The notes below the pieces were generated by a model. It made no database searches and had not been told where the DNA came from. It saw nothing but the letters and a program-made list of their open reading frames with translations. This document shows, in pieces, positions 1-64,000 of a stretch of DNA of 64,000 nucleotides. How positions within the stretch are numbered: position 1 is the first letter of the stretch; the number at the start of each line of letters is the position of its first letter. The translations under genes were made by a program, and so were the position numbers. Source of the stretch: Clostridium sp. (GTDB taxonomy: Bacteria; Bacillota; Clostridia; Clostridiales; Clostridiaceae); NCBI RefSeq assembly GCF_022482905.1, contig NZ_JAKVOI010000001.1, forward strand, positions 993,958 to 1,057,957, written 5' to 3'.

Positions 1-77
1 GACATATGCTTCCAGTTGCAAAAAAAATATATGTTGCTCAGTTGATTAGAGAATTTATAAGCCAGAATAGCATTTGA
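1..77 (+). CDS. C-terminal end of an unidentified protein (partial)
   Basis: A frame open from the window edge (codons begin at base 3) runs for 24 codons to a TGA at 75-77. It encodes a basic, hydrophobic tail ending in ...REFISQNSI. This is too short to assign a family, and it could be a chance open frame. The 90 bases after it are AT-rich and lead to the PilZ gene. Confidence 0.35.
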   Translation, partial: HMLPVAKKIYVAQLIREFISQNSI

Positions 78-168
78 TTTAACAAGCATATAACAAGTTA
101 TTAATATTCCAATGATATCATTTCTATAACAAATTTTATAAATAATTATATAAAAGGCGGGTTGTGAT

Positions 169-528
169 ATGGGAAAAAATGATTATAGCTATCTGTCCAG
201 GAGAAATCAGATATTTAAAAGGGATCGCAGAATAAATGAAAGATTTGGTTACAGCTCCAAATTTAAAATTGCAAGTGTGAATTCTGAAAAGTCGGATCTT
301 GAAGCATCTGGTGTCGACCTCTCTATTTCTGGTATGGGATTTATATCAGACAGAAAATTTGAAGTGAATGATGTGCTTGAAGTTATATTCAAACATAAAA
401 ATATGACTATACCTGCAATTGTCAAGGTAAATCATGTGGATTTGTATGATGATGGTTATTTTATTGGTGGACAATTTATAGCAATACAAAATATATACAG
501 GGACATGTTAAAGCAGGATCTATCATAG
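169..528 (+). CDS. PilZ-domain protein, probable c-di-GMP receptor
   Basis: This 119-residue protein is close to a single PilZ domain in length. The two c-di-GMP-contact motifs are visible: RxxxR at residues 21-25 (RINER) and [D/N]xSxxG at 50-55 (DLSISG), followed by alternating beta-strand sequence. PilZ domains bind cyclic di-GMP and modulate motility, exopolysaccharide or other targets. No output domain is attached, so it probably acts through a partner. GGCGGG at about 157-162 precedes the ATG. It lies just upstream of a BMP lipoprotein and a chemoreceptor in the same direction, which suggests a motility or surface-behaviour role. Family assignment is firm; the target is unknown. Confidence 0.85.
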   Translation: MGKNDYSYLSRRNQIFKRDRRINERFGYSSKFKIASVNSEKSDLEASGVDLSISGMGFISDRKFEVNDVLEVIFKHKNMTIPAIVKVNHVDLYDDGYFIGGQFIAIQNIYRDMLKQDLS

Positions 529-574
529 CTTCTAAAAATTCACTAATTTGTAGATTTTACAGGAGATGAATGAA

Positions 575-1618
575 ATGAAACAAACGGGACTTAAGGTACT
601 TTTGTTGGTTCTATGTATTTCTATTGTTTTTACAGGCTGTGCAAATAAGAATGCCAGGGTATATTCCGATTCTCAGGAACAGATCAGGTCAGCACCTCTT
701 AATATCGGGATCATAACGGATGTTGGGGGAATTAATGACAAATCTTTCAATCAATCCGCATGGGAGGGTCTCAAAAAAGCACAGAAGGATTTCGGTTCAA
801 AAGTAAGCTATATCGAAACAAAAAATAGCAATGATTATGCCAAAAATTTTGAATCTGCTTCAAATGAAAAAAAGGATCTGATATGGGGTATTGGATTTAT
901 GATGGCAGATGTTATAAAAGCCGAAGCTCAGGAACATCCCAAACAGAAATATGCAATAATAGACAATACTTATGGTAATGATACACCTTCGAATTTAGTA
1001 GGAGTAGTTTTTAAGGAAAATGAAAGTTCATTTCTTGTAGGTTACATAGCCGGGAAAATGACAAAGACAAATACTGTTGGATTTATTGGCGGTGTTGATA
1101 GTGCTTTGATCCAGAAATTCCAATATGGATATATGGCAGGAGTCAGATATGCAAATCCAAAGTGCAAAGTTGTAAGTGAATATGCAGGCTCGTTTTCCGA
1201 CCCGGCCAAGGGCAAGGAGATTGCTTCCAGAATGTATGATGGTGGAGCTGATATAATATTCCATGCTTCAGGTGCAACGGGAAACGGATTGATAGAGTGT
1301 GCCAAGGAGAAGGGAAAATACTGTATAGGTGTGGATTCTGACCAGAGTGTTCTGGCGCCGGATAATGTTATAACTTCAGCTATGAAAAAAGTGGATGTTG
1401 CGGTGTATGATGTTGCAAAGGACCTGAAAAATGGTAAATGGAATGGAGGAGCAACACTACAATACGGTTTGTCTGAAGGAGGAGTCGACATAGCACCGAC
1501 CACCGGTAAGCTTGTCCCAGAAAATATTTTGAATGAAGTAAATGGAATTAAAGCAAAAGTAACATCTGGCCAGTTGAAAATTCCCGAAACAAAGGAAGAA
1601 TATGATAAATTTCATTAA
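575..1618 (+). CDS. BMP-family (PnrA/Med-like) substrate-binding lipoprotein
   Basis: 347 residues with a lipoprotein signal peptide ending in a lipobox (VFTGC, about residues 16-20). The mature part has a periplasmic-binding-protein fold typical of the basic membrane protein family, which binds purine nucleosides in characterised members ([10 protein letters not shown] near the N-terminus, then a [11 protein letters not shown] segment). The start at 575 is preferred over the ATG at 566 because AGGAG at 561-565 abuts 566 but lies 9 bases before 575. No ABC permease or ATPase is adjacent. The next gene, 20 bases downstream, is a chemoreceptor, so this protein may feed ligand information to it (inference). 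The ligand is not visible from sequence. Confidence 0.85.
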
Positions 1619-1638
1619 ACAGAGGAAGAGGTGTAGTC

Positions 1639-3663
1639 ATGAAGTTTGTAGATAAAATACAAAAACTGTTGAGTTTCAGTTCATTTAATGTAAAAAAAGA
1701 TTTCAAGGCAATGCTGGTCCTCGTTCTTGCGCTTCTTGTCATTGTACCACTTATAGGTGGTGGAGCGTATATAAGTATAAATTCCACAAATCTAATTAAA
1801 AAGAATATATATCTGTCAAATGAGCAGCTGATAGGAAGAATAAATGATGATATAAAATTCAATCTGGATAGTATAGCAAATCAGATACAGTCGATGGCAG
1901 ACAATCCCAATATCAAATCAATGAATCATGATGAAATGCAAAGTATTTTAATCCAGGGGGCAAAGTCAAATGAGGCAATTGACGGTATATCAATCTCAGA
2001 TGCAAAAGGACAGATTATATATAATACAGCTGGAGTTTATAAAAATATTTCCAGAGAAGAGTATTTTCAAAATGCAATTTCCGGTAAGATAGGGTATTCA
2101 AAAGTGAAAATATCCGAGATCAACAGCAAGCCTCTGGAATTTTACTACAGTGCACCTGTTAAAATGGGTACAAATATTGTGGGATGTGTTACTGCAACTA
2201 TTGATGTAAATTCATTAAGTAAAATTATAAATGATGTGCAAAAGAATAAAAATGATATTACTTTTATAGTAGATAATAACGGCATGGTAGTTGCCCATAA
2301 AGATTGGTCTAATTTCAATAGGGTATCCATGTACAGAAATTTTCCTCCGGTAAAGGAGGTTATTGCAAACAAAAGCGGACAGGGAACCTATGATTTTAAT
2401 AATAGCACATTGCTTGCAATATATTCGCCAATGTCAAATCTGAAATGGGGGATATTGACAATAGTTCCTTATGACGTTGCCTTTTCAGATGTAAAGGCGC
2501 AGAATGATGTTTTCCTGGCAATAGTGGTGTTTATGCTTATTGTCAGCATATTGGTTGCCCTGTTGATTTCACAATTTGTTACAAATCCTCTGTGTAATCT
2601 CAATATAGCTCTGGATGCTGTTTCTACAGGAAATCTTATGGCAGGGGTTGAAGAGAAATTTTTAAGGCGGCAGGATCAGCTGGGTGAAATAGCGAAAAAT
2701 TTTAATGGTGTAGTTTCTAAACAGCTTATCCTTATCGATAAAGTGAAGGGTATGATTAAAGATGTACAGAGCAGCAATGAAGATACAAGCAATCAGGTGG
2801 ATGAACTGATTTTAGCCAGCAAGAATGTGAGTACAGCCATGGGGGAAATTGCCAATGGCACAGTTGAACAGACAAGTTACATGTCCATAATAGTTGATAG
2901 ATTTTCCACACTCAAGAAGAGCCTGGACAATATTAATACAAGTACGAATAAAATTGTAAATTACACCAGGCAGACTAAAGACAAGAACCAGCGGGGAATT
3001 GTGTCTGCAACAGAATTAAAGGAAGAATTTAAAAAGAATTATGAATCAATACAAAGTGCTGCATCTAATATAAAGGACTTGTCAGATAAATCAAAGTCCA
3101 TAGGGACAATTACGGATTCAATAAAGTCTATTGCAGAACAAACCAATCTGCTGGCATTGAATGCTGCCATAGAAGCGTCGAGAGCAGGTGAAGCGGGGAA
3201 AGGTTTTGCTGTCGTAGCCGATGAAGTGAGGAAGCTTGCAGAACAATCTTCGGATTCAGCTAGAGAAATACAGGATATAATAACTGAAATAGGTGTCTTT
3301 GTAAATAAGATCGGGAAAGAATTTGTTAACACCACACAAATAGCAGAGAGATCCAATGATAAGCTGGAAACTACTATAGAAATATTTGAGTCCATAATAA
3401 ACAACTCCGATGAATTGATAAAAGACATTGAATTTCTTTATGAAGAAATGTACAAGATGAAAAACAATGAGGACGAAGTTGACAAGTGTGTAGACAATAC
3501 TTCCAGCATAATAGAGCAAGGATCTGCAACTACTGAAGAAGTAAATGCAACGATGGAAGAACAACTGGTTACAATGGAAAAAATATGTAACAAGATTCAC
3601 GATATCAACAATAAGACGCGGGAACTGCAGGAATTTGTTGAGTTCTTCAAAACAGAAGCATAG
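1639..3663 (+). CDS. Methyl-accepting chemotaxis protein with Cache-type sensor
   Basis: 674 residues. Transmembrane helix 1 is at about residues 24-46, followed by a roughly 240-residue extracytoplasmic region of Cache character (the [15 protein letters not shown] segment is typical). Transmembrane helix 2 is at about 289-312, followed by HAMP. The long MCP signalling coiled coil has its conserved hairpin at about 495-545 ([20 protein letters not shown]). It signals to CheA/CheW; Cache receptors usually bind amino acids or small acids. There is no C-terminal CheR-tethering pentapeptide. It follows the BMP lipoprotein by 20 bases with GAGG(AAGAGG) as ribosome site, so the two are probably co-transcribed. 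Confidence 0.93.
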
Positions 3664-3672
3664 AGTGGCAAG

Positions 3673-5070
3673 CTAACCTGATTCAGCTCTTTTTCGCATA
3701 GTATCTTTTACTTTACTTATGTCTTTCACATTGCTCTTTGTCATTTTTATATAAGCTAAAGCTGATGGAATTAAAAATAATTGAAATAGTGATAAAGTGA
3801 TTATGTAATTCTGTGGTTCACCTGTATTTATAGAAATAATTGGAAAAAGGACTCCGATTCCAGCATTTCCAAGAGTCCTGCCAAGACCATTGGCCAGGTT
3901 GGCTATGCTAAAAGCAGTACCTCTATGTTCTGGAAAATTTACATCAGTTATTAAAGCAAGCCAATTTGGTGTGTTTGCAGACTGCAGGGCACTTGCAAGA
4001 AAGGATACGATGAATATTGTGGATATCCACGGATTTGTTGCAATTTGCTTTAACAGGTATACGAGTATCAACAGTGGATTGCTGTCTTCCGGGAGTTGAA
4101 GTCCATTCATGGGAAGCATGAAAACTGCTATGTAAAAAGGTATCATGGCAAGTATAAAGTATGATGTAAGAGTTGCCCTTCCCTTATATGTTTTATTCTG
4201 AAGTATATCCCCGATGTGGCCGAATAGAGGAGATACCAGACCACCCAACTGAAATATGGCAAAAAGGTATCCGGCAGCAATGATTGAAATTTTAAAACTG
4301 TAGCCCTGCTGATGAATTTTTGCAATATATAGCGTCGGAAGCCATATAAGAGTTCCTGTTGTAATATTCATAAAAAACGCTTGAAAAAATAATAAAACAT
4401 TGCTTGGTTTTGAGATAATTTCATACAGATGGCTGAATTTAATATTATAATTATATTTATAACCTAGTTTGACAAGTCTTTGCAGTTCAGGTTCTGATTC
4501 GCCTACAGCAGGTTCATTTATGAAAAAGTACAGTATGACAAGCAGAAAGCCTATGATGCTTACAATTTCAAAAGGCCTTCTCCAGCTTGTAAAAGGAGCG
4601 ACAAGTGATGCCATTAATGATCCGGAGATTCCTCCAAACCCCTGGGCCATTCCCCAGAGGCTCAGCAGCATTCCCCTATATTTATTTGGAATGCAGTCGG
4701 TTAATATGCTGAAACCAATTGAGGCTATACAGCCTAATCCTATGCCGGTGAAAATTTGTAAAATAAGTAATTGCATATAGTTGGTACATTGTGATGTCAG
4801 GAATACTGACAATGACCAGATTATGGTACCTGCAATTACAAGAAATTTTCTATTGAATTTACCGGACAGGTAACTCCATGGAATCGATGAAAATGATGTA
4901 ACCAATATGTTAACGGCAGATATAATTCCTAGTGAGGAAATATGTACGTTCATATCTCCTGCAATAGATGAAAAAAGTGGAGGGAACAATCCTATTATGA
5001 TATTGTCAAAAGCCGCAAGGACTATAAAAACAAAAATGGTGTAGATTGTTGATATGTTGTTGCCCTTCAT
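3673..5070 (-). CDS. Major facilitator superfamily transporter
   Basis: 465 residues with about 12 hydrophobic helices and MFS-type motifs, including a short basic loop between helices 2 and 3 (SGKFNRKFL, motif A region) and a repeat-like second half. There is a longer cytoplasmic central loop around residues 190-215. AAAGGAG precedes the ATG on the minus strand. It converges on the chemoreceptor with only 9 bases between stop codons. The substrate cannot be told from sequence; MFS_1-type exporters and sugar-phosphate or aromatic-acid porters all fit. Confident as MFS, unsure of role. Confidence 0.85.
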   Translation of the reverse strand: MKGNNISTIYTIFVFIVLAAFDNIIIGLFPPLFSSIAGDMNVHISSLGIISAVNILVTSFSSIPWSYLSGKFNRKFLVIAGTIIWSLSVFLTSQCTNYMQLLILQIFTGIGLGCIASIGFSILTDCIPNKYRGMLLSLWGMAQGFGGISGSLMASLVAPFTSWRRPFEIVSIIGFLLVILYFFINEPAVGESEPELQRLVKLGYKYNYNIKFSHLYEIISKPSNVLLFFQAFFMNITTGTLIWLPTLYIAKIHQQGYSFKISIIAAGYLFAIFQLGGLVSPLFGHIGDILQNKTYKGRATLTSYFILAMIPFYIAVFMLPMNGLQLPEDSNPLLILVYLLKQIATNPWISTIFIVSFLASALQSANTPNWLALITDVNFPEHRGTAFSIANLANGLGRTLGNAGIGVLFPIISINTGEPQNYIITLSLFQLFLIPSALAYIKMTKSNVKDISKVKDTMRKRAESG

Positions 5071-5271
5071 AAAAGTTTACAGCTCCTTTACTTACTGTAT
5101 TATAATTTATTGTAAGCTATTTCTCCATTGAGTATTAAAAAATTAATGAAATTTTAACCGATTTTTAATATTGTTTTAGATTTAATCGTATAAAGTATAA
5201 TGTGTATACTGTAATGAGGTTCGCGCGATAAAAATAATATAAATAATATAACTTAATGGAAGGAACTGATT

Positions 5272-6417
5272 ATGATTAGTAGTATACTTGTTATTTCATC
5301 TAATTTTACCGGACATGGTCATAAAAGTATAGAGGAGTCACTAAATGAAAAATTTTCGAGTATCAAAGATGTGAAAATTTACAGTGTAGATGGATTTTTA
5401 CTTGGAGGAACTGCTTTGCTTGACATGGCCAAAGCATATGGCCCTATAACTAGGAAATCAGAAGGACTATGGAAAATCATATGGGATATATCTTGTGTCA
5501 GACCATATCTTATTAACGATATTATAGAATCCATGATAAAAGACGGATTTTTGGATTTATTGGAAAGGACAAAACCGGATTTGATTTTAACACTGCATCC
5601 AAATTTCAATGGATCTGTTCTAAATATACTGAAAAAGTATCATATCACGATACCATTTGTTACCCTTATTGCGGATCTTGTCAGTATATCTCCCCTGTGG
5701 GCGGACCCAAGGGCTGATTATATTATAAGTCCTACAGATGAGGCAAAGAATAGATGCATGGATTTTGGAGTTCCTGAGGAAAAAATAAAGGTTTTGGGTT
5801 TTCCTGTACGTTCGAGATTTTATGATCGCAGGGATAAATGCAGCAATAATATTAATTCCAAAAAAGATGAACCGTTTAGATGTATAATAATGAGCGGCGG
5901 TGAGGGCGTCGGAAATATGAAAAAGATAGCCCAGATTTTGCTTGATAATTTTAATTGTACTGTAAAAATTATAGCAGGCAGAAATACATCCTTGAAAAAC
6001 AAGCTGGAGAAATCCCTTGTAAAAAAATATGGAGACAAGGTTAAAGTATATGGTTTTACAGAGAATATACAGGATTTGATGGAATGTTCTGATATTGCAA
6101 TCACAAGAGGAAGTCCAAATGTAATAATGGAGGCAATAGCATGTAATACGCCTTTGATAATAACAGGTGCACTGCCCGGCCAGGAGGAGGAAAATCCACA
6201 ATTTGTTGAAAAATACAATCTCGGTATAATATGTGAAGATATAAAAAATATGAGATCCATAGTAGATAATCTAATCAGCAATAATTCTCAAGAGCTGGAT
6301 AGAATCAGATACTTTCAGAGAATTTATGCCAATCCAGATGTAGCAGAGAACATTGTAGATTTCCTTTTGAATATAAAAATGAATCCTGAGGAAATTGGAT
6401 TAAAAGTTTTTATTTAG
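5272..6417 (+). CDS. MGDG-synthase/UgtP-like glycosyltransferase (GT28)
   Basis: 381 residues. The N-terminal half has the MGDG_synth signature (SSNFTGHGHKSI at about residues 9-20, a GxGH acceptor loop). The C-terminal half has the GT28 nucleotide-sugar site (MSGGEGVGNM, then TRGSPNVIMEA and a P-G-QE-EN segment). Family members transfer glucose or galactose from UDP-sugars to diacylglycerol to make membrane glycolipids and lipoteichoic acid anchors. GGAAGG precedes the ATG. It is monocistronic, with a strong terminator just after it. The enzyme class is well supported; sugar and lipid specificity are not. Confidence 0.8.
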   Translation: MISSILVISSNFTGHGHKSIEESLNEKFSSIKDVKIYSVDGFLLGGTALLDMAKAYGPITRKSEGLWKIIWDISCVRPYLINDIIESMIKDGFLDLLERTKPDLILTLHPNFNGSVLNILKKYHITIPFVTLIADLVSISPLWADPRADYIISPTDEAKNRCMDFGVPEEKIKVLGFPVRSRFYDRRDKCSNNINSKKDEPFRCIIMSGGEGVGNMKKIAQILLDNFNCTVKIIAGRNTSLKNKLEKSLVKKYGDKVKVYGFTENIQDLMECSDIAITRGSPNVIMEAIACNTPLIITGALPGQEEENPQFVEKYNLGIICEDIKNMRSIVDNLISNNSQELDRIRYFQRIYANPDVAENIVDFLLNIKMNPEEIGLKVFI

Positions 6418-6443
6418 TTTAATTGAATGTACGGGATAAAAAT

Positions 6444-6487
6444 AAAAATTACTGCAGAATAATCTTCTGCAGTAATTTTTATTTTTA
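6444..6487 (+). terminator. Intrinsic terminator after the glycosyltransferase
   Basis: A perfect 16-bp stem (6444-6459 with 6465-6480, core ATTACTGCAGAA) with a 5-base loop ends in TTTTTATTTTT. The tracts of A and T on both sides let it act in either direction. Confidence 0.9.
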
Positions 6488-6566
6488 CCAGTATGGCTAT
6501 GGGTTATCTGGTATATAGATATACATATATATAACTACATATAGATTACATGATTAAATAATTATA

Positions 6567-6628
6567 TTGACACTACATAGATAATAGTCTATATTGTTAG
6601 ACGTAGACTATTATCTATACAAGGAGGG
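6567..6628 (+). promoter_or_regulatory. ars promoter with ArsR-type operator
   Basis: TTGACA (6567-6572), a 17-base spacer and TATATT (6590-6595) form a near-consensus sigma-A promoter. A perfect 15-base inverted repeat flanks it: ATAGATAATAGTCTA (6577-6591) and its reverse complement at 6604-6618, separated by 12 bases. The left arm fills the -35/-10 spacer and the -10; the right arm lies over the start site. Each arm is itself ATAG/GTAG-N8-CTAT, the kind of AT-rich dyad bound by ArsR/SmtB dimers. ArsR is encoded second in the operon, so autorepression relieved by arsenite is the likely logic. AAGGAGGG (6621-6628) is the ribosome site of the first gene. Confidence 0.8.
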
Positions 6629-6633
6629 ATATT

Positions 6634-8280
6634 ATGAAAATTATTATAATAGGTGCTGTGGCCGGCGGAACATCTGCGGCAGCAAAGGCAAGAAGAAATG
6701 ATGAAGATGCAGAAATAAAAGTATATGATATGGATTATGATATATCATATTCAGGATGTGGATTACCATATTACATAGGTGAGGAAATACAGAATAGAGG
6801 TGATTTAACTCCGAGAAATACAGAATTCTTCAAGAAAAAATATAATGTGGATGTATTCAGAAGACATGAAGTCCTAAGAATAAATGCTGAAGATAGGATT
6901 TTAACTATTAAGAATCTGGAGACCGATGATGTATTTGATGAAAGCTATGATAAATTAGTTGTTGCAACCGGGGCAAAACCTATAGTTCCGAATATAGAAG
7001 GTGCAGAGAAAGAGAATGTATTTTATTTAAGAAATGTTCAGCAGGCGGATAAAATAAAGACATACATTTTAAATAATAAGCCTAAATTTGCATTGATAGT
7101 GGGGACAGGATTTATTGGGCTTGAAATGGCAGAAAATTTAGGCAGGCTTGGTATTGAGGTGACCCTTGTGGAACGCCTGAATCAAGTTGGTCCGGGACTT
7201 GATAGTGATATGTCCATATATGTTGAAAAGTATCTGAGAAGCAAAGATATCAATTTGATTCTAGGGGATTCGGCAGCAGAATTGAGAGGAAAAAATTTGG
7301 TCGGTGAAGTGGTGTTGGAAAGCGGCAGAGTCTTAAGAACTGATTTTGTTATAATGGCAATTGGTGTGAAGCCTAATGTTGAAATTGCTGAAAAAGCAGG
7401 CATAGAACTTGGAGTTAGGGGATCAATAAGAGTAGATGAAAAAATGATGACAAATATAGAGTATATATATGCCTGCGGCGACTGTGCCGAGAGCTTTTCT
7501 GCCATAAATAAAAAGCCTTTATATAGGCCGCTTGGTTCAACTGCAAATAAAATGGGAAGAATAGCAGGAGATCAACTCACTGGCGGCAATCTTGAATTTA
7601 GAGGTATTCTTGGTACGGGGATTTTCAAAGCTTTTGATATGACTGTTGCACAAACAGGGCTTACAGAAAAAGAGGCGCAGAATGAAGGCTTTGATACGGT
7701 AGTCTGTCATAATATTAAAATGGATAAGCCGCAGTACTACCATGGAAAAGAGATGATTATCAAAGCCGTTGCCGACAGGAATACAGGAAAATTGTTGGGA
7801 GCACAGATAGTGGGATACACTGGAGTGGATAAGAGAATTGATGTATTTGTCACGGCAATAAGCTTTGGAGCAAAGGCAAGTGATTTATTTCATCTGGATT
7901 TAGCTTATGCTCCGCCTTTTTCCACTACAAAAGATCCTGTAATGTATACGGGGATGATTTTGGATAATGAGATAAATAGAGGAAGGAAACTCATAACAGT
8001 GAAAAAGCTTAATGAACTTAAAAAAAATGAAGAAAATGTTACAGTAATAGATGCCAGAATAAATAAGCAATATGAGGAAGACCATATAGAAGGTGCTGTA
8101 AATATACCTCATTCAGAACTCAGGACTGAAATCAAGCATTTAGATAAGAACAATACATTTGTAACCTATTGTAATAAAGGTGTAACAGGAAATGCAGCGC
8201 AGAATATATTGATTAACAATGGTTTCAAGAAAGTATATAATCTTTCGGGCGGATATAAAAATTACAGGACTCAAAATTGA
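6634..8280 (+). CDS. CoA-disulfide reductase-rhodanese fusion (FAD/NAD(P)H oxidoreductase)
   Basis: 548 residues. The N-terminal FAD Rossmann motif GAVAGGTSA is at 7-15. The single active-site Cys is Cys42 in SGCGLPYYIG, diagnostic of the CoA-disulfide-reductase/NADH oxidase group. A second nucleotide motif (GTGFIGLEMA) and the FAD-contact segment YACGDCAE follow. A C-terminal rhodanese domain begins near residue 455, with active-site loop CNKGVTG and Cys513. Related fusions reduce CoA disulfide, persulfides or polysulfides. It is the first gene of the ars operon, directly behind the operator, which points to a thiol-redox role under arsenic stress (inference). NADH oxidase activity is the main alternative. 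Confidence 0.85.
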   Translation: MKIIIIGAVAGGTSAAAKARRNDEDAEIKVYDMDYDISYSGCGLPYYIGEEIQNRGDLTPRNTEFFKKKYNVDVFRRHEVLRINAEDRILTIKNLETDDVFDESYDKLVVATGAKPIVPNIEGAEKENVFYLRNVQQADKIKTYILNNKPKFALIVGTGFIGLEMAENLGRLGIEVTLVERLNQVGPGLDSDMSIYVEKYLRSKDINLILGDSAAELRGKNLVGEVVLESGRVLRTDFVIMAIGVKPNVEIAEKAGIELGVRGSIRVDEKMMTNIEYIYACGDCAESFSAINKKPLYRPLGSTANKMGRIAGDQLTGGNLEFRGILGTGIFKAFDMTVAQTGLTEKEAQNEGFDTVVCHNIKMDKPQYYHGKEMIIKAVADRNTGKLLGAQIVGYTGVDKRIDVFVTAISFGAKASDLFHLDLAYAPPFSTTKDPVMYTGMILDNEINRGRKLITVKKLNELKKNEENVTVIDARINKQYEEDHIEGAVNIPHSELRTEIKHLDKNNTFVTYCNKGVTGNAAQNILINNGFKKVYNLSGGYKNYRTQN

Positions 8281-8302
8281 AATTTATACAAGAGGTGTTT
8301 TT

Positions 8303-8668
8303 ATGAATTTAGATTATGAATTGAATGCAAAAATATTCAAGGCTCTGTCTGATCAAAACAGATTAAAAATCATTGACATACTTTCCTGTGGTGAAAAATG
8401 TGCCTGTGATTTACTGGAATATTTTGATTTTACGCAGCCTACGCTATCTCACCATATGAAAGTGCTCATGGATTGTAAACTTGTTAAATGTAGAAAAGAA
8501 GGAATCTGGAGTCACTATTCCTTGGATAATACTAATGCAAATAAGCTATTGCTGTTCCTCATGAATATTATAACAGACACTGAGGAGTGTATCTGCAAAG
8601 GACAGGGCGGTAGTGAATGTGGAACTGACAATGAAAATAAATTATATTATAAGGAGAGATTTATATGA
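8303..8668 (+). CDS. arsR: ArsR-family arsenic-responsive repressor
   Basis: 121 residues with a winged-helix fold (ALSDQNRLKIIDIL, then TLSHHMKVLMDCKLV as recognition region). The CACDLL segment corresponds to the CVCDL arsenite-binding motif of classical ArsR, and further Cys residues follow near the C-terminus (EECIC and SEC). It represses ars promoters and lets go when As(III)/Sb(III) binds the cysteines. The ATG at 8303 has AGAGGTG upstream; longer reading would run into the previous gene. It ends in an ATGA overlap with arsD. The operator ahead of 6634 is its likely target. Confidence 0.92.
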   Translation: MNLDYELNAKIFKALSDQNRLKIIDILSCGEKCACDLLEYFDFTQPTLSHHMKVLMDCKLVKCRKEGIWSHYSLDNTNANKLLLFLMNIITDTEECICKGQGGSECGTDNENKLYYKERFI

Positions 8669-9036
8669 AAAAAATGATAATTTTTGATCCGGCAATGTGC
8701 TGTTCTACAGGAGTATGCAGACCTTCTATAGATCCGGAGTTATTAAGGGTTTCTACTGTTATTAATACACTTCAAAAAAAAGGTATATTGGTTGGAAGGT
8801 ACAATTTGACTGGCAATCCCCAAATATTTGTAGACAACAAAACGATTAATGAGGCATTGAATAAAGAAGGTACAGAAATACTTCCAGTAACTATGGTGGA
8901 GGGTGTAATAGTAAAGACAAAGGCATATCCAACAAATAAGGAATTTTGCGAATTGCTGGGTATATCGGAAGATTATTTAAAAACTGGACTTAAGGTAAAA
9001 TCTAAAGGCTGTGATTGCGGAGGAAGGTGCTGCTGA
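8665..9036 (+). CDS. arsD: ArsD, arsenic metallochaperone
   Basis: 123 residues, the usual ArsD length. The essential Cys12-Cys13...Cys18 site is present (PAMCCSTGVC), and a Cys-rich tail (CDCGGRCC) resembles the extra Cys pairs of long ArsD proteins. ArsD hands As(III) to the ArsA ATPase and is a weak co-repressor. It is translationally coupled by a 4-base overlap with arsR and a 1-base stop/start overlap (TGATG) with arsA. Confidence 0.93.
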   Translation: MKKMIIFDPAMCCSTGVCRPSIDPELLRVSTVINTLQKKGILVGRYNLTGNPQIFVDNKTINEALNKEGTEILPVTMVEGVIVKTKAYPTNKEFCELLGISEDYLKTGLKVKSKGCDCGGRCC

Positions 9037-10781
9037 TGGTTAAAAGATTTAACCCTGACAGTATACATTTAACTAAATATTTGTTTTTTACAGGTAAAGG
9101 AGGCGTAGGCAAGACTTCTGCTGCTTGCGCCACTGCTGTTGCCCTTGCAGATCGAGGTGAAAAAATTATGCTTATCAGTACAGATCCAGCTTCCAATTTA
9201 CAGGATGTGTTCGGCACGGATCTCGATAATAAGGGAGTTGAAATTAAAGGCGTACCAAATTTGACAGTAGCAAACCTAAATCCTGAAAAAGCTGCTGCAG
9301 AGTACAGGGAAAGTGTAGTAGCTCCATATAAAGGCAAACTTCCAGAAACAGCCATTAAAAATATGAAAGAACAGCTTTCGGGTTCTTGTACTGTGGAAAT
9401 AGCTGCTTTTAATGAATTTTCAACCTTTATTACTGATGAAAAAATTGAAGAAAAATTTGATCATATAATATTTGATACAGCCCCTACAGGGCATACACTG
9501 AGGATGCTCCAGCTTCCTTCGGCCTGGAGTAATTTTATAGGAGAAAGCACTCATGGAGCTTCATGTTTAGGGCAGTTGTCAGGACTTGAAGATAAAAAAT
9601 CATTATATAAAAATGCAGTTGAAACTTTATCAGATGGATCAAGAACTACTCTTGTTCTTGTATCAAGACCTCAAATTACGCCTCTTAAAGAAGCAGAAAG
9701 AGCATCTAAAGAATTAAGAGACATAGGCATAAATAATCAGATATTGATTATAAATGGCGTACTTGAAGTTCATGATGATAATATTTCAAATGCAATTTAT
9801 TTAAAGCAGAAAAATGCTTTAAATAAATTGCCTGAAAGTATAAAATCTATTGAAACTTATGAAATACCACTTAGGCCATACAACGTAATGGGGATCAAAA
9901 ATATAAGGGCATTTTTAAAAAAAGATAATACTGAGTATAAAAATACAAAACTAAACGTAAAAAGAATAAATAAGTTGAAAGATATAGTTGATGATCTGTA
10001 TAATAATGATAAAAAAGTAATATTTACTATGGGAAAAGGCGGAGTAGGTAAAACGACAGTTGCAGCTGCCATTGCTCTTGGACTTTCAAAAAGAGGCAAA
10101 AAGGTTCATTTGACTACTACTGATCCAGCAGCACATTTAAAATTTGTTTTAGACAAAAATTATGGCATTACATTAAGTCATATTGATGAAAAGGAAGAAC
10201 TTGAAAAATATAGGAAAGAAGTATTAAATAATGCCACAGAAACTATGGATGAAAGTGACATAGAATATATTGAAGAAGATTTGAGATCTCCCTGCACTCA
10301 GGAGATAGCTGTATTCAGGGCTTTTGCAGAAATAGTGGAAAAGTCTAAAGATGAAGTTGTAGTTATAGATACAGCACCTACAGGGCATACGCTGTTATTA
10401 CTGGATTCTACAGAAAGCTATAATAGAGAAATTAAACGTTCAGAAGGCAATATACCCCAATCAGTTAAAGATCTTTTACCTGAACTCAAAAATGCCAATG
10501 ATACAGAAGTTATTATCGTAACATTGGCCGAGGATACTCCAGTTTACGAGTCAATGCGTCTTGAAGCGGATCTGGAACGCTCGGGAATTGCAAGTAAATG
10601 GTGGATTGTAAACTCCAGCATGTATGCAGCTGATACTACGAATAATGTACTCAAGGCCAAAGCAAGCAATGAAATACCCTGGATAAACAAAGTCAATGAA
10701 ATTTCCAATGAAAATTTTGCATTAATAGAATGGAAAGCAGAAGAAATTAAGGATGAAAAATTATTTGAGTTATTAGGTTAG
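9036..10781 (+). CDS. arsA: ArsA, arsenite efflux ATPase
   Basis: 581 residues, with the two-halves architecture of ArsA. P-loops GKGGVGKT lie at 20-27 and about 332-339, and each half contains the DTAPTGHT signature. Cys residues follow in both halves ([21 protein letters not shown]), matching the metalloid-site positions. It energises arsenite extrusion with the membrane carrier downstream. The ATG at 9036 has GGAGGAAGG upstream and overlaps the arsD stop; the upstream in-frame ATG at 9015 lies inside arsD and is unlikely. Confidence 0.95.
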
Positions 10782-10806
10782 GTTAAAGAAAACAGGAGGA
10801 ATGTAT

Positions 10807-11847
10807 ATGAAAAGTAAATTATCATTACTTGATCGTTATTTGACGTTTTGGATATTTCTTGCCATGTTTGCAGGGATCTTGCTTGGATGGGGTGTACCTG
10901 GCATATCAAAGGAATTATCCAGTTTATCCATTGGCACTACATCAATTCCAATTGCCATAGGGCTTATTGTAATGATGTATCCACCCCTTGCAAAAGTAAA
11001 CTATAAAGAACTTGGCAAGGTATTTAGAAATCCAAGAGTATTGTCTCTATCACTTATTCAGAACTGGATTATAGGACCTGTATTGATGTTTGCACTTGCA
11101 ATAATATTCTTACATGCTTATCCTGCATATATGACAGGTCTTATACTTATTGGCCTTGCCAGGTGTATTGCCATGGTCATAATATGGAACAGTCTTGCAG
11201 ATGGCGATACGGAATATGCAGCTGCACTTGTAGCTTTCAACTCCATATTCCAGGTTATATTTTATTCCATATACGCCTATATATTTATAACTGTAGTTCC
11301 AACCTGGTTTGGACTTACCGGTTATAGTGTGGACATTTCAATGGGAAAAATAGCTTCTTCCGTTGCAGTTTACCTTGGTATTCCTTTTGCACTTGGAATG
11401 TTGACCAGGTTACTCCTGGAGCCTAAAATGGGTATGGAATGGTATACAAAAAAATTTATTCCCAAAATAAGTCCACTGGCTTTGATAGCATTATTGTTCA
11501 CTATTGTTGTAATGTTCACTTTTAAAGGAAAATATATTATAGAGTTGCCTTTGGATGTAATTAGAATTGCCGTACCACTTGTAGTCTATTTTGCAGTTAT
11601 GTTTTCAGTTTCATTTTTTATAAGCTATAGATCGGGTATAGACTATAAAAAGACGGCTACACTTTCATTTACTGCTGCCAGTAATAATTTTGAGCTTGCT
11701 ATAGCTGTGGCGGTTGCCGTATTTGGCATAGAGTCCGGGGAAGCTTTTACAGCAGTAATAGGACCTTTGATTGAAGTACCTGTAATGATAGGTCTTGTAA
11801 ATGTAGCACTTAACTGGAAAAGGAGATTCTTTCAGCCTGACAGCTAG
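10807..11847 (+). CDS. acr3: Acr3-family arsenite efflux carrier
   Basis: 346 residues with ten hydrophobic helices. The Acr3 hallmark [11 protein letters not shown] contains the Cys needed for As(III) transport, and the late helix with [13 protein letters not shown] is a second family signature. It exports arsenite across the membrane, with ArsA likely converting it into an ATP-driven pump. AGGAGG at 10794-10799 fits the ATG at 10807 (7 bases) better than the one at 10801. Its TAG overlaps the stop codon of the convergent permease gene within a single CTAG. Confidence 0.93.
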
Positions 11848-12614
11848 TCATTTACAATCAATTGTTTTCTGCTGTTAAAAAATTTCTTGTAAGTTAGATA
11901 ACAGGCTGTAAAAGAAGTTATGGAGGTAGCAGAAAGCAGCATGAAGGTAACTATCATCTGATATTTTACGGCACTGACAGGTGAGGTACCTGCAAGAATA
12001 AGCCCGGTCATCATACCCGGGAGTGCAACTATTCCAAGAGTTTTAGCTGAATCGATGGTGGGGATCATTCCGACCTTTATAGCATCCTTTATTATATTTT
12101 CAGATGATTGATAGATATCTGCTCCAAGGCAAAGTTTTGTTTCAACCTCATCTCTATTATTTTTGAAGTCCAACTTTATTTGTTTAAAGCTCAGTCCAAG
12201 GCTTACCATGGAATTACTGACAATCATTCCCGCAATGGGAATAACCTGATAGGGCTCATATCTTATAAGCCCCAGACATAATAAAATAGTCAATGTTATC
12301 AATGCCCCGAGGGTTATTGATATAAAAGATATAATAAAGATATTCTTTATTCTTCCTCCTCGTTTTGCAGAATTATATGAAGCATTTATTATCATAAATA
12401 TTAATAAAAATGTAGTGAATAATATATTTTTTAATCCAAATATATAATCCAGCAGATATCCTACAACAAGTAATTGTATTACAGCCCTTGCTATGCTTAT
12501 AATTATGTCTTTTTCAAGTTTTAATTTCTGCCAGTAAGAAAATAGAAGGGAAATCAGTACAAGTGATACTGAAAATAAAATGGAATAAATACTAATGTCC
12601 TCAGTTCCGTTCAT
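11844..12614 (-). CDS. FetB-like (UPF0014) ABC exporter permease
   Basis: 256 residues with about seven transmembrane helices and the UPF0014 motifs ([10 protein letters not shown] early; [19 protein letters not shown], the coupling region). Family member FetB works with FetA in iron homeostasis and peroxide tolerance. GGAGG lies ahead of the ATG at 12614, which overlaps the ATPase stop as ATGA, so the two are translationally coupled. It runs head-on into acr3. The substrate is inferred from family only. Confidence 0.85.
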
Positions 12615-13267
12615 TTTATGTCCTCCAATGATTTTAATTCCCCACATTCAATTGTCAAAATCCTGTTTGCATATTTTTTACTTTGCTCTGGACTGTGGGT
12701 TATCCATAAAATGGTAATTCCTCTTTCGTTCAAGGATCTAATTACATTTTCAACAGTAGAAGTATTTTTTTCGTCAAGTGCTGACGTGGCTTCATCCAAT
12801 AAGAGAATTTCAGGACTAAAAATTAAAGATCTGATCAATGAAATTCTCTGTTTTTCACCACCTGAAAGAGTGTCTATTTTTCTAGACAGATATTCTGTAC
12901 TCATATTAAATTCTTCCAGAAGTTCTTTGATTCTAATCAAATTCACTTCTTTATTCCTTATGGAAAATGGGAATTTTAGATTATCAATAACAGTGTTTTC
13001 AAAAAAGCACGGAGTTTGAAAGCAATAGGCTATTTGCTTCCTCCATTCTTTTGGGTCATATTTGTTATAGGACATACCTTTATAAAATATATTTCCACTG
13101 GTGGGGCTTATAAGCTGTGAGCATAATCTGAAAAAAGTACTTTTACCACTGCCTGAAGGACCGACTATAGATATAAAATCCTTATGATTGATTTCTAAAG
13201 ATAGATTTTTTAGTATGTATTTATTATCGCTGATATATGATACGTTTTTAAATTCTAGTAAAGTCAT
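12611..13267 (-). CDS. FetA-like ABC transporter ATPase
   Basis: 218 residues with Walker A GPSGSGKST (36-44), the Q-loop region, signature LSGGEKQR, Walker B ILLLDEATSALDE and the H-loop (ITHSPEQ). The short single-domain ATPase plus UPF0014 permease is the FetAB arrangement, a proposed iron exporter. GGGGAA precedes the ATG. The operon has two genes, read toward the ars operon. Confidence 0.88.
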   Translation of the reverse strand: MTLLEFKNVSYISDNKYILKNLSLEINHKDFISIVGPSGSGKSTFFRLCSQLISPTSGNIFYKGMSYNKYDPKEWRKQIAYCFQTPCFFENTVIDNLKFPFSIRNKEVNLIRIKELLEEFNMSTEYLSRKIDTLSGGEKQRISLIRSLIFSPEILLLDEATSALDEKNTSTVENVIRSLNERGITILWITHSPEQSKKYANRILTIECGELKSLEDIK

Positions 13268-13327
13268 TAGAAAATTCCCCCATATAAAAGTATATATTTA
13301 CTTTACATTATAAAGATTAAAATTGTA

Positions 13328-14401
13328 TTAAAATAGTTTGTCAAGTTCACTGTCTATACCACTATCTTTATTGTCGAGTAAATCCTCGGCAATTATCACG
13401 TAACTGCAGTTCCTTGATTTATTTTTCAGATAAGTATAGATTATTTGAAATTCGTCTATTTCATATTTGTCTATGTATATTGGCTTTTCCTGGCTCCTGG
13501 CATTAAAATATAATAGGATCTTGGACTTGAGATCAGATTTTAGTTTTTTAAGGGCAAAATTTTTCAACTCATATTTTTTACTAAAAGGCACCTTGTTGCC
13601 TTTAATGAGAAAGAATTTGACAACACCATGTCCCAAGTGCTCCAGTAGTACGATATTTTTATTGCATCTTGCAAATTTTATAATTTTGTATCTGTTGATT
13701 GTGTACCCTATTGAAGCAATATAGTCTCTGTATTTGGCGGCATTTTCAAAATCAAATTTTTGTGAATACATGTTCATTTTGTATTTCAGTTCTTCAAGTA
13801 TACTCTTGTCGGCCCCTTTTAAAATTCCTGTTATCTTTGTTATTAAATTCAAGTAATTTTTTCTTGATAGTTTATTCAGGCATATTCCCCTGCACAGTCC
13901 AAGAGAATAATTCAAACAGGATGAATTTCTCCGGAATCCGGTATTGCATGATATCTTATAATATTCTTTCAAACCCTGCAGGGCATTTCTTATCGTATTT
14001 GTACTTGTATAAGGTCCAAAATAAATATTTTTGTCATCTTTTAAATATTCACTTGAAATGTCGATTTTAGGATATTCTTCACTGGTGGTTATTTTTATAT
14101 AACAATAGGACTTTGGATTTTTCATCTGTCTGTTATATAAAGGATTAATTGCTTTTATCAATTTACATTCAAGCATTAAAGCTTCGAATTCCGTATCAGT
14201 ATATATACAGCTGAAATCTTTTAAATTTTTTACCAGTTTTATAACTTTTGGAGAATGTGATTTTGAGTTCTGGAAATAGGATGAAACTCTATTTTTTAGA
14301 TTTTTGGATTTACCTACATAGATAATACTTTTAAGAGAATCTCTCATAAGGTAAACTCCGGGTGAGGAAGGAAGTTCTTTCAGTTTTTCTTTCAAACTCA
14401 T
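13328..14401 (-). CDS. UvrC N-terminal-half protein (GIY-YIG plus UVR domain, Cho-like)
   Basis: 357 residues. A GIY-YIG nuclease domain sits at the N-terminus (PGVYLMRD, IYVGKSKNLKNRVSSYF, with the family Glu in YTDTEFEALMLE). A linker with four Cys-bearing segments and a UVR-type helical hairpin (FDFENAAKYRDYIASI) follow. The RNase H-like endonuclease and HhH domains of full UvrC (about 600 residues) are absent and the protein ends naturally at a stop. This resembles Cho, which makes only the 3' incision in nucleotide excision repair. GGAG lies 9 bases before the ATG at 14401; the upstream TTG at 14416 overlaps that site. Confidence 0.8.
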   Translation of the reverse strand: MSLKEKLKELPSSPGVYLMRDSLKSIIYVGKSKNLKNRVSSYFQNSKSHSPKVIKLVKNLKDFSCIYTDTEFEALMLECKLIKAINPLYNRQMKNPKSYCYIKITTSEEYPKIDISSEYLKDDKNIYFGPYTSTNTIRNALQGLKEYYKISCNTGFRRNSSCLNYSLGLCRGICLNKLSRKNYLNLITKITGILKGADKSILEELKYKMNMYSQKFDFENAAKYRDYIASIGYTINRYKIIKFARCNKNIVLLEHLGHGVVKFFLIKGNKVPFSKKYELKNFALKKLKSDLKSKILLYFNARSQEKPIYIDKYEIDEFQIIYTYLKNKSRNCSYVIIAEDLLDNKDSGIDSELDKLF

Positions 14402-14454
14402 GTTATATATCTCCAATTACATAGTTGTTATACATGATATTATTATAACATGTG

Positions 14455-14501
14455 CTCCTATAAAAAGGTATAGCCATGAAGACCATACCTTTTTACAGGA
14501 G
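14455..14501 (-). terminator. Hairpin after the LysM-GH18 gene
   Basis: A 17-bp stem with one mismatch (14455-14471 with 14485-14501) contains the inner pair AAAAAGGTAT/ATACCTTTTT. It overlaps the stop codon of the LysM-GH18 gene. Read on the minus strand, a T5 tract follows the inner stem. Confidence 0.75.
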
Positions 14502-15764
14502 TTTTACAATATTGAAATTGTCTTCCAGCAGAGTCCAGTTCTGCGGGAAAGGAAAACCAAGTGACCAGTAGCTTATGCCTTTCAAATTATAGTCCTTGAC
14601 CATGTCGAATTTGGCCTGGGCGCTTCTTGCATCTTCAAACCATACTTCGTGATGTCTTCCCTGACTGTCCGTATATCTGTAGAAAGGTGTCTGGCTGAAC
14701 AGATCAAAGTTTATAGCTGCACCATATCTTACAGCTCTTGATATAGCCTCCTGCATGCTGAAGGTTTCGGCTTCCATACCCTGTACATGGGGAATGATCC
14801 AATCCCTGGCATATAATTGGAATCCGAATAGTATTTTGTCGCGGGGTATGACGGTGACGGCATAGTCAAGTACTTCCTTTATCCTGTTCAAAGGTGAAAT
14901 TGCCTGTGGCGGTCCAAGTCTGTAACCCCATTCATAGGTCATGAGTATTACGAAGTCAACGATTCTTCCATGGGCTTCATAATCATGGGCTTCGTATAAC
15001 AAGCCCTGCTGTCCCGGACCAGTTTTGGGAGCCAGTGCGGTGGATACAAAAAAGTTTTCTGCATGAAGTCTTTGAACTGCAGATTCAAGAAATTGATTGT
15101 AATTTTCCCTGTCAGAGGGCAGTACATTTTCAAAATCTATATTTACGCCGAGATATCCTTTATCTTTCATTGTATCTATTATGTTGGTGATGAGGGTCTC
15201 TCTTGTGCTGGCGTCTGACAGGACAACGTGTGCCAGATTATGTCCCAATTCCGTAGAGGTAAAGTTTGTTATTGCCATCATAGGTACAACTCTGGAATCA
15301 TATGCAGCATTTATCAGTGCAGAATCGTCTATAGGTTCCAATGTACCATCTTCCCTTATCCTATATGCAAATGGACTTAGGTAGGTCAGGTAATCTCCTG
15401 CCTCTCTTACTATAGCTGTAGAATTTTCAGTAAAGTCATAGATATATCCGTTCACGTATATATTCGGTCTTTCCCTTGGGATGACAAGTACGGTGCCGGG
15501 ATATACCAAAGCCGGATTTTGAATTCCGTTTGCGTCTACAAGCTGTTGAAGTGTGATTCCATAGTTTTTCGAAATCTGCCATAGGGATTCTCCCGGCCTT
15601 ACTGTGTGAGTATTGTTCTCCGTGGGAATTATAAGAGATTGTCCAACAAGCAGGCTATCGGGATATTCAAGTCCGTTTGCCTGAATTATTTCCTCTGCTC
15701 GAATACCATACCGATTTGATATCTGCCAGAGTGAGTCACCGGATTTAACTACATAAATGAACAC
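14493..15764 (-). CDS. LysM-GH18 cell-wall hydrolase (SleL/YaaH-like)
   Basis: 423 residues with two LysM repeats (about 3-47 and 52-96; VKSGDSLWQIS and VRPGESLWQIS) followed by a glycoside hydrolase 18 barrel. The catalytic strand reads GVNIDFENV, keeping the acid/base Glu. It lacks a signal peptide, like the spore cortex-lytic N-acetylglucosaminidases SleL/YaaH, which are deposited on spores by LysM binding. It probably degrades cortex fragments during germination. It is minus-strand and monocistronic, with the hairpin at 14455-14501 downstream. Confidence 0.85.
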   Translation of the reverse strand: MFIYVVKSGDSLWQISNRYGIRAEEIIQANGLEYPDSLLVGQSLIIPTENNTHTVRPGESLWQISKNYGITLQQLVDANGIQNPALVYPGTVLVIPRERPNIYVNGYIYDFTENSTAIVREAGDYLTYLSPFAYRIREDGTLEPIDDSALINAAYDSRVVPMMAITNFTSTELGHNLAHVVLSDASTRETLITNIIDTMKDKGYLGVNIDFENVLPSDRENYNQFLESAVQRLHAENFFVSTALAPKTGPGQQGLLYEAHDYEAHGRIVDFVILMTYEWGYRLGPPQAISPLNRIKEVLDYAVTVIPRDKILFGFQLYARDWIIPHVQGMEAETFSMQEAISRAVRYGAAINFDLFSQTPFYRYTDSQGRHHEVWFEDARSAQAKFDMVKDYNLKGISYWSLGFPFPQNWTLLEDNFNIVKLL

Positions 15765-15991
15765 ATACTACCTCCATAATATAATTATATATATTAGAAT
15801 ATGTATCTTAATTGAAGATGTGATAAAATGCATGACTCAGTTTTCCCATTGTGGTATCTGCTTTCCCATATAAAGATTTTATACTGCAGTAAAACAAGTA
15901 AATTCAAAGGATTGGACACTGGTATGAATTATGCTTGTATATATTTAAAAAGATCACTTTGAATATATACTTGCGAAGGGACTTGTTTAAA

Positions 15992-16702
15992 TTGAAAATA
16001 TGTTATGCAGTGGAATTTAAGGAATTGATAGGCTACCAGGAAGGTATTCAAATCCAGAAAAAAGCTTTTGATTTTGTAAATAAAAACAATATAGACGGCA
16101 TTCTGCTCCTTCTTCAGCACAAACCTGTAATTACCATAGGCAAAAGCGGCGGAGATGAAAATATACTTGTTTCAAGAGAAGAACTGAGTGATAGAGGAAT
16201 TGAACTGTACCACACTTCAAGAGGAGGAAATATAACCTATCATGGTCCGGGCCAGCTTGTTGGATATCCCATACTGAACTTGAACAGTTTCCAGAAGGAT
16301 GCACATCTGTATTTGAGAAAACTTGAAAATGTTCTCATAAATACGGTAAGGGAATGTGGAATAAATGCCGGAATAAAGCCAAAATATACAGGGGTATGGG
16401 CAGGTGACAGAAAAATAGCGGCAATCGGAGTAGGGATTAGAAAATGGATAACAAAACATGGTTTTGCACTGAATATTTCCGTGAACAGAGAACATTTTGG
16501 ATTGATAGTACCCTGCGGCATAAGAGAGTTTGGAATATGTTCCATGGATGATTTTGTAGAAGATATAAGTTTTGAAAGAGTTTTGGAAATCATCAAAAAA
16601 AACTTCAAGGAAGTATTTCAAACAGAATTGATACAAGTACAGAATATGGATAATTTGTATAAAGGGAGTGATTGTATTGGCAAAAAGACCGGAATGGCTT
16701 AA
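15992..16702 (+). CDS. lipB: LipB, octanoyl-[acyl carrier protein]:protein transferase
   Basis: 236 residues, normal for LipB. Family motifs are clear: RGGNITYHGPGQLVGYPI, the catalytic Lys in GDRKIAAIGV, and the catalytic Cys in IVPCGI. It moves octanoyl groups from ACP to lipoyl domains, the first step of lipoate assembly. The likely start is TTG at 15992 with GAAGGG upstream. An in-frame ATG at 15935 would add 19 unusual residues before the conserved KICYAVEF start. It overlaps lipA by 26 bases and lies next to the acetoin dehydrogenase genes, whose E2 and E3 carry lipoyl domains. Confidence 0.9.
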   Translation: MKICYAVEFKELIGYQEGIQIQKKAFDFVNKNNIDGILLLLQHKPVITIGKSGGDENILVSREELSDRGIELYHTSRGGNITYHGPGQLVGYPILNLNSFQKDAHLYLRKLENVLINTVRECGINAGIKPKYTGVWAGDRKIAAIGVGIRKWITKHGFALNISVNREHFGLIVPCGIREFGICSMDDFVEDISFERVLEIIKKNFKEVFQTELIQVQNMDNLYKGSDCIGKKTGMA

Positions 16703-17543
16703 GATGAAGGCACCTGATGAAAAGATACTGGAGAATATGGAGAATATGTTAAGGGATCTTTCACTTCATACGGTTTGTGAAAGTGCAATTTGTCCCAATA
16801 TGGGAAAATGCTTCAGGAATAAAACGGCCACTTTTATGGTCATGGGAGATATATGCACGAGAAACTGCAGATTTTGTGCAGTGGAAAAAGGGCGTCCTTC
16901 ACCTCTTGATCCGGAAGAACCTAAAAATGTGGCAATTGCCAGCAGAAAACTCGGACTCAAGCATACGGTTATAACCTCTGTTACCAGAGATGATCTTGAA
17001 GATGGAGGAGCAGATCATTTTGTCAAGATTATAAGAGAAATTAGGAAGGAAAATCCACAATCCACAATTGAGCTCCTGATACCGGATTTGAGAGGCAACT
17101 GGGGGGTACTGAAAAAAATAATTGATGCAAAACCGGATATACTCAATCACAATGTGGAAACTGTAGAAGCCTTATACGACAAGGTAAAGCCCATGGGAAA
17201 TTATAAAAGATCCATTGAACTGCTTAAACAGGTTAAGGCTTTCAATGAAAACGTATATACAAAGAGTGGGATAATGGTAGGACTGGGAGAGACAAAAGAA
17301 CAGGTCATAAGGGTGATGGAGGATCTTCTGGAGGTTGATTGCGATATATTGACAATAGGCCAGTATCTGAGACCTTCCAAAAAACATCTTCCGGTTTTTG
17401 AATATGTTTCTCCCGGTATGTTTGAAGAATACAGAAAGACGGCTCTCGGAAAAGGTTTTAAGTTTGCAGCTTCAGGACCTTATGTAAGAAGCTCCTATAA
17501 GGCCTATGATGGAATGAAAACCCTTTTGGAAATCAACAGCTGA
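16677..17543 (+). CDS. lipA: LipA, lipoyl synthase (radical SAM)
   Basis: 288 residues. The auxiliary cluster motif CESAICPNMGKC (CX4CX5C) and the radical SAM motif CTRNCRFC (CX3CX2C) are both present, and the C-terminal RSSY supplies the serine ligand of the auxiliary cluster. It inserts two sulfurs into octanoyl-lysine. The start is TTG at 16677 with GGGAG 8 bases upstream; GTG at 16668 is part of the ribosome site. It is translationally coupled to lipB. Confidence 0.94.
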   Translation: MAKRPEWLKMKAPDEKILENMENMLRDLSLHTVCESAICPNMGKCFRNKTATFMVMGDICTRNCRFCAVEKGRPSPLDPEEPKNVAIASRKLGLKHTVITSVTRDDLEDGGADHFVKIIREIRKENPQSTIELLIPDLRGNWGVLKKIIDAKPDILNHNVETVEALYDKVKPMGNYKRSIELLKQVKAFNENVYTKSGIMVGLGETKEQVIRVMEDLLEVDCDILTIGQYLRPSKKHLPVFEYVSPGMFEEYRKTALGKGFKFAASGPYVRSSYKAYDGMKTLLEINS

Positions 17544-17562
17544 CAGACTATATTTATAATTC

Positions 17563-17604
17563 AAGACAGGTAATGTATATTAAGACATGCCTGTCTTATA
17601 TTTT
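17563..17604 (+). terminator. Terminator after lipBA
   Basis: AAGACAGG (17563-17570) pairs with CCTGTCTT (17590-17597) and is followed by ATATTTTGTT. The stem is moderate with a long loop; it separates lipBA from acoR. Confidence 0.65.
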
Positions 17605-17688
17605 GTTCAATTTCAATCAAATATCACTTAAAAATATTGTATAATAAAATGAGAGTGGTATTTTTTAGTGGATACGGGGGGATACTTT

Positions 17689-19653
17689 ATGGAACATATA
17701 GAAAAATATATGGAAAAAATTAAGGAACAGCGCGCAAGATTCATAGAATATAATGAAATACCTAAAGATGTCAGACCGGATATTTTAAATTCATGGATGA
17801 GATGTAAAAAATATGGAGTTGGAAAAGACAATAATGGGGCAAATGTTATCTCAGAAGATGAATTCAGGTCCGTGCTTGAGAGAAAAAACGAGTTCATAGA
17901 GATTTGTCTGCCTGTAATGCTGAATTTGTATGAAATTTTAAAGAACACAAACTACTCCATCATATTGACTGATGAAAATGCGGTAATTCTCAAAATACTT
18001 GGAAATGGAAAGATAATGGCTCAAAACAGAGATCTTGATTTTCTTGAGGGAAGGAGATGGAAGGAAGAGGATGTGGGGACAAATGCCATTGGCACGTGTA
18101 TATATTTAGACAAACCAATTCAGACACTGGGTGCTGAACATTACTGCAGGAGACAGCATAAATGGACATGTTCTGCCGCTCCCATACATGACAGCAGCGG
18201 GAAAATAGTAGGCTGTATTGATTTGTCAGGAAGCTACGGAGATTTCCATACCCACACGCTTGGAATAGTGGCTGAAGCTTCAAATACCATACAGGAACGT
18301 TTTTCAACGGCTGAACACAGAAAATGGACTGAAGTTGCCTTTAATTCAATAAAAGAGGGAATACTTGTTATAGACAAGGACTTTAAATTGAAATATTTTA
18401 ATGACAACATTTGCAGAATATTGGGGATCAATAAAAATCAGATGTACAAATTGTATATGAAAACTCTGCTTAAAGATTTAATAAGAGACATGAGCGACAG
18501 GGGAAGGGTCAATAAAATAGCTTACAGGGAAGTCAGCATGTATGTAAAGAATCGGAGAATAGAATGCAATGTAAACGTAAATCCTGTTGTCATGAATGAA
18601 AAACACAGTGGGTTTGTAATACTTGTCAAAGAGGCGAATACCATTCACACGGTGGTAAACAGGATAGCCGGATTCTCATCAAAATATGATTTTGAGAACA
18701 TACTTACGAATAATAATAAAATGCTCCATATAATCGAGGATGCAAAGAGAATTTCAAAAAGTGACTGTACCGTACTTATAACTGGAGAAAGCGGTACTGG
18801 AAAGGAACTGTTTGCACATTCCATTCACAATGGAAGTGAAAGATGCAGGGGACCTTTTGTAGCTATAAATTGTTCAGCACTGCCGAAAGATCTTGTAGAA
18901 AGCGAGCTGTTCGGATATGAAAAAGGAGCTTTTACAGGAGCGCTGAAAGATGGAAATCCAGGTAAATTTGAACTTGCAAATGGAGGAACCATATTTTTGG
19001 ATGAAATTGGCGAGCTTCCTCTGGAAATTCAGCCAAAGCTATTGAGAGTGCTTGACAACCATATGGTGACAAGAATTGGTGGAAAATATGAAAGAAATTT
19101 GAACGTACGGGTAATAGCGGCTACCAACAGGGAGCTTTTCAAGGAAGTGAGACTGAAAAATTTTAGAAGTGATCTGTATTTCAGATTGAATGTATTTAAT
19201 ATAAATCTGATTCCCCTCAGGGAGAGGAAAGAAGACATAGAAATGTTCATCAAGTTTTTTTTGAACAAACTTAGTTTGAATAATGAAATCAAGATAAAAC
19301 ATATAGATGAGGAATTCATGACCATTGTCAAGAATTACAGGTGGCCGGGTAATGTAAGGGAAATTGAAAATGTAGTCCAGAGGGCATATTATATGTCCAA
19401 GGATGGTGTTATAACCAAAGAACTGATTCCCGACTATATTATAAAAAATGAAAAGAGCACTGATGGTGAATACCAGGAAGATGAAGTCAAACCTGGAATT
19501 CAGACAGTAGATGAAGTGGAGAAACAGCTTATTATAAAGGCACTTAGATATTGCAGCGGAAATGTTGTAAATGCCAGCAGAATGATAAATATGGGAAAAT
19601 CAACTTTATACAGGAAAATAAAAAAATATAATCTTGAAGTAGAAATAAGATAA
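17689..19653 (+). CDS. acoR: AcoR-like sigma-54-dependent activator
   Basis: 654 residues: an N-terminal GAF-type sensor (about 60-190), a PAS-like domain (about 215-320), an AAA+ domain with Walker A GESGTGKE near 366 and GAFTGA at 413-418 (the sigma-54 contact loop), and a C-terminal Fis-type helix-turn-helix (NVVNASRMINMGKSTLYRK). Proteins of this type activate acetoin catabolism in Bacillus and Clostridium, probably sensing acetoin. The ATG at 17689 has GGGGGGAT upstream; GTG at 17668 lacks one. The downstream -24/-12 promoter and dyad give it a clear target. Confidence 0.92.
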   Translation: MEHIEKYMEKIKEQRARFIEYNEIPKDVRPDILNSWMRCKKYGVGKDNNGANVISEDEFRSVLERKNEFIEICLPVMLNLYEILKNTNYSIILTDENAVILKILGNGKIMAQNRDLDFLEGRRWKEEDVGTNAIGTCIYLDKPIQTLGAEHYCRRQHKWTCSAAPIHDSSGKIVGCIDLSGSYGDFHTHTLGIVAEASNTIQERFSTAEHRKWTEVAFNSIKEGILVIDKDFKLKYFNDNICRILGINKNQMYKLYMKTLLKDLIRDMSDRGRVNKIAYREVSMYVKNRRIECNVNVNPVVMNEKHSGFVILVKEANTIHTVVNRIAGFSSKYDFENILTNNNKMLHIIEDAKRISKSDCTVLITGESGTGKELFAHSIHNGSERCRGPFVAINCSALPKDLVESELFGYEKGAFTGALKDGNPGKFELANGGTIFLDEIGELPLEIQPKLLRVLDNHMVTRIGGKYERNLNVRVIAATNRELFKEVRLKNFRSDLYFRLNVFNINLIPLRERKEDIEMFIKFFLNKLSLNNEIKIKHIDEEFMTIVKNYRWPGNVREIENVVQRAYYMSKDGVITKELIPDYIIKNEKSTDGEYQEDEVKPGIQTVDEVEKQLIIKALRYCSGNVVNASRMINMGKSTLYRKIKKYNLEVEIR

Positions 19654-19658
19654 AAAGA

Positions 19659-19680
19659 GGTTCCCTGTCGGGAATCTTTT
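19659..19680 (+). terminator. Terminator of acoR
   Basis: GGTTCCC (19659-19665) pairs with GGGAATC (19670-19676) through one G-U pair around a TGTC loop. TTTT follows. It is short but placed 5 bases after the acoR stop. Confidence 0.6.
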
Positions 19681-19681
19681 C

Positions 19682-19709
19682 CCATATTGAAAACGTTTTT
19701 TCAATATGG
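19682..19709. promoter_or_regulatory. Candidate AcoR enhancer (upstream activating dyad)
   Basis: A perfect 12-base inverted repeat, CCATATTGAAAA / TTTTCAATATGG, with a CGTT centre. It lies about 70 bases upstream of the -24 element, a fitting distance for a sigma-54 activator site. No T tract follows the right arm, so it is less like a terminator than its neighbours. Binding by AcoR is inferred. Confidence 0.6.
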
Positions 19710-19736
19710 TATCCCAAAATAGAAAATTTAATCCCC

Positions 19737-19761
19737 AAAAGGCCATTTAAGGGCCTTTTTT
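19737..19761 (+). terminator. Second hairpin terminator before the aco promoter
   Basis: AAAAGGCC (19737-19744) pairs with GGCCTTTT (19752-19759), with T continuing to 19761. It sits three bases before the -24 element and would insulate it from acoR read-through. Confidence 0.75.
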
Positions 19762-19763
19762 GA

Positions 19764-19780
19764 TTGGCATGAATATTGCT
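19764..19780 (+). promoter_or_regulatory. Sigma-54 (-24/-12) promoter of acoABCL
   Basis: TTGGCATGAATATTGCT has GG and GC exactly 10 bases apart, matching TGGCAC-N5-TTGC with one change (CAT for CAC). It lies about 50 bases before acoA and directly downstream of the sigma-54 activator gene. Confidence 0.88.
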
Positions 19781-19828
19781 CAATATATAGGTGTAAATAA
19801 AAATAAATATTGATCAGGGGTGATTGTT

Positions 19829-20830
19829 TTGGAACAGTTAAAAGAAGGGAATATTATAGAAGCTGCTACTCTGCTGGATATCTACAGCAAGATGCTTAAG
19901 ATAAGGGCATTCGAAAATATGGCGAAGGATAGTTTTGCAGAAGGAAAAATTCCTGGTTTTGTTCATCTGTATATAGGTGAGGAAGCTGTAGCTTCTGGAG
20001 TTTGTGAAAATCTTACGGATTCAGATTATATAACAAGTACTCACAGGGGACATGGTCACATAATTGCCAAGGGCGGGGAGTTAAAATATATGACTGCGGA
20101 ACTTTTCGGAAGGTCTACAGGATACTGCAAGGGAAAAGGCGGATCAATGCACATTGCAGATGCAACAAAAGGTATACTTGGAGCAAATGGTATAGTAGGT
20201 GCAGGGCATGATATAGCCCTTGGAGCGGGGATGAGTGCCCAGTACAGGGGAACGGACCAGGTATGCGTATGCTTTTTCGGAGATGCATCCACAAATCAGG
20301 GCACTTTCCATGAATCCTTGAATCTGGCCAGTGTTTGGAAGCTTCCTATTGTATATGTATGTGAAAACAATGGATATGGAATATCCGTAAGCCAGAAAAG
20401 GCATCAGAATATAAAAAATGTAGCTGACAGGGCAAAGGCCTATGGCATACCCGGGGTTGTAGTTGATGGAAATGATCCGATTGCGGTGTACAAAGCTTCA
20501 AGGGAAGCTGTGGAAAGAGCCAGAGCCGGGAAAGGACCTACTCTTATAGAATGCAAGACCTACAGGCAGAGAGGACATTTTGAAGGAGATCCTGCTCCAT
20601 ACAAACCTAAAGAAGAGCAGGAAGCATGGATAAAGAAGGACCCTATTCCAATATTTGAAAAATATCTTCTGGACAACAAGATTATTGATGAAAATGGCTT
20701 GAAGGATATAAAAGAAACTGTGGACAATGAGATAAAGGAAGCTGTTGATTTTGCCATGAAAAGTCCTGAGCCGGAATTGGATTCAGTATTTGAAGACGTA
20801 TACACCGATATTAAAGAGGGGGTTGATTAA
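19829..20830 (+). CDS. acoA: Acetoin dehydrogenase E1 alpha (TPP-dependent)
   Basis: 333 residues of the PDH/acetoin E1-alpha family. The thiamine diphosphate/Mg motif is GDASTNQGTFHESLN...ENNGYGIS, starting near residue 151. THRGHGH and KGKGGSMH are characteristic segments, and the C-terminal YRQRGHFEGDP segment matches the phosphorylation-loop region. With AcoB it cleaves acetoin, passing the acetyl unit to lipoyl-E2 and releasing acetaldehyde. TTG at 19829 is preferred (AGGGGTG ends 6 bases upstream); GTG at 19820 lies inside that site. First gene of acoABCL. Confidence 0.9.
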   Translation: MEQLKEGNIIEAATLLDIYSKMLKIRAFENMAKDSFAEGKIPGFVHLYIGEEAVASGVCENLTDSDYITSTHRGHGHIIAKGGELKYMTAELFGRSTGYCKGKGGSMHIADATKGILGANGIVGAGHDIALGAGMSAQYRGTDQVCVCFFGDASTNQGTFHESLNLASVWKLPIVYVCENNGYGISVSQKRHQNIKNVADRAKAYGIPGVVVDGNDPIAVYKASREAVERARAGKGPTLIECKTYRQRGHFEGDPAPYKPKEEQEAWIKKDPIPIFEKYLLDNKIIDENGLKDIKETVDNEIKEAVDFAMKSPEPELDSVFEDVYTDIKEGVD

Positions 20831-20831
20831 T

Positions 20832-21803
20832 ATGAAAAAAATAACTTATTCCCAGGCCATAAAGGATGCCATGTCAGCTAAAATGCGGGAGGACAAGAAT
20901 GTACTGCTCTTTGGCGAAGACGTGGGGCCCTTTGGAGGATGCTTTGGTGTAAGTAAAGGAATGCACGATGAATTCGGAGAGATGAGGGTGAGAGATACTC
21001 CTATTTCAGAGGGTGCCATTGTAGGGTGTGCTATTGGAGCAGCGGCAACTGGACTCAAACCTATTGCAGAATTGATGTTTATAGATTTCCTTACTGTAGG
21101 AATGGATATGCTTGTAAACCAGGCGGCAAAAATGAGATATATGTTTGGTGGAAAAATAAAACTGCCCATGGTGGTAAGAGTACCATGCGGTGCCGGAACT
21201 CAGGCGGCTGCACAGCATTCACAGTCACTGGAAGCCTGGGTTACACATGTGCCCGGACTCAAAGTGGTCTATCCTTCAACTGCAAAGGATGCCTATGGAC
21301 TTATGCTGACTGCAATAGAAGATGAAAACCCTGTAATATTTATAGAACACAAGGTTCTCTATGCTAAGAAGGGTGAAATTGATGAAAACCCTGTACCTAT
21401 ACCATTTGGACGTGCTGATGTAAAGAGAGAGGGAAAGGATGTTACAATAATTGCAACTGGAAGAATGGTGCATGAGGCACTGTCTGCTGCGGATAAGCTT
21501 TCAAAGGAAGGTATAGAGGCTGAAGTGATAGACCCGAGATCACTATATCCTTTTGACAGGGAAACTGTATTTGACTCAATAAAAAAGACCAACAGGGCGG
21601 TTGTTGTTACTGAGGAAACTAAAAGAGGAGGATACGGGGGAGAAATTTCGGCGGTCATAAGCGAAGAAATATTTGACTATCTGGATGCACCTGTAGTGAG
21701 AATAGGAAGTTTTGATGTTCCCATACCTTTCTCACCTAAACTTGAAAGCTATATAATCCCCAATGCTGGTAAAATAGTCGAAGCTGTCAAAAAAACGTTT
21801 TAA
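20832..21803 (+). CDS. acoB: Acetoin dehydrogenase E1 beta
   Basis: 323 residues of the E1-beta transketolase-like family (FGEDVGPFGGCFGVSKGM, EGAIVGCAIGAA, RVPCGAGTQAAAQHSQSLEAW). It forms the alpha2-beta2 E1 with AcoA; the AQHSQSLE segment holds the active-site His. The ATG is at 20832, one base after the acoA stop. A long in-frame extension upstream lies inside acoA and is not used. Confidence 0.93.
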   Translation: MKKITYSQAIKDAMSAKMREDKNVLLFGEDVGPFGGCFGVSKGMHDEFGEMRVRDTPISEGAIVGCAIGAAATGLKPIAELMFIDFLTVGMDMLVNQAAKMRYMFGGKIKLPMVVRVPCGAGTQAAAQHSQSLEAWVTHVPGLKVVYPSTAKDAYGLMLTAIEDENPVIFIEHKVLYAKKGEIDENPVPIPFGRADVKREGKDVTIIATGRMVHEALSAADKLSKEGIEAEVIDPRSLYPFDRETVFDSIKKTNRAVVVTEETKRGGYGGEISAVISEEIFDYLDAPVVRIGSFDVPIPFSPKLESYIIPNAGKIVEAVKKTF

Positions 21804-21830
21804 AATATTATGGATCTGGGAGGTGATTTG

Positions 21831-22060
21831 ATGAGCTGTATAGAAGTAATGCCGAAGCTTGGCTTGACCATGACAGAAGGTGAAATAGAAGCCTGGCATA
21901 AAAAAGAAGGTGATGAAGTCAAAAAAGGGGAAATCCTGTTTGATGTAACCACCGACAAACTTACCAACGAAGTTGAGGCTAAGGAGAGCGGCGTACTCAG
22001 GAAAATACTTGTAGAAGAGGGGGAGTCCGCAAATTGTCTTGCCCCGGTGGCTATAATTGC
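21831..22060 (+). repeat. Direct repeat copy 1: lipoyl-domain DNA of acoC
   Basis: The stretch matches 23199-23428 with about 15 differences by hand count, nearly all synonymous. The preceding GATCTGGGAGG leader is also shared (ATCTGGGAGGTGATTT versus ATCTGGGAGGGATTTT). Homology fades sharply after the ATAATTGCAG segment, at the domain boundary. Confidence 0.9.
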
Positions 22061-23174
22061 AGATGAAGGAGAGGATATTTCACATCTGCTTGGAGAGTTT
22101 GGAAAAGTCATTCCTGTAGAAATGCATGTAAGCGGAGATGAAAATGAACAGCATTTGAAAAGGAGCATTCCTGTAAAAAGAGAGGGCAGGATAAGAATAT
22201 CGCCCCTTGCCAGAAAAATTGCAATACAAAATGGAGTGGACTATGAAGCAATGACCGGCACAGGTCCACTTGGAAGAATAATAAGGAAAGATGTGGAAGG
22301 ATATATTGAAAACAATAGAATAAAGGTGTCACCAGCTGCCTCAAAGCTTGCCCAAAAACTAAATGTGGATTTAAATAGTATAAAGAAACAGGGAAGAATA
22401 ATGAAGGAGGACGTACTGAAGGCTGCAGGGAAAATTGAGACAGTTGCAAAAACACCTGAGGAGAAGCTTGAACGTAAATCACAGACAGAAGTTGAGAGCC
22501 GTGATGAAAAGGTAATAGACATGTCACCTATGAGAAAGGTGATTGCTGCAAGAATGAGTGAAAGCACTAAGATATCACCTACTGTGACCTATGATATTAC
22601 TGTTGATGTTTCAGAACTCAAGAGGTTCAAAGATCGGTTGAAGGATACCATTAAAATAACCTATACTGATTTCCTAATAAAAATGGTTTCCACTGCGTTG
22701 AAACAGTTCCCGCTTGTAAACTGTTCCGTATCCGGAAATAAATTTATACTGAAAAACTATGTGAATATGGGAATAGCTGTTGCACTGGATGAAGGATTGA
22801 TAGTTCCTGTAGTGAAGGATTCGGATATAAAGGGTCTTAAAGAGATAACACTTCAACTTGGAGAACTTGTCAGGAAGGCAAAGGAAAACCGTTTAAGTCC
22901 TGATGATATGACAGGAGGCACTTTTACTATAACAAATCTTGGAATGTTTGGCATAGATAGTTTTTCTCCTATTATAAATCAGCCAGAGGTTGCTATTCTC
23001 GGTGTCAATAGAATAGTGGAAACTCCTGTAGCAGAGGATGGAAAAATAGTTGTAAAACCTCTTCTCAAGCTGTCTCTTACAGCAGACCACAGGGCTATAG
23101 ACGGTGCTTATGCGGCCAGGTTCCTGAAAAAAATTAAAGAATATATGGAAAAACCTGAATTGATGCTTTTATAA
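21831..23174 (+). CDS. acoC: Acetoin dehydrogenase E2, dihydrolipoamide acetyltransferase
   Basis: 447 residues. The N-terminal lipoyl domain has Lys43 in TTDKLTNE. Two peripheral-subunit-binding-like segments follow, at about 122-159 (RISPLARKIA...GPLGRIIRKDV) and 165-200 (KVSPAASKLA...GRIMKEDVL). The catalytic acyltransferase domain from about 225 carries ADHRAIDGA with the catalytic His. It transfers the acetyl group to CoA. GGGAGGTG precedes the ATG. Two binding segments in tandem are more than the usual one. The first 230 bases almost repeat the start of acoL. Confidence 0.93.
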   Translation: MSCIEVMPKLGLTMTEGEIEAWHKKEGDEVKKGEILFDVTTDKLTNEVEAKESGVLRKILVEEGESANCLAPVAIIADEGEDISHLLGEFGKVIPVEMHVSGDENEQHLKRSIPVKREGRIRISPLARKIAIQNGVDYEAMTGTGPLGRIIRKDVEGYIENNRIKVSPAASKLAQKLNVDLNSIKKQGRIMKEDVLKAAGKIETVAKTPEEKLERKSQTEVESRDEKVIDMSPMRKVIAARMSESTKISPTVTYDITVDVSELKRFKDRLKDTIKITYTDFLIKMVSTALKQFPLVNCSVSGNKFILKNYVNMGIAVALDEGLIVPVVKDSDIKGLKEITLQLGELVRKAKENRLSPDDMTGGTFTITNLGMFGIDSFSPIINQPEVAILGVNRIVETPVAEDGKIVVKPLLKLSLTADHRAIDGAYAARFLKKIKEYMEKPELMLL

Positions 23175-23198
23175 AATTTGATCTGGGAGGGATTTTTA

Positions 23199-23428
23199 AT
23201 GAGCTGCATAGAGGTAATGCCAAAGCTGGGTTTGACAATGACAGAAGGTGAAATAGAAACCTGGCACAAAAAAGAAGGAGATGAAGTCAAAAAAGGGGAA
23301 ATCCTATTTGATGTAACCACTGACAAACTTACCAATGAAGTTGAGGCTAAGGAGAGCGGCGTACTCAGAAAAATACTTGTAGAAGAGGGAGAGTCCGCAA
23401 ATTGCCTTGCCCCGGTGGCTATAATTGC
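23199..23428 (+). repeat. Direct repeat copy 2: lipoyl-domain DNA of acoL
   Basis: Partner of 21831-22060. The encoded domains differ at one residue (Ala21 versus Thr21) before the repeat ends. Confidence 0.9.
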
Positions 23429-24929
23429 AGGTAGAGATGAAGATATTTCAAATCTTCTGGGAGAATGCAATGAAAAAACTGGCAAGAAGTCGGAGATTGA
23501 ACAAAGCGGTGAAGGAAAGCAGAACAGCCATGGTGCTGTATGCAAAAAGGTAGTTGTAATAGGAGGCGGACCTGGAGGTTATATAGCTGCGATACGTGCA
23601 GCGCAGCTTGGAAACAAGGTAACTCTTGTTGAAAAGGAGAAGCTTGGAGGAACCTGCCTGAATGTAGGCTGCATACCAACAAAAGCACTGCTTAAATCAG
23701 CAGAACTGTTCAGTGAAATTAAAAACAGCAGCCAATTTGGGATTGAAGTGAAGTCCGCAAGCATAAACTGGAACAGAGTCCAGAATAGAAAGGCAAAAAT
23801 AGTTAAAAGACTTGTTTCAGGTGTAAAAGGTCTTCTGGCTGCAAACAAAGTAAACGTAATTGAAGGGACTGCCGCCTTTGAATCTCAGAATTCCGTTTCA
23901 ATCGTAAAAAGAGATGGCAGTATGGAGAATATTGATTTTGACGATGCAATAATTTCGACGGGTTCAGTGCCTTTCATACCAACCATACCAGGTGTTGAGC
24001 TGGATGGAGTAGTGGACAGTACGGGAGCTTTGAATCTGGAATCAATACCGGAATCAATTGCAATTATAGGTGGCGGGGTGATAGGAATCGAATTTGCAAC
24101 TCTGTTCAGTTCTCTTGGAAGCAAGGTAACTATTCTGGAAATGCTGCCTTTTATACTTCCACCTATAGACAGGCAGATATCGGATATAATCTCGAAAAAA
24201 CTGTCGGCTGAAGGTGTCAGCATAAATACAGGGTGCAGAGTGACCGGAATAAAAAATATCGGTGAAAATCTTGAAGTTGGTTTTATGAGAGAAAATGAAA
24301 ACTTGAGTGTTGAAGCAGACAAGGTACTGGTAGCTATTGGAAGACGTTCTAATTTAGAAGGACTGGGAGCAGAGAAAATTGGAATCAAAACTGAAAAAGG
24401 GCATATATGTGTGGATGATCAGATGAGGACAAACCTTGGAAATATATATGCGATAGGAGACTGTACAGGTAAAAATATGCTTGCCCATGTTGCTTCGGAG
24501 CAGGGAGTTGTGGCTGCGGAGAATGTATCCGGGAAAACTGTATCAATGGATTATAAAACCGTACCTGCCTGCGTGTATACAAAACCTGAAATAGCCTCCG
24601 TTGGAATCACAGAGGAAAAGGCGAAGGAAAAGGGAATAGACTACAGGGTGGGTATTTTCCCTATGTCCGCCAACGGAAAGGCGATGATATCAGGTGATAC
24701 CGGTGGAATCATAAAAATAATTGCAGATAAGGAAACCAAGGAGATACTCGGCGTTCATATTGCTTCACCCAGAGCTACGGATCTCATAACTGAAGGAGCC
24801 CTTGCACTAAGACTTGAAGCCACTGCGGATGAAATAATCACTACCATACATGCACATCCAACGGTGGGAGAAGCCATAAAGGAAGCTGTACTTGCACTGG
24901 AAAAGCGATCACTCAATATGGTAAATTAA
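23199..24929 (+). CDS. acoL: Acetoin dehydrogenase E3, dihydrolipoamide dehydrogenase with N-terminal lipoyl domain
   Basis: 576 residues. The lipoyl domain is at 1-78 (Lys43), with a linker to about 110. The flavin disulfide reductase has FAD motif GGGPGGYIA, redox pair Cys153/Cys158 (GGTCLNVGCIP), NAD motif GGGVIGIEFA and C-terminal active-site HAHPTVGEA. It reoxidises dihydrolipoamide with NAD+. The lipoyl domain differs from that of acoC by one residue over about 77. GGGAGGG precedes the ATG. It is last in the operon, with a terminator at 24947. Confidence 0.94.
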   Translation: MSCIEVMPKLGLTMTEGEIETWHKKEGDEVKKGEILFDVTTDKLTNEVEAKESGVLRKILVEEGESANCLAPVAIIAGRDEDISNLLGECNEKTGKKSEIEQSGEGKQNSHGAVCKKVVVIGGGPGGYIAAIRAAQLGNKVTLVEKEKLGGTCLNVGCIPTKALLKSAELFSEIKNSSQFGIEVKSASINWNRVQNRKAKIVKRLVSGVKGLLAANKVNVIEGTAAFESQNSVSIVKRDGSMENIDFDDAIISTGSVPFIPTIPGVELDGVVDSTGALNLESIPESIAIIGGGVIGIEFATLFSSLGSKVTILEMLPFILPPIDRQISDIISKKLSAEGVSINTGCRVTGIKNIGENLEVGFMRENENLSVEADKVLVAIGRRSNLEGLGAEKIGIKTEKGHICVDDQMRTNLGNIYAIGDCTGKNMLAHVASEQGVVAAENVSGKTVSMDYKTVPACVYTKPEIASVGITEEKAKEKGIDYRVGIFPMSANGKAMISGDTGGIIKIIADKETKEILGVHIASPRATDLITEGALALRLEATADEIITTIHAHPTVGEAIKEAVLALEKRSLNMVN

Positions 24930-24946
24930 ATTTATATTTAAATTTA

Positions 24947-24990
24947 AAATTATAAGCCTCAATGAAATCCTGTGGGGCTTATAATTTTTT
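24947..24990 (+). terminator. Terminator of the aco operon
   Basis: AAATTATAAGCC (24947-24958) pairs perfectly with GGCTTATAATTT (24976-24987), followed by T to 24990. It lies 17 bases after acoL. Confidence 0.9.
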
Positions 24991-25062
24991 ACAAATTGAA
25001 TCAAATTAGGTTATAATATAAACATATAATATTATTAGTATTTGAAGGGAAGTCTGGATATA

Positions 25063-26046
25063 ATGGGTATATTTGTCTATAGCTACAGAAAAGATGAAGA
25101 AGAATATTTTACAAAGTTCAGTAAAAAGTACAATGTTGAAATAAAATTCTGCAAAGACGCACCAGATATGGACAATGCAGATCTTGCACGTGGATTTGAG
25201 TGCATCAGTGTTATCTCAAGTCCCATTCCAGGGGAAGTAATTGAAAAGTTGAACAATGCAGGAGTAAAATTCATATCAACAAGAACCATAGGATATGACC
25301 ACATAGATATGCAGAAGGTAAAAGAACTGGGAATGAGGGCTGGAAATGTAACCTATTCTCCAGAAAGTGTAGCCGACTATGCAATAATGCTGATGCTTAT
25401 GACTCTTAGGAAAATCAAACTAATAATGGGAAGAAGCAGTGTTCAGGATTATTCCCTGAAGGGCTTTCAGGGAAGGGAAATAGGTAATATGACCGTAGGT
25501 GTAATTGGTACGGGAAAAATCGGAAGAACGTTAATAAGGCATTTAAGCGGATTTGGATGCAGATTTATGGCCCATGATCTGTATGAAAATGATGAAGTTA
25601 AAAAATATGCACAATATGTTCCACTTGAAGAGCTGTTTAAAAACAGTGATATTATTACTCTTCATGCGCCTGCAGCAGAAAATAACCATCATATGATAAA
25701 CAGAGAGTCTATTTGTCTGATGAAAAAAAATGTGATTATCATAAATACTGCAAGGGGTTCGCTTGTTGATACCAATGCTCTTATAGACGGGATCAGGCAG
25801 AAAAAAATAGGAGGAGCGGCACTGGATGTTATTGAAGGTGAAGAAAATATTTACTACAGCGACTTGAAAGGTGAGATTGTAGATAATAGAGCACTTGCAG
25901 TCCTGCAGTCAATGCCAAATGTGATTGTTACACCCCATACTGCCTTTTATACGGATCAGGCTGTATCGGATATGGTGGAACATTCAATTTTAAGCTGTAT
26001 TTTTTTTATGGAGGGAAAAGAAAATCCATGGGAAATTTCTAGGTGA
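25063..26046 (+). CDS. D-2-hydroxyacid dehydrogenase (D-lactate dehydrogenase/VanH-like)
   Basis: 327 residues of the D-isomer-specific NAD-dependent family. The NAD motif is GVIGTGKIGRTLI; STRTIGYDHID and NTARGSLVDT carry the substrate/NAD contacts (catalytic Arg in the latter stretch); ALDVIEGEE holds the Glu and TPHTAFYT the catalytic His. It likely reduces pyruvate or a related 2-oxoacid to the D-hydroxyacid. The ATG at 25063 with GAAGGGA upstream is chosen over a TTG at 25042, which lacks a ribosome site. It is monocistronic between the aco terminator and a chemoreceptor. Confidence 0.88.
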   Translation: MGIFVYSYRKDEEEYFTKFSKKYNVEIKFCKDAPDMDNADLARGFECISVISSPIPGEVIEKLNNAGVKFISTRTIGYDHIDMQKVKELGMRAGNVTYSPESVADYAIMLMLMTLRKIKLIMGRSSVQDYSLKGFQGREIGNMTVGVIGTGKIGRTLIRHLSGFGCRFMAHDLYENDEVKKYAQYVPLEELFKNSDIITLHAPAAENNHHMINRESICLMKKNVIIINTARGSLVDTNALIDGIRQKKIGGAALDVIEGEENIYYSDLKGEIVDNRALAVLQSMPNVIVTPHTAFYTDQAVSDMVEHSILSCIFFMEGKENPWEISR

Positions 26047-26115
26047 AAGATATAAAGGTTTTGCCTAATGTTGACGATAATTAGTCAGCTTATAGTTTAA
26101 AGGAGTGGATTTAAG

Positions 26116-27276
26116 ATGAATTTAACGAAAAAAGCAGTGATATCTATTTTTTTGATTGTCATGATACCTCTGGCAATTTTCTCGGCAGCTGTATTTAATC
26201 AAGTTTCAGTATCTATAATTTCAATAATGCTTGCAATAGGAATTGTTTTCAGTATAATAGGATCTGTTTTGTTTTCAAAGAAATTTTTACCGTCAAATAC
26301 GGTACAGGAAAATTTGGATGAAGACACATCTACCCATTTGGAAGATTTGAGAGATGAGTGGACTTCGTTGGTAAACAGAATAGGCGAAGAAATAAGCAGT
26401 GTGAAGACTTTTATGATTGAGCTGGAAAAGAATCTGAATGAATCCACAGGAGCAATAGAAAACGTATCTGCAAGTTTGGAGGAAAATTCAGCATCTGCAG
26501 AAGAAATAGCAGCATCTTCGGGTGAAATGGGCAATGCCGTGAAAGATATAGCAAACAAGGCGGGAGAAGGTGCAAAATTTGCAGAGGAATTTTCCGAGGA
26601 GGGAAAGAAACTCCAGAAATCAACCAAGGAATCCCGTGACAGATCAACTCAGATTTATACAAAGATAAGGCAGGATATAGAAAGTGCAATAGAAGACAGT
26701 AAATCCGTAAATGAAATAAACAAGCTTACGGAAGCAATAATTGATATAACTGAACAGACAAATCTGCTGGCCTTGAATGCATCCATAGAGGCTGCAAGGG
26801 CAGGAGAAGCTGGAAGGGGATTTTCAGTAGTTGCGGATGAAGTAAAGGAACTGGCAAAACAGTCCGGAGAAACTGCGGGAAATATAAAGACAATAGTCGA
26901 TTCGGTAGTAGACTCTGTAAAAAGGCTGGTGGATGGTTCACAAAGTGCATTGAGTTACATAGCTACGGAAGTTACACAGGATTATGATAAATTCGAGGGT
27001 GCTTCATCAAAGTATATGGAGGATGCCGGTACAATAAATGAATTTATGAACAACTTCAGTGCTTCATCCCAGGAATTGAAGTCATTTATTGATGGAATAG
27101 TAAAAGTTATAAATGAAATGGCACAAACCTTTACGGACAGTGCAGGCAATATGCAGGGAATATCTGAAAAAAACAGCAAATTACTTGACAGTTTGAATAA
27201 TATCAAAAATGAGCTTGATGAAATGAGCAAGACAGGAGAGAAAATTTCACAAATTACAGAAAAAGCCGCTGAATAG
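26116..27276 (+). CDS. Chemoreceptor without extracytoplasmic sensor domain
   Basis: 386 residues. Two closely spaced hydrophobic helices (about 7-29 and 34-54) leave almost no external loop, then an MCP signalling domain with hairpin [21 protein letters not shown] near 215-235. No HAMP is evident. Receptors of this kind sense cytoplasmic or membrane-linked signals, or act as accessory members of arrays. It is similar in plan to the receptor at 44716. AAAGGAGTGG precedes the ATG. Confidence 0.88.
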   Translation: MNLTKKAVISIFLIVMIPLAIFSAAVFNQVSVSIISIMLAIGIVFSIIGSVLFSKKFLPSNTVQENLDEDTSTHLEDLRDEWTSLVNRIGEEISSVKTFMIELEKNLNESTGAIENVSASLEENSASAEEIAASSGEMGNAVKDIANKAGEGAKFAEEFSEEGKKLQKSTKESRDRSTQIYTKIRQDIESAIEDSKSVNEINKLTEAIIDITEQTNLLALNASIEAARAGEAGRGFSVVADEVKELAKQSGETAGNIKTIVDSVVDSVKRLVDGSQSALSYIATEVTQDYDKFEGASSKYMEDAGTINEFMNNFSASSQELKSFIDGIVKVINEMAQTFTDSAGNMQGISEKNSKLLDSLNNIKNELDEMSKTGEKISQITEKAAE

Positions 27277-27278
27277 TC

Positions 27279-27337
27279 TTGACAAAGATGAAATAATTGC
27301 TAAAATAAAATTAGCACTCAATTATGTGAAGTGCTAA
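27279..27337 (+). promoter_or_regulatory. htpG promoter with CIRCE operator (HrcA site)
   Basis: TTGACA (27279-27284), 16 bases, TAAAAT (27301-27306), then TTAGCACTC-N9-AAGTGCTAA at 27311-27337. The CIRCE consensus is TTAGCACTC-N9-GAGTGCTAA, so there is one mismatch. The dyad covers the expected start site, as at other HrcA-repressed genes. Confidence 0.92.
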
Positions 27338-27356
27338 CAGAGATGTGATAATAAAT

Positions 27357-27400
27357 AAACCATGCTGACCTAAAAAGACAAGCGTGGTTTTATTATATTT
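27357..27400 (+). promoter_or_regulatory. Leader hairpin between CIRCE and htpG
   Basis: A ten-base stem (27357-27366 with 27381-27390, one G-U pair) around a 14-base loop, followed by TATTATATTT. It resembles a weak terminator placed inside the htpG leader, after the CIRCE promoter and before the ribosome site. It may alternatively terminate read-through from the chemoreceptor gene. Confidence 0.5.
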
Positions 27401-27423
27401 CTATATTGAAAGGAAATGATAGA

Positions 27424-29298
27424 ATGGCTACAAAACAATTTAAAGCGGAATCAAAGAGACTGCTTGACTTAATGATTAATTCTATTTACACAAACAGAGA
27501 GATATTCTTGAGAGAGCTCATATCAAATGCAAGCGATGCAATCGACAAAAGCTACTATCGTTCACTTGTAGATGAAAATGTAAATTTCAACAAGGATGAC
27601 TTTTATATTAGGATCTCGCTTGACAAGGACAAGAGGACATTTACAATTACAGATACAGGTATAGGCATGACAAAGGAGGAACTTGAAAATAACCTGGGGA
27701 CAATCGCAAAGAGCGGATCACTGGCATTCAAGAATGAGAATGAAATAAAAGATGGAGTGGATATAATAGGCCAGTTTGGAGTTGGATTCTATTCGGCTTT
27801 CATGGTATCCGACCAGGTAACTGTAAAGAGCCGTGCACTTGATTCAGATACGGCGTATAAATGGGAATCAAGTGGCGTGGAAGGCTATGAGATAGAGCCT
27901 TGTGAAAAAGAAACCGTAGGTACTGAGATTATATTGAAAATCAAGGAAAATACTGAAGATGAAAAATACGATGAATTCCTGGACCAGTACAAAATTCAAT
28001 CGCTGATTAAAAAATATTCAGATTTTATAAAATATCCTATAAAGATGATGGTAAAAAAGAGCAGACCTAAAAAGGACAATGACAAGGAATATGAAGATTA
28101 TTTTGAAGATGAGACTTTAAACAGTATGGTTCCTATTTGGAGAAAGAATAAAAATGAGTTGAAACCTGAAGACTACGAGCAGTTTTACAAGGATAAACAT
28201 TTTGGATATGAGAAACCGCTTAAGGTTATACACTCCAAGGCTGAAGGTCTTGTTAGCTATACTACGCTGCTCTTTATTCCGGCAAAGGCACCTTATGATT
28301 TTTATACCAAGGAATTTGAAAAGGGATTGGAGCTATATTCGAACGGTGTTCTGATAATGGAGAAATGCGCTGACCTGCTGCCGGATTATTTCAGTTTTGT
28401 CCAGGGGCTGGTTGATTCAGCGGATCTTTCCCTGAATATTTCAAGGGAACTTCTCCAACATGACAGACAGCTCAAATTTATTGCAAAGAAAATAAAGGAT
28501 AAAATAAAGGGCGAGCTTCTCCTCATGATGAAAAATGACAGGGACAAATATATTGAGTTTTACAACAGCTTTGGAAAACAGCTGAAATATGGTGTTTATT
28601 CGGAATTTGGAGCCAACAAGGATGTACTTCAGGACCTGCTTATGTTCTATTCTTCTACTGAAAAGAAGCTTGTAAGTTTAGATGAATATGTTTCCCGTAT
28701 GAAGGAAGACCAGAAATATATATATTATGCAGCTGGTGAGAACATAGAAAAAATCGAAAAACTTCCACAAACTGAGCTTGTTAAAGACAAAAACTTTGAA
28801 ATACTCTACTTTACTGACGATGTAGATGAATTTGCAATTAAAATGCTGATGAAATACAAGGATAAAGAATTCAAATCAGTTTCAAGCAAGGATTTGGGAT
28901 TTGACTCAGACGACAAGGAAAGCAAGAAGGAAACTGAAGAGAACAAGGAGCTGTTTGATTTCATGAAGGATGTCTTGAAGGACAAAGTCAAGGAAGTCAG
29001 GGCGTCAAATAGATTGAAGACTCATCCTGTCTGCCTTGCAAATGAAGGGGATCTTTCTATTGAAATGGAGAAGGTACTCAATATGATGCCAAATAATCAA
29101 AATATCAAGGCTGACAAGATACTTGAGATAAACACGAATCATGAGATGTTCAAAGCCATAAAGAAAGCATTTGAAGAAGACAAGGAAAAATTGAAAATGT
29201 ACTCAAATCTGCTGTATAACCAGGCACTTTTGATTGAAGGTCTCCCTGTAGAAGATCCGGTACAATTTGCAAATGATGTATGCTGTTTAATCAAATAA
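27424..29298 (+). CDS. htpG: HtpG, Hsp90-family chaperone
   Basis: 624 residues, the normal HtpG length. The GHKL ATPase motifs are present ([32 protein letters not shown]), as are the middle-domain [14 protein letters not shown] segment and a C-terminal dimerisation region. It is a cytosolic ATP-dependent chaperone. The ATG at 27424 has AAGGA 9 bases upstream; a TTG at 27406 has none. Repression by HrcA is implied by the CIRCE element. Confidence 0.96.
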
Positions 29299-29319
29299 CG
29301 ATACTGTAGTAAAAAAATG

Positions 29320-29360
29320 AAAGCCAGAGAGGATATTATACTCATCTGGCTTTATTATTT
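29320..29360 (+). terminator. Terminator of htpG
   Basis: AAAGCCAGA (29320-29328) pairs with TCTGGCTTT (29345-29353), then ATTATTT. Confidence 0.8.
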
Positions 29361-29389
29361 GGTATAATTAAAATACAGGAGATGATTAT

Positions 29390-30283
29390 TTGAAAATAGG
29401 TTCACATGTTTCTATGAATGGGAATAAAATGCTTTTAGGCTCTGTTGAAGAGGCTGTCTCATATGGTGCAAATACATTCATGGTTTATACTGGAGCACCC
29501 CAGAATACTTTTAGAAAACCTCTGGATCAACTCAGGATTGACGAGGCTGTAAAGGAGATGGATATACATGGAGTTTCAGAGATAGTTGTGCATGCACCTT
29601 ATATAATAAATATGGGAAATAGTATAAAACCTGCTACCTTTGAGCTTGGAATCAATTTTTTAAGACAGGAGATAGATAGGACTGCAGCTATGAAAAAGGC
29701 AGGAAATATAGTACTTCATCCCGGTGCACATGTGGGTGCAGGGGTTGATATGGGTATAAAACAGATTATAAAGGGACTCAATGAAGTCATTACAAAAGAC
29801 CAGAAGGTTAATATAGCTCTGGAAACCATGGCTGGAAAAGGCTCGGAATGTGGAAAGAGCTTCGATGAAATAGCAAAGATAATAGATGGAGTGAAGTACA
29901 ACGAAAAACTTTCTGTATGCCTTGATACCTGTCATATAAATGATTCAGGATATGATATAGTAAATGATTTTGACGGAGTATTGAATGAATTTGACAAAAT
30001 AATTGGAATCGACAGGTTGAAGGTTATTCATCTCAATGACAGTAAAAATCCGCGTGGCTCCAGAAAAGACAGACATGAAATGATTGGCTTTGGAAGTATA
30101 GGATTTGATGTACTGTGCTATATTGCAAATCATAAAGATTTGAAAAATATACCAAAGATATTGGAAACACCATATCTTTCAAATGATAAAGGAATTAAGA
30201 AACCTCCGTATAAATATGAGATTGATATGCTCAAGTCAGGAACATTCAATGGAAATATAAAACAGGACATATTTAAAAATTAA
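29390..30283 (+). CDS. nfo: Endonuclease IV (AP endonuclease, Nfo)
   Basis: 297 residues of the AP endonuclease 2 TIM-barrel family. Zinc-ligand segments appear in order: [58 protein letters not shown] and LETP. It incises 5' to abasic sites in base excision repair. The start is TTG at 29390 with AGGAG 8 bases upstream. It is followed after 15 bases by a cell-wall protein gene, probably co-transcribed. Confidence 0.93.
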
Positions 30284-30298
30284 GTGGAGGTAATAACA

Positions 30299-31756
30299 AT
30301 GAAAAAGATTATAGCTGTAATTATGCTGATATGTTTAATTGCAGGAGTTTCCGGATCGGTATATGCCGAAGGTGATTATTCTGTAAGCAGAATATATGGA
30401 AAAGACAGATATGAAACTTCGCAGAATATAGCATATCAATTCGGCAGTGAAAAACTGGAGAATGTAATTGTAGCCAGTGGAACTGATTTCCCGGATGCAT
30501 TATCTGGCTCCCTATTGTCAAAAAAACTGAATGCACCTATTCTTCTTGCTGGAAAGGATACGGCATCCCATGAAAGTGTCATGAATTTTATAAAGGACAG
30601 ACTTAACCTTGATGGAACTGTATATATATTGGGAGGGGAAGCTTCGGTAGATAAAAATTTTTATGACAGCTTGAAGGCTGCTGGATATAAAAATGTAAGA
30701 AGATTAGGCGGAATTGATAGATTTGAAACAAATTCAATGATTGTGGATTCCATGAATGTGGAGAAAGGAAAGCCGGTAATTTTTGTCAATGGATTGAATT
30801 TCCCGGATGCTCTGAGCGTGTCGAGTATTGCAGCTTCAAAGTCATATCCAATTATTATGTCCAGCTCTGAAAAATTGTATGGAACAACGAAGGATATATT
30901 AAAGAAAATACTCCCCGACAAAATATATGTTGTAGGAGGAACAGGTGTTATAAATAACGGACTTATTGATGAACTGAAAGCGACCCTGCCTGCTTTGACG
31001 GAGGATGAAATAATAAGGATCGGGGGAGAAAACAGATATGCCACGTCTTTAAACTTGTGCAGATATTTTAACCTGGATTCTGATACTGCGATTATTGCAG
31101 GCGGCAATAATTTTGCCGATGCATTGTCAGGAAGCGCATTGGCTGCTAAAATGAATTCTCCTATAATATTGACGGATGATAAGGATATATATGAACAGAG
31201 GCAATATCTTGATGATTCAAATTATAAAAAATTTATTTTACTCGGTGGTACTGGTGCTATAAGTGAAGGAATTGAAAGTGATTTAAAGAGCAGGTTTTAT
31301 ATTTCTGACGGGAGTGCTAAAGCATTGTTGACAGATGGAGAAAATGCCATCAAGGATTTGCTCGATATTGAAGTGGATGGTAATTCGTATATTGATATTT
31401 CAGGGATAAGTTATGCGCCTTTAAAAGACAATACTGGTGTAAATTCCATTTACAATTACTTGAATTCAAATTATGGGCTCAATAAATATTATACTGACAG
31501 CTATATAAATAATTTTATAAGCTTTGAATTCAAGAATATAAATGGAAGGACATACATGAGATATGGTAATCCTGAGTCGGCAGTGGTGCTTGATAACTGC
31601 AGGATTATAGATAAGAGGTACGATGATAATGAAGTATATATGACTATCAGAGGTTACAATTATACTCCAGAAGATACTGTGGATATAGATGCTGTATTAA
31701 TTTATAATGGCAATAAATGGCTCATAGAAAAATTCAACAACTGGGGTATAGAATAA
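30299..31756 (+). CDS. Secreted protein with three cell-wall-binding repeats (CWB2)
   Basis: 485 residues. A signal peptide (about 1-24, cleavage after VYA) is followed by three CWB2 units beginning around 33, 135 and 240. Each has RIYGKDRYETS- or RLGGIDRFETN-like openings, a FPDALS/FADALSG strand and a GGxxxI turn. CWB2 triplets anchor proteins non-covalently to cell-wall polymer in clostridia. The C-terminal 140 residues carry a different, polar domain with many Tyr and Asn that I do not recognise confidently (NTF2-like or IseA-like folds are possibilities). GTGGAGG lies 8 bases before the ATG. The methyltransferase gene follows after 12 bases. Confidence 0.9.
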   Translation: MKKIIAVIMLICLIAGVSGSVYAEGDYSVSRIYGKDRYETSQNIAYQFGSEKLENVIVASGTDFPDALSGSLLSKKLNAPILLAGKDTASHESVMNFIKDRLNLDGTVYILGGEASVDKNFYDSLKAAGYKNVRRLGGIDRFETNSMIVDSMNVEKGKPVIFVNGLNFPDALSVSSIAASKSYPIIMSSSEKLYGTTKDILKKILPDKIYVVGGTGVINNGLIDELKATLPALTEDEIIRIGGENRYATSLNLCRYFNLDSDTAIIAGGNNFADALSGSALAAKMNSPIILTDDKDIYEQRQYLDDSNYKKFILLGGTGAISEGIESDLKSRFYISDGSAKALLTDGENAIKDLLDIEVDGNSYIDISGISYAPLKDNTGVNSIYNYLNSNYGLNKYYTDSYINNFISFEFKNINGRTYMRYGNPESAVVLDNCRIIDKRYDDNEVYMTIRGYNYTPEDTVDIDAVLIYNGNKWLIEKFNNWGIE

Positions 31757-31768
31757 AGGCTGAGGGGA

Positions 31769-34510
31769 ATGAAAAAAATAAATCTGATTTTAGAATTAAG
31801 GGAGATCCATAAAGTATTATTTGAATTCTATAGAAAAACATCTGATTGTAAGTATGGTAATGATTTTTATGATAGGGCCGCGTATTCTCTGCTGAATAAA
31901 ATATTATTTGTACGGATATGTGAGGATAAGGGCTTTATGAAAAATATGGAAGTTAATACAGTCATCAATTCTACACTGGCGGAATTGATTGAACTTGCTT
32001 TTAACTGTAAGGAAGGATCCTGCGGCAATATAATTTTATATAGTGAAGAAGAGTATGAATTTCTCAATCCCGTATGTGGAGATCCATGTTTTGATTATTT
32101 CAATGATATTTGTAATGATATTATGGGAAGGTTGAATTCAGACAGATTTAACTTTAAAAATACAGATGAAAATATTCTTGGAGATGTTTATCAGGAGTTC
32201 ATGGATAAAAATTCCCGCAGAGCTGCAGGACAGTTTTATACACCTGGGTTTATTATAGAGTATATGCTGAAGAAGACAGTTGGTGAAGCAGATGTTCTGG
32301 AAAATCCTTTTGTAAATTTAGCTGATATTTCCTGTGGTTCAGGACATTTTTTAATTAGGGCCTATGACATTCTGAAAAAAAAATTTTTAGACAATCTTGA
32401 AAATTTAAGAGAAAGGTATGGTAAAAAAATTTATGTTATCAGGGGAAATAGATCGGAAAAACGACTACAGGGAAGTCAATACTGGGTAGAGAAAAATGTC
32501 CATTATCATATATTGAAATATTGTATTTATGGTGCTGATATAGATAGTTTTGCAGTACAATTGACAAGGATAAATCTGCTTTTGAAGGATTCTGACAACT
32601 TTACGGATAAACTGAATATAGTTCAGTGTGACAGTCTCGTAAGGTGGGAAACGGTAAAAAAGCGAATTTTGCCGTTGTTTGATTTCTGGAATACCAGGTT
32701 TGATTATGTAGTTGGAAATCCTCCTTATGTGGGGCATAAGCAACTGGATATAAAATATAAGAAATGGTTATTTAACAATTATGGAGAAGTCTTTAAAGAC
32801 AAGTCAGATTTATCCTTTTGCTTTTTTTGCAGGATAAGAGAAGTTTTGAATATAAAAGGAAAAGCTGCTGTAATCACATCGAGATACTTTATGGAAAGTC
32901 CTACTGGAAAAAATTTAAGACAGTATTTGAAAAATAAGAGCATTATTTTTGAGATAGTAGATTTTTATGGAGCAGAAATTTTTGAAGGAGCGGGAGTTGC
33001 AGCTTCCATATATATTTTTGGAAATGATAGAAGTAAAAATAGCAAAGAGAATAAAATACAGGTAAACAAATTGCTGAAAGATACTTTTGTATTTGATGAT
33101 CAGGCTGACCTTGAAAATACGATGAAAACTGATCTGTTTGAAAGTTTCCATATAAGTCAGCACATTCTGGGGGATGAACGATGGATTTTAATACCGGAAA
33201 ATCAATATGAAATATATAGAAAGATTATAGATGGTACAAGTTACAGACTTAGAGATATTGCTGATAGTTTTCAGGGAGTGATAACGGGATGCGATAGAGC
33301 ATTTGTAGTATCCAATGAAAATATTGCCAGGAATAAAATTGAAGAAGAATTGATAAAAAAGTGGATAAAAAACAGCAATATAAAAAAATATAGAGTATTG
33401 AACAGTGATTTGAATCTAATTTACTCAGATTTGATAGAGAATGAACAAGATTATAGTAACAGTCTGAAATTTATCGAAAATTATGTTCATAAATTAAAAA
33501 ATAGGAGGGAATGTAGAAAAGGAGTTAGAAAATGGTACCAGCTTCAATGGGGAAGAGATCATAGACTATTTGAACAGAAGAAAATTGTCTTTTCATATAA
33601 GGGAAAAAACAATAAATTTGCTCTGGATTCAGACAATTCGTATTGTAGTGCAGATGTGTATTCATTGGTACTTAAGAATGAATTTAAAAATAAAGCTTCA
33701 CTTGAGTACTTGACTGGAGTCCTGAATTCAAGTATATATGAATTCTATTTTAAGCTGTTTGCAAAAAAAATGGGTAAAGGTATATATGACTACTATCCAA
33801 ATTCAGTTATGGATTTAAGAGTGACATTGAACTCTAACATAGAGAAGTCGGTAAGTGAAAAAGTAGAACAAATATTGAAAAATTTCTCTTTTATGAAAGA
33901 TGCAAATATTGATGAAATATTGAAAGAGGATAATTTAGCAACAGGGTACTTCAAGATAAAATTTAATAATATAAGACTAAAAAAAAGAATTTACTTTTTG
34001 GAAAAAGAAATTGACAAAGTACTTGGGGACTTTTTTTGCCTAAATGACGAAGATTTTGATACAATAAAGAAAGTACTTGATTTACCGGAATCGGAAGGCG
34101 AAGTATTTTTGTCGGAACAGGAGAGTATCTATTACAAGTATATTCATATGAATGGAGGATATAGAAAAGCGGATTTGGGAGAGCTGATGAACATATTACT
34201 TATATATATAAGACAAAAATCCATTAAAATTTTGAAGGAAAATAAAAGGCCTATTTCACTTTGGGACATAAAAGAAAGATTTGAAAAAGAATTATTTGGA
34301 TTTGAAAAGATAATTGATGTATTTAAAATTACTGATATTAAAACATCATCAGAGGAAGTTATAAAAAAATCTCTGAATAATGATTCATATACATGGAATG
34401 CCTATATGAAAGATAAAGAAAAGCATAAAACCAGAAAAACTTTTGTAAAATACTGTAAAAATAATTATTATGGCCTATCGGAATGGGGGAAGATCAATGA
34501 TTATAAATAA
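31769..34510 (+). CDS. Eco57I/type IIG-like N6-adenine DNA methyltransferase, no visible nuclease
   Basis: 913 residues. A helical N-terminal region (residues 1-150; FVRICEDKGF and GDVYQEFMDKNSRRAAGQFYTP) precedes SAM motif I (LADISCGSGHF, about 188-198), the ADIDSFAVQLTR acidic-loop region and the catalytic NPPY of N6-adenine enzymes (VVGNPPYVG). A TaqI-like specificity region is at about 470-700 (LEYLTGVLNSSIYEFYF). The last 170 residues are unassigned. No PD-(D/E)XK motif is visible at the N-terminus and no restriction gene is adjacent. It could be a solitary methyltransferase or a type IIG enzyme with a divergent nuclease. GAGGGG is only one base from the ATG, so the start is uncertain. 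Confidence 0.82.
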   Translation: MKKINLILELREIHKVLFEFYRKTSDCKYGNDFYDRAAYSLLNKILFVRICEDKGFMKNMEVNTVINSTLAELIELAFNCKEGSCGNIILYSEEEYEFLNPVCGDPCFDYFNDICNDIMGRLNSDRFNFKNTDENILGDVYQEFMDKNSRRAAGQFYTPGFIIEYMLKKTVGEADVLENPFVNLADISCGSGHFLIRAYDILKKKFLDNLENLRERYGKKIYVIRGNRSEKRLQGSQYWVEKNVHYHILKYCIYGADIDSFAVQLTRINLLLKDSDNFTDKLNIVQCDSLVRWETVKKRILPLFDFWNTRFDYVVGNPPYVGHKQLDIKYKKWLFNNYGEVFKDKSDLSFCFFCRIREVLNIKGKAAVITSRYFMESPTGKNLRQYLKNKSIIFEIVDFYGAEIFEGAGVAASIYIFGNDRSKNSKENKIQVNKLLKDTFVFDDQADLENTMKTDLFESFHISQHILGDERWILIPENQYEIYRKIIDGTSYRLRDIADSFQGVITGCDRAFVVSNENIARNKIEEELIKKWIKNSNIKKYRVLNSDLNLIYSDLIENEQDYSNSLKFIENYVHKLKNRRECRKGVRKWYQLQWGRDHRLFEQKKIVFSYKGKNNKFALDSDNSYCSADVYSLVLKNEFKNKASLEYLTGVLNSSIYEFYFKLFAKKMGKGIYDYYPNSVMDLRVTLNSNIEKSVSEKVEQILKNFSFMKDANIDEILKEDNLATGYFKIKFNNIRLKKRIYFLEKEIDKVLGDFFCLNDEDFDTIKKVLDLPESEGEVFLSEQESIYYKYIHMNGGYRKADLGELMNILLIYIRQKSIKILKENKRPISLWDIKERFEKELFGFEKIIDVFKITDIKTSSEEVIKKSLNNDSYTWNAYMKDKEKHKTRKTFVKYCKNNYYGLSEWGKINDYK

Positions 34511-34553
34511 TATAACCTATGAAAGAAATACTTGGAAGAATAAAAACTAAAAG

Positions 34554-35501
34554 ATGGATAGTCTCATATACAGTTTGAATGCCACAATGCCTGTATTTTT
34601 CGTTATTGTAATTGGATATATATTGAGATGTATAGGAATGCTCAATGAAGGTTTTATAGAGGCAGCCAACAAATTCAACTTTAAAGTTACCCTTCCAATA
34701 CTTTTGTGTACTGATATAGGCAAGACGAACATAGCTGAAAATTTTGATGGAAGATACATATTGTTTTGTGCAGTAGTTACATCTATTTGTTTCTGGTCCA
34801 TATGGTTTTTTACTAAAAAATTCATGAAAGATAAGAATATGACAGGAGCTTTTGTACAGGCTTCATTTCGTGGTAGTGCGTCAATTATGGGGATTGCATT
34901 TATCCAGAATATTTATGGAAATTCAGGAATGGCACCTATGATGATGATAGGAGCTGTACCTCTTTACAATATATATTCTGTTATAGTACTTACTTTTGAA
35001 GGCAGGGATATGGAGGGCAAAAATGTCAACATAAAAAGAACCTGCATAAATATTGTTACGAATCCAATTATTATTGGAATATTTCTTGGAATGGTTGTAT
35101 CATTGCTGAAGATTCATTTACCCATGATGATGGACAAAACTTTGCAGAACTTTGCGGCTATGGCATCACCTCTGGCGCTAGTTACAATTGGAGCCGGATT
35201 TGAGGGAAGAAAAGCGCTTGCAAAAATAAAGCCAACCATGATAGCTTCAGTTATAAAACTTGTTGTTCAGGCTGCTATATTCTTGCCCGTGGCAGCATAC
35301 TTTGGATTTAGAGATCAGAAGCTTGTTGCTTTGATTATTATGCTCGCTTCTCCGACTACAGTCAGCTGTTATATTATGGCAAAAAGCATGGATAATGATG
35401 ATATACTGACTTCCAGTATAATTGTCGTTACTACACTTCTTTCTGCATTTACTCTTACTTTCTGGATCTTCTTGATGAAGATTATGGGACTTGTTGTATA
35501 G
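34554..35501 (+). CDS. AEC-family (auxin efflux carrier-like) transporter
   Basis: 315 residues with about ten hydrophobic helices in two five-helix halves. Typical AEC features include the early VIVIGYILRCIGML and the late LASPTTVSCYIMAK, a P-T-T helix break. Bacterial AEC proteins include malate, malonate and other carboxylate carriers. It lies just upstream of a GlcD-type dehydrogenase, so a 2-hydroxyacid or other organic-acid substrate is plausible (inference). The ribosome site is weak. The T-box leader begins after its stop and controls only the next gene. Confidence 0.82.
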   Translation: MDSLIYSLNATMPVFFVIVIGYILRCIGMLNEGFIEAANKFNFKVTLPILLCTDIGKTNIAENFDGRYILFCAVVTSICFWSIWFFTKKFMKDKNMTGAFVQASFRGSASIMGIAFIQNIYGNSGMAPMMMIGAVPLYNIYSVIVLTFEGRDMEGKNVNIKRTCINIVTNPIIIGIFLGMVVSLLKIHLPMMMDKTLQNFAAMASPLALVTIGAGFEGRKALAKIKPTMIASVIKLVVQAAIFLPVAAYFGFRDQKLVALIIMLASPTTVSCYIMAKSMDNDDILTSSIIVVTTLLSAFTLTFWIFLMKIMGLVV

Positions 35502-35519
35502 CGTGCTGTTAATACTATA

Positions 35520-35548
35520 TTGACATATTGTTAAAATTATAGTAAACT
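35520..35548 (+). promoter_or_regulatory. Promoter of the T-box leader
   Basis: TTGACA (35520-35525), a 17-base spacer and TAAACT (35543-35548), placed just before the T-box Stem I sequence. Confidence 0.65.
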
Positions 35549-35560
35549 TTTTTACAAAAG

Positions 35561-35780
35561 ATAAATGCTGTGACGGGAATAAGTAGGTATATTTTTGATT
35601 GAAAAGAGAATGGGAAATGTGGTGAGAGCCCATATTATATATTGAAATTCATCCTTGAGCTGTAAGCTGAAACAGTAGTAGGCAGATCCGGTTTTAAGAC
35701 CGTTATGTAAGATCAAGTAAATAATTGGGTGGTACCGCGACAGATCATGTTTCGCCCCGGCAGACATGGTCTGTTTTTTT
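35561..35780 (+). promoter_or_regulatory. T-box riboswitch leader with terminator
   Basis: Hallmarks in order: a Stem I base with GGGAATAAGTA (AGTA loop-E at 35582-35585), AGAGA at 35605, the GGTGAGAG distal loop at 35621-35628, GAA (35644-35646) followed by ATTCATCC closing Stem I, and the T-box GGGTGGTACCGCG (35727-35739). The terminator pairs 35740-35750 with 35764-35774 and ends in a T7 tract. TGGT in the T-box predicts a tRNA with discriminator A. The specifier lies just before GAA in TATATATT: ATT (Ile, 35641-35643) or TAT (Tyr, 35638-35640 or 35640-35642) are the readings, and I cannot fix the register. Uncharged tRNA would permit transcription of the downstream FAD dehydrogenase. Confidence 0.93.
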
Positions 35781-35813
35781 GTATTTATTGTAAATAAAAG
35801 GGAGAGATATTAG

Positions 35814-37193
35814 TTGGAAAATGAAGTTGCAGAAAATCTAAAAAATATTTCAGGTAGTGACTGGGTAATAAATGATCTATCACAGATGAGGAGCTATCTT
35901 TATGATGAAACTGAACCGCTTATACGTCCGCAGGCATCAGAAGATTGTGTAGTAGTAAAACCTGGTTCACCTGAAGAGATATCTAAAATACTGAAATATG
36001 CAAATGATAAATTGATACCTGTAATTGCAAGAGGGGGAGGTACGGGAGTCGTAGGAGGTTCCATACCAACCGGGCAGAGTATAATATTGTCTCTGGAGAG
36101 ATTGAACAAACTTGTGGAACTCGATGAGAAAAATTTAATGATAACTATTGAAGCTGGTGCTACTCTGTCAGATTTGCTTGAAATATTGAATAAACAGAGC
36201 AAACTGTTTTTCCCGATACATCCTGGAGATGAAGGGGCACAGATCGGAGGCATGGTTGTAACAAATGCGGGAGGATCGGGAGCTGTAAAACATGGCATTA
36301 TGAGAAATCATGTAAAAGCCCTGGAAGTAGTACTGCCTACAGGAGAAATAGTTACTCTTGGAGGAAAATTACTTAAAAACAATATGGGATATGATCTAAT
36401 GAATATGATTATAGGAAGTGAGGGAACACTCGGGGTTGTTACAAAAGTAACACTGAGGCTGTATGCAAAGAGCAGACATACGGGAACACTTATAGTAGCC
36501 TTTGACAGCAGAAGAAATGCAGCAGATGTAGTGCCTGAAATACTCCAGGAGGGAATTACACCGAGAGCAATAGAGTATATGGACAGATCTGTGACTGAAA
36601 AATCTGCTGAAGATCTTGATATGATATGGCAGTTAAAAAAAGGATCTGTAGATCTTATGTTTATAATCGATGCAGCTGATGAAGATGAACTTTACAACAA
36701 CAGTGAAAAGATCGTTGAAATATGTGAAAAACATAATGCTCTTGACAGTGTTATAGCAGAAACTGCCAGGGAGCAGAGAGATATTCTTGAAATAAGGAGT
36801 AACGTATACGCTCCGTTTAGAGATAAAGTATCGGATGGATTGGACATGGCAGTTCCACCTTCATCTGTTCCGGATTTTTTAGATGACCTCACGAGACTTG
36901 CTGAAAAGTATAATACGTCTATTCCATCTGTAGGACATATAGCAGATGGTAATGTCCATAATTTCATTTTAAGTGACAATGGGAAACTGCCATCTTATTA
37001 TGAAGAGCTTAAAGAGGAAATGTATAAAACTGCGATAAAATACGGTGGTACTATAACTGCAGAACATGGTACAGGAAAAACAAAGAAGAAACATATGTAT
37101 TTACAATTTTCACCAAGAGAAATAGATATTATGAGGGCAGTCAAAAAGGCATTTGATCCAAATGAAATTTTAAATCCAGGTACTATAATATAA
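35814..37193 (+). CDS. GlcD-type FAD-linked 2-hydroxyacid dehydrogenase
   Basis: 459 residues. The FAD-binding-4 domain is in the N-terminal half (RGGGTGVVGGSIP, then HPGDEGAQIGGMVVTNAGGSGAVKHG split by usual contacts, and IIGSEGTLGVVT). The FAD-oxidase C-terminal domain carries HIADGNVHNF and the ITAEHGTGKTKK signature. The family oxidises D-lactate, glycolate or other 2-hydroxyacids; clostridial and acetogen relatives may work with electron-transfer flavoprotein, but no etf genes are here. TTG start at 35814 with GGGAGAG upstream. It is the only gene behind the T-box. Confidence 0.88.
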   Translation: MENEVAENLKNISGSDWVINDLSQMRSYLYDETEPLIRPQASEDCVVVKPGSPEEISKILKYANDKLIPVIARGGGTGVVGGSIPTGQSIILSLERLNKLVELDEKNLMITIEAGATLSDLLEILNKQSKLFFPIHPGDEGAQIGGMVVTNAGGSGAVKHGIMRNHVKALEVVLPTGEIVTLGGKLLKNNMGYDLMNMIIGSEGTLGVVTKVTLRLYAKSRHTGTLIVAFDSRRNAADVVPEILQEGITPRAIEYMDRSVTEKSAEDLDMIWQLKKGSVDLMFIIDAADEDELYNNSEKIVEICEKHNALDSVIAETAREQRDILEIRSNVYAPFRDKVSDGLDMAVPPSSVPDFLDDLTRLAEKYNTSIPSVGHIADGNVHNFILSDNGKLPSYYEELKEEMYKTAIKYGGTITAEHGTGKTKKKHMYLQFSPREIDIMRAVKKAFDPNEILNPGTII

Positions 37194-37199
37194 TTTCAG

Positions 37200-37398
37200 T
37201 GAAAATTTTTTGATTAAATTACTTGATTTATAATTAAAAAAGTTATATAATCTAAATAAAGCTTAAATGAACCGTAAATAATTTAAACACAGATATATAT
37301 TTCAATTAGCACTATTATAAAGTATGTTAAGTTCGAAATTTTATTGTGTATTATTGCAGAGAGTTTAAGGAAAATAAAATTTCGGAGGTATGAATTAA
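37200..37398 (+). other. AT-rich leader region of the cold-shock gene
   Basis: About 200 bases without a gene, very AT-rich, ending in CGGAGG (37382-37387) ahead of the ATG. Long structured leaders are typical of cold-shock mRNAs. I could not pick one clear promoter. Confidence 0.4.
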
Positions 37399-37596
37399 AT
37401 GAGTGGTACAGTAAAATGGTTTAATGGAGAAAAAGGATATGGATTTATTACAGGAGAAGATGGAAAAGATGTTTTTGCACATTTCTCTCAGATAAATGCA
37501 GATGGTTATAAAACTCTTGAAGAAGGTCAAAAAGTTTCCTATGATGTAGTTCAGGGACAAAAGGGACCTCAAGCTGAAAATATAACTATTCTCTAA
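37399..37596 (+). CDS. Cold-shock protein (CspA family)
   Basis: 65 residues, a single OB-fold cold-shock domain. RNP1 is KGYGFI (13-18) and RNP2 is VFAHF (about 29-33). It begins [16 protein letters not shown], the family hallmark. It is a single-strand RNA/DNA-binding chaperone. CGGAGG precedes the ATG. Monocistronic with a terminator. Confidence 0.96.
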
Positions 37597-37625
37597 TTGA
37601 ATATTGAAATTACTGGATATTTTAG

Positions 37626-37661
37626 TCCTTCGGGTAGCAGTTACTTCCCGGAGGATTTTTT
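37626..37661 (+). terminator. Terminator of the cold-shock gene
   Basis: TCCTTCGGG (37626-37634) pairs with CCCGGAGGA (37647-37655, one G-U pair), then TTTTTT. Confidence 0.88.
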
Positions 37662-37800
37662 ATGTGTAAATAGAAAAATAGTATTATTATGCTTTTTATT
37701 ATATTATTAAAAAATATATTATAAAACTCTAAATTAATCAAAACTATGGTCGATAATTACTATGGAGAAAATATATGTAATTTATAAGGAGAAAATAGTT

Positions 37801-39093
37801 ATGGATAATGTAAAAGAACAAAGTACTAGAGAAAATATTTTTAATATTCAAACATATAGGCTGAGAAATATTGTTAAGTATGCTTATGAGAATGTTCCAT
37901 TTTACAGACAGAAATTTGATGCAATAGGATTGCTGCCGGAAGACATAAAATCACTTGAAGATGTCAAGTTCATTCCATTTACAACAAAACAGGATTTAAG
38001 AAATAACTATCCATATGGAATGTTTGCTGCACCTATGGATAAAATTGTAAGGATACATGCTTCCTCCGGAACAACAGGGACACAAACTATAGTTGGATAT
38101 ACGAAAAAGGACATTGCAATGTGGTCTGGTATAATAGCCGATACCCTGAGAAGATATGGGGTAACAAAAAATGATATAGTCCAAATTTCATATGGATATG
38201 GATTGTTTACTGGAGGACTTGGAATCCACTATGGTGTAGAAAATCTTGGAGCTTCCGTTATACCAATGTCTGGTGGCAATACTGAAAAACAGATATTGAC
38301 CATGAAAAATTTTGGCGTAACAGTACTTGCATGCACTCCATCTTATGCACTGCATATATATGACACAATGGTAAAAATGGGAATATCACCTGAAGATCTC
38401 AATCTTAGAATCGGTGTTTTTGGAGCAGAACCATGGTCTGATGAGATGAGAAATGATATTGAAAAAAAGTTTAAATTTAAAGCATATGATATATACGGAT
38501 TAAGTGAAGTTATGGGACCTGGAGTGGCTGGTGAATGCTGTTTGCAAAATGGGCTCCATATAAATGAGGAATATTTTCTACCTGAAGTAATTGACCCGGC
38601 AACTTTAAGAAATACTGAGCACGGTGAAGAAGGAGAACTTGTTTTTACAACATTGCTAAAAGAAGGACTTCCTATTTTAAGATATAGGACAAGGGATATA
38701 TCCTCCATTGAATACGATGAATGTGAATGTGGATGCCCGTTTGTCAGGATGAAAAGGATATGCGGAAGAAGTGATGATATGATGATTATAAGAGGAGTTA
38801 ATGTATATCCTATACAAATTGAAAAAGTGCTTTTGAGTTTCAAACAACTCTCACCTAATTATATGTTGACTATAGATAGAAAAAACAATCTTGATCAGCT
38901 GATAATTTCAATAGAGCTTCGTGAAAGTCTACAAGCTTATGGAAGAGAAAATTTATCTCAGTTGCATAAAAATATCAATACAAAGCTGCATAATATGCTG
39001 CAGATATACTGCAATATAGACTTGCTCAATCCTGGAACTATAACTAGAAGTGAAGGAAAAGCTAAAAGGATATTTGATAGAAGGGCAATATAA
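37801..39093 (+). CDS. Phenylacetate-CoA ligase-like adenylate-forming enzyme
   Basis: 430 residues, the size of PaaK proteins. The AMP-binding P-loop is SSGTTGTQTIVGYT (about 80-93). SGGNTEKQ, YGLSEVMGPGVAGEC and RTRDIS are family segments, and the C-terminal AMP-ligase domain has GRSDDMMIIRGVNVYP. It activates an aryl acid such as phenylacetate or indoleacetate to its CoA thioester. AAGGAG lies 9 bases before the ATG at 37801. It converges on the KAS III-like gene. The acid substrate is not visible. Confidence 0.9.
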   Translation: MDNVKEQSTRENIFNIQTYRLRNIVKYAYENVPFYRQKFDAIGLLPEDIKSLEDVKFIPFTTKQDLRNNYPYGMFAAPMDKIVRIHASSGTTGTQTIVGYTKKDIAMWSGIIADTLRRYGVTKNDIVQISYGYGLFTGGLGIHYGVENLGASVIPMSGGNTEKQILTMKNFGVTVLACTPSYALHIYDTMVKMGISPEDLNLRIGVFGAEPWSDEMRNDIEKKFKFKAYDIYGLSEVMGPGVAGECCLQNGLHINEEYFLPEVIDPATLRNTEHGEEGELVFTTLLKEGLPILRYRTRDISSIEYDECECGCPFVRMKRICGRSDDMMIIRGVNVYPIQIEKVLLSFKQLSPNYMLTIDRKNNLDQLIISIELRESLQAYGRENLSQLHKNINTKLHNMLQIYCNIDLLNPGTITRSEGKAKRIFDRRAI

Positions 39094-39097
39094 AAAA

Positions 39098-39125
39098 AGA
39101 AGGGGTATTTTAAAACACCTCTTCT
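39098..39125 (-). terminator. Terminator of the KAS III-like gene
   Basis: AGAAGGGGT (39098-39106) pairs with ACCTCTTCT (39117-39125). On the minus strand a run of seven T follows, so it mainly serves the minus-strand gene. Confidence 0.8.
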
Positions 39126-39148
39126 AGTCTTGTGAAAGGTTTTGTCTA

Positions 39149-40159
39149 CTAGAATTGATAAAGCAGTGAACACATTGCCACACCTGCACCAACGGAACAG
39201 AATACTGCTTTTGAATTTTCCTTTATTTTTTTGTTTTGAATAGTTTCGTGCAGTGCAAACATAGGACTTGTTGTTCCGGTGTAGCCATATTTGTCACCTA
39301 TGTATGTAAATTTGTCCCAATAATTTTTAATATTAAGCAATTTTGCAGTTTCCATTATAAACTGTTTTGAGTATTGAGATAAAAAGAAGTATTCAATTTC
39401 ATCTGTAGAAAAATTGTATGTGGATTCAAATTCATATATTGCCTTGCTCCATTCCAAAGCAAAAAAATCAAGGTGAAAAGGGGTCCACTGCTGTTTTTTA
39501 TCGTATTCGCTTGTTGAGTTGAGTCGGGCTTTGGTAAGGCCGCAGCTTGGTGAAACAATTGTATTGTAGTATTCGGATTTTGTACAGTATTTTGAATCCA
39601 GTACTCCTCTTTGAATATCTTCTTCGACACATTCAAGAACTACTGCCGCACCGCCATCTCCGGAAGCTGGATAGGTATATTTGCAATCGCTTCTGGCAAT
39701 TGAAGATACTAGCAAGCCGCCTGCCACGAGCGCATATTTTATATTTTTACTTGTCTTCATATAACGACTTATTTGATCCATTGCAACTATCATTCCGACA
39801 CAATTAGAGTTCAGGTCATATACAGTATGCGCATTTGATGCTTTTAGTTCGTGGTTTATCATAACGGCATTGGAAGGAGACAAATATTCAGGTGTATCTG
39901 AAGAAAATACTATGGCGTCAAGCTGATTTGCAGATATACCGGCATTTTGAAGTGCTTTTTTCGAGGCCTCTATTGACATGGTTAATGCATTTTCCCTATC
40001 GTTGTCAACTAGATACCTTTCTTTCCTGCCCAGGTTGTCAAGAAAATTGGTTATATCCTTTCCAAATTTTTTAAAATGCTTGATATAATAATCATTGTAA
40101 ACTTTTTTAGAAGGGTGGTATATGCCTGTCCCTATAATATTAACGTTTTTGTACTTCAA
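39149..40159 (-). CDS. KAS III/FabH-like thiolase-fold protein with altered active site
   Basis: 336 residues, FabH length. The N-terminal GTGIYHPSKKV and the nucleophile Cys at about 120 (DLNSNCVGM) match beta-ketoacyl-ACP synthase III. The His motif (HQAN in FabH) aligns with SQYSK, and the Asn motif (GNTS) aligns with GYTG. So the canonical His and Asn appear absent. Relatives with altered triads act as acyltransferases or condense unusual acyl groups. GAGGAAT lies ahead of the ATG on the minus strand. It is not in a fatty-acid cluster. Function is unassigned beyond the fold. Confidence 0.78.
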   Translation of the reverse strand: MKYKNVNIIGTGIYHPSKKVYNDYYIKHFKKFGKDITNFLDNLGRKERYLVDNDRENALTMSIEASKKALQNAGISANQLDAIVFSSDTPEYLSPSNAVMINHELKASNAHTVYDLNSNCVGMIVAMDQISRYMKTSKNIKYALVAGGLLVSSIARSDCKYTYPASGDGGAAVVLECVEEDIQRGVLDSKYCTKSEYYNTIVSPSCGLTKARLNSTSEYDKKQQWTPFHLDFFALEWSKAIYEFESTYNFSTDEIEYFFLSQYSKQFIMETAKLLNIKNYWDKFTYIGDKYGYTGTTSPMFALHETIQNKKIKENSKAVFCSVGAGVAMCSLLYQF

Positions 40160-40334
40160 TATGAGATTCCTCCTTGATATATATTAGCATAGCTGCTGGG
40201 TATGATTGTAAGATTAAAACAATTAATTTAATAAAAAAGTTAATATAACTAAAATTTATGTTATAATATAACATATTATAGCATAAATTTTAAAATTAGA
40301 CTAAATTATTTAAATATACTTTTGGAGGTGTAAG

Positions 40335-41867
40335 ATGGAAAATAAAGAAAGTAGTATATTGAGTTTTAACAAAAAAACTCTTAAATTTGTATTGATTATA
40401 TATTCTATAAGCTGCCTTTTGTCACTTATGTTTTTTTATGGCTTAAAAATATTTGGATTAAATACAAGCATAACAACAAATTCTTTGATTACATTATGTT
40501 TTCTTGTCATAGTTTATTCATTAATATTTTTTAAATGCTACAGAGCTACGGTGAAAAAAGATAAATTCAACGAAAGGGCTTTTAAGATTACGAAGCTTGT
40601 AGTTTTATTCATAACTTATTTTCACTATATGTTTTTAAATTTTACTATGAACTTGAATGAGATGTGGCTTACAATTTTTTTCTTCGTAATTTTGGGAGCA
40701 CTGTTTTTTGATATAAAAATGATTGTTTCTTCCATAATATTGAGCATATTATGTCAGGCGGTATTGTTTGTAAGCAGACCATCAATTTTACCGGGCGGGC
40801 GAATGATGCTTGCTGAAATGAGTATGAGAATAGTTGCTATAGTATTGATACTATCTGGAATATTTATGATCGTATATTTTTCAGCTAAATTGTTGAAGGA
40901 AATTACTGAAAAGGAAGCCCGAATTAGAGATGAAAATAAAAAAATGGCAAATGTATTTAAAAACATATCTGAGTTTTCAAACACTATTTTAGCATCCAGT
41001 GAAAGCTTGAGTGCGGTTATAGAGGAACAGACAAGTTCTCTTCAGGAGGTCTCGGGAGCAAGTAATAATGCAGCTAATGAATCAGAAGAAATACTCAATA
41101 AATCAAATAAGAATAAACACATACTGGATACTCTGCTGGGTGCAAATGAAGTCGTTGCAGAAAAAGCCAAAGCCAGTGAAACAAAGATAAAAGGATTTAT
41201 TGATGCTACGGATAAAAATCAAAAATCACTAAATGATACAATTTCAATTATTACAGATATAAAAAATAGTATAGATGAAACATTTAATTCTACAAGGGAG
41301 CTTGAGAAAAAATCAAGCAAGGTAGACGAAATATTGAATCTTATAGGAAGAATATCTGAAGATACCAATCTTCTGGCACTCAATGCATCAATAGAGGCTG
41401 CTAGAGCAGGCAAATATGGAAATGGTTTTGCAGTTGTAGCTGAAGAAATAAGAAAACTTGCAGAAAATACAAAAAAATCACTTGAAGAAGTAGTGCAAAT
41501 AGTGGAAGATCTTAAGAATAACATTTATGTAGTTGAACATCAAATGACTTCCAATACTGAAAAATCTAAAATGGGAAATAATCTGATCAATAACACTAAT
41601 AAGAGTTTAAATGAAATGATTCTGAATTTAAAATCCTTTAGCGATGATATTGTAGATATAAGCACTGCATCCAATACTCTTTTAACGGAAACCAAAAATG
41701 TAGTTAAATTTAATGAGGAGGTCTCCGGTGTTACAGAAAATACGATATCAAAGTATAAGACTGTAACGGATGAAATAGGACAAAGTGCTGCTGCAAGTGA
41801 AGAAATTGAAGCAAATATAAATGAACTTAGAAATGTTGCAGTAGATATGAACAAGCTTATTAAATGA
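40335..41867 (+). CDS. Polytopic chemoreceptor (MCP) with about six membrane helices
   Basis: 510 residues. About six hydrophobic helices fill residues 15-200 in place of an external sensor. The cytoplasmic MCP signalling domain follows, with hairpin [23 protein letters not shown] (about 345-365). No HAMP is obvious. Such receptors sense membrane or energy signals. TTTGGAGGTG precedes the ATG. Monocistronic; a large hairpin lies downstream. Confidence 0.87.
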
Positions 41868-41896
41868 TGAAGATAATTTATATAAATTAGAAAAAA

Positions 41897-41949
41897 GCCT
41901 TTATACATCTATTCTATTTTGTAAAAATAGAATAGCCTGTAATAAAGGC
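41897..41949. terminator. Nested hairpin between convergent genes
   Basis: The outer stem GCCTTTAT (41897-41904) pairs with ATAAAGGC (41942-41949). The inner stem ATTCTATTTT (41911-41920) pairs perfectly with AAAATAGAAT (41924-41933). On the minus strand the outer arm is followed by six T. It probably ends both the chemoreceptor transcript and the small minus-strand gene. Confidence 0.7.
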
Positions 41950-42081
41950 CTAATTCAAATGTTTCTTGTTTTTTCTGTTTGAAGGAGAAGTTTTTTCTCG
42001 GACTTCAAAGCATTCAGCTAAACATTCATCAATAATATCAGGAGTTATCAAAACAGGTTCTTTATCATGAAATTTATTCAA
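41950..42081 (-). CDS. Small protein of unknown function (43 residues)
   Basis: On the minus strand a TTG at 42081-42079 follows GGCGGTG by 6 bases and opens 43 codons to a TAG. The product begins MNKFHDKEPVLITPDIIDEC, is acidic in the middle with two Cys (DECLAEC), and ends in a strongly basic tail (NRKNKKHLN). There is no signal peptide or membrane helix. The good ribosome site and the terminator directly after it support a real gene. I do not recognise the family. It could be a conserved clostridial mini-protein, or chance. Confidence 0.5.
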   Translation of the reverse strand: MNKFHDKEPVLITPDIIDECLAECFEVREKTSPSNRKNKKHLN

Positions 42082-42413
42082 TTGTTTCACCGCCTTTCAT
42101 ATATTAGCTTTATTATATACTTATAATACAGATCTGTCAATTGGAGCTTTATTAAAATTTAAAAATATTTTATAATGAAATTTTAAAAGAATTAATATAT
42201 GGAATTTTCTCATAATTTTAATTAAAGTCAAATATAACAAAGAATTGGCTTATAAAAGTCAATGAAAATACTATGCTGTTATTATAATTTAATTTACATA
42301 ATTAACGACAGAATTATAAAGTACACATTTATTTAACATATTTTTGTTAAGATTCAGTTAATTCTATAGATTAGTTTTAATAAAATTATAGCTGCCAATT
42401 TAAAACTGGCAAA
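42082..42413. other. Gene-free AT-rich interval
   Basis: About 330 bases between the small minus-strand gene and the XRE regulator. It is very AT-rich with no convincing open frame or strong hairpin. It presumably holds the promoter of the small gene and the 3' end of the regulator transcript. Near 42403-42413 a short AAACTGGCAAAC stretch hints at a weak terminator. Confidence 0.4.
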
Positions 42414-42749
42414 CTAATTATTTTCCTGTTCTTCAATCAATATATCAAGAAATCTGGAAATAAATCGTATGTTTTTATCACTGCATTTATTGAGTTTTTT
42501 AGCAATTTCATCCTTTATATATTCCCTTGATACATATATTGAATCCAATAATACCAAATCAGGGGTTACCTGCAAACTATTACATATCTTTAAAAGTGTC
42601 TCAATACTTGGAATAGACCTATTTCTTTCAATATTGCTTATGTAATTGTTTGAAAGACCTGTCATTTCGGCCAGCTGTTCCTGGGTAATATCATTGTCTT
42701 TGCGGATTGATCTAATTCTTTCACCTAATTTTTTATAATTTATTTCCAT
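42414..42749 (-). CDS. XRE-family helix-turn-helix regulator
   Basis: 111 residues. The HTH_3 domain is at about 6-62 (LGERIRSIRKDNDITQEQLAEMTGLS, recognition helix NNYISNIERNRS). A C-terminal helical tail of about 45 residues is acidic. AGGTGG precedes the ATG at 42749; GTG at 42758 is inside that site. It is transcribed away from the GGDEF-EAL gene, so it could control either direction of the shared upstream region. Target unknown. Confidence 0.85.
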   Translation of the reverse strand: MEINYKKLGERIRSIRKDNDITQEQLAEMTGLSNNYISNIERNRSIPSIETLLKICNSLQVTPDLVLLDSIYVSREYIKDEIAKKLNKCSDKNIRFISRFLDILIEEQENN

Positions 42750-43006
42750 ATGCACCACCTAATCTGACTTTAATAATTTTTTAAATAATATATAACAAAT
42801 TAGAAGTGTATAATACACTTGTAATTGTAAAAAAAATTGTATATACTTAAAATATATATAATAAAATGTAAAAAGAGGAAGAATTGTGACATGGTTTAAC
42901 TGGCAAAAAACGTATTTTATATTTATAAAATATGTTATATAATATATATTATGTTTTTTATGTTATACTTAAAAGACATTGCCTTTTAAAGGGAGGTGAG
43001 GTTTAA

Positions 43007-44695
43007 TTGAATATAAAAAAGAAGTATGAATTTGTCCTAAATAATCTCAATGAAGTAATTGTAGAGTGGAACTCACAAAAAAATAAATTCTATTACTCTA
43101 ATAATTGGAAAAATATTACAGGATATGATGTATATGATAAGAAAAATTTTTTTAATGAATTAAAAAATATCATTTTACCTGAAGATATATATATACTGGA
43201 TAATACTTTGATGGAATATATGGAAAAAGATCTTGATTATTTTAACTGTGAATACAGGATAAGGACTAAAGATGGAAAAATAAAATGGATTTTGCATAAA
43301 GGTAAAAAAGTAAATAATAGTGATAAAAGTTGTAGTGTGACGATAAATTATATATCAGATATTACATACAAGAAAGTGTATGAAGATGAAATAAGATATC
43401 TTGCTTATTATGATACTACAACCAATTTGCCTAATAAGCTATTTCTGATAAAGAAATTAAATGAATATTTAAGTAAATTCAATCTAGTGCCTAATTTTAA
43501 AATGTCCTTGATTGTAGTTGATGTTGATAAATTCAAAACAATAGATAATATATACGGCAGTGAATTGGGAGACAGTTTGTTAAAAAAAGTTGCAGAAACT
43601 TTACAAATACAGTTAAAAGAAAATGATATCCTATCCAGTCTTGATAGAGACAAGTTTGCTATTTTAGTTACTGATTTCAAGGAAGTAGATGACATAGAAT
43701 CCAGAGTTGAAAAATTTCTAAAAATGTTTGATAAAATAATTGAAATTGACAATAAAAAATTATATATAACTGTGAGCATAGGTATATCATTTTATTTTAA
43801 AAATATAAAAGATGCCGGTGAGATGCTCAAGATGTCTGACATAGCACTTTTAAATTCCAAGAAAAGTGGTAAAAATAGCTATTCGATTTATAGTGAGAGT
43901 ATGAATAATAATCTTGCAGACAGAGTGAAAATTGAGATTGAATTGAAAGAGGCTATAGCAAAAAAAGAGTTTGTGTTATATTATCAACCTCAAATTGATA
44001 CGAATATTAGTCAAATTTACGGGGTGGAAGCTTTATTAAGGTGGAATCATCCTCAACGGGGAATTATATCACCGGGATACTTTATAGATATTGCCGAACA
44101 AAATGGCATGATAAATGAAATTGGAAAACTTGTATTGTATGAAGCCTGTAGTCAGTTTAAAGAATTGGATAGTTTAGGATATGGAAATATTCATATGTCA
44201 GTAAATATATCAGAAAATCAATTGGAAGACGATTCTTTTTTAAAGTTTGTGGAGCATGTATTAGACAAAACAGAAGTAACCCCAAATTGTCTTTGTTTCG
44301 AAATAACGGAAAGGATACTTATGAATCCGGCAAAAAAGGTGCTGGACACTCTTTTCAAGTTCAAGGATATGGGCATAAAAATATTTGTTGATGATTTTGG
44401 AATAAAGTATTCTTCATTAAGCTATCTGACATATCTTCCTCTGGATGGAATTAAAATAGACAAATCATTTATTGATGAAATTGAAAGTTCCAGTAAAGCT
44501 CTTATAATTCTCAAAAATATTGTAAATCTAGCACATGAACTAAATCTTGAAATTGTGGCAGAAGGAGTTGAAACTAAAGGGCAGTTGGGCTATTTAAAGA
44601 ATATAGCCTGCAGTAAGATACAGGGATTCATATTTAGCAGACCGCTTTCTTTTGACAAATTAGCTGAAAAATTAAAGTATGAACAGTTTAAATAA
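43007..44695 (+). CDS. PAS-GGDEF-EAL protein, probable c-di-GMP phosphodiesterase
   Basis: 562 residues. An N-terminal PAS/PAC segment (about 1-125) ends in the ISDITYKK linker. In the diguanylate-cyclase-like domain the GGDEF signature is degraded to LDRDKF, so synthase activity is unlikely. The EAL domain keeps [32 protein letters not shown] and EGVET, which supply the metal and catalytic residues. TTG start at 43007 behind GGGAGGTGAGG. The chemoreceptor at 44716 follows after 20 bases, suggesting one operon joining c-di-GMP turnover and chemotaxis. Confidence 0.9.
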
Positions 44696-44715
44696 TAAGG
44701 TTGGGTGAATTTTTT

Positions 44716-45960
44716 ATGAAGGTAAAAACAGAATTGACTATAAGTTTTTTAATCATGATGTCATTTATTGCAGGTATTGGAATTGTAGGAATTACTACGT
44801 TTCCCTATAAGGATGTCATAACAACAATATTGATAATAACAGGAATAGTTGCAGCGTTGCTTTTTAGCTTTATTATACCGAGAAAGATAAATAAATACAT
44901 TTTTAAAGTAGTAGATATATCTAAAAGTCTGGCCAATTTTGATTTCACAGGTGAACACGAAATTGAAACAAACAACGAATTTGCTCAAATATTTGAAGCT
45001 CTGAAAAAAGCACAGTCGAATATTAGAGAACTTATAAAGACGATTGGAGAAAATTCACAGAATATAAGTTCTTCGAGCCAGGAACTTTCCGCAATTTCAG
45101 AAGAATTATCTGCAAAAGTTATGAATATAGACGAGAGTGTGGCAAATATAACTTCAGGAATTGAGGAAAGAAGTGCCACAGCGGAAGAAATAACAGCATC
45201 CATTGAAGAAGTTGAGTCAAGTATCAATGAATTATCGGGAAGGGCTGTGGATGGCAGTAATAATGCGAGTAACTCAAAGGAGAAGTCAACTGCTTCCCGG
45301 ATAAGAGGGAAAAAGGCTGTAGAAAAGGTAAGAAGCATGTATTCAGAGAAGAGAAAGAAGATGCTTCAATCCATTGAGGATGGGAAAATAGTGGCCAGCA
45401 TAAGTACTATGGCTGATACCATAGCTGGTATAGCTGAACAGATAAATCTTCTTTCGTTAAATGCGGCTATTGAATCTGCGAGAGCCGGAGAACATGGAAA
45501 AGGATTTGCAGTAGTTGCAGATGAGGTGGGTAAACTTGCGGAGCAGTCTTCAGGTGCAGTAATTAATATTAAGGATACCATAACAAAAGTTCAAACTGCA
45601 TTTTTTAATCTTTCACAGGAGAGCAGGGATATATTGAAGTTTGTAAATGAGGATGTACATAGTGAGTTTGAGAAATTCATGCAAATCAGTACAGAATACT
45701 ATAATGATTCTGAATTTTTAAGCAAGATGTCCGAGGAAATGGCATCCATGGCAGAAGAACTTACAGCTACAATAAATCAGGTAAGTGAAGCTGTTCAAAA
45801 TATGGCAAATACTTCACAGAAGTCTTCAGAGCATGCTGAAGCAATAAAGTCCAATATAGATGAAACTACCAAGGCTGTAGAACAGGTAGCACAGTCGGCT
45901 GCGGAGCAGGCGGTTGTTGCCCAGAAATTGAATGGCATGGTAATGAAATTCAAAATATAA
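44716..45960 (+). CDS. Chemoreceptor without external sensor domain
   Basis: 414 residues. Two hydrophobic helices (about 7-27 and 34-54) are separated by a very short loop, then a degenerate HAMP-like segment and an MCP domain. The hairpin is [22 protein letters not shown], with several changes from the usual [17 protein letters not shown]. It is the same layout as the receptor at 26116. The ATG at 44716 is used; the upstream TTG belongs to the leader. Probably co-transcribed with the EAL protein. Confidence 0.88.
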
Positions 45961-45962
45961 TT

Positions 45963-46003
45963 ATAGAAAATCCAATTTCATTCTGTGAAATTGGATTTTC
46001 TAT
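45963..46003. terminator. Perfect 18-bp hairpin
   Basis: 45963-45980 and 45986-46003 are exact reverse complements around a TTCTG loop, immediately after the chemoreceptor stop. The right arm contains TTTTC, but no long T tract follows. Confidence 0.8.
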
Positions 46004-46050
46004 ATGATAAAATAGTAAATAGTATATTGCTTTAAGAAAGGAAGAATTTC

Positions 46051-46989
46051 ATGAAGACCATAAAGAGAATATCATCAATAGGACTCGGTGCAATAGGCTG
46101 TGCCTATAACAGCAAATTATACGATTTAAATCCGGAAGGATTGAGAGTTATAGCAGGAGGTGAAAGAGCTGATAGATATAGAAGGGATGGATTTATAATA
46201 AATGGGAAGCGCTATGACTTCATGTATGTGGACCCCAAAGACAGATGTGAACCGGCAGATTTGATTATTGTTTCAGTGAAGGCAAATCAATTGAAACAAG
46301 CTGTTGAGGATATAAAAAATCATGTAGGAGATAATACTATAATAATATCTCTCATGAATGGTATTACAAGTGAAAAAATAATAGGAAGCAAGTATGGAAT
46401 GGACAAGATGCTTTATGCACTTTGTATAGCCATTGATGGAAACCGTAGAGGTAGTCACATCGAATTTTCAAGTTACGGAAGTATAGCTTTTGGAGAAGAG
46501 AATAATAGATATCATTCAGAAAAAGTAAAGGCTGTGGAGGATCTTTTTGAAAGAGCAGGGATTCAATATGAAATTCCTGAGGATATGAAAAAATCAATGT
46601 GGTACAAATTTATGATAAATGTTGGAATAAACCAGACATCAGCAGTACTTGGAGCAACTTATGGATTGTTCCAGAATAATGACAATGCAAGAAAATTTAT
46701 GGAATCTGCCATGTGGGAAGTAATAAGATTGTCTCAAAAAGCTGGAGCCAATTTAAATGGAAATGATATCAAAAAGTGGTATGAAGTACTGGACACAATG
46801 CCTAAAGACAGCGGGACATCCATGTTTCAGGACATCAAATATGGAAGGGATACCGAGGTTGATATGTTTGCTGGTACTGTATGTGAATTGGGGGAGAAAT
46901 ACAATGTGGACACTCCGGTAAATAATACACTTTTAAATATAATAAAAGTAATTGAGAAGACTAAAGTACTGGCTTGTAAAGATTATTAA
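46051..46989 (+). CDS. Ketopantoate reductase-family protein (PanE/ApbA-like)
   Basis: 312 residues. The N-terminal NADP site is GLGAIGCAY (about 11-19). VSVKANQL carries the conserved Lys of the family, and the C-terminal helical domain has KSMWYKFMINVGINQTSAVL, holding the catalytic Lys/Asn pair. It may reduce ketopantoate or another 2-oxoacid. It is not next to other pantothenate genes and is followed by an MBL-fold and a GNAT gene, so its role there is open. GGAAGG precedes the ATG. Confidence 0.8.
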   Translation: MKTIKRISSIGLGAIGCAYNSKLYDLNPEGLRVIAGGERADRYRRDGFIINGKRYDFMYVDPKDRCEPADLIIVSVKANQLKQAVEDIKNHVGDNTIIISLMNGITSEKIIGSKYGMDKMLYALCIAIDGNRRGSHIEFSSYGSIAFGEENNRYHSEKVKAVEDLFERAGIQYEIPEDMKKSMWYKFMINVGINQTSAVLGATYGLFQNNDNARKFMESAMWEVIRLSQKAGANLNGNDIKKWYEVLDTMPKDSGTSMFQDIKYGRDTEVDMFAGTVCELGEKYNVDTPVNNTLLNIIKVIEKTKVLACKDY

Positions 46990-47021
46990 TATAAAATTTA
47001 GTAGTGGATTTGGAGATAATT

Positions 47022-47915
47022 ATGTTGGTAGATAATATAAGAGGTAATACATTTTACCTTGATACGGGAATATCAGATGTATCTTTTTACAAAATTGATG
47101 ACAATGAAATTATAATGCTTGATTCGGGAATGGCTCACGGTGGAAGAAATATAATAGATGAATTTCTTAAAAAAAGCGGATACAAGGTTGCCGGCATAAT
47201 ATGTACACATGCACATATAGACCATGTAGGAAATAATACATATTTGAAGGAAAAATACGGATGTTATGTTGCCATGCCATATTATGAAGCATTTACCTGC
47301 AGCTCGGTAGTTGGACTAAAGGTTTACTATGGTTCATTGACATTATCTGAAGTTGAAAAACATTTTGGACATATGGTATGTAAAACCGATATTATGATTT
47401 CCGACAGTCAAAATTCAGTGTCCTTATGCGGTGTGGAATTTAAAGTTGTGCATACTCCGGGGCACAGTCCAGGGCATATATGCATTGTTACACCGGATGA
47501 TGTAGGATATCTGGGAGATGCCCTTATAAGCCATGATGTTATGAAAAGTGCCAAAATGCCATATGCCTATATGCTGAAGCAGGATCTGGAAAGCAAAATG
47601 AAGCTTTATGATTTACACTGCAGCGATTATATATTGTCACATAAAGGTGTATATGATAATATTACGGGGCTTATAGAGGATAATATATACTTTTATAAAA
47701 ATAGAGCCATGAATATATTAAGAAATATGGATGGAGCCATGAAATTGGAGGATATTTTCAGTACTGTTGTAAAAGACTTTAATATTCCTATAAACAGCAT
47801 CTATAAATATAATGTAATAGAGAGGATGCTGGTTTCATATCTTGAGTATCTTGAAGAGGTGGGACTTATAAAGCAGGATGTATATGATAAAGAACTCAAG
47901 TATTCGAGAATTTAA
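47022..47915 (+). CDS. Metallo-beta-lactamase-fold hydrolase
   Basis: 297 residues. The metal motif THAHIDHVG (HxHxDH, about 63-71), HTPGHSPGHIC (third-site His), GDALISHD and SHKGVYD give a complete set of zinc ligands. An extra C-terminal winged-helix-like region resembles the C-domain of many MBL proteins (MNILRNMDGAMKLEDI). It probably hydrolyses a thioester or lactone. GGAG lies 6 bases before the ATG at 47022. Probably co-transcribed with the reductase upstream. Substrate unknown. Confidence 0.83.
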   Translation: MLVDNIRGNTFYLDTGISDVSFYKIDDNEIIMLDSGMAHGGRNIIDEFLKKSGYKVAGIICTHAHIDHVGNNTYLKEKYGCYVAMPYYEAFTCSSVVGLKVYYGSLTLSEVEKHFGHMVCKTDIMISDSQNSVSLCGVEFKVVHTPGHSPGHICIVTPDDVGYLGDALISHDVMKSAKMPYAYMLKQDLESKMKLYDLHCSDYILSHKGVYDNITGLIEDNIYFYKNRAMNILRNMDGAMKLEDIFSTVVKDFNIPINSIYKYNVIERMLVSYLEYLEEVGLIKQDVYDKELKYSRI

Positions 47916-47949
47916 TTTGTATTAATTTTAATTACAGATTGGAGCGGCG

Positions 47950-48468
47950 ATGACGTATAAAATTTATGATTTTGATGATTGTGAAATTAAAACAATTGGA
48001 ACTGATGATATAAATATTATATCTGAATTTTGTAGAAGGTGCAGTGATTATTATGTAATGCATGGAGGAATTGAAGCTTCAAGGAGAGATGTTGAGGAAA
48101 TATTTGAAGAGTTGCCGCCAGGTAAAGATTATGGAGATAAATTTGTTTTTGGAATATTTAAGAATAATAAACAGCTTGTAGGTATTGTTGACATTGTGAA
48201 GGATTTTCCTGTTTCCACACAGTGGATGCTTGGATTAATGCTTATTGATCCAATGGAAAGAGGTAGAGGTCTTGGCAGAATGGTACATTTTAGATTAACA
48301 GAATGGGCGGTCAATCTTGGGGCTGGGTCCTTTAGAATTGGTGTTATCGATAAGAATGTCAAGGGAATTGGTTTCTGGAAGAGTTTGGGTTACAGAGAAA
48401 TAAGGAAGGGAAAAATTCAGTTAAAAGATAAGACAAATCAATTGTATGTAATGGTGCTCAATTTATAG
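47950..48468 (+). CDS. GNAT-family N-acetyltransferase
   Basis: 172 residues. The acetyl-CoA motif is RGRGLGRMVHF (Q/RxxGxG/A). An MLIDPMERGRGLG strand-loop and the late GFWKSLGYREI match GNAT motifs A and B. The acceptor is unknown. GGAGCGG precedes the ATG. Third gene of the 46.0-48.5 kb run. Confidence 0.82.
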   Translation: MTYKIYDFDDCEIKTIGTDDINIISEFCRRCSDYYVMHGGIEASRRDVEEIFEELPPGKDYGDKFVFGIFKNNKQLVGIVDIVKDFPVSTQWMLGLMLIDPMERGRGLGRMVHFRLTEWAVNLGAGSFRIGVIDKNVKGIGFWKSLGYREIRKGKIQLKDKTNQLYVMVLNL

Positions 48469-48477
48469 ATGAAATAG

Positions 48478-48520
48478 TGAGAGAGGCGGAGGGACTTGGT
48501 CCTATTGTGCCCGCCAACGA
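48478..48520 (+). promoter_or_regulatory. Remnant of an S-box (SAM-I) riboswitch
   Basis: GAGAGGCGGAGGGACTTGG (48481-48499), then TCCTATTGTGCCCGCCAAC, matches the 5' part of the intact S-box at 49086 with an inserted T and a few changes. The later elements (GGTGCCAATTCC, GATGAGAAG) are missing. It is on the plus strand, but the next gene is minus-strand, so it has no downstream target. Confidence 0.65.
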
Positions 48521-48523
48521 TGA

Positions 48524-48577
48524 AAAGCGGATATAAATTTATGGCGGCACTGTTTATACAATATCTAAGTCCGCTTT
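48524..48577 (-). terminator. Weak hairpin at the 3' end of the YwbE-like gene
   Basis: AAAGCGGA (48524-48531) pairs with TCCGCTTT (48570-48577) across a long loop that includes the stop codon at 48565. On the minus strand TTTTC follows. Low strength. Confidence 0.35.
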
Positions 48578-48840
48578 CCATATATAATTTTGCCGTTTCT
48601 AACCAGGTATACAACCCTCCCTATGCTTACCCTTCCATCATTGGATTTTATTTCAACTTTTATTCCTCTTGGATGATCATGTTTTGTAAGTTTACGAACA
48701 ACAACTCCAAAAGTTAAATCTTCTATTTTAGATGCAGATCTCTGCATTGACTTTTCACAGATATATACTGTATCACCTATATTGATGGAATTTACAAGTT
48801 TACATTCATTAGATCTGTCTTTAAAATAATCTTTTTCCAT
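48565..48840 (-). CDS. YwbE-like small protein (DUF2196)
   Basis: 91 residues. The SINIGDTVYI...LTFGVVVRKLTKHDHPRGIKVEI pattern, with VGRVVYLV near the C-terminus, matches the YwbE family of small, probably OB/SH3-like beta proteins of unknown function. GAGGTG precedes the ATG on the minus strand. Monocistronic. It faces the S-box promoter region. Confidence 0.75.
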   Translation of the reverse strand: MEKDYFKDRSNECKLVNSINIGDTVYICEKSMQRSASKIEDLTFGVVVRKLTKHDHPRGIKVEIKSNDGRVSIGRVVYLVRNGKIIYGKRT

Positions 48841-49015
48841 ATGTATTCACCTCAGCTCAGCTATACTTATTTTCATATTAAGATAAGTATAGCAGACTTG
48901 GGGATGAAATGATATTATTTTAAGATATGAGGCTTATGGTGGTGCTTTGTTTCCAATCTTAAACAACAAAATATCATCTTTCATGCGTTTGCCCTGAAGA
49001 AAATTTAAGTTTTTC

Positions 49016-49044
49016 TTGACAAAAAATTATAAACACTATATTAT
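49016..49044 (+). promoter_or_regulatory. Promoter of the S-box/sulfate transporter operon
   Basis: TTGACA (49016-49021), a 17-base spacer and TATTAT (49039-49044). It lies about 40 bases before the aptamer. Confidence 0.8.
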
Positions 49045-49080
49045 AATAGATAAATTGCAAATAATTAAATATTTAATTTC

Positions 49081-49233
49081 TTATCAAGAGAGGCGGAGGG
49101 ACTGGCCCTATGATGCCCGGCAACCTGGATGTATATTATATATGTTCAATGGTGCCAATTCCAGCAGGAATACCTGAAAGATGAGAAGCAAAGGAACATC
49201 AAACTTCCTATGGTTTCTCCATAGGGAGTTTTT
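49081..49233 (+). promoter_or_regulatory. SAM-I (S-box) riboswitch with terminator
   Basis: All core blocks are present: TTATCAAGAGAGGCGGAGGG at the 5' end, ACTGGCCCTATGATGCCCGG then CAACC, GGTGCCAATTCC (49151-49162) and GATGAGAAG (49180-49188). A terminator follows: AACTTCCTATGG (49202-49213) with CCATAGGGAGTT (49219-49230, one G-U pair) and a T tract. When S-adenosylmethionine is plentiful the terminator forms and the downstream sulfate/thiosulfate importer is shut off. Confidence 0.96.
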
Positions 49234-49309
49234 AATTTATAGTCTTTAGTGGAAGTAAAGAACATACTTCTTACCTAAATGAAAGAAAGCACAGTGAGGA
49301 GGAAAACAA

Positions 49310-49387
49310 GTGCATAAACTATGTACTAAGTCAAAATACTTGAACTCTAATAAGTATTTTGACTTAATGGGAATTTTTAATTTATAG
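49310..49387 (+). CDS. Possible leader peptide between S-box and transporter genes
   Basis: GAGGAGG (49296-49302) sits 7 bases before a GTG that opens 25 codons to TAG at 49385. The peptide starts [17 protein letters not shown], with one Cys codon at position 5. The frame runs through a perfect 15-bp hairpin (49327-49341 with 49352-49366). This ribosome site is as strong as that of any gene nearby. It could be a translated regulator of the downstream operon, or a decayed gene end. Confidence 0.45.
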
Positions 49388-49390
49388 TGT
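49327..49390 (+). promoter_or_regulatory. Second hairpin with terminator-like tail in the cys leader
   Basis: TAAGTCAAAATACTT (49327-49341) pairs perfectly with AAGTATTTTGACTTA (49352-49366). The tail GGGAATTTTTAATTTATAGT nearly repeats the sequence after the S-box terminator (GGGAGTTTTTAATTTATAGT at 49225-49244). A third dyad, TAGTGTAAA/TTTACACTA (49385-49406), follows. Confidence 0.65.
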
Positions 49391-49433
49391 AAAAAACTTT
49401 ACACTAACCAAAAAAGATTTAGGGGGAATTTTT

Positions 49434-50489
49434 ATGAAAAAATTTAAGTTTGGTATTTTGATTTCACTAATAAGTATTTTTATATTGTCATCTTTTACAG
49501 GATGCGGCAGTAAAAGCGATACAAGCAGTGACAAGTCAGCAGAAAGTAAAAAACCAGTTGAACTGTTGAACGTTTCTTATGATCCTACAAGAGAATTGTA
49601 TGAAGAATATAATAAAGCTTTTGCAAAGTACTGGAAAGAAAAAAGTGGTCAGGATGTTACTATAAAACAGTCGCATGGAGGTTCAGGAAAACAGGGAAGA
49701 TCAATTATAGAGGGACAGGAAGCTGATGTTGCAACGCTTGCCCTTGCATATGATATAGATGCAATTCAGAAGGCAGATTTAATTAATGAAGGCTGGCAGA
49801 AAAAATTTAAGGATAATAGCTCGCCTTATACGTCAACCATAGTATTTCTTGTTAGAAAAGGAAATCCTAAAAATATAAAGGACTGGGATGATCTCACAAA
49901 AAAAGGTGTATCAATAGTAACTCCAAATCCTAAAACATCAGGCGGTGCCAGATGGAATTATCTTGCAGCCTGGGGATATGCTTTAAAGAAAAACAATAAT
50001 GATCAGGCGAAAGCAAAAGAATTTGTGAAAAATTTATATGCAAATGTTGCAGTGCTGGATTCAGGTGCAAGAGGTGCAACCACTACCTTTGTTGAAAGAG
50101 GAGTTGGAGATGTACTCATAGCCTGGGAAAATGAGGCTTTTCTATCAGTGAAAGAATTGGGAAAAGATAAGTTCGATATAGTTGTGCCTTCAGTAAGTAT
50201 ACTTGCAGAACCACCTGTAGCAGTAGTTGACAAGGTAGTGGATAAAAAAGGTACGAGAAAAGTTGCAGAAGCATATTTGAATTACCTGTACTCTAAAGAA
50301 GGACAGGAAATAGCTGCAAAGAACTACTACCGCCCGAGAGACAAAGAAATTGCCAAAAAATATGAAAGCCAATTTCCGAAGATAAATTTGTTTACAATAG
50401 ATGATGTATTTGGAGGATGGGCTAAGGCACAGAAAACCCATTTTGATGATGGTGGAACTTTTGATCAGATATATCAACCTAAAAAGTAA
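49434..50489 (+). CDS. Sulfate/thiosulfate-binding lipoprotein
   Basis: 351 residues. A lipoprotein signal ends in lipobox SSFTGC (about residues 18-23). The mature protein belongs to the Sbp/CysP family: [43 protein letters not shown] and [14 protein letters not shown] are the oxyanion-binding and family signatures. It delivers sulfate or thiosulfate to the CysTWA transporter. AGGGGG precedes the ATG. It is first in a four-gene S-box-controlled operon. Sulfate versus thiosulfate cannot be separated by eye. Confidence 0.93.
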
Positions 50490-50521
50490 TAAGTTAGGTA
50501 AAAATAGGGAGGATACATGAG

Positions 50522-51340
50522 ATGGCTAGAAAGACAAGAGTTATTCCGGGATTTAATATATCTATGGGATTAGCTGTTTTATATTTAAGTTTGATAGTTC
50601 TAATTCCACTCAGTACAATATTGATTCAGACGTCAAAAATGGGATTTGATGAATTCCTGAAAGTTGTTACAAATCCAAGGGTAGTTGCATCGTATAAAAT
50701 AAGCTTTGGCTGTGCATTTATAGCAGCTTCCATAAATACCATATTTGGGTTGATTATTTCCTGGGTACTGGTAAGATATGATTTCCACTTCAAGAGATTT
50801 ATTGATGGATGTATAGACCTGCCATTTGCTCTCCCTACAGCTGTTGCAGGTATTTCACTTACGACACTTTACTCAAAAAACGGATGGATTGGTTCTTTTC
50901 TTTCCAAGTTTGGCATAGAGGGATCATTTTCTACATTTGGAATCACTGTGGCATTGGTATTTATAGGTATACCATTTGTTGTGCGTACAGTTCAGCCTGT
51001 TCTTGAAGATCTGGATTCAAGTATAGAAGAAGCAGCTTCGACTCTTGGTGCATCCAGGATACAGATATTTTTCAAAGTAATACTTCCACAACTCCTTGCT
51101 CCACTTTTAACGGGATTTTCACTTGCTTTTGCAAGAGGTATAGGAGAATATGGTTCTGTTGTATTTATAGCAGGAAACAAGCCGATGAAGACAGAGATAG
51201 CTCCACTTTTAATAATGACCAAGCTTGAGCAGTTTGATTATTCGGGAGCTACAGCTATAGCCCTGATTATGCTTGTATTTTCATTTTTCATGCTGTTTGT
51301 TATAAATTTAATTCAATGGAAATCCAATAAGTATGCATAG
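50522..51340 (+). CDS. cysT: Sulfate ABC transporter permease CysT
   Basis: 272 residues with six helices. The inner-membrane coupling motif EEAASTLGASRIQIFFKVILP (EAA loop) is followed by a GFSLAFARGIGEYGSVVFI segment characteristic of CysT/CysU. It pairs with CysW to form the channel. GGGAGG precedes the ATG. Confidence 0.93.
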   Translation: MARKTRVIPGFNISMGLAVLYLSLIVLIPLSTILIQTSKMGFDEFLKVVTNPRVVASYKISFGCAFIAASINTIFGLIISWVLVRYDFHFKRFIDGCIDLPFALPTAVAGISLTTLYSKNGWIGSFLSKFGIEGSFSTFGITVALVFIGIPFVVRTVQPVLEDLDSSIEEAASTLGASRIQIFFKVILPQLLAPLLTGFSLAFARGIGEYGSVVFIAGNKPMKTEIAPLLIMTKLEQFDYSGATAIALIMLVFSFFMLFVINLIQWKSNKYA

Positions 51341-51351
51341 GAGTGATAAAG

Positions 51352-52179
51352 TTGAAAAATAGAAATTATTCTGGATCTGGTGCTGTTAAATTTCTACTCA
51401 TAGCAATAACAATAATATTTTTATTTATAATGCTTGGAATGCCATTGATACTCATACTGATGGAGGCCTTTAAAAAAGGTAAAGATGCATATATTATGGC
51501 TATTACAGAGGAAAATACTGTTTCAGCCATAAAACTTACTTTAATAGCTTCAGGTATTGCAGTTCTTTTAAATACTGTATTTGGTATAATAATGGCTTTT
51601 GCCGTATCAAAATTTAAATTCAAAGGCAGAAATTTTTTAATAACATTGATAGATCTTCCATTTGCTATTTCACCGGTTATAGCAGGACTTATATATGTGC
51701 TGACTTTTGGAAGAGGAGGTTTATTTTACAACTTTTTATTCCAGAATGATATTAAGATAATTTTCGCACTGCCGGGGATAATTTTGGCTACGATATTTGT
51801 TACATTCCCCTTTGTATCCAGGGAGATAATACCACTGATGATTACACAGGGAACTGATGAGGAAGAAGCAGCAGCCTCCATGGGGGCAAATTTATGGACA
51901 ATATTCAGAAAAATAACGCTGCCAAATATAAAATGGGGACTGCTTTATGGAATAGTGCTGTGCAGTGCCCGTGCAATAGGTGAATTTGGAGCCGTTTCAG
52001 TAGTTTCCGGACATATAAGGGGTGAGACGAATACTCTTCCGCTTCATGTGGAAATATTGTATAATGAATATCAGTTTTCGGCATCTTTTGCAGTATCATC
52101 TATTTTGGTGTTTATAGCCATAATTATATTGATTCTGAGAAATATTATTGAGTGGAAAGCAAAAAAAGAGGTGAAATAG
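51352..52179 (+). CDS. cysW: Sulfate ABC transporter permease CysW
   Basis: 275 residues with six helices, EAA loop EEEAAASMGANLWTIFRKITLP, and the ARAIGEFGAVSVVSGHIRGETNTLPLHVEI region typical of CysW (quoted in pieces: ARAIGEFGAVS, GETNTLPLHVE). TTG at 51352 is taken as the start because AGGAG (51339-51343) lies 8 bases before it; GTG at 51343 overlaps that site. Confidence 0.92.
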   Translation: MKNRNYSGSGAVKFLLIAITIIFLFIMLGMPLILILMEAFKKGKDAYIMAITEENTVSAIKLTLIASGIAVLLNTVFGIIMAFAVSKFKFKGRNFLITLIDLPFAISPVIAGLIYVLTFGRGGLFYNFLFQNDIKIIFALPGIILATIFVTFPFVSREIIPLMITQGTDEEEAAASMGANLWTIFRKITLPNIKWGLLYGIVLCSARAIGEFGAVSVVSGHIRGETNTLPLHVEILYNEYQFSASFAVSSILVFIAIIILILRNIIEWKAKKEVK

Positions 52180-52181
52180 AG

Positions 52182-53240
52182 ATGTATGTTCAAGTTAAAA
52201 ATCTTAACAAGAAATTTGGAAGTTATGACGCTTCAAAAAATATATCATTCGAAATAGACAAAGGTAAATTAGTAGCCCTTCTTGGACCCAGTGGAAGTGG
52301 AAAAACTACGATACTTCGCATAATTGCAGGACTTGAGACTGCCGACAGTGGTGAAGTTTATATCGACGGAAAACTGGTAAACAATATACCTTCAGGTAAA
52401 AGGGGAATAGGATTTGTTTTTCAGAACTATGCCCTTTTCAGGAATATGACCGTTTATCAGAATATAGCATTTGGACTTTCCATAAAAAAAGCCGACAAAA
52501 AATATATAAAGCAGAGAGTCAATGAATTAATAGAACTTATAGGGCTTAAAGGACTGGAAAACAGATATCCAAGTCAGTTGTCCGGTGGACAGAAACAGAG
52601 AGTTGCTTTTGCAAGGGCACTTGCTCCAAAGCCACAGCTTCTTCTTCTGGATGAGCCTTTTGCAGCTATTGATGCTAAAGTAAGAAAAGAACTTAGGACA
52701 TGGCTCAGACAGATGATACACAAACTTGAAATAACAAGTATTTTTGTAACTCATGATCAGGAAGAGGCAGTAGAGGTAGCAGATGAAATTATTGTAACCA
52801 ATTTAGGAAGTATTGAACAAATTGGAAAAGCGGTTGACATATACAAAAATCCAAACACGACCTTTGTAGCAAAATTTATTGGTCAATCAAATGTCATTGA
52901 GAGTATTAATGAATTCAGGGCATTCAAGGATATTAAAGAGGGCAATGAATTTGTTATAAGACCTGAATTTGTTGAAATAGGTAAAAAAGGAGAAATACAA
53001 TGTGAACTTGCCTGTGATAAAGGTGTTGTTACTGATATTTCTTTTGCAGGTTCCAATTGGATTGTAAGTGTTAAATTAGGAAATGTAGAAATTACAGGAT
53101 TCCGTTCACTTGAAAAAGAGAGTTTAAATGTAGGCGAGGAAGTATTGGTACTTGTATATAGATTGTATGTATTTAAAGGTAATAAAGTAGAAATTATTGA
53201 AAATAAATTGAAAACCGATACTACATCGGCATATATATAA
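52182..53240 (+). CDS. cysA: Sulfate ABC transporter ATPase CysA
   Basis: 352 residues. Walker A GPSGSGKTT, signature LSGGQKQR, Walker B LLLLDEPF, H-loop VTHDQEEA, then a C-terminal TOBE-like regulatory domain from about 240. It drives sulfate/thiosulfate import. GAGGTG precedes the ATG at 52182; the upstream in-frame ATG lies in cysW. Last gene before the terminator. No sulfate-reduction genes follow. Confidence 0.95.
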   Translation: MYVQVKNLNKKFGSYDASKNISFEIDKGKLVALLGPSGSGKTTILRIIAGLETADSGEVYIDGKLVNNIPSGKRGIGFVFQNYALFRNMTVYQNIAFGLSIKKADKKYIKQRVNELIELIGLKGLENRYPSQLSGGQKQRVAFARALAPKPQLLLLDEPFAAIDAKVRKELRTWLRQMIHKLEITSIFVTHDQEEAVEVADEIIVTNLGSIEQIGKAVDIYKNPNTTFVAKFIGQSNVIESINEFRAFKDIKEGNEFVIRPEFVEIGKKGEIQCELACDKGVVTDISFAGSNWIVSVKLGNVEITGFRSLEKESLNVGEEVLVLVYRLYVFKGNKVEIIENKLKTDTTSAYI

Positions 53241-53252
53241 AAATTTTAGTTA

Positions 53253-53298
53253 TGATGCTTGCAGATTATATACGCTTTGCAAGCATCAATAATTTTTT
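53253..53298 (+). terminator. Terminator of the sulfate transporter operon
   Basis: TGATGCTTGCA (53253-53263) pairs perfectly with TGCAAGCATCA (53278-53288), followed by ATAATTTTTT. Confidence 0.9.
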
Positions 53299-53304
53299 GA
53301 AAGG

Positions 53305-53781
53305 TTATTTTACAGCTATCTGCAAGCCTGACAAAGTTTGTATGATTTCATTTATGTCAGGCAATTGTGCCGGCTGATATACCTTCACCCATCTTACTAT
53401 TCCAGTTTCATCTATTATTATATTGGCTCTTTTTGATATACCTTCTTTTTCTACAAATAAGCCGTAGTCCTGGGTAACCTTTCCATGGGGCCAGAAATCG
53501 GAAAGAAGCTTCAGATTCTCCAGTGCAAGTGCAGTTGCCCAGGCTTTTTTTGAAGGCTGGGCATCGACGCTTATCCCGAATGGAACAGTATTCAATTCTT
53601 GAAAGGTATTCCATTTGTTTTCAAGTTCTCTCATTTGATCCGTACAAACGGGTGTCCAGGCAAGAGGATGCCAGGAAAGCAATATATTTTTACCTCTATA
53701 CTCTGATAATTTTACAAATTGTCCAAGATTGTCCTCCAATGAAAAATCTGGAGCTGTATCTCCTACAGAAATTAATTTCAT
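53305..53781 (-). CDS. Peroxiredoxin (AhpC/TSA family, one-Cys type)
   Basis: 158 residues. The peroxidatic Cys is in PLAWTPVCTDQ (near residue 47); no second Cys exists, so the enzyme must use an external thiol or act as a one-Cys peroxiredoxin. DTAPDFSLED opens the thioredoxin fold. It reduces peroxides. AGGAGG precedes the ATG at 53781; upstream in-frame codons to 53847 have no ribosome site. Monocistronic, convergent with the sulfate operon. Confidence 0.9.
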   Translation of the reverse strand: MKLISVGDTAPDFSLEDNLGQFVKLSEYRGKNILLSWHPLAWTPVCTDQMRELENKWNTFQELNTVPFGISVDAQPSKKAWATALALENLKLLSDFWPHGKVTQDYGLFVEKEGISKRANIIIDETGIVRWVKVYQPAQLPDINEIIQTLSGLQIAVK

Positions 53782-53925
53782 AATTTTACCGCCTCCTTGT
53801 TCAAATATAGTATTTCGCATGATTCTATATTTATTCCGCAAATTCAATTCAAAAAGTCAAAGAATTTATTTTCTGTAATTCACACATACTATCTAAAAGT
53901 ATATTAACCTGAGGTGGTATGTAAA

Positions 53926-55344
53926 ATGAAAGACAAACGTAGAGGGTTATCTGTATGGCAGCTTGTAACCATGGCACTGGGAACTATAATCGGGGGATCT
54001 TTTTTTATTGGCTCGTCTGTAGCCATACGTTCAGCTGGACCTGCAATTGTAATATCATATGTGCTAGGTGGAATTTTGGTATATTTCATCCTTTCTGCAC
54101 TTTCTGAAATGATAAAAGATGATCCATCTTCCGGATCATTTAGAAGTTTTACTGCAAAAGCCTTTGGAGCCGGTACTGGATTTGTCGTGGGCTGGGTTTA
54201 CTGGACGGGAATGATTCTCGCCATGTCAAGTGAAGTTGCAGCCCTCTTTATTATATTTCACACCTGGATACCTTATGTACCGATTATTTTATTTGGGACT
54301 GTAACAATTGTTGGAATTACACTTCTTAATTTACTTGGAGCCGATAAATTGAGCAGGATTGAGAGTGGATTGGTTGTTTTTAAGCTGTTTGCAATAGTGT
54401 CCTTCATAGTTATTGGAACATTTTTGATTTCAGAATTAATACCAAAAAATCCAGAAGCATTGTTGGGAAAACTCACAGGTAGATCAATTTTTCCAAATGG
54501 AATAAAGGGCATTGCAGGAAGCATGCTTACGGTAATGTTTGCTTATGCCGGCTTTGAAATAATAGGTCTGGCATATTCTGAAACGGATAATCCAAAGGAA
54601 ACAATTCCCAAAGCATCTTTATATACTGTAATCAGTCTTGTTGGACTATATGTAGTCTCGGCTGTGGTAATTACAATGTTGATCCCCACGGGATCACTCA
54701 ATGAAAATGTGAGTCCTATGGTTTCGGCACTTGACAGGTGGGGCATAAGCTGGGCCGGGAATGTTATAAGCCTGATAATGTTTACTGCAGTACTTTCAAC
54801 CATGCTGGCAGGTATGTTTGGTCTTGGTAGAATGGTTCGTTCTCTTGCGGATGAAGGATATACTCCGGTGATATTAAAGGACAGAAAAAATGTTCCCTAC
54901 AGGGGAATAATTTTTTCAGGATTGTCCATGTTCATTGGACTTGTAATTGGTCTTCTGTTTCCTAAAGTCTATTTGTTTTTAATAAGTTCGGGAGGCTTTG
55001 CGCTGATGTTTACGTATGCAGCCATAGTTGCCTCACAAATCCGCATGCAGAAAAAGAAAAGAGAAAAATATACATATGCTTCATGGTTTACACTAGTTGT
55101 CCTTATTTGTGTTATTTGCAGCATGCCGTTTGTACAGGGACAGTTTGCCGGACTTGTGGCAGGATCTCTGATTGTTTTATTGTATTCATTGATATACGTA
55201 TCAATGAGATATTATGAAAATGTAAAAAAATTAAAATATCAAGATATGAAGAATAGTAATATAAATTTGTTTACAGAATTTTCTAAAGAACTTGGGAAGA
55301 ACGAGGAAAAGCAAAAGCACAATAATCATAGAAATGAGAAATAA
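53926..55344 (+). CDS. APC-superfamily amino acid permease
   Basis: 472 residues with about twelve hydrophobic helices. The N-terminal GTIIGGSFFIGSSVA is the unwound-helix substrate motif, and FAYAGFEIIGLAYSETDNP is the TM6/following loop signature of APC transporters. The C-terminal 60 residues are polar and basic. Substrate unknown. GAGGTGG lies 8 bases before the ATG at 53926. The DUF1657 operon begins 66 bases downstream. Confidence 0.88.
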   Translation: MKDKRRGLSVWQLVTMALGTIIGGSFFIGSSVAIRSAGPAIVISYVLGGILVYFILSALSEMIKDDPSSGSFRSFTAKAFGAGTGFVVGWVYWTGMILAMSSEVAALFIIFHTWIPYVPIILFGTVTIVGITLLNLLGADKLSRIESGLVVFKLFAIVSFIVIGTFLISELIPKNPEALLGKLTGRSIFPNGIKGIAGSMLTVMFAYAGFEIIGLAYSETDNPKETIPKASLYTVISLVGLYVVSAVVITMLIPTGSLNENVSPMVSALDRWGISWAGNVISLIMFTAVLSTMLAGMFGLGRMVRSLADEGYTPVILKDRKNVPYRGIIFSGLSMFIGLVIGLLFPKVYLFLISSGGFALMFTYAAIVASQIRMQKKKREKYTYASWFTLVVLICVICSMPFVQGQFAGLVAGSLIVLLYSLIYVSMRYYENVKKLKYQDMKNSNINLFTEFSKELGKNEEKQKHNNHRNEK

Positions 55345-55410
55345 TTTAAATAATATTTTTATGTAAATTGGGTAATAATAATCTCAGCGATATGTTAGGA
55401 GTTGATGATT

Positions 55411-55617
55411 ATGACAGTAGGTTCAGAAGTAAAGCAGACATTGGCTAATTTAAGGGGAATCGAAAGTACGTTGAGAATCTATTCCATTCAAAGTGGAAAT
55501 AAACAAGAAATAAATGCTTATAAAGAAGCTCTCAAAACAACAGAGACAGTAACCAAAAATATAGAGAGTAGATTGAAGGATATACAACTTGAAGAACCTC
55601 AATATAAGAAAAACTAG
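55411..55617 (+). CDS. DUF1657 small protein
   Basis: 68 residues, helical: MTVGSEVKQTLANLRGIEST, then a helix pair ending RLKDIQLEEPQY. This is the DUF1657 pattern of short proteins linked to spore membrane genes in Bacilli and Clostridia. TAGGAG lies 9 bases before the ATG at 55411. First of a three-gene cassette; 14 bases separate it from the DUF421 protein. Confidence 0.85.
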   Translation: MTVGSEVKQTLANLRGIESTLRIYSIQSGNKQEINAYKEALKTTETVTKNIESRLKDIQLEEPQYKKN

Positions 55618-55631
55618 AGGTGAAAAACATT

Positions 55632-56492
55632 ATGGAAGGTTTGGGAATATTAATTTTAAGAGTTGTAATTTTATTTTTTTTAACTTTGGTATTAATAAGG
55701 TTGATTGAAAAAGGAAATATATCAGAAGCAGCACCCTTTAAACTGGTAAGTTACATTGTAGTCTCTGTTATTGCAGCAGTACTTTCCTTGGGCTTGATAT
55801 CCAATATAACGGCGGGATTTGTTGTATTTGCTATATGGGTGGTACTCTCTCTTGTTGTGGATTATGCATCCTTGAAGGTTAAATGGATATATGATCTTAT
55901 AAATGGGAAAGAAACCATTCTGATAAAGAATGGAAAGGTCATGGAAGAGAACTTGAAGAAAATAAGATACACCGGTGATGATTTACTGAGAGAACTGCGG
56001 TCAAAAAATATTTTTAATCTGTCAGATGTTGAGTTTGCCATAATGGAATCCACAGGAGATATAAATGCACTTTTAAAATCAGACAAAAAGCCAGTTACTC
56101 CCCATGACCTGCAGAGAGAGGTTGCACCGCTGTCTCAGCCTGAAACGGTAATACTTGATGGGAAAATACTTGACGGTGCTTTGACAAATAGAGGGTTAAA
56201 CCGTGAATGGCTCAGAGTACAACTATCAAATCTAGGTGTGCTTCTTGAAAATGTATTTATTGGCCAGGTGGATTCTTCAGGAGACTTGTTTGTGGATACA
56301 TTCGATGATTCAATGGAGATAATCCAGCCTAAAGTCAAAGAACTGCTTTATGCAAGTATGGCAAAAGTCCAGTCCGATCTTTTTGCCTTCTCGCTTCAAA
56401 CTGAAAATCCTGAGGCGAAAAAAATGTATTCAAACAACGCCAATACAGTAAAAAGAATGATGGATAAACTTGAACCATATTTATTAAGATAG
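55632..56492 (+). CDS. 2Duf-like membrane protein (DUF421 plus C-terminal DUF1657)
   Basis: 286 residues. Three membrane helices are at about 2-22, 34-54 and 58-78, followed by the cytoplasmic YetF/DUF421 domain (GKETILIKNGKVMEENLKK, TGDDLLRELRSKNIF, PVTPHDL). The last 45 residues (SMAKVQSDLFAFSLQTENPE...) repeat the DUF1657 pattern of the neighbouring small proteins, giving the DUF421-DUF1657 fusion called 2Duf, which in Bacillus spores is linked to inner-membrane order and heat resistance. GAGGTG precedes the ATG by 9 bases. The role here is inferred from family. Confidence 0.85.
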   Translation: MEGLGILILRVVILFFLTLVLIRLIEKGNISEAAPFKLVSYIVVSVIAAVLSLGLISNITAGFVVFAIWVVLSLVVDYASLKVKWIYDLINGKETILIKNGKVMEENLKKIRYTGDDLLRELRSKNIFNLSDVEFAIMESTGDINALLKSDKKPVTPHDLQREVAPLSQPETVILDGKILDGALTNRGLNREWLRVQLSNLGVLLENVFIGQVDSSGDLFVDTFDDSMEIIQPKVKELLYASMAKVQSDLFAFSLQTENPEAKKMYSNNANTVKRMMDKLEPYLLR

Positions 56493-56530
56493 ATGAAATT
56501 TTATATATTATTTGAAGGGAGGTGAAAAAT

Positions 56531-56731
56531 ATGACAGTAGGAACACAAATGCAGCAGGTCATAGCTGGAGTTCAATCAGCGGCTGCATCAATGAAGACTT
56601 TTGCACTGCAGACAGAAGATCAAACTGCAAAACAAGACTTTCAGCAGCTTGCCAAAACCTTTGAAGATGCACTTCAGGTTTTGAATGGAAGGTTGAAGTA
56701 CATTCAGGAACAGGAAGTTCAGTACAGATAG
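56531..56731 (+). CDS. DUF1657 small protein, second copy
   Basis: 66 residues: MTVGTQMQQVIAGVQSAAAS, then FALQTEDQTAKQDF and RLKYIQEQEVQY. It is clearly related to the protein at 55411 and the tail of the 2Duf-like protein. GGGAGGTG precedes the ATG at 56531. Last gene of the cassette. Confidence 0.87.
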   Translation: MTVGTQMQQVIAGVQSAAASMKTFALQTEDQTAKQDFQQLAKTFEDALQVLNGRLKYIQEQEVQYR

Positions 56732-56819
56732 TAGAGAGATGATTTAACATATAATACTTAGATAAATACTATGCATTTGTTTCCTGCATAGTATTTATTT
56801 ATATATTTGTGATAATTTG

Positions 56820-56882
56820 TTGACAAAGTATAAATATATTGTTATCATATACATGAAAATGAAAATCATTATCATGTATATG
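56820..56882 (+). promoter_or_regulatory. Flavodoxin promoter with Fur box
   Basis: TTGACA (56820-56825), 17 bases, TATCAT (56843-56848). GAAAATGAAAATCATTATC (56855-56873) matches the Fur consensus GATAATGATAATCATTATC at 17 of 19 positions by count. A wider perfect dyad CATATACATG / CATGTATATG (56846-56855, 56873-56882) frames it. Iron-loaded Fur should repress the flavodoxin. Confidence 0.85.
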
Positions 56883-56899
56883 AAAGGATGTAGATAATT

Positions 56900-57325
56900 A
56901 TGGCAAATATAAACATAGTATATTGGAGTGGAACAGGAAACACAGAAAAAATGGCAAATTTGATTAGTCAGGGTGCAACTGAAAGTGGACATTCAGTAAA
57001 GTTGATAAATGTTTCAGAAGCATCTGAAGAAGATGTAAATACAGCAGATGTATTGGTACTCGGATCACCTGCCATGGGAGACGAAGTTATTGAGGAATCG
57101 GAAATGGAGCCATTTGTAGATTCCATAACTGATAAGCTCAAAGGAAAGAAGGTTGCTTTATTCGGGTCGTATGGATGGGGAGACGGACAGTGGATGAGGA
57201 GCTGGCAGGAAAGAATTGAAGATGCAGGAGCAACTTTGGTTGATGAAGGTTTGATTGTCAATGAAGCTCCGGAAGGCGAAGATGAAACTAAGTGCATAGA
57301 ATTTGGAAAATCACTAATTAAATAA
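56900..57325 (+). CDS. Flavodoxin
   Basis: 141 residues, the short-chain flavodoxin length. The FMN phosphate loop is SGTGNTEKMA (about 11-20). GSPAMGDEVIE and GSYGWGDGQWM are the aromatic/isoalloxazine loops. It replaces ferredoxin as an electron carrier when iron is short, consistent with the Fur box. GAAAGGATG precedes the ATG. Confidence 0.95.
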   Translation: MANINIVYWSGTGNTEKMANLISQGATESGHSVKLINVSEASEEDVNTADVLVLGSPAMGDEVIEESEMEPFVDSITDKLKGKKVALFGSYGWGDGQWMRSWQERIEDAGATLVDEGLIVNEAPEGEDETKCIEFGKSLIK

Positions 57326-57391
57326 TTTATATGGAAGTTCATACTACACAAGATAGTATGAACTTTTAAATTGCAATAATTTTGTAAAGAG

Positions 57392-57425
57392 TTTATAATA
57401 ATTATTATAAGATAATTATTATAAA
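57392..57425. promoter_or_regulatory. AT-rich palindromic operator (Fur-family type)
   Basis: TTTATAATAATTAT (57392-57405) and its exact reverse complement (57412-57425) surround TATAAG. The arms resemble PerR/Fur boxes (TTATAAT-N-ATTATAA and GATAAT-N-ATTATC families, each with about two mismatches). It lies 20 bases before the Cys-rich small gene. Confidence 0.6.
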
Positions 57426-57445
57426 CTAATATAGAAGGTGTTCAT

Positions 57446-57640
57446 ATGTCAAAAATTAAAGTTTGCAAGCATACTTTGAATTACACGGATTTAGTTAAAA
57501 CCATGGCTGATAATGGAATTAAATTTAAAACTAAAGATTGTCTCCATAAATGTTCAAAATGTCATAAAAAAATTTTGCTTAAAAAAGGTAATAAATATAT
57601 ATCTGCGAAAAATATAGAAAATTTAATGGAGAAGCTGTAG
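57446..57640 (+). CDS. Cys-rich small protein (DUF1450-like, possible metal or Fe-S binder)
   Basis: 64 residues with four Cys at 7, 32, 36 and 39 (C-x24-C-x3-C-x2-C), the last three in DCLHKCSKC. The spacing resembles DUF1450 proteins and thioredoxin-fold [2Fe-2S] ferredoxins. GAAGGTG precedes the ATG. It sits behind a Fur-family-like palindrome and next to the Fur-regulated flavodoxin, suggesting a link to iron or redox stress (inference). Confidence 0.7.
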   Translation: MSKIKVCKHTLNYTDLVKTMADNGIKFKTKDCLHKCSKCHKKILLKKGNKYISAKNIENLMEKL

Positions 57641-57730
57641 GCTAAAGAATAAATATTGAAATGTTTTAAAAGCAGCATTACAGTTATTATAAGTATATTA
57701 TGAAGAACTTGGAGTATAATAAATATTGAC

Positions 57731-57759
57731 AACCGCACCTGTAAAATACAGATGCGGTT
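57731..57759. terminator. Terminator between convergent genes
   Basis: AACCGCACCTGTA (57731-57743) pairs with TACAGATGCGGTT (57747-57759) with one G-U pair and a three-base loop. It serves the Cys-rich gene (plus) and the rhodanese gene (minus). Confidence 0.8.
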
Positions 57760-57770
57760 TGTATGAAAAA

Positions 57771-58091
57771 CTATTTTTTAAGTTCATATTTCCAGTTATA
57801 GATTCCACCAAAATTATAAATACTCTTAAATCCCAATTTGTTCAATATATCACAGGCATTTGAAGCTCTTATGCCGCTTCTGCAATAAACTACAATATCT
57901 GTATTGAAATTTATATCCATCTTTTTAATGATATTTTCGAATTCTTGAAGAGGAATATTCTTACTTCCGGGGATATGTCCTTCAGAATATTCTTCAGGGG
58001 TTCTGACATCAATTAAAAGGAAATTATATTTACGGTCAAGCAATTTTTTCAGTCTGTGTCCTGATATTTCTTTAAAAGATGAACCATCCAT
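57771..58091 (-). CDS. Single-domain rhodanese (sulfurtransferase)
   Basis: 106 residues. The LLIDVRTPEEYSEGHIPGSKNIP segment (in pieces: DVRTPEEY, GHIPGSKNIP) and active-site loop YCRSGIRA give a complete rhodanese domain with catalytic Cys. It moves persulfide sulfur. GGAGG precedes TTG/ATG at 58094/58091; the ATG is chosen. Confidence 0.92.
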   Translation of the reverse strand: MDGSSFKEISGHRLKKLLDRKYNFLLIDVRTPEEYSEGHIPGSKNIPLQEFENIIKKMDINFNTDIVVYCRSGIRASNACDILNKLGFKSIYNFGGIYNWKYELKK

Positions 58092-58245
58092 CAATAATTA
58101 CCTCCAATAGATTCTGACATTTTATAATAGATTTTATACTATCATAGTTATATAGTATGATTTATAGTTCAAGATTGACGTACTCATACGTAATATATAT
58201 TAAACAAATTTATATGCTATTAAGGCATTTTAAAGGAGCATTACT

Positions 58246-59121
58246 ATGAATGAAGAATATGAAAAACTTGAAATTGCAGAAAAAGGAGCCCGTCTTAGCA
58301 TTGCTGCATATATTTTCTTGTCTATTTTCAAACTTTCAATGGGGTATTTCTTTAATTCAAAAGCACTTTTGGCGGATGGAATCAATAATTCCACAGATAT
58401 AATTGCATCAGTTGCAATATTTATAGGTTTGAAAATATCTAGGAAACCTGCCGATGAGGATCATGCTTACGGGCATTTGAGAGCACAGACGGTATCATCT
58501 CTTGTTGCATCAATTATAATGGCGGCGGTGGGTATTGACGTTCTCTACAATGCAATTCATTCCACCATATATTTTAGAGAAGAATCACCTGATATGATTA
58601 CAGCTGGAGTTGCTTCAGCCTGTGCTGTAATCATATATTTTGTATATAGGTATAACAGAAATATAGCTCTTAAAATCAACAGTTTATCATTGATGGCTAC
58701 GGCAAAAGACAATCTTTCAGATTCCTGGGTCAGCATTGGTGCGGCCATTGGAATTACAGCATCTCAATTTGGGTATCCGTGGATAGATCCATTGGCTGCA
58801 GCAGTAGTTGGAATACTGATAATTAAAACTGGTATTGAGATATTCAAAGAATCCGCAAATAATTTAACAGATGGATTCGACAGTAGAAAACTTGACAATA
58901 TAGTATACAAAATAGAGAGTACAGAAGGAGTAGAAAGTGTAAAAAATATAAAGGCCAGAGTACACGGAAACAATATTCTGCTTGATATAATTATAGGGGT
59001 TAATTCCAGATTAACTGTATCGGAGAGTCATAAAATAACCGAGAAGATAGAAAAAAAACTCAATGAAGAATGTGGTATAGAATATGTCATAATACACGTA
59101 GAACCCAGCTTTACAATATAG
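58246..59121 (+). CDS. Cation diffusion facilitator exporter, Mn-type signature
   Basis: 291 residues, six helices and a C-terminal cytoplasmic ferredoxin-like domain. The metal site reads Asn47-xxx-Asp51 in helix 2 and Asp155-xxx-Asp159 in helix 5. Zinc CDFs have DxxxD and HxxxD; N-D-D-D is the pattern of manganese exporters such as MntE. It exports divalent metal by proton antiport. AAAGGAGC precedes the ATG. Monocistronic. Confidence 0.87.
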   Translation: MNEEYEKLEIAEKGARLSIAAYIFLSIFKLSMGYFFNSKALLADGINNSTDIIASVAIFIGLKISRKPADEDHAYGHLRAQTVSSLVASIIMAAVGIDVLYNAIHSTIYFREESPDMITAGVASACAVIIYFVYRYNRNIALKINSLSLMATAKDNLSDSWVSIGAAIGITASQFGYPWIDPLAAAVVGILIIKTGIEIFKESANNLTDGFDSRKLDNIVYKIESTEGVESVKNIKARVHGNNILLDIIIGVNSRLTVSESHKITEKIEKKLNEECGIEYVIIHVEPSFTI

Positions 59122-59140
59122 GTCCTGATTTTCAGGACCT
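59120..59140. terminator. Short hairpin after the CDF gene
   Basis: AGGTCCTGA (59120-59128) pairs perfectly with TCAGGACCT (59132-59140) around TTT. It overlaps the CDF stop. No long T tract on either side; shared by convergent genes. Confidence 0.6.
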
Positions 59141-59146
59141 ATAAAA

Positions 59147-60841
59147 TTAAAGAATTCTGTCATCTATTGAGTTTAACCATTCATTTACCGGATTTATAGT
59201 TGCATTTATACAGCCACTTTCAAAGGGAGATTTCAAATCTGAATAGTTTACCAGTTCCAAAAATGACTTAGTTCCACCTGCTTTACAGAGCTTTAGATAA
59301 TCCTTCCAGGTGTTCTCTCTGTTCTCATTAGATTTCTTCCAGAATTGCAGTGCACATATCTGTGCAAGAGTATAATCTATATAGTAAAAAGGAACGTTGA
59401 ATATATGTGATTGCTGGAACCACCAGCATCCTCTTTCAAGGAAATCACAGCCTTCATAGTTTTTGTGGGGTAGATATTTTTTTTCGATTTTTCTCCATGC
59501 ATGTTTTCTCTCTTCCGGTGTAAGTTCAGGATTTTCATACATGCAGTGTTGAAATTCATCTACAGCAACTCCATAAGGTATGAATTTTATTGCGCTGCTT
59601 AAATGTGCAAATCTATATTTATCAGCATCTTCCTCGAAAAATAAATCCATCCAGGGCCATGTAAAAAACTCCATGCTCATCGAGTGTATTTCACAGCTCT
59701 CATAGGTTGGAAAATTACACTCAGGTATTTCTATCCATCTTGAAGAATAAACCTGGAAAGCATGACCTGCTTCATGAGTCAGTACATCAACATCTCCGGA
59801 AGTGCCGTTGAAATTTGAAAATATAAAAGGAGCTTTGTAGTCGGGTATATAAGTACAGTATCCGCCTCCGGCTTTTCCAGGTTTGGTTACAAGATCCATA
59901 AGATTGCAGTCCACCATGAATTTAAAGAATTCTTTTGTTTCAGGAGACAATTCCGAGTACATTCTTTTGGCATTTGCAATTATCCATTTTGAATCTCCCT
60001 TGGGTTTTGCATTTCCTGTAATAAATTCGAAATTTTCATCATAATAAGTCAAGTTCTGAATGCCTAACCTCTTTTTTTGTCGTTCATAGAGCTTTGAAGC
60101 CGCAGGAACAATATAATCCTGGACTTGTTTTCTAAAATCAGATACCATATGTGAATTGTAGTCGCTTCTCATCATTCTTATGTAACCAAGGTCTACAAAA
60201 CTTTTAAATCCAAGCTTTTGTGCTATCCTGGTTCTGACTTTTACCAGCTCATCATATATTCTGTCAATTTCACCTTCATTCTCTGAAAAAAACTTGTATT
60301 TGGCATCGGAAGCATTTCTCCTAAGCTGCCTGTCTTTGCTTTGTATAAAAGGAGTCAAACCTGAAAGATTCCTGTCTTCACCCTGAAAGTGTATTTGGGC
60401 TGACGCTATTAATTTTGTATAATCTGAAGAAAGCTTGTTTTCCTGCTGGAGTTCACCTATTATTTCAGGTGAAAAAGCTTTGAGGGAGAATTCTGCTAAA
60501 GTAAAGAACTGCCTGCCAAATTTCTTTTCAAGGTCATTCCTGAAATTGGAATTTACCATTACTCTGAAAAACGTGGAATTAAGCTCGTCATATAGGGGCG
60601 TATACTTATCCCAGTAACTCTGTTCCCCATCATAGAATTTATTCTTTGTATCTATGCTGTGCCTTATTTCAGTTAAGGTAGACATGGTTTGTATGTGATT
60701 CCTGATTTTGTTTATATCTTTAATATATTCATACTGTTTTTCAGCGCTATTGGCATTTTCCACGTGCTTTACAAGGGATATAATTGATTTCCTGATACTA
60801 TCATAATCCGGTCTCTCATATTTAAATTCATCAAAGTTCAT
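59147..60841 (-). CDS. M3-family oligoendopeptidase (PepF-like)
   Basis: 564 residues, the PepF size. The zinc motif is THEAGHAFQVY (HEAGH), with the third ligand Glu in YESCEIHSMSMEFF. It cleaves oligopeptides in the cytosol. GGAGGC lies ahead of the ATG on the minus strand. Monocistronic. Confidence 0.92.
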   Translation of the reverse strand: MNFDEFKYERPDYDSIRKSIISLVKHVENANSAEKQYEYIKDINKIRNHIQTMSTLTEIRHSIDTKNKFYDGEQSYWDKYTPLYDELNSTFFRVMVNSNFRNDLEKKFGRQFFTLAEFSLKAFSPEIIGELQQENKLSSDYTKLIASAQIHFQGEDRNLSGLTPFIQSKDRQLRRNASDAKYKFFSENEGEIDRIYDELVKVRTRIAQKLGFKSFVDLGYIRMMRSDYNSHMVSDFRKQVQDYIVPAASKLYERQKKRLGIQNLTYYDENFEFITGNAKPKGDSKWIIANAKRMYSELSPETKEFFKFMVDCNLMDLVTKPGKAGGGYCTYIPDYKAPFIFSNFNGTSGDVDVLTHEAGHAFQVYSSRWIEIPECNFPTYESCEIHSMSMEFFTWPWMDLFFEEDADKYRFAHLSSAIKFIPYGVAVDEFQHCMYENPELTPEERKHAWRKIEKKYLPHKNYEGCDFLERGCWWFQQSHIFNVPFYYIDYTLAQICALQFWKKSNENRENTWKDYLKLCKAGGTKSFLELVNYSDLKSPFESGCINATINPVNEWLNSIDDRIL

Positions 60842-61015
60842 CTAAAGTGCCTCCAATACTTTTTAATCACTATACATTATAAAATAAATCCTGTGATATA
60901 AAAAGACTTATGTATAATATTTACAAATTATCTATATTAAACTTGCAATTAAACTATAAGGCTGATTCCATATGCTATAATAAAATATAGATTATACAGA
61001 TAAGGAGATGATGAG

Positions 61016-61747
61016 ATGCTTGAAATAAAGAATGTGACTAAAATATTCAAAGATGTGAAAGCTGTGAGTGGGTTGTCCTTTAATGTAAATGAAGGTGAGA
61101 TAGTAGGCCTCCTTGGAGAAAATGGTGCTGGAAAAACTACGACTTTAAGAATGATTTCCACGATGTTGAAGCCAAGTGAGGGAACTATAACAGTAAACGG
61201 ATATGACTCAGCTGAGGATTCAGCAAAAGTTAGAGGAGAGATAGGTATCCTGTTTGGAGGCGAGGTGGGAATTTATGATAGATTGTCTGCAAGAGAAAAT
61301 ATGGGATATTTTGGAAGATTGTATGGAATGACTGAAGAAGAAATAGACAAGAAAATAGATGAGCTTACAAAGGAACTTAAAATGGAAGAGTATATAGACA
61401 GAAAAGCAGGAAAGTTTTCAAGAGGCATGAAGCAGAAAGTGTCAATAGCACGCGCCATAATACATTCTCCAAGTGTAATGCTTTTTGATGAGCCTAGTAC
61501 CGGACTGGACGTTTCGGCAGCAAGGGTGATACATGAATTTATTTTGAAATGCAAGATTGAAAATAAGATAATTCTTCTGTCATCTCATTCAATGACAGAA
61601 GTTGAAAAGCTGTGTGACAGGGTTGTGATAATACATAAGGGAGTACTTGTAGAGAAAGGTACTATCCAGCAATTGAAGAAGAAATACAATAATGATGATC
61701 TTGAAGATGTATTTATAGAACTGATAGGTGGTGAAGTCCATGAATAA
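61016..61747 (+). CDS. NatA-like ABC ATPase
   Basis: 243 residues. Walker [10 protein letters not shown], signature FSRGMKQKV (non-canonical LSGGQ), Walker [13 protein letters not shown] and H-loop SSHSMTEVE. This is the NatA type, which with NatB exports Na+ or other cations or drugs. GGAGATGATG precedes the ATG. It overlaps the permease gene by 8 bases. Confidence 0.88.
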
Positions 61748-62909
61748 CTTCTGGGTAATTCTAAAGAAAGAACTTGTAGATATATTCAGAGACAGGAAGA
61801 CATTGATATTTACCATACTTCTGCCTATTATAATGTACCCGGCAATGTTCAAGATAATAGATTTGACTATGAGAAATACTATCGACTCAGTTCAGAAGAG
61901 TATAACCATTGCCTACAGGGGAAATGAAAGTTCTTCAGTTTACAAAATGCTCAAAAATATGAAAAATATAAAAATAGATAATAACGGAAAAGATACTGAC
62001 AAATTGAACAAAGGTAAAATATCTCTCATAGTCGATGTACCCGAAGACTTCGACTCAAAGGTTGCAGGTGAAAATAAAACCGATATAAAAGTAATATATG
62101 ATGAAACTTCAAATAAATCCTCCATGGCCTCTTCCATGATAAAGGAAGCCTTCAGCAATTACAGCAAGTCGATAGTTGATGGAAGACTCAGGGCAAAGGG
62201 AATAAGCACCGAAGTATTGACTCCATTTGAAGTAAAGGAGGAAACTGTCGGAAAACAGGACAGCAATTCCATAGGAATTCAAATACTCAATATTCTTCCC
62301 ACCATACTGATTATATTCATGATAAGTCCCACTATAGGAATAGCGGCGGATCTTGTGGCAGGAGAAAAGGAAAGAGGCACTTTCGAACCACTTCTGTCTA
62401 CATCTGCAGGAAGGATGTCAATATTTTGGGGAAAACTCATCGCCATATCATCTGTGGCATTTATTACACTTATAGTCACTCTGGCTTCAATGATAGGGTC
62501 AATGCTCTATATATTCTCGGGTGGAGGGAAAATAGGTATATCCATAGGTGCGTTTGCCATTATAGGGATAATTTCACTGTTTGTACTTGTAGCACTAAGT
62601 GCTGTAGAAATATCCATAAGTATATTTGCACGTTCCATGAAGGAGGCAAATACTTATCTTGGAGGTTTTATAGTTCCGGTAATGATACTTACGTATATAC
62701 CATTTATGATGGATGCAAAGAGTATAGGATTCCTGTTCTTCAATATACCGATAGTAAATGCCGTTGTAGTTATGAAGGAAGCTATTGCAGGTGTATTCAA
62801 TCCAGTACATATTTCAGTAGTGCTGGGATGGCATATTGTATATGTAGCAGCGGCGGTATTTCTGGCGAAATTTATGTTTTCCAAGGAAGAAGTTGTATTT
62901 AGATCTTGA
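61740..62909 (+). CDS. NatB-like ABC-2 permease
   Basis: 389 residues. One N-terminal helix (about 20-38) is followed by an extracytoplasmic region of about 140 residues, then five or six helices. AADLVAGEKERGTFEPLLSTS is the ABC-2/NatB signature (EKERGT). It overlaps natA (ATGAATAA). It probably exports sodium or a toxic compound; the substrate is not visible. Confidence 0.87.
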   Translation: MNNFWVILKKELVDIFRDRKTLIFTILLPIIMYPAMFKIIDLTMRNTIDSVQKSITIAYRGNESSSVYKMLKNMKNIKIDNNGKDTDKLNKGKISLIVDVPEDFDSKVAGENKTDIKVIYDETSNKSSMASSMIKEAFSNYSKSIVDGRLRAKGISTEVLTPFEVKEETVGKQDSNSIGIQILNILPTILIIFMISPTIGIAADLVAGEKERGTFEPLLSTSAGRMSIFWGKLIAISSVAFITLIVTLASMIGSMLYIFSGGGKIGISIGAFAIIGIISLFVLVALSAVEISISIFARSMKEANTYLGGFIVPVMILTYIPFMMDAKSIGFLFFNIPIVNAVVVMKEAIAGVFNPVHISVVLGWHIVYVAAAVFLAKFMFSKEEVVFRS

Positions 62910-62911
62910 CA

Positions 62912-62942
62912 AAAGGGGGCTGTTTTATGACAGCTCTTTTTT
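62912..62942 (+). terminator. Terminator of the NatAB-like operon
   Basis: GGGCTGT (62917-62923) pairs with ACAGCTC (62930-62936, one G-U pair), followed by six T. Confidence 0.85.
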
Positions 62943-63065
62943 ATATTTACTGCATATATAATAAATTGAAATTTATTGTTTTATTAGGTAGAATTAAGGT
63001 ATAAATACTTAAAGAAGACTGTTTAGCATAATTTGTCTATTACTTAACAATAAAGGGGGGACATT

Positions 63066-63803
63066 ATGGTAAATGTATTGGTTGTAGAAGATGAAAAAGT
63101 GGAGAGGGAGACTCTTGCGAGGATGATATGTGAAGCCGGCAGGAACATAAAAGTATGGGGAGCCGAGAGCAAATACAGTGCACTGGATATATCAAGGAAA
63201 ACACCAATAGACTTTTTCTATATAGATATTGCCTTGAAAAATTCTTCCGGAATGGATCTTGCCCTGGAATTGAGGTGTATGGAAAGGTACAAACTCAGCT
63301 GGATAATTTTTGTTACATCAAATGTGAATTACATGCTTGATGCATTCAAGAAAACCCACTGCTATGATTATGTAATCAAACCGTATGACAAGGACAAGGT
63401 AATTGAAATGACGAAGCTTCTTATTGCAGGAAGCTATGAAAAGAGTGTAGGCAAAAAAGTAGACAAGCATGTCTCCTTCAGTATTTCTGCGGATATAAGC
63501 GTGAGAATAAAGGTGGAGGATATAGTATTTATTGCAGTAAATCTCAGGTTGATGACAATATATACCAGAGACAGAAATTACAAGATTAGGAAGATGTCAC
63601 TAAAGAAAGTGCTTGATATGGTAGATTGCCGAGATATAATACAGACACACAGGGCCTATGCAGTAAATATAAATTTTATAAGCAGCATACAGAAAATATC
63701 AAACAAATCCTGGGAGATAAGCTTTGGCTGCTGCGGCGAAAAGGCATTCCTGAGCTATAACTTCAAAGACGAAGTTATGAAGAAGGTTGGCATATATGCA
63801 TGA
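63066..63803 (+). CDS. LytTR-family response regulator
   Basis: 245 residues. Receiver domain with phosphoacceptor Asp54 (FFYIDIALKNSSG), acidic pair Glu8/Asp9 and Lys in VIKPYD. A LytTR DNA-binding domain runs from about 130 (HRAYAVNINFI near its end). AgrA/VirR-type regulators control secreted factors, often by peptide quorum sensing. GGGGGG precedes the ATG. The next gene is a probable sensor kinase. Confidence 0.92.
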   Translation: MVNVLVVEDEKVERETLARMICEAGRNIKVWGAESKYSALDISRKTPIDFFYIDIALKNSSGMDLALELRCMERYKLSWIIFVTSNVNYMLDAFKKTHCYDYVIKPYDKDKVIEMTKLLIAGSYEKSVGKKVDKHVSFSISADISVRIKVEDIVFIAVNLRLMTIYTRDRNYKIRKMSLKKVLDMVDCRDIIQTHRAYAVNINFISSIQKISNKSWEISFGCCGEKAFLSYNFKDEVMKKVGIYA

Positions 63804-63848
63804 ACATACTATTTTGTCGTTTTATTAGATATAAGGAGGACTGAGTGA

Positions 63849-64000
63849 TTGGAGCCATTGCAGGAATTTATTAGTACTTTTTTTGAGCTTACTGCCTTTA
63901 TGATTTTGTGGTCAAAGTTTAATTTGAGAAGGAAATTGAATTTTAGTATTTTTTGTAAAAATTTTGTTATAGTAGTGTTAATATCAATTGTAGTTGTTAT
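63849..64000 (+). CDS. Start of a membrane protein, probably a sensor kinase (partial)
   Basis: TTG at 63849 with AAGGAGG (63834-63840) 8 bases upstream opens a frame that runs off the window. It begins MEPLQEFISTFFELTAFMIL and then has a second hydrophobic stretch (NFVIVVLISIVVV). Position after a LytTR regulator suggests an AgrC-like histidine kinase with several membrane helices; the visible 50 residues do not prove it. Confidence 0.6.
   Translation, partial: MEPLQEFISTFFELTAFMILWSKFNLRRKLNFSIFCKNFVIVVLISIVVV

Follow-up and report, generated by a model that had tools for sequence, protein, structure and literature searches.

A UUC (phenylalanine) T-box riboswitch before a GlcD-like 2-hydroxyacid dehydrogenase in Clostridium sp.: a candidate route for recovering an amino acid from its hydroxyacid

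Introduction

T-box riboswitches sense uncharged tRNA, and their known targets, as PMC2494555 and PMC3766115 describe them, are mostly genes for aminoacyl-tRNA synthetases, amino acid biosynthesis and transport. What, then, is a T-box doing ahead of a FAD-linked 2-hydroxyacid dehydrogenase? The question is raised by a locus of Clostridium sp. (contig NZ_JAKVOI010000001.1), lying in the 64,000-nt stretch of DNA that was analysed and is here called the window. The literature searched contained no description of a GlcD-type dehydrogenase under T-box control, and the listings of TBDB and RegPrecise, which stand outside that search, may hold these leaders as entries. To which tRNA would the switch respond? 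On which hydroxyacid would the enzyme act? And is the arrangement peculiar to this locus, or do relatives share it?

The leader and its gene

The elements of the locus, all on the forward strand of the window, are the following.

35520..35548, + strand: promoter-like sequence TTGACA-17-TAAACT, 10 of 12 matches, 3' of the AEC carrier gene and 5' of the T-box
35561..35762, + strand: T-box leader (RF00230), from Stem I to antiterminator, by covariance-model match
35648..35650, + strand: specifier UUC (Phe), from sister alignment columns, a register scan and the same triplet in the pheS leader L009
35730..35733, + strand: T-box sequence UGGU, which can pair with the ACCA of tRNA-Phe (discriminator A), read from the sequence
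35739..35780, + strand: intrinsic terminator, a 16-pair stem with a U-run, from folding against shuffles
35800..35806, + strand: ribosome-binding site GGGAGAG, read from the sequence
35814..37193, + strand: GlcD/LDHD-like FAD-linked 2-hydroxyacid dehydrogenase of 459 aa, with Gly342 in the inferred side-chain pocket, from domains and alignment

The T-box before glcD is confirmed. The Rfam covariance model matches 35561-35762 (+) over its full length (model 1-219) with 94.8 bits and an E-value of 1.7e-19, narrowly above the gathering cut-off of 93 bits, and accepts the element that the initial annotation had put forward, at the coordinate given there. By score it is 28th among the 34 T-boxes of the genome at E <= 1e-3, of which 29 exceed the cut-off. 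The alternative structure that a T-box needs is also present: the terminator stretch 35735-35785 folds to -19.6 kcal/mol (z -4.15), with 0 of 200 shuffles as good, and a longer stretch, 35715-35785, gives z -2.57 with 1 of 200. Stem I finds its support in the covariance model and in the alignment of sister leaders, since the isolated piece (35597-35660) folds no better than shuffles (z 0.14, 104/200); in the 16-row alignment of glcD-linked T-boxes, which counts L079 twice because it carries two tandem T-boxes, both CTC, 13 of the 40 consensus pairs retain pairing through two-sided changes.

The T-box precedes a single gene, which has a TTG start. Its product has the two domains of the GlcD/LDHD type, PF01565 (FAD_binding_4, 127.5 bits) and PF02913 (FAD-oxidase_C, 176.4 bits), so that a complete T-box with terminator before a single FAD-linked 2-hydroxyacid dehydrogenase, as first described, is borne out. 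The same description placed an AEC carrier just upstream. It is indeed there (PF03547, ending at 35501), but as both the T-box and the promoter-like site lie 3' of it, the carrier was rejected as a gene controlled by the switch. The promoter-like match is weak by itself, because such sites are about equally common in shuffles (11 found, 9.6 expected); sequences resembling it also precede several of the sister T-boxes.

The specifier

Which amino acid does the leader spell? The window specifier loop reads TATTGAAATTCATCCTTGAGC; that of L007, the leader before this genome's acetolactate synthase gene, reads TACTGAAACTCATCCTTGAGC. From GAA to AGC, a span of 17 nt, the window has GAAATTCATCCTTGAGC and L007 has GAAACTCATCCTTGAGC; the single difference, C to T, falls inside the triplet (CUC in L007, UUC in the window). 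The pheS leader of this genome (L009) reads GAAG-TTC-ATTCTGGAG, with a triplet identical to that of the window, and by our own reading these two are the only TTC leaders among the genome's 34 T-boxes. In the specifier columns of the 16 glcD-linked T-boxes, CTC (Leu) occurs nine times, ATC (Ile) six times and TTC once, in the window. The two tRNA-Phe genes found in the genome have anticodon GAA, which matches the TTC specifier, and discriminator A, ending in GGCCACCA; their ACCA is complementary to the UGGU that fills the UGGN position.

A register scan of the window leader returned TTC as its sole candidate. The scan is imperfect, as its check on 11 synthetase leaders named by NCBIfam illustrates (ileS among them at 603 bits, a partial frame below the cut-off of 621.4): the cognate codon came first in seven (val, ile, phe, ser, ala, pro, thr) and second in argS, and for leuS, glyS and metS the scan settled on a triplet shifted by one base to the 3' side of the cognate one. 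The shift was the same for L023 (Leu) and L026 (Trp), whose specifiers were read by eye.

The isoleucine (ATT) and tyrosine (TAT) specifiers proposed at the outset are out of register and were abandoned: the register taken from the Leu leaders, the Leu and Ile sisters and the pheS leader reads UUC, and by the TBDB usage figures (PMC7778990) UUC is the specifier in 99% of T-boxes for Phe, AUU in 1% of those for Ile and UAU in 1% of those for Tyr. Spacing alone does not exclude AUU, because in the leuS leader the specifier lies one base further from GAG than it does in the window.

The leader thus has the full model match, UUC specifier, UGGU and terminator of a pheS-type T-box, in a genome with tRNA-Phe(GAA) of discriminator A. 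It differs in preceding a 2-hydroxyacid dehydrogenase gene, not one for a synthetase, biosynthesis or an amino acid transporter, and in the company that its sequence keeps. Ranked by alignment score among the genome's 33 other T-boxes, the seven nearest to it (71-77% identity) are seven of the eight CTC (Leu) leaders; the eighth, that of leuS, ranks 25th, and the pheS leader twelfth. With Leu leaders so nearly identical to it, the window leader seems to belong to a single leucine group (with biosynthesis, an MFS carrier and a glcD paralog) but now to spell phenylalanine, the specifier having presumably changed from C to U. The genus set comprised 13 genomes, one per species, without a second strain of the window species.

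A family of T-box-linked dehydrogenases

The arrangement is not confined to the window. Among the candidates scored (at most 8 per genome) in 206 genomes of the same bacterial family, 37 GlcD loci in 19 genomes reach E <= 1e-130, and 15 of them, in 11 genomes, have a T-box over the Rfam cut-off: 8 Leu, 6 Ile and 1 Phe. Eleven of the 15 are etfB-etfA-glcD operons. A CTC T-box precedes a lone glcD at three loci (L074-L076) and an etfB-etfA-glcD operon at five (L078-L082), including the window genome's own paralog at C1:2193077-2194444; an ATC T-box precedes etfB-etfA-glcD at six (L084-L089). The window locus has no adjacent etfB or etfA. C. ljungdahlii, C. ragsdalei and C. luticellarii are among the named relatives that carry such genes, species of the kind that matters for gas and acid fermentation.

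At the other 22 loci, no T-box was found by motif search and Rfam in the upstream sequence fetched, of which there was little for some of them (L101, L104 and L105 lie on contigs of ~8 kb). One of the 22, L083, keeps the promoter and the antiterminator/terminator before glcD and has lost Stem I. This natural Stem-I deletion (G019 C1:293850-305226, oriented ~5790-5960) gives no Rfam T-box at E <= 0.1. A class-wide sample of 391 genomes, with up to 4 candidates scored per genome, added one further relative from another bacterial family, in an etfBA-glcD-like operon without a T-box whose two upstream genes were recognised by eye.

In a tree of 43 rows (paired support values), the window copy groups with L083 (96/91). 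The sister of this pair, at a support of only 85/76, is a clade of 16 rows (98/98) into which the other 14 T-box copies all fall, and the next branch out consists of eight lone copies without a T-box (98/96). The specifier classes largely track the clades: the six Ile copies form one (100/100), as do the three lone Leu copies (100/100), and the Leu copies with etf require three changes on the tree.

Is this simply the lactate dehydrogenase of these bacteria? The lactate-type class is set off by a long branch of 2.3 changes per column and is 37% identical. In G003 it stands in the order GntR, lactate permease, lactate racemase, etfB, etfA, dehydrogenase, hemerythrin, an order also described for a syngas-induced lactate operon of C. 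ljungdahlii (PMC5640608). The long branch and this operon indicate that the T-box family is a different branch from that lactate dehydrogenase.

Several loci of the family have additional features. The lone glcD of L071, L073 and L077 follows a gene of the malate/L-lactate dehydrogenase family (typed as PF02615 in L071, the others belonging to the same cluster), a pair that could combine the oxidation of L- and D-hydroxyacids. In L101 and L102, a gene of 386 aa between etfA and glcD has no Pfam match, and the L101 copy has no NCBIfam match either. In the window genome itself (G000), a TAC (Tyr) T-box (L005, C1:255794-256010:-) precedes a sodium:solute symporter gene, and a Tyr T-box/symporter unit of this type lies just 3' of glcD, on the opposite strand, in L074-L076 and L078-L080. 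Near the leucine-type etfBA-glcD operon of the same genome (L131, C1:2184600-2194500) are genes for tRNA-Leu(GAG) and tRNA-Leu(CAA), ~8 kb apart.

The enzyme and its side-chain pocket

What kind of dehydrogenase is it? The window protein has the domain order of GlcD, and its top NCBIfam match is TIGR00387 (glcD), at 323 bits far under the equivalog cut-off of 567.9; a glycolate oxidase identity was rejected on this score. No GlcE or GlcF, the partners in GlcDEF, is found among the seven window genes typed by domain or NCBIfam. Among solved structures the best match is LctD (PDB 7qh2), from the ferredoxin/NAD lactate dehydrogenase, and the etfB-etfA-glcD operons of most T-box loci resemble LctBCD, the electron-bifurcating enzyme to which LctD belongs; the absence of etf genes beside the window copy, and a lactate class whose G003 operon has GntR, racemase and permease genes, are the differences.

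A guide to the substrate comes from mouse LDHD (PDB 8jdc and others), a mitochondrial enzyme. Its structural account (PMC10589216) assigns Arg347, His398, His405, Glu442 and His443 to subsite A and Val101, Trp351, Ser365 and Ile407 to a hydrophobic subsite B, and reports that it oxidises D-2-hydroxyisocaproate and D-2-hydroxy-3-methylvalerate, with D-phenyllactate used 4.3-fold less efficiently than D-lactate. By alignment, the window protein has all five residues of subsite A (R328, H375, H382, E417, H418), as expected of a GlcD/LDHD member, and in this conservation, as in the broad use of hydrophobic D-2-hydroxyacids by LDHD, we see a likeness. The remaining pocket differs, with Tyr332, Gly342, Phe384 and Val79 aligned to Trp351, Ser365, Ile407 and Val101 of the mouse enzyme. 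Gly342, the counterpart of Ser365 (Lys401 in human D2HGDH), would on this alignment line the side-chain pocket.

It is at this column that the specifier classes part. The residue is Gly in the window copy (Phe), Ala in 8/8 Leu copies and Ile in 6/6 Ile copies. An earlier pocket comparison covered 12 positions from the LDHD paper; the later scan of all 459 columns found 10 in which the Leu and Ile classes are each fixed for a residue of their own, and column 342 is the sole one that separates all three in this way, where the Phe/Gly pairing comes from one locus, the only Phe member found. From Ile through Leu to Phe, the amino acid that the leader specifies has a side chain of longer reach, and the pocket residue becomes smaller. 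Gly342 may nonetheless be ancestral and not selected for phenyllactate, because L083 and 8/9 of the lone copies without a T-box share it; etf-linked copies without a T-box on near branches have Ala, Gly, Ile or Ser.

Proposed role and alternatives

Taken together, these data make it probable, in our judgement, that the T-box and the GlcD-type enzyme form a tRNA-Phe-controlled unit for recovering a 2-oxoacid from an aromatic D-2-hydroxyacid, most likely D-phenyllactate, within a clostridial family specified by Phe, Leu or Ile. Under phenylalanine shortage, uncharged tRNA-Phe (anticodon GAA) would pair with the leader at two places, the UUC specifier and UGGU, so that the antiterminator would form and glcD would be transcribed. 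Oxidation of D-phenyllactate, the likeliest substrate, would then give phenylpyruvate, from which a transaminase would make phenylalanine. Control by starvation is easiest to understand for an enzyme that replenishes the amino acid in short supply, and the expected direction is therefore oxidation of the hydroxyacid to the oxoacid; making the hydroxyacid would, we infer, waste precursor. The electrons would probably pass to an Etf made elsewhere, for example one encoded by the etfBA genes in the operon of the genome's leucine-type glcD paralog. Salvage of this kind would be a supplement to biosynthesis and not essential, since the genome encodes prephenate dehydratase. The idea of recovering a 2-oxoacid from a 2-hydroxyacid, present in the initial annotation, agrees with the best of these data, with phenylalanine in the place of isoleucine or tyrosine. 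Against it count the single Phe locus, specifier classes that largely track clades, the modest rank of the T-box in its genome, the weaker support for joining the window and L083 to the T-box clade, and the lack of an etf gene beside glcD.

The window locus would then be one branch of a family in which specifier and pocket differ together: Ile/Ile, Leu/Ala and Phe/Gly. LctBCD couples lactate oxidation to ferredoxin and NAD by electron confurcation and, by analogy, the etf genes co-transcribed in most sisters suggest the same for them. The wider proposal, to which we give an even chance, is that of a mostly flavin-confurcating family of T-box-controlled D-2-hydroxyacid dehydrogenases in which the specifier codon and one pocket residue have diversified together, so that each tRNA, when starved, would turn on an enzyme that regenerates the cognate amino acid from the corresponding hydroxyacid. 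If true, oxoacid recovery from hydroxyacids would join the functions controlled by T-boxes, and the leader would supply a substrate label for GlcD-type enzymes, a group in which substrate prediction is difficult. The match between specifier and pocket is a directly testable rule.

Could the leader instead be a leucine T-box that has drifted? In that case the switch would still answer tRNA-Leu(GAG) through a G-U pair, or would have stopped responding, and the enzyme would handle leucine-derived 2-hydroxyisocaproate as its sisters would. In keeping with this, each of the seven closest T-boxes is a Leu one, the genome has a tRNA-Leu(GAG) gene and the T-box score is lowish (28th/34); sister L083, having lost Stem I, shows that T-box decay does occur in this family. 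We nevertheless hold this to be unlikely, though the strongest of the alternatives. UUC is a normal specifier for Phe, and strict preference for Watson-Crick pairing is a tendency of T-boxes, as TBDB describes them (PMC7778990); the terminator is intact; the pocket residue differs from that of 8/8 Leu copies; and in B. subtilis one specifier change was enough to redirect the tyrS T-box (Grundy et al., via PMC2494555).

A general D-lactate or glycolate dehydrogenase, tied by its T-box merely to general amino acid stress, is improbable. LctD as best solved relative and TIGR00387 as top NCBIfam match speak for it, but the latter score is below cut-off, the G003 lactate operon uses the other, long-branch class at 37% identity, and the specifiers read in the T-box copies are Leu, Ile or Phe only. 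We can hardly credit an AUU (Ile) specifier with recovery of 2-hydroxy-3-methylvalerate, for although ATT lies one base 5' of TTC, alternative frames do occur according to TBDB (PMC7778990) and leuS in the same genome has the longer spacing, 6/6 Ile sisters have ATC in the columns where the window has TTC, AUU is rare among Ile specifiers in the same source, and the pocket has Gly at the position where the Ile class has Ile.

Other features of the window and genome

Downstream of glcD, a phenylacetate-CoA-ligase-like gene (37762-39093) was considered as a phenylalanine-linked neighbour and set aside: it scores 557.5 bits, under the PaaK cut-off of 646.3, and a short gene, CspA-like by eye, lies between the two. 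At 31769-34510 is a large DNA methylase of the Eco57I/N6 type that has a TaqI-like specificity domain and a distant likeness to BREX PglX. Besides the T-box, a single RNA family reaches cut-off in the 64,000 nt, a SAM riboswitch (49078-49187), upstream of an ABC transporter (49434-53240) comprising an SBP_bac_11 binding protein, two permeases and an ATPase.

Elsewhere, the window genome (G000) has another unusual T-box target: an ATC (Ile) T-box (L018, C1:2341837-2342068:-) precedes a glycerol-dehydrogenase-like gene that scores 207.6 bits against a cut-off of 336. Tandem CTC (Leu) T-boxes (L023/L027, C1:1909712-1910150:-) precede an MFS carrier gene nearest to the aromatic-acid/H+ symport group, under its cut-off (209.8 against 418.55 bits); its product is possibly a carrier of a leucine-related acid.
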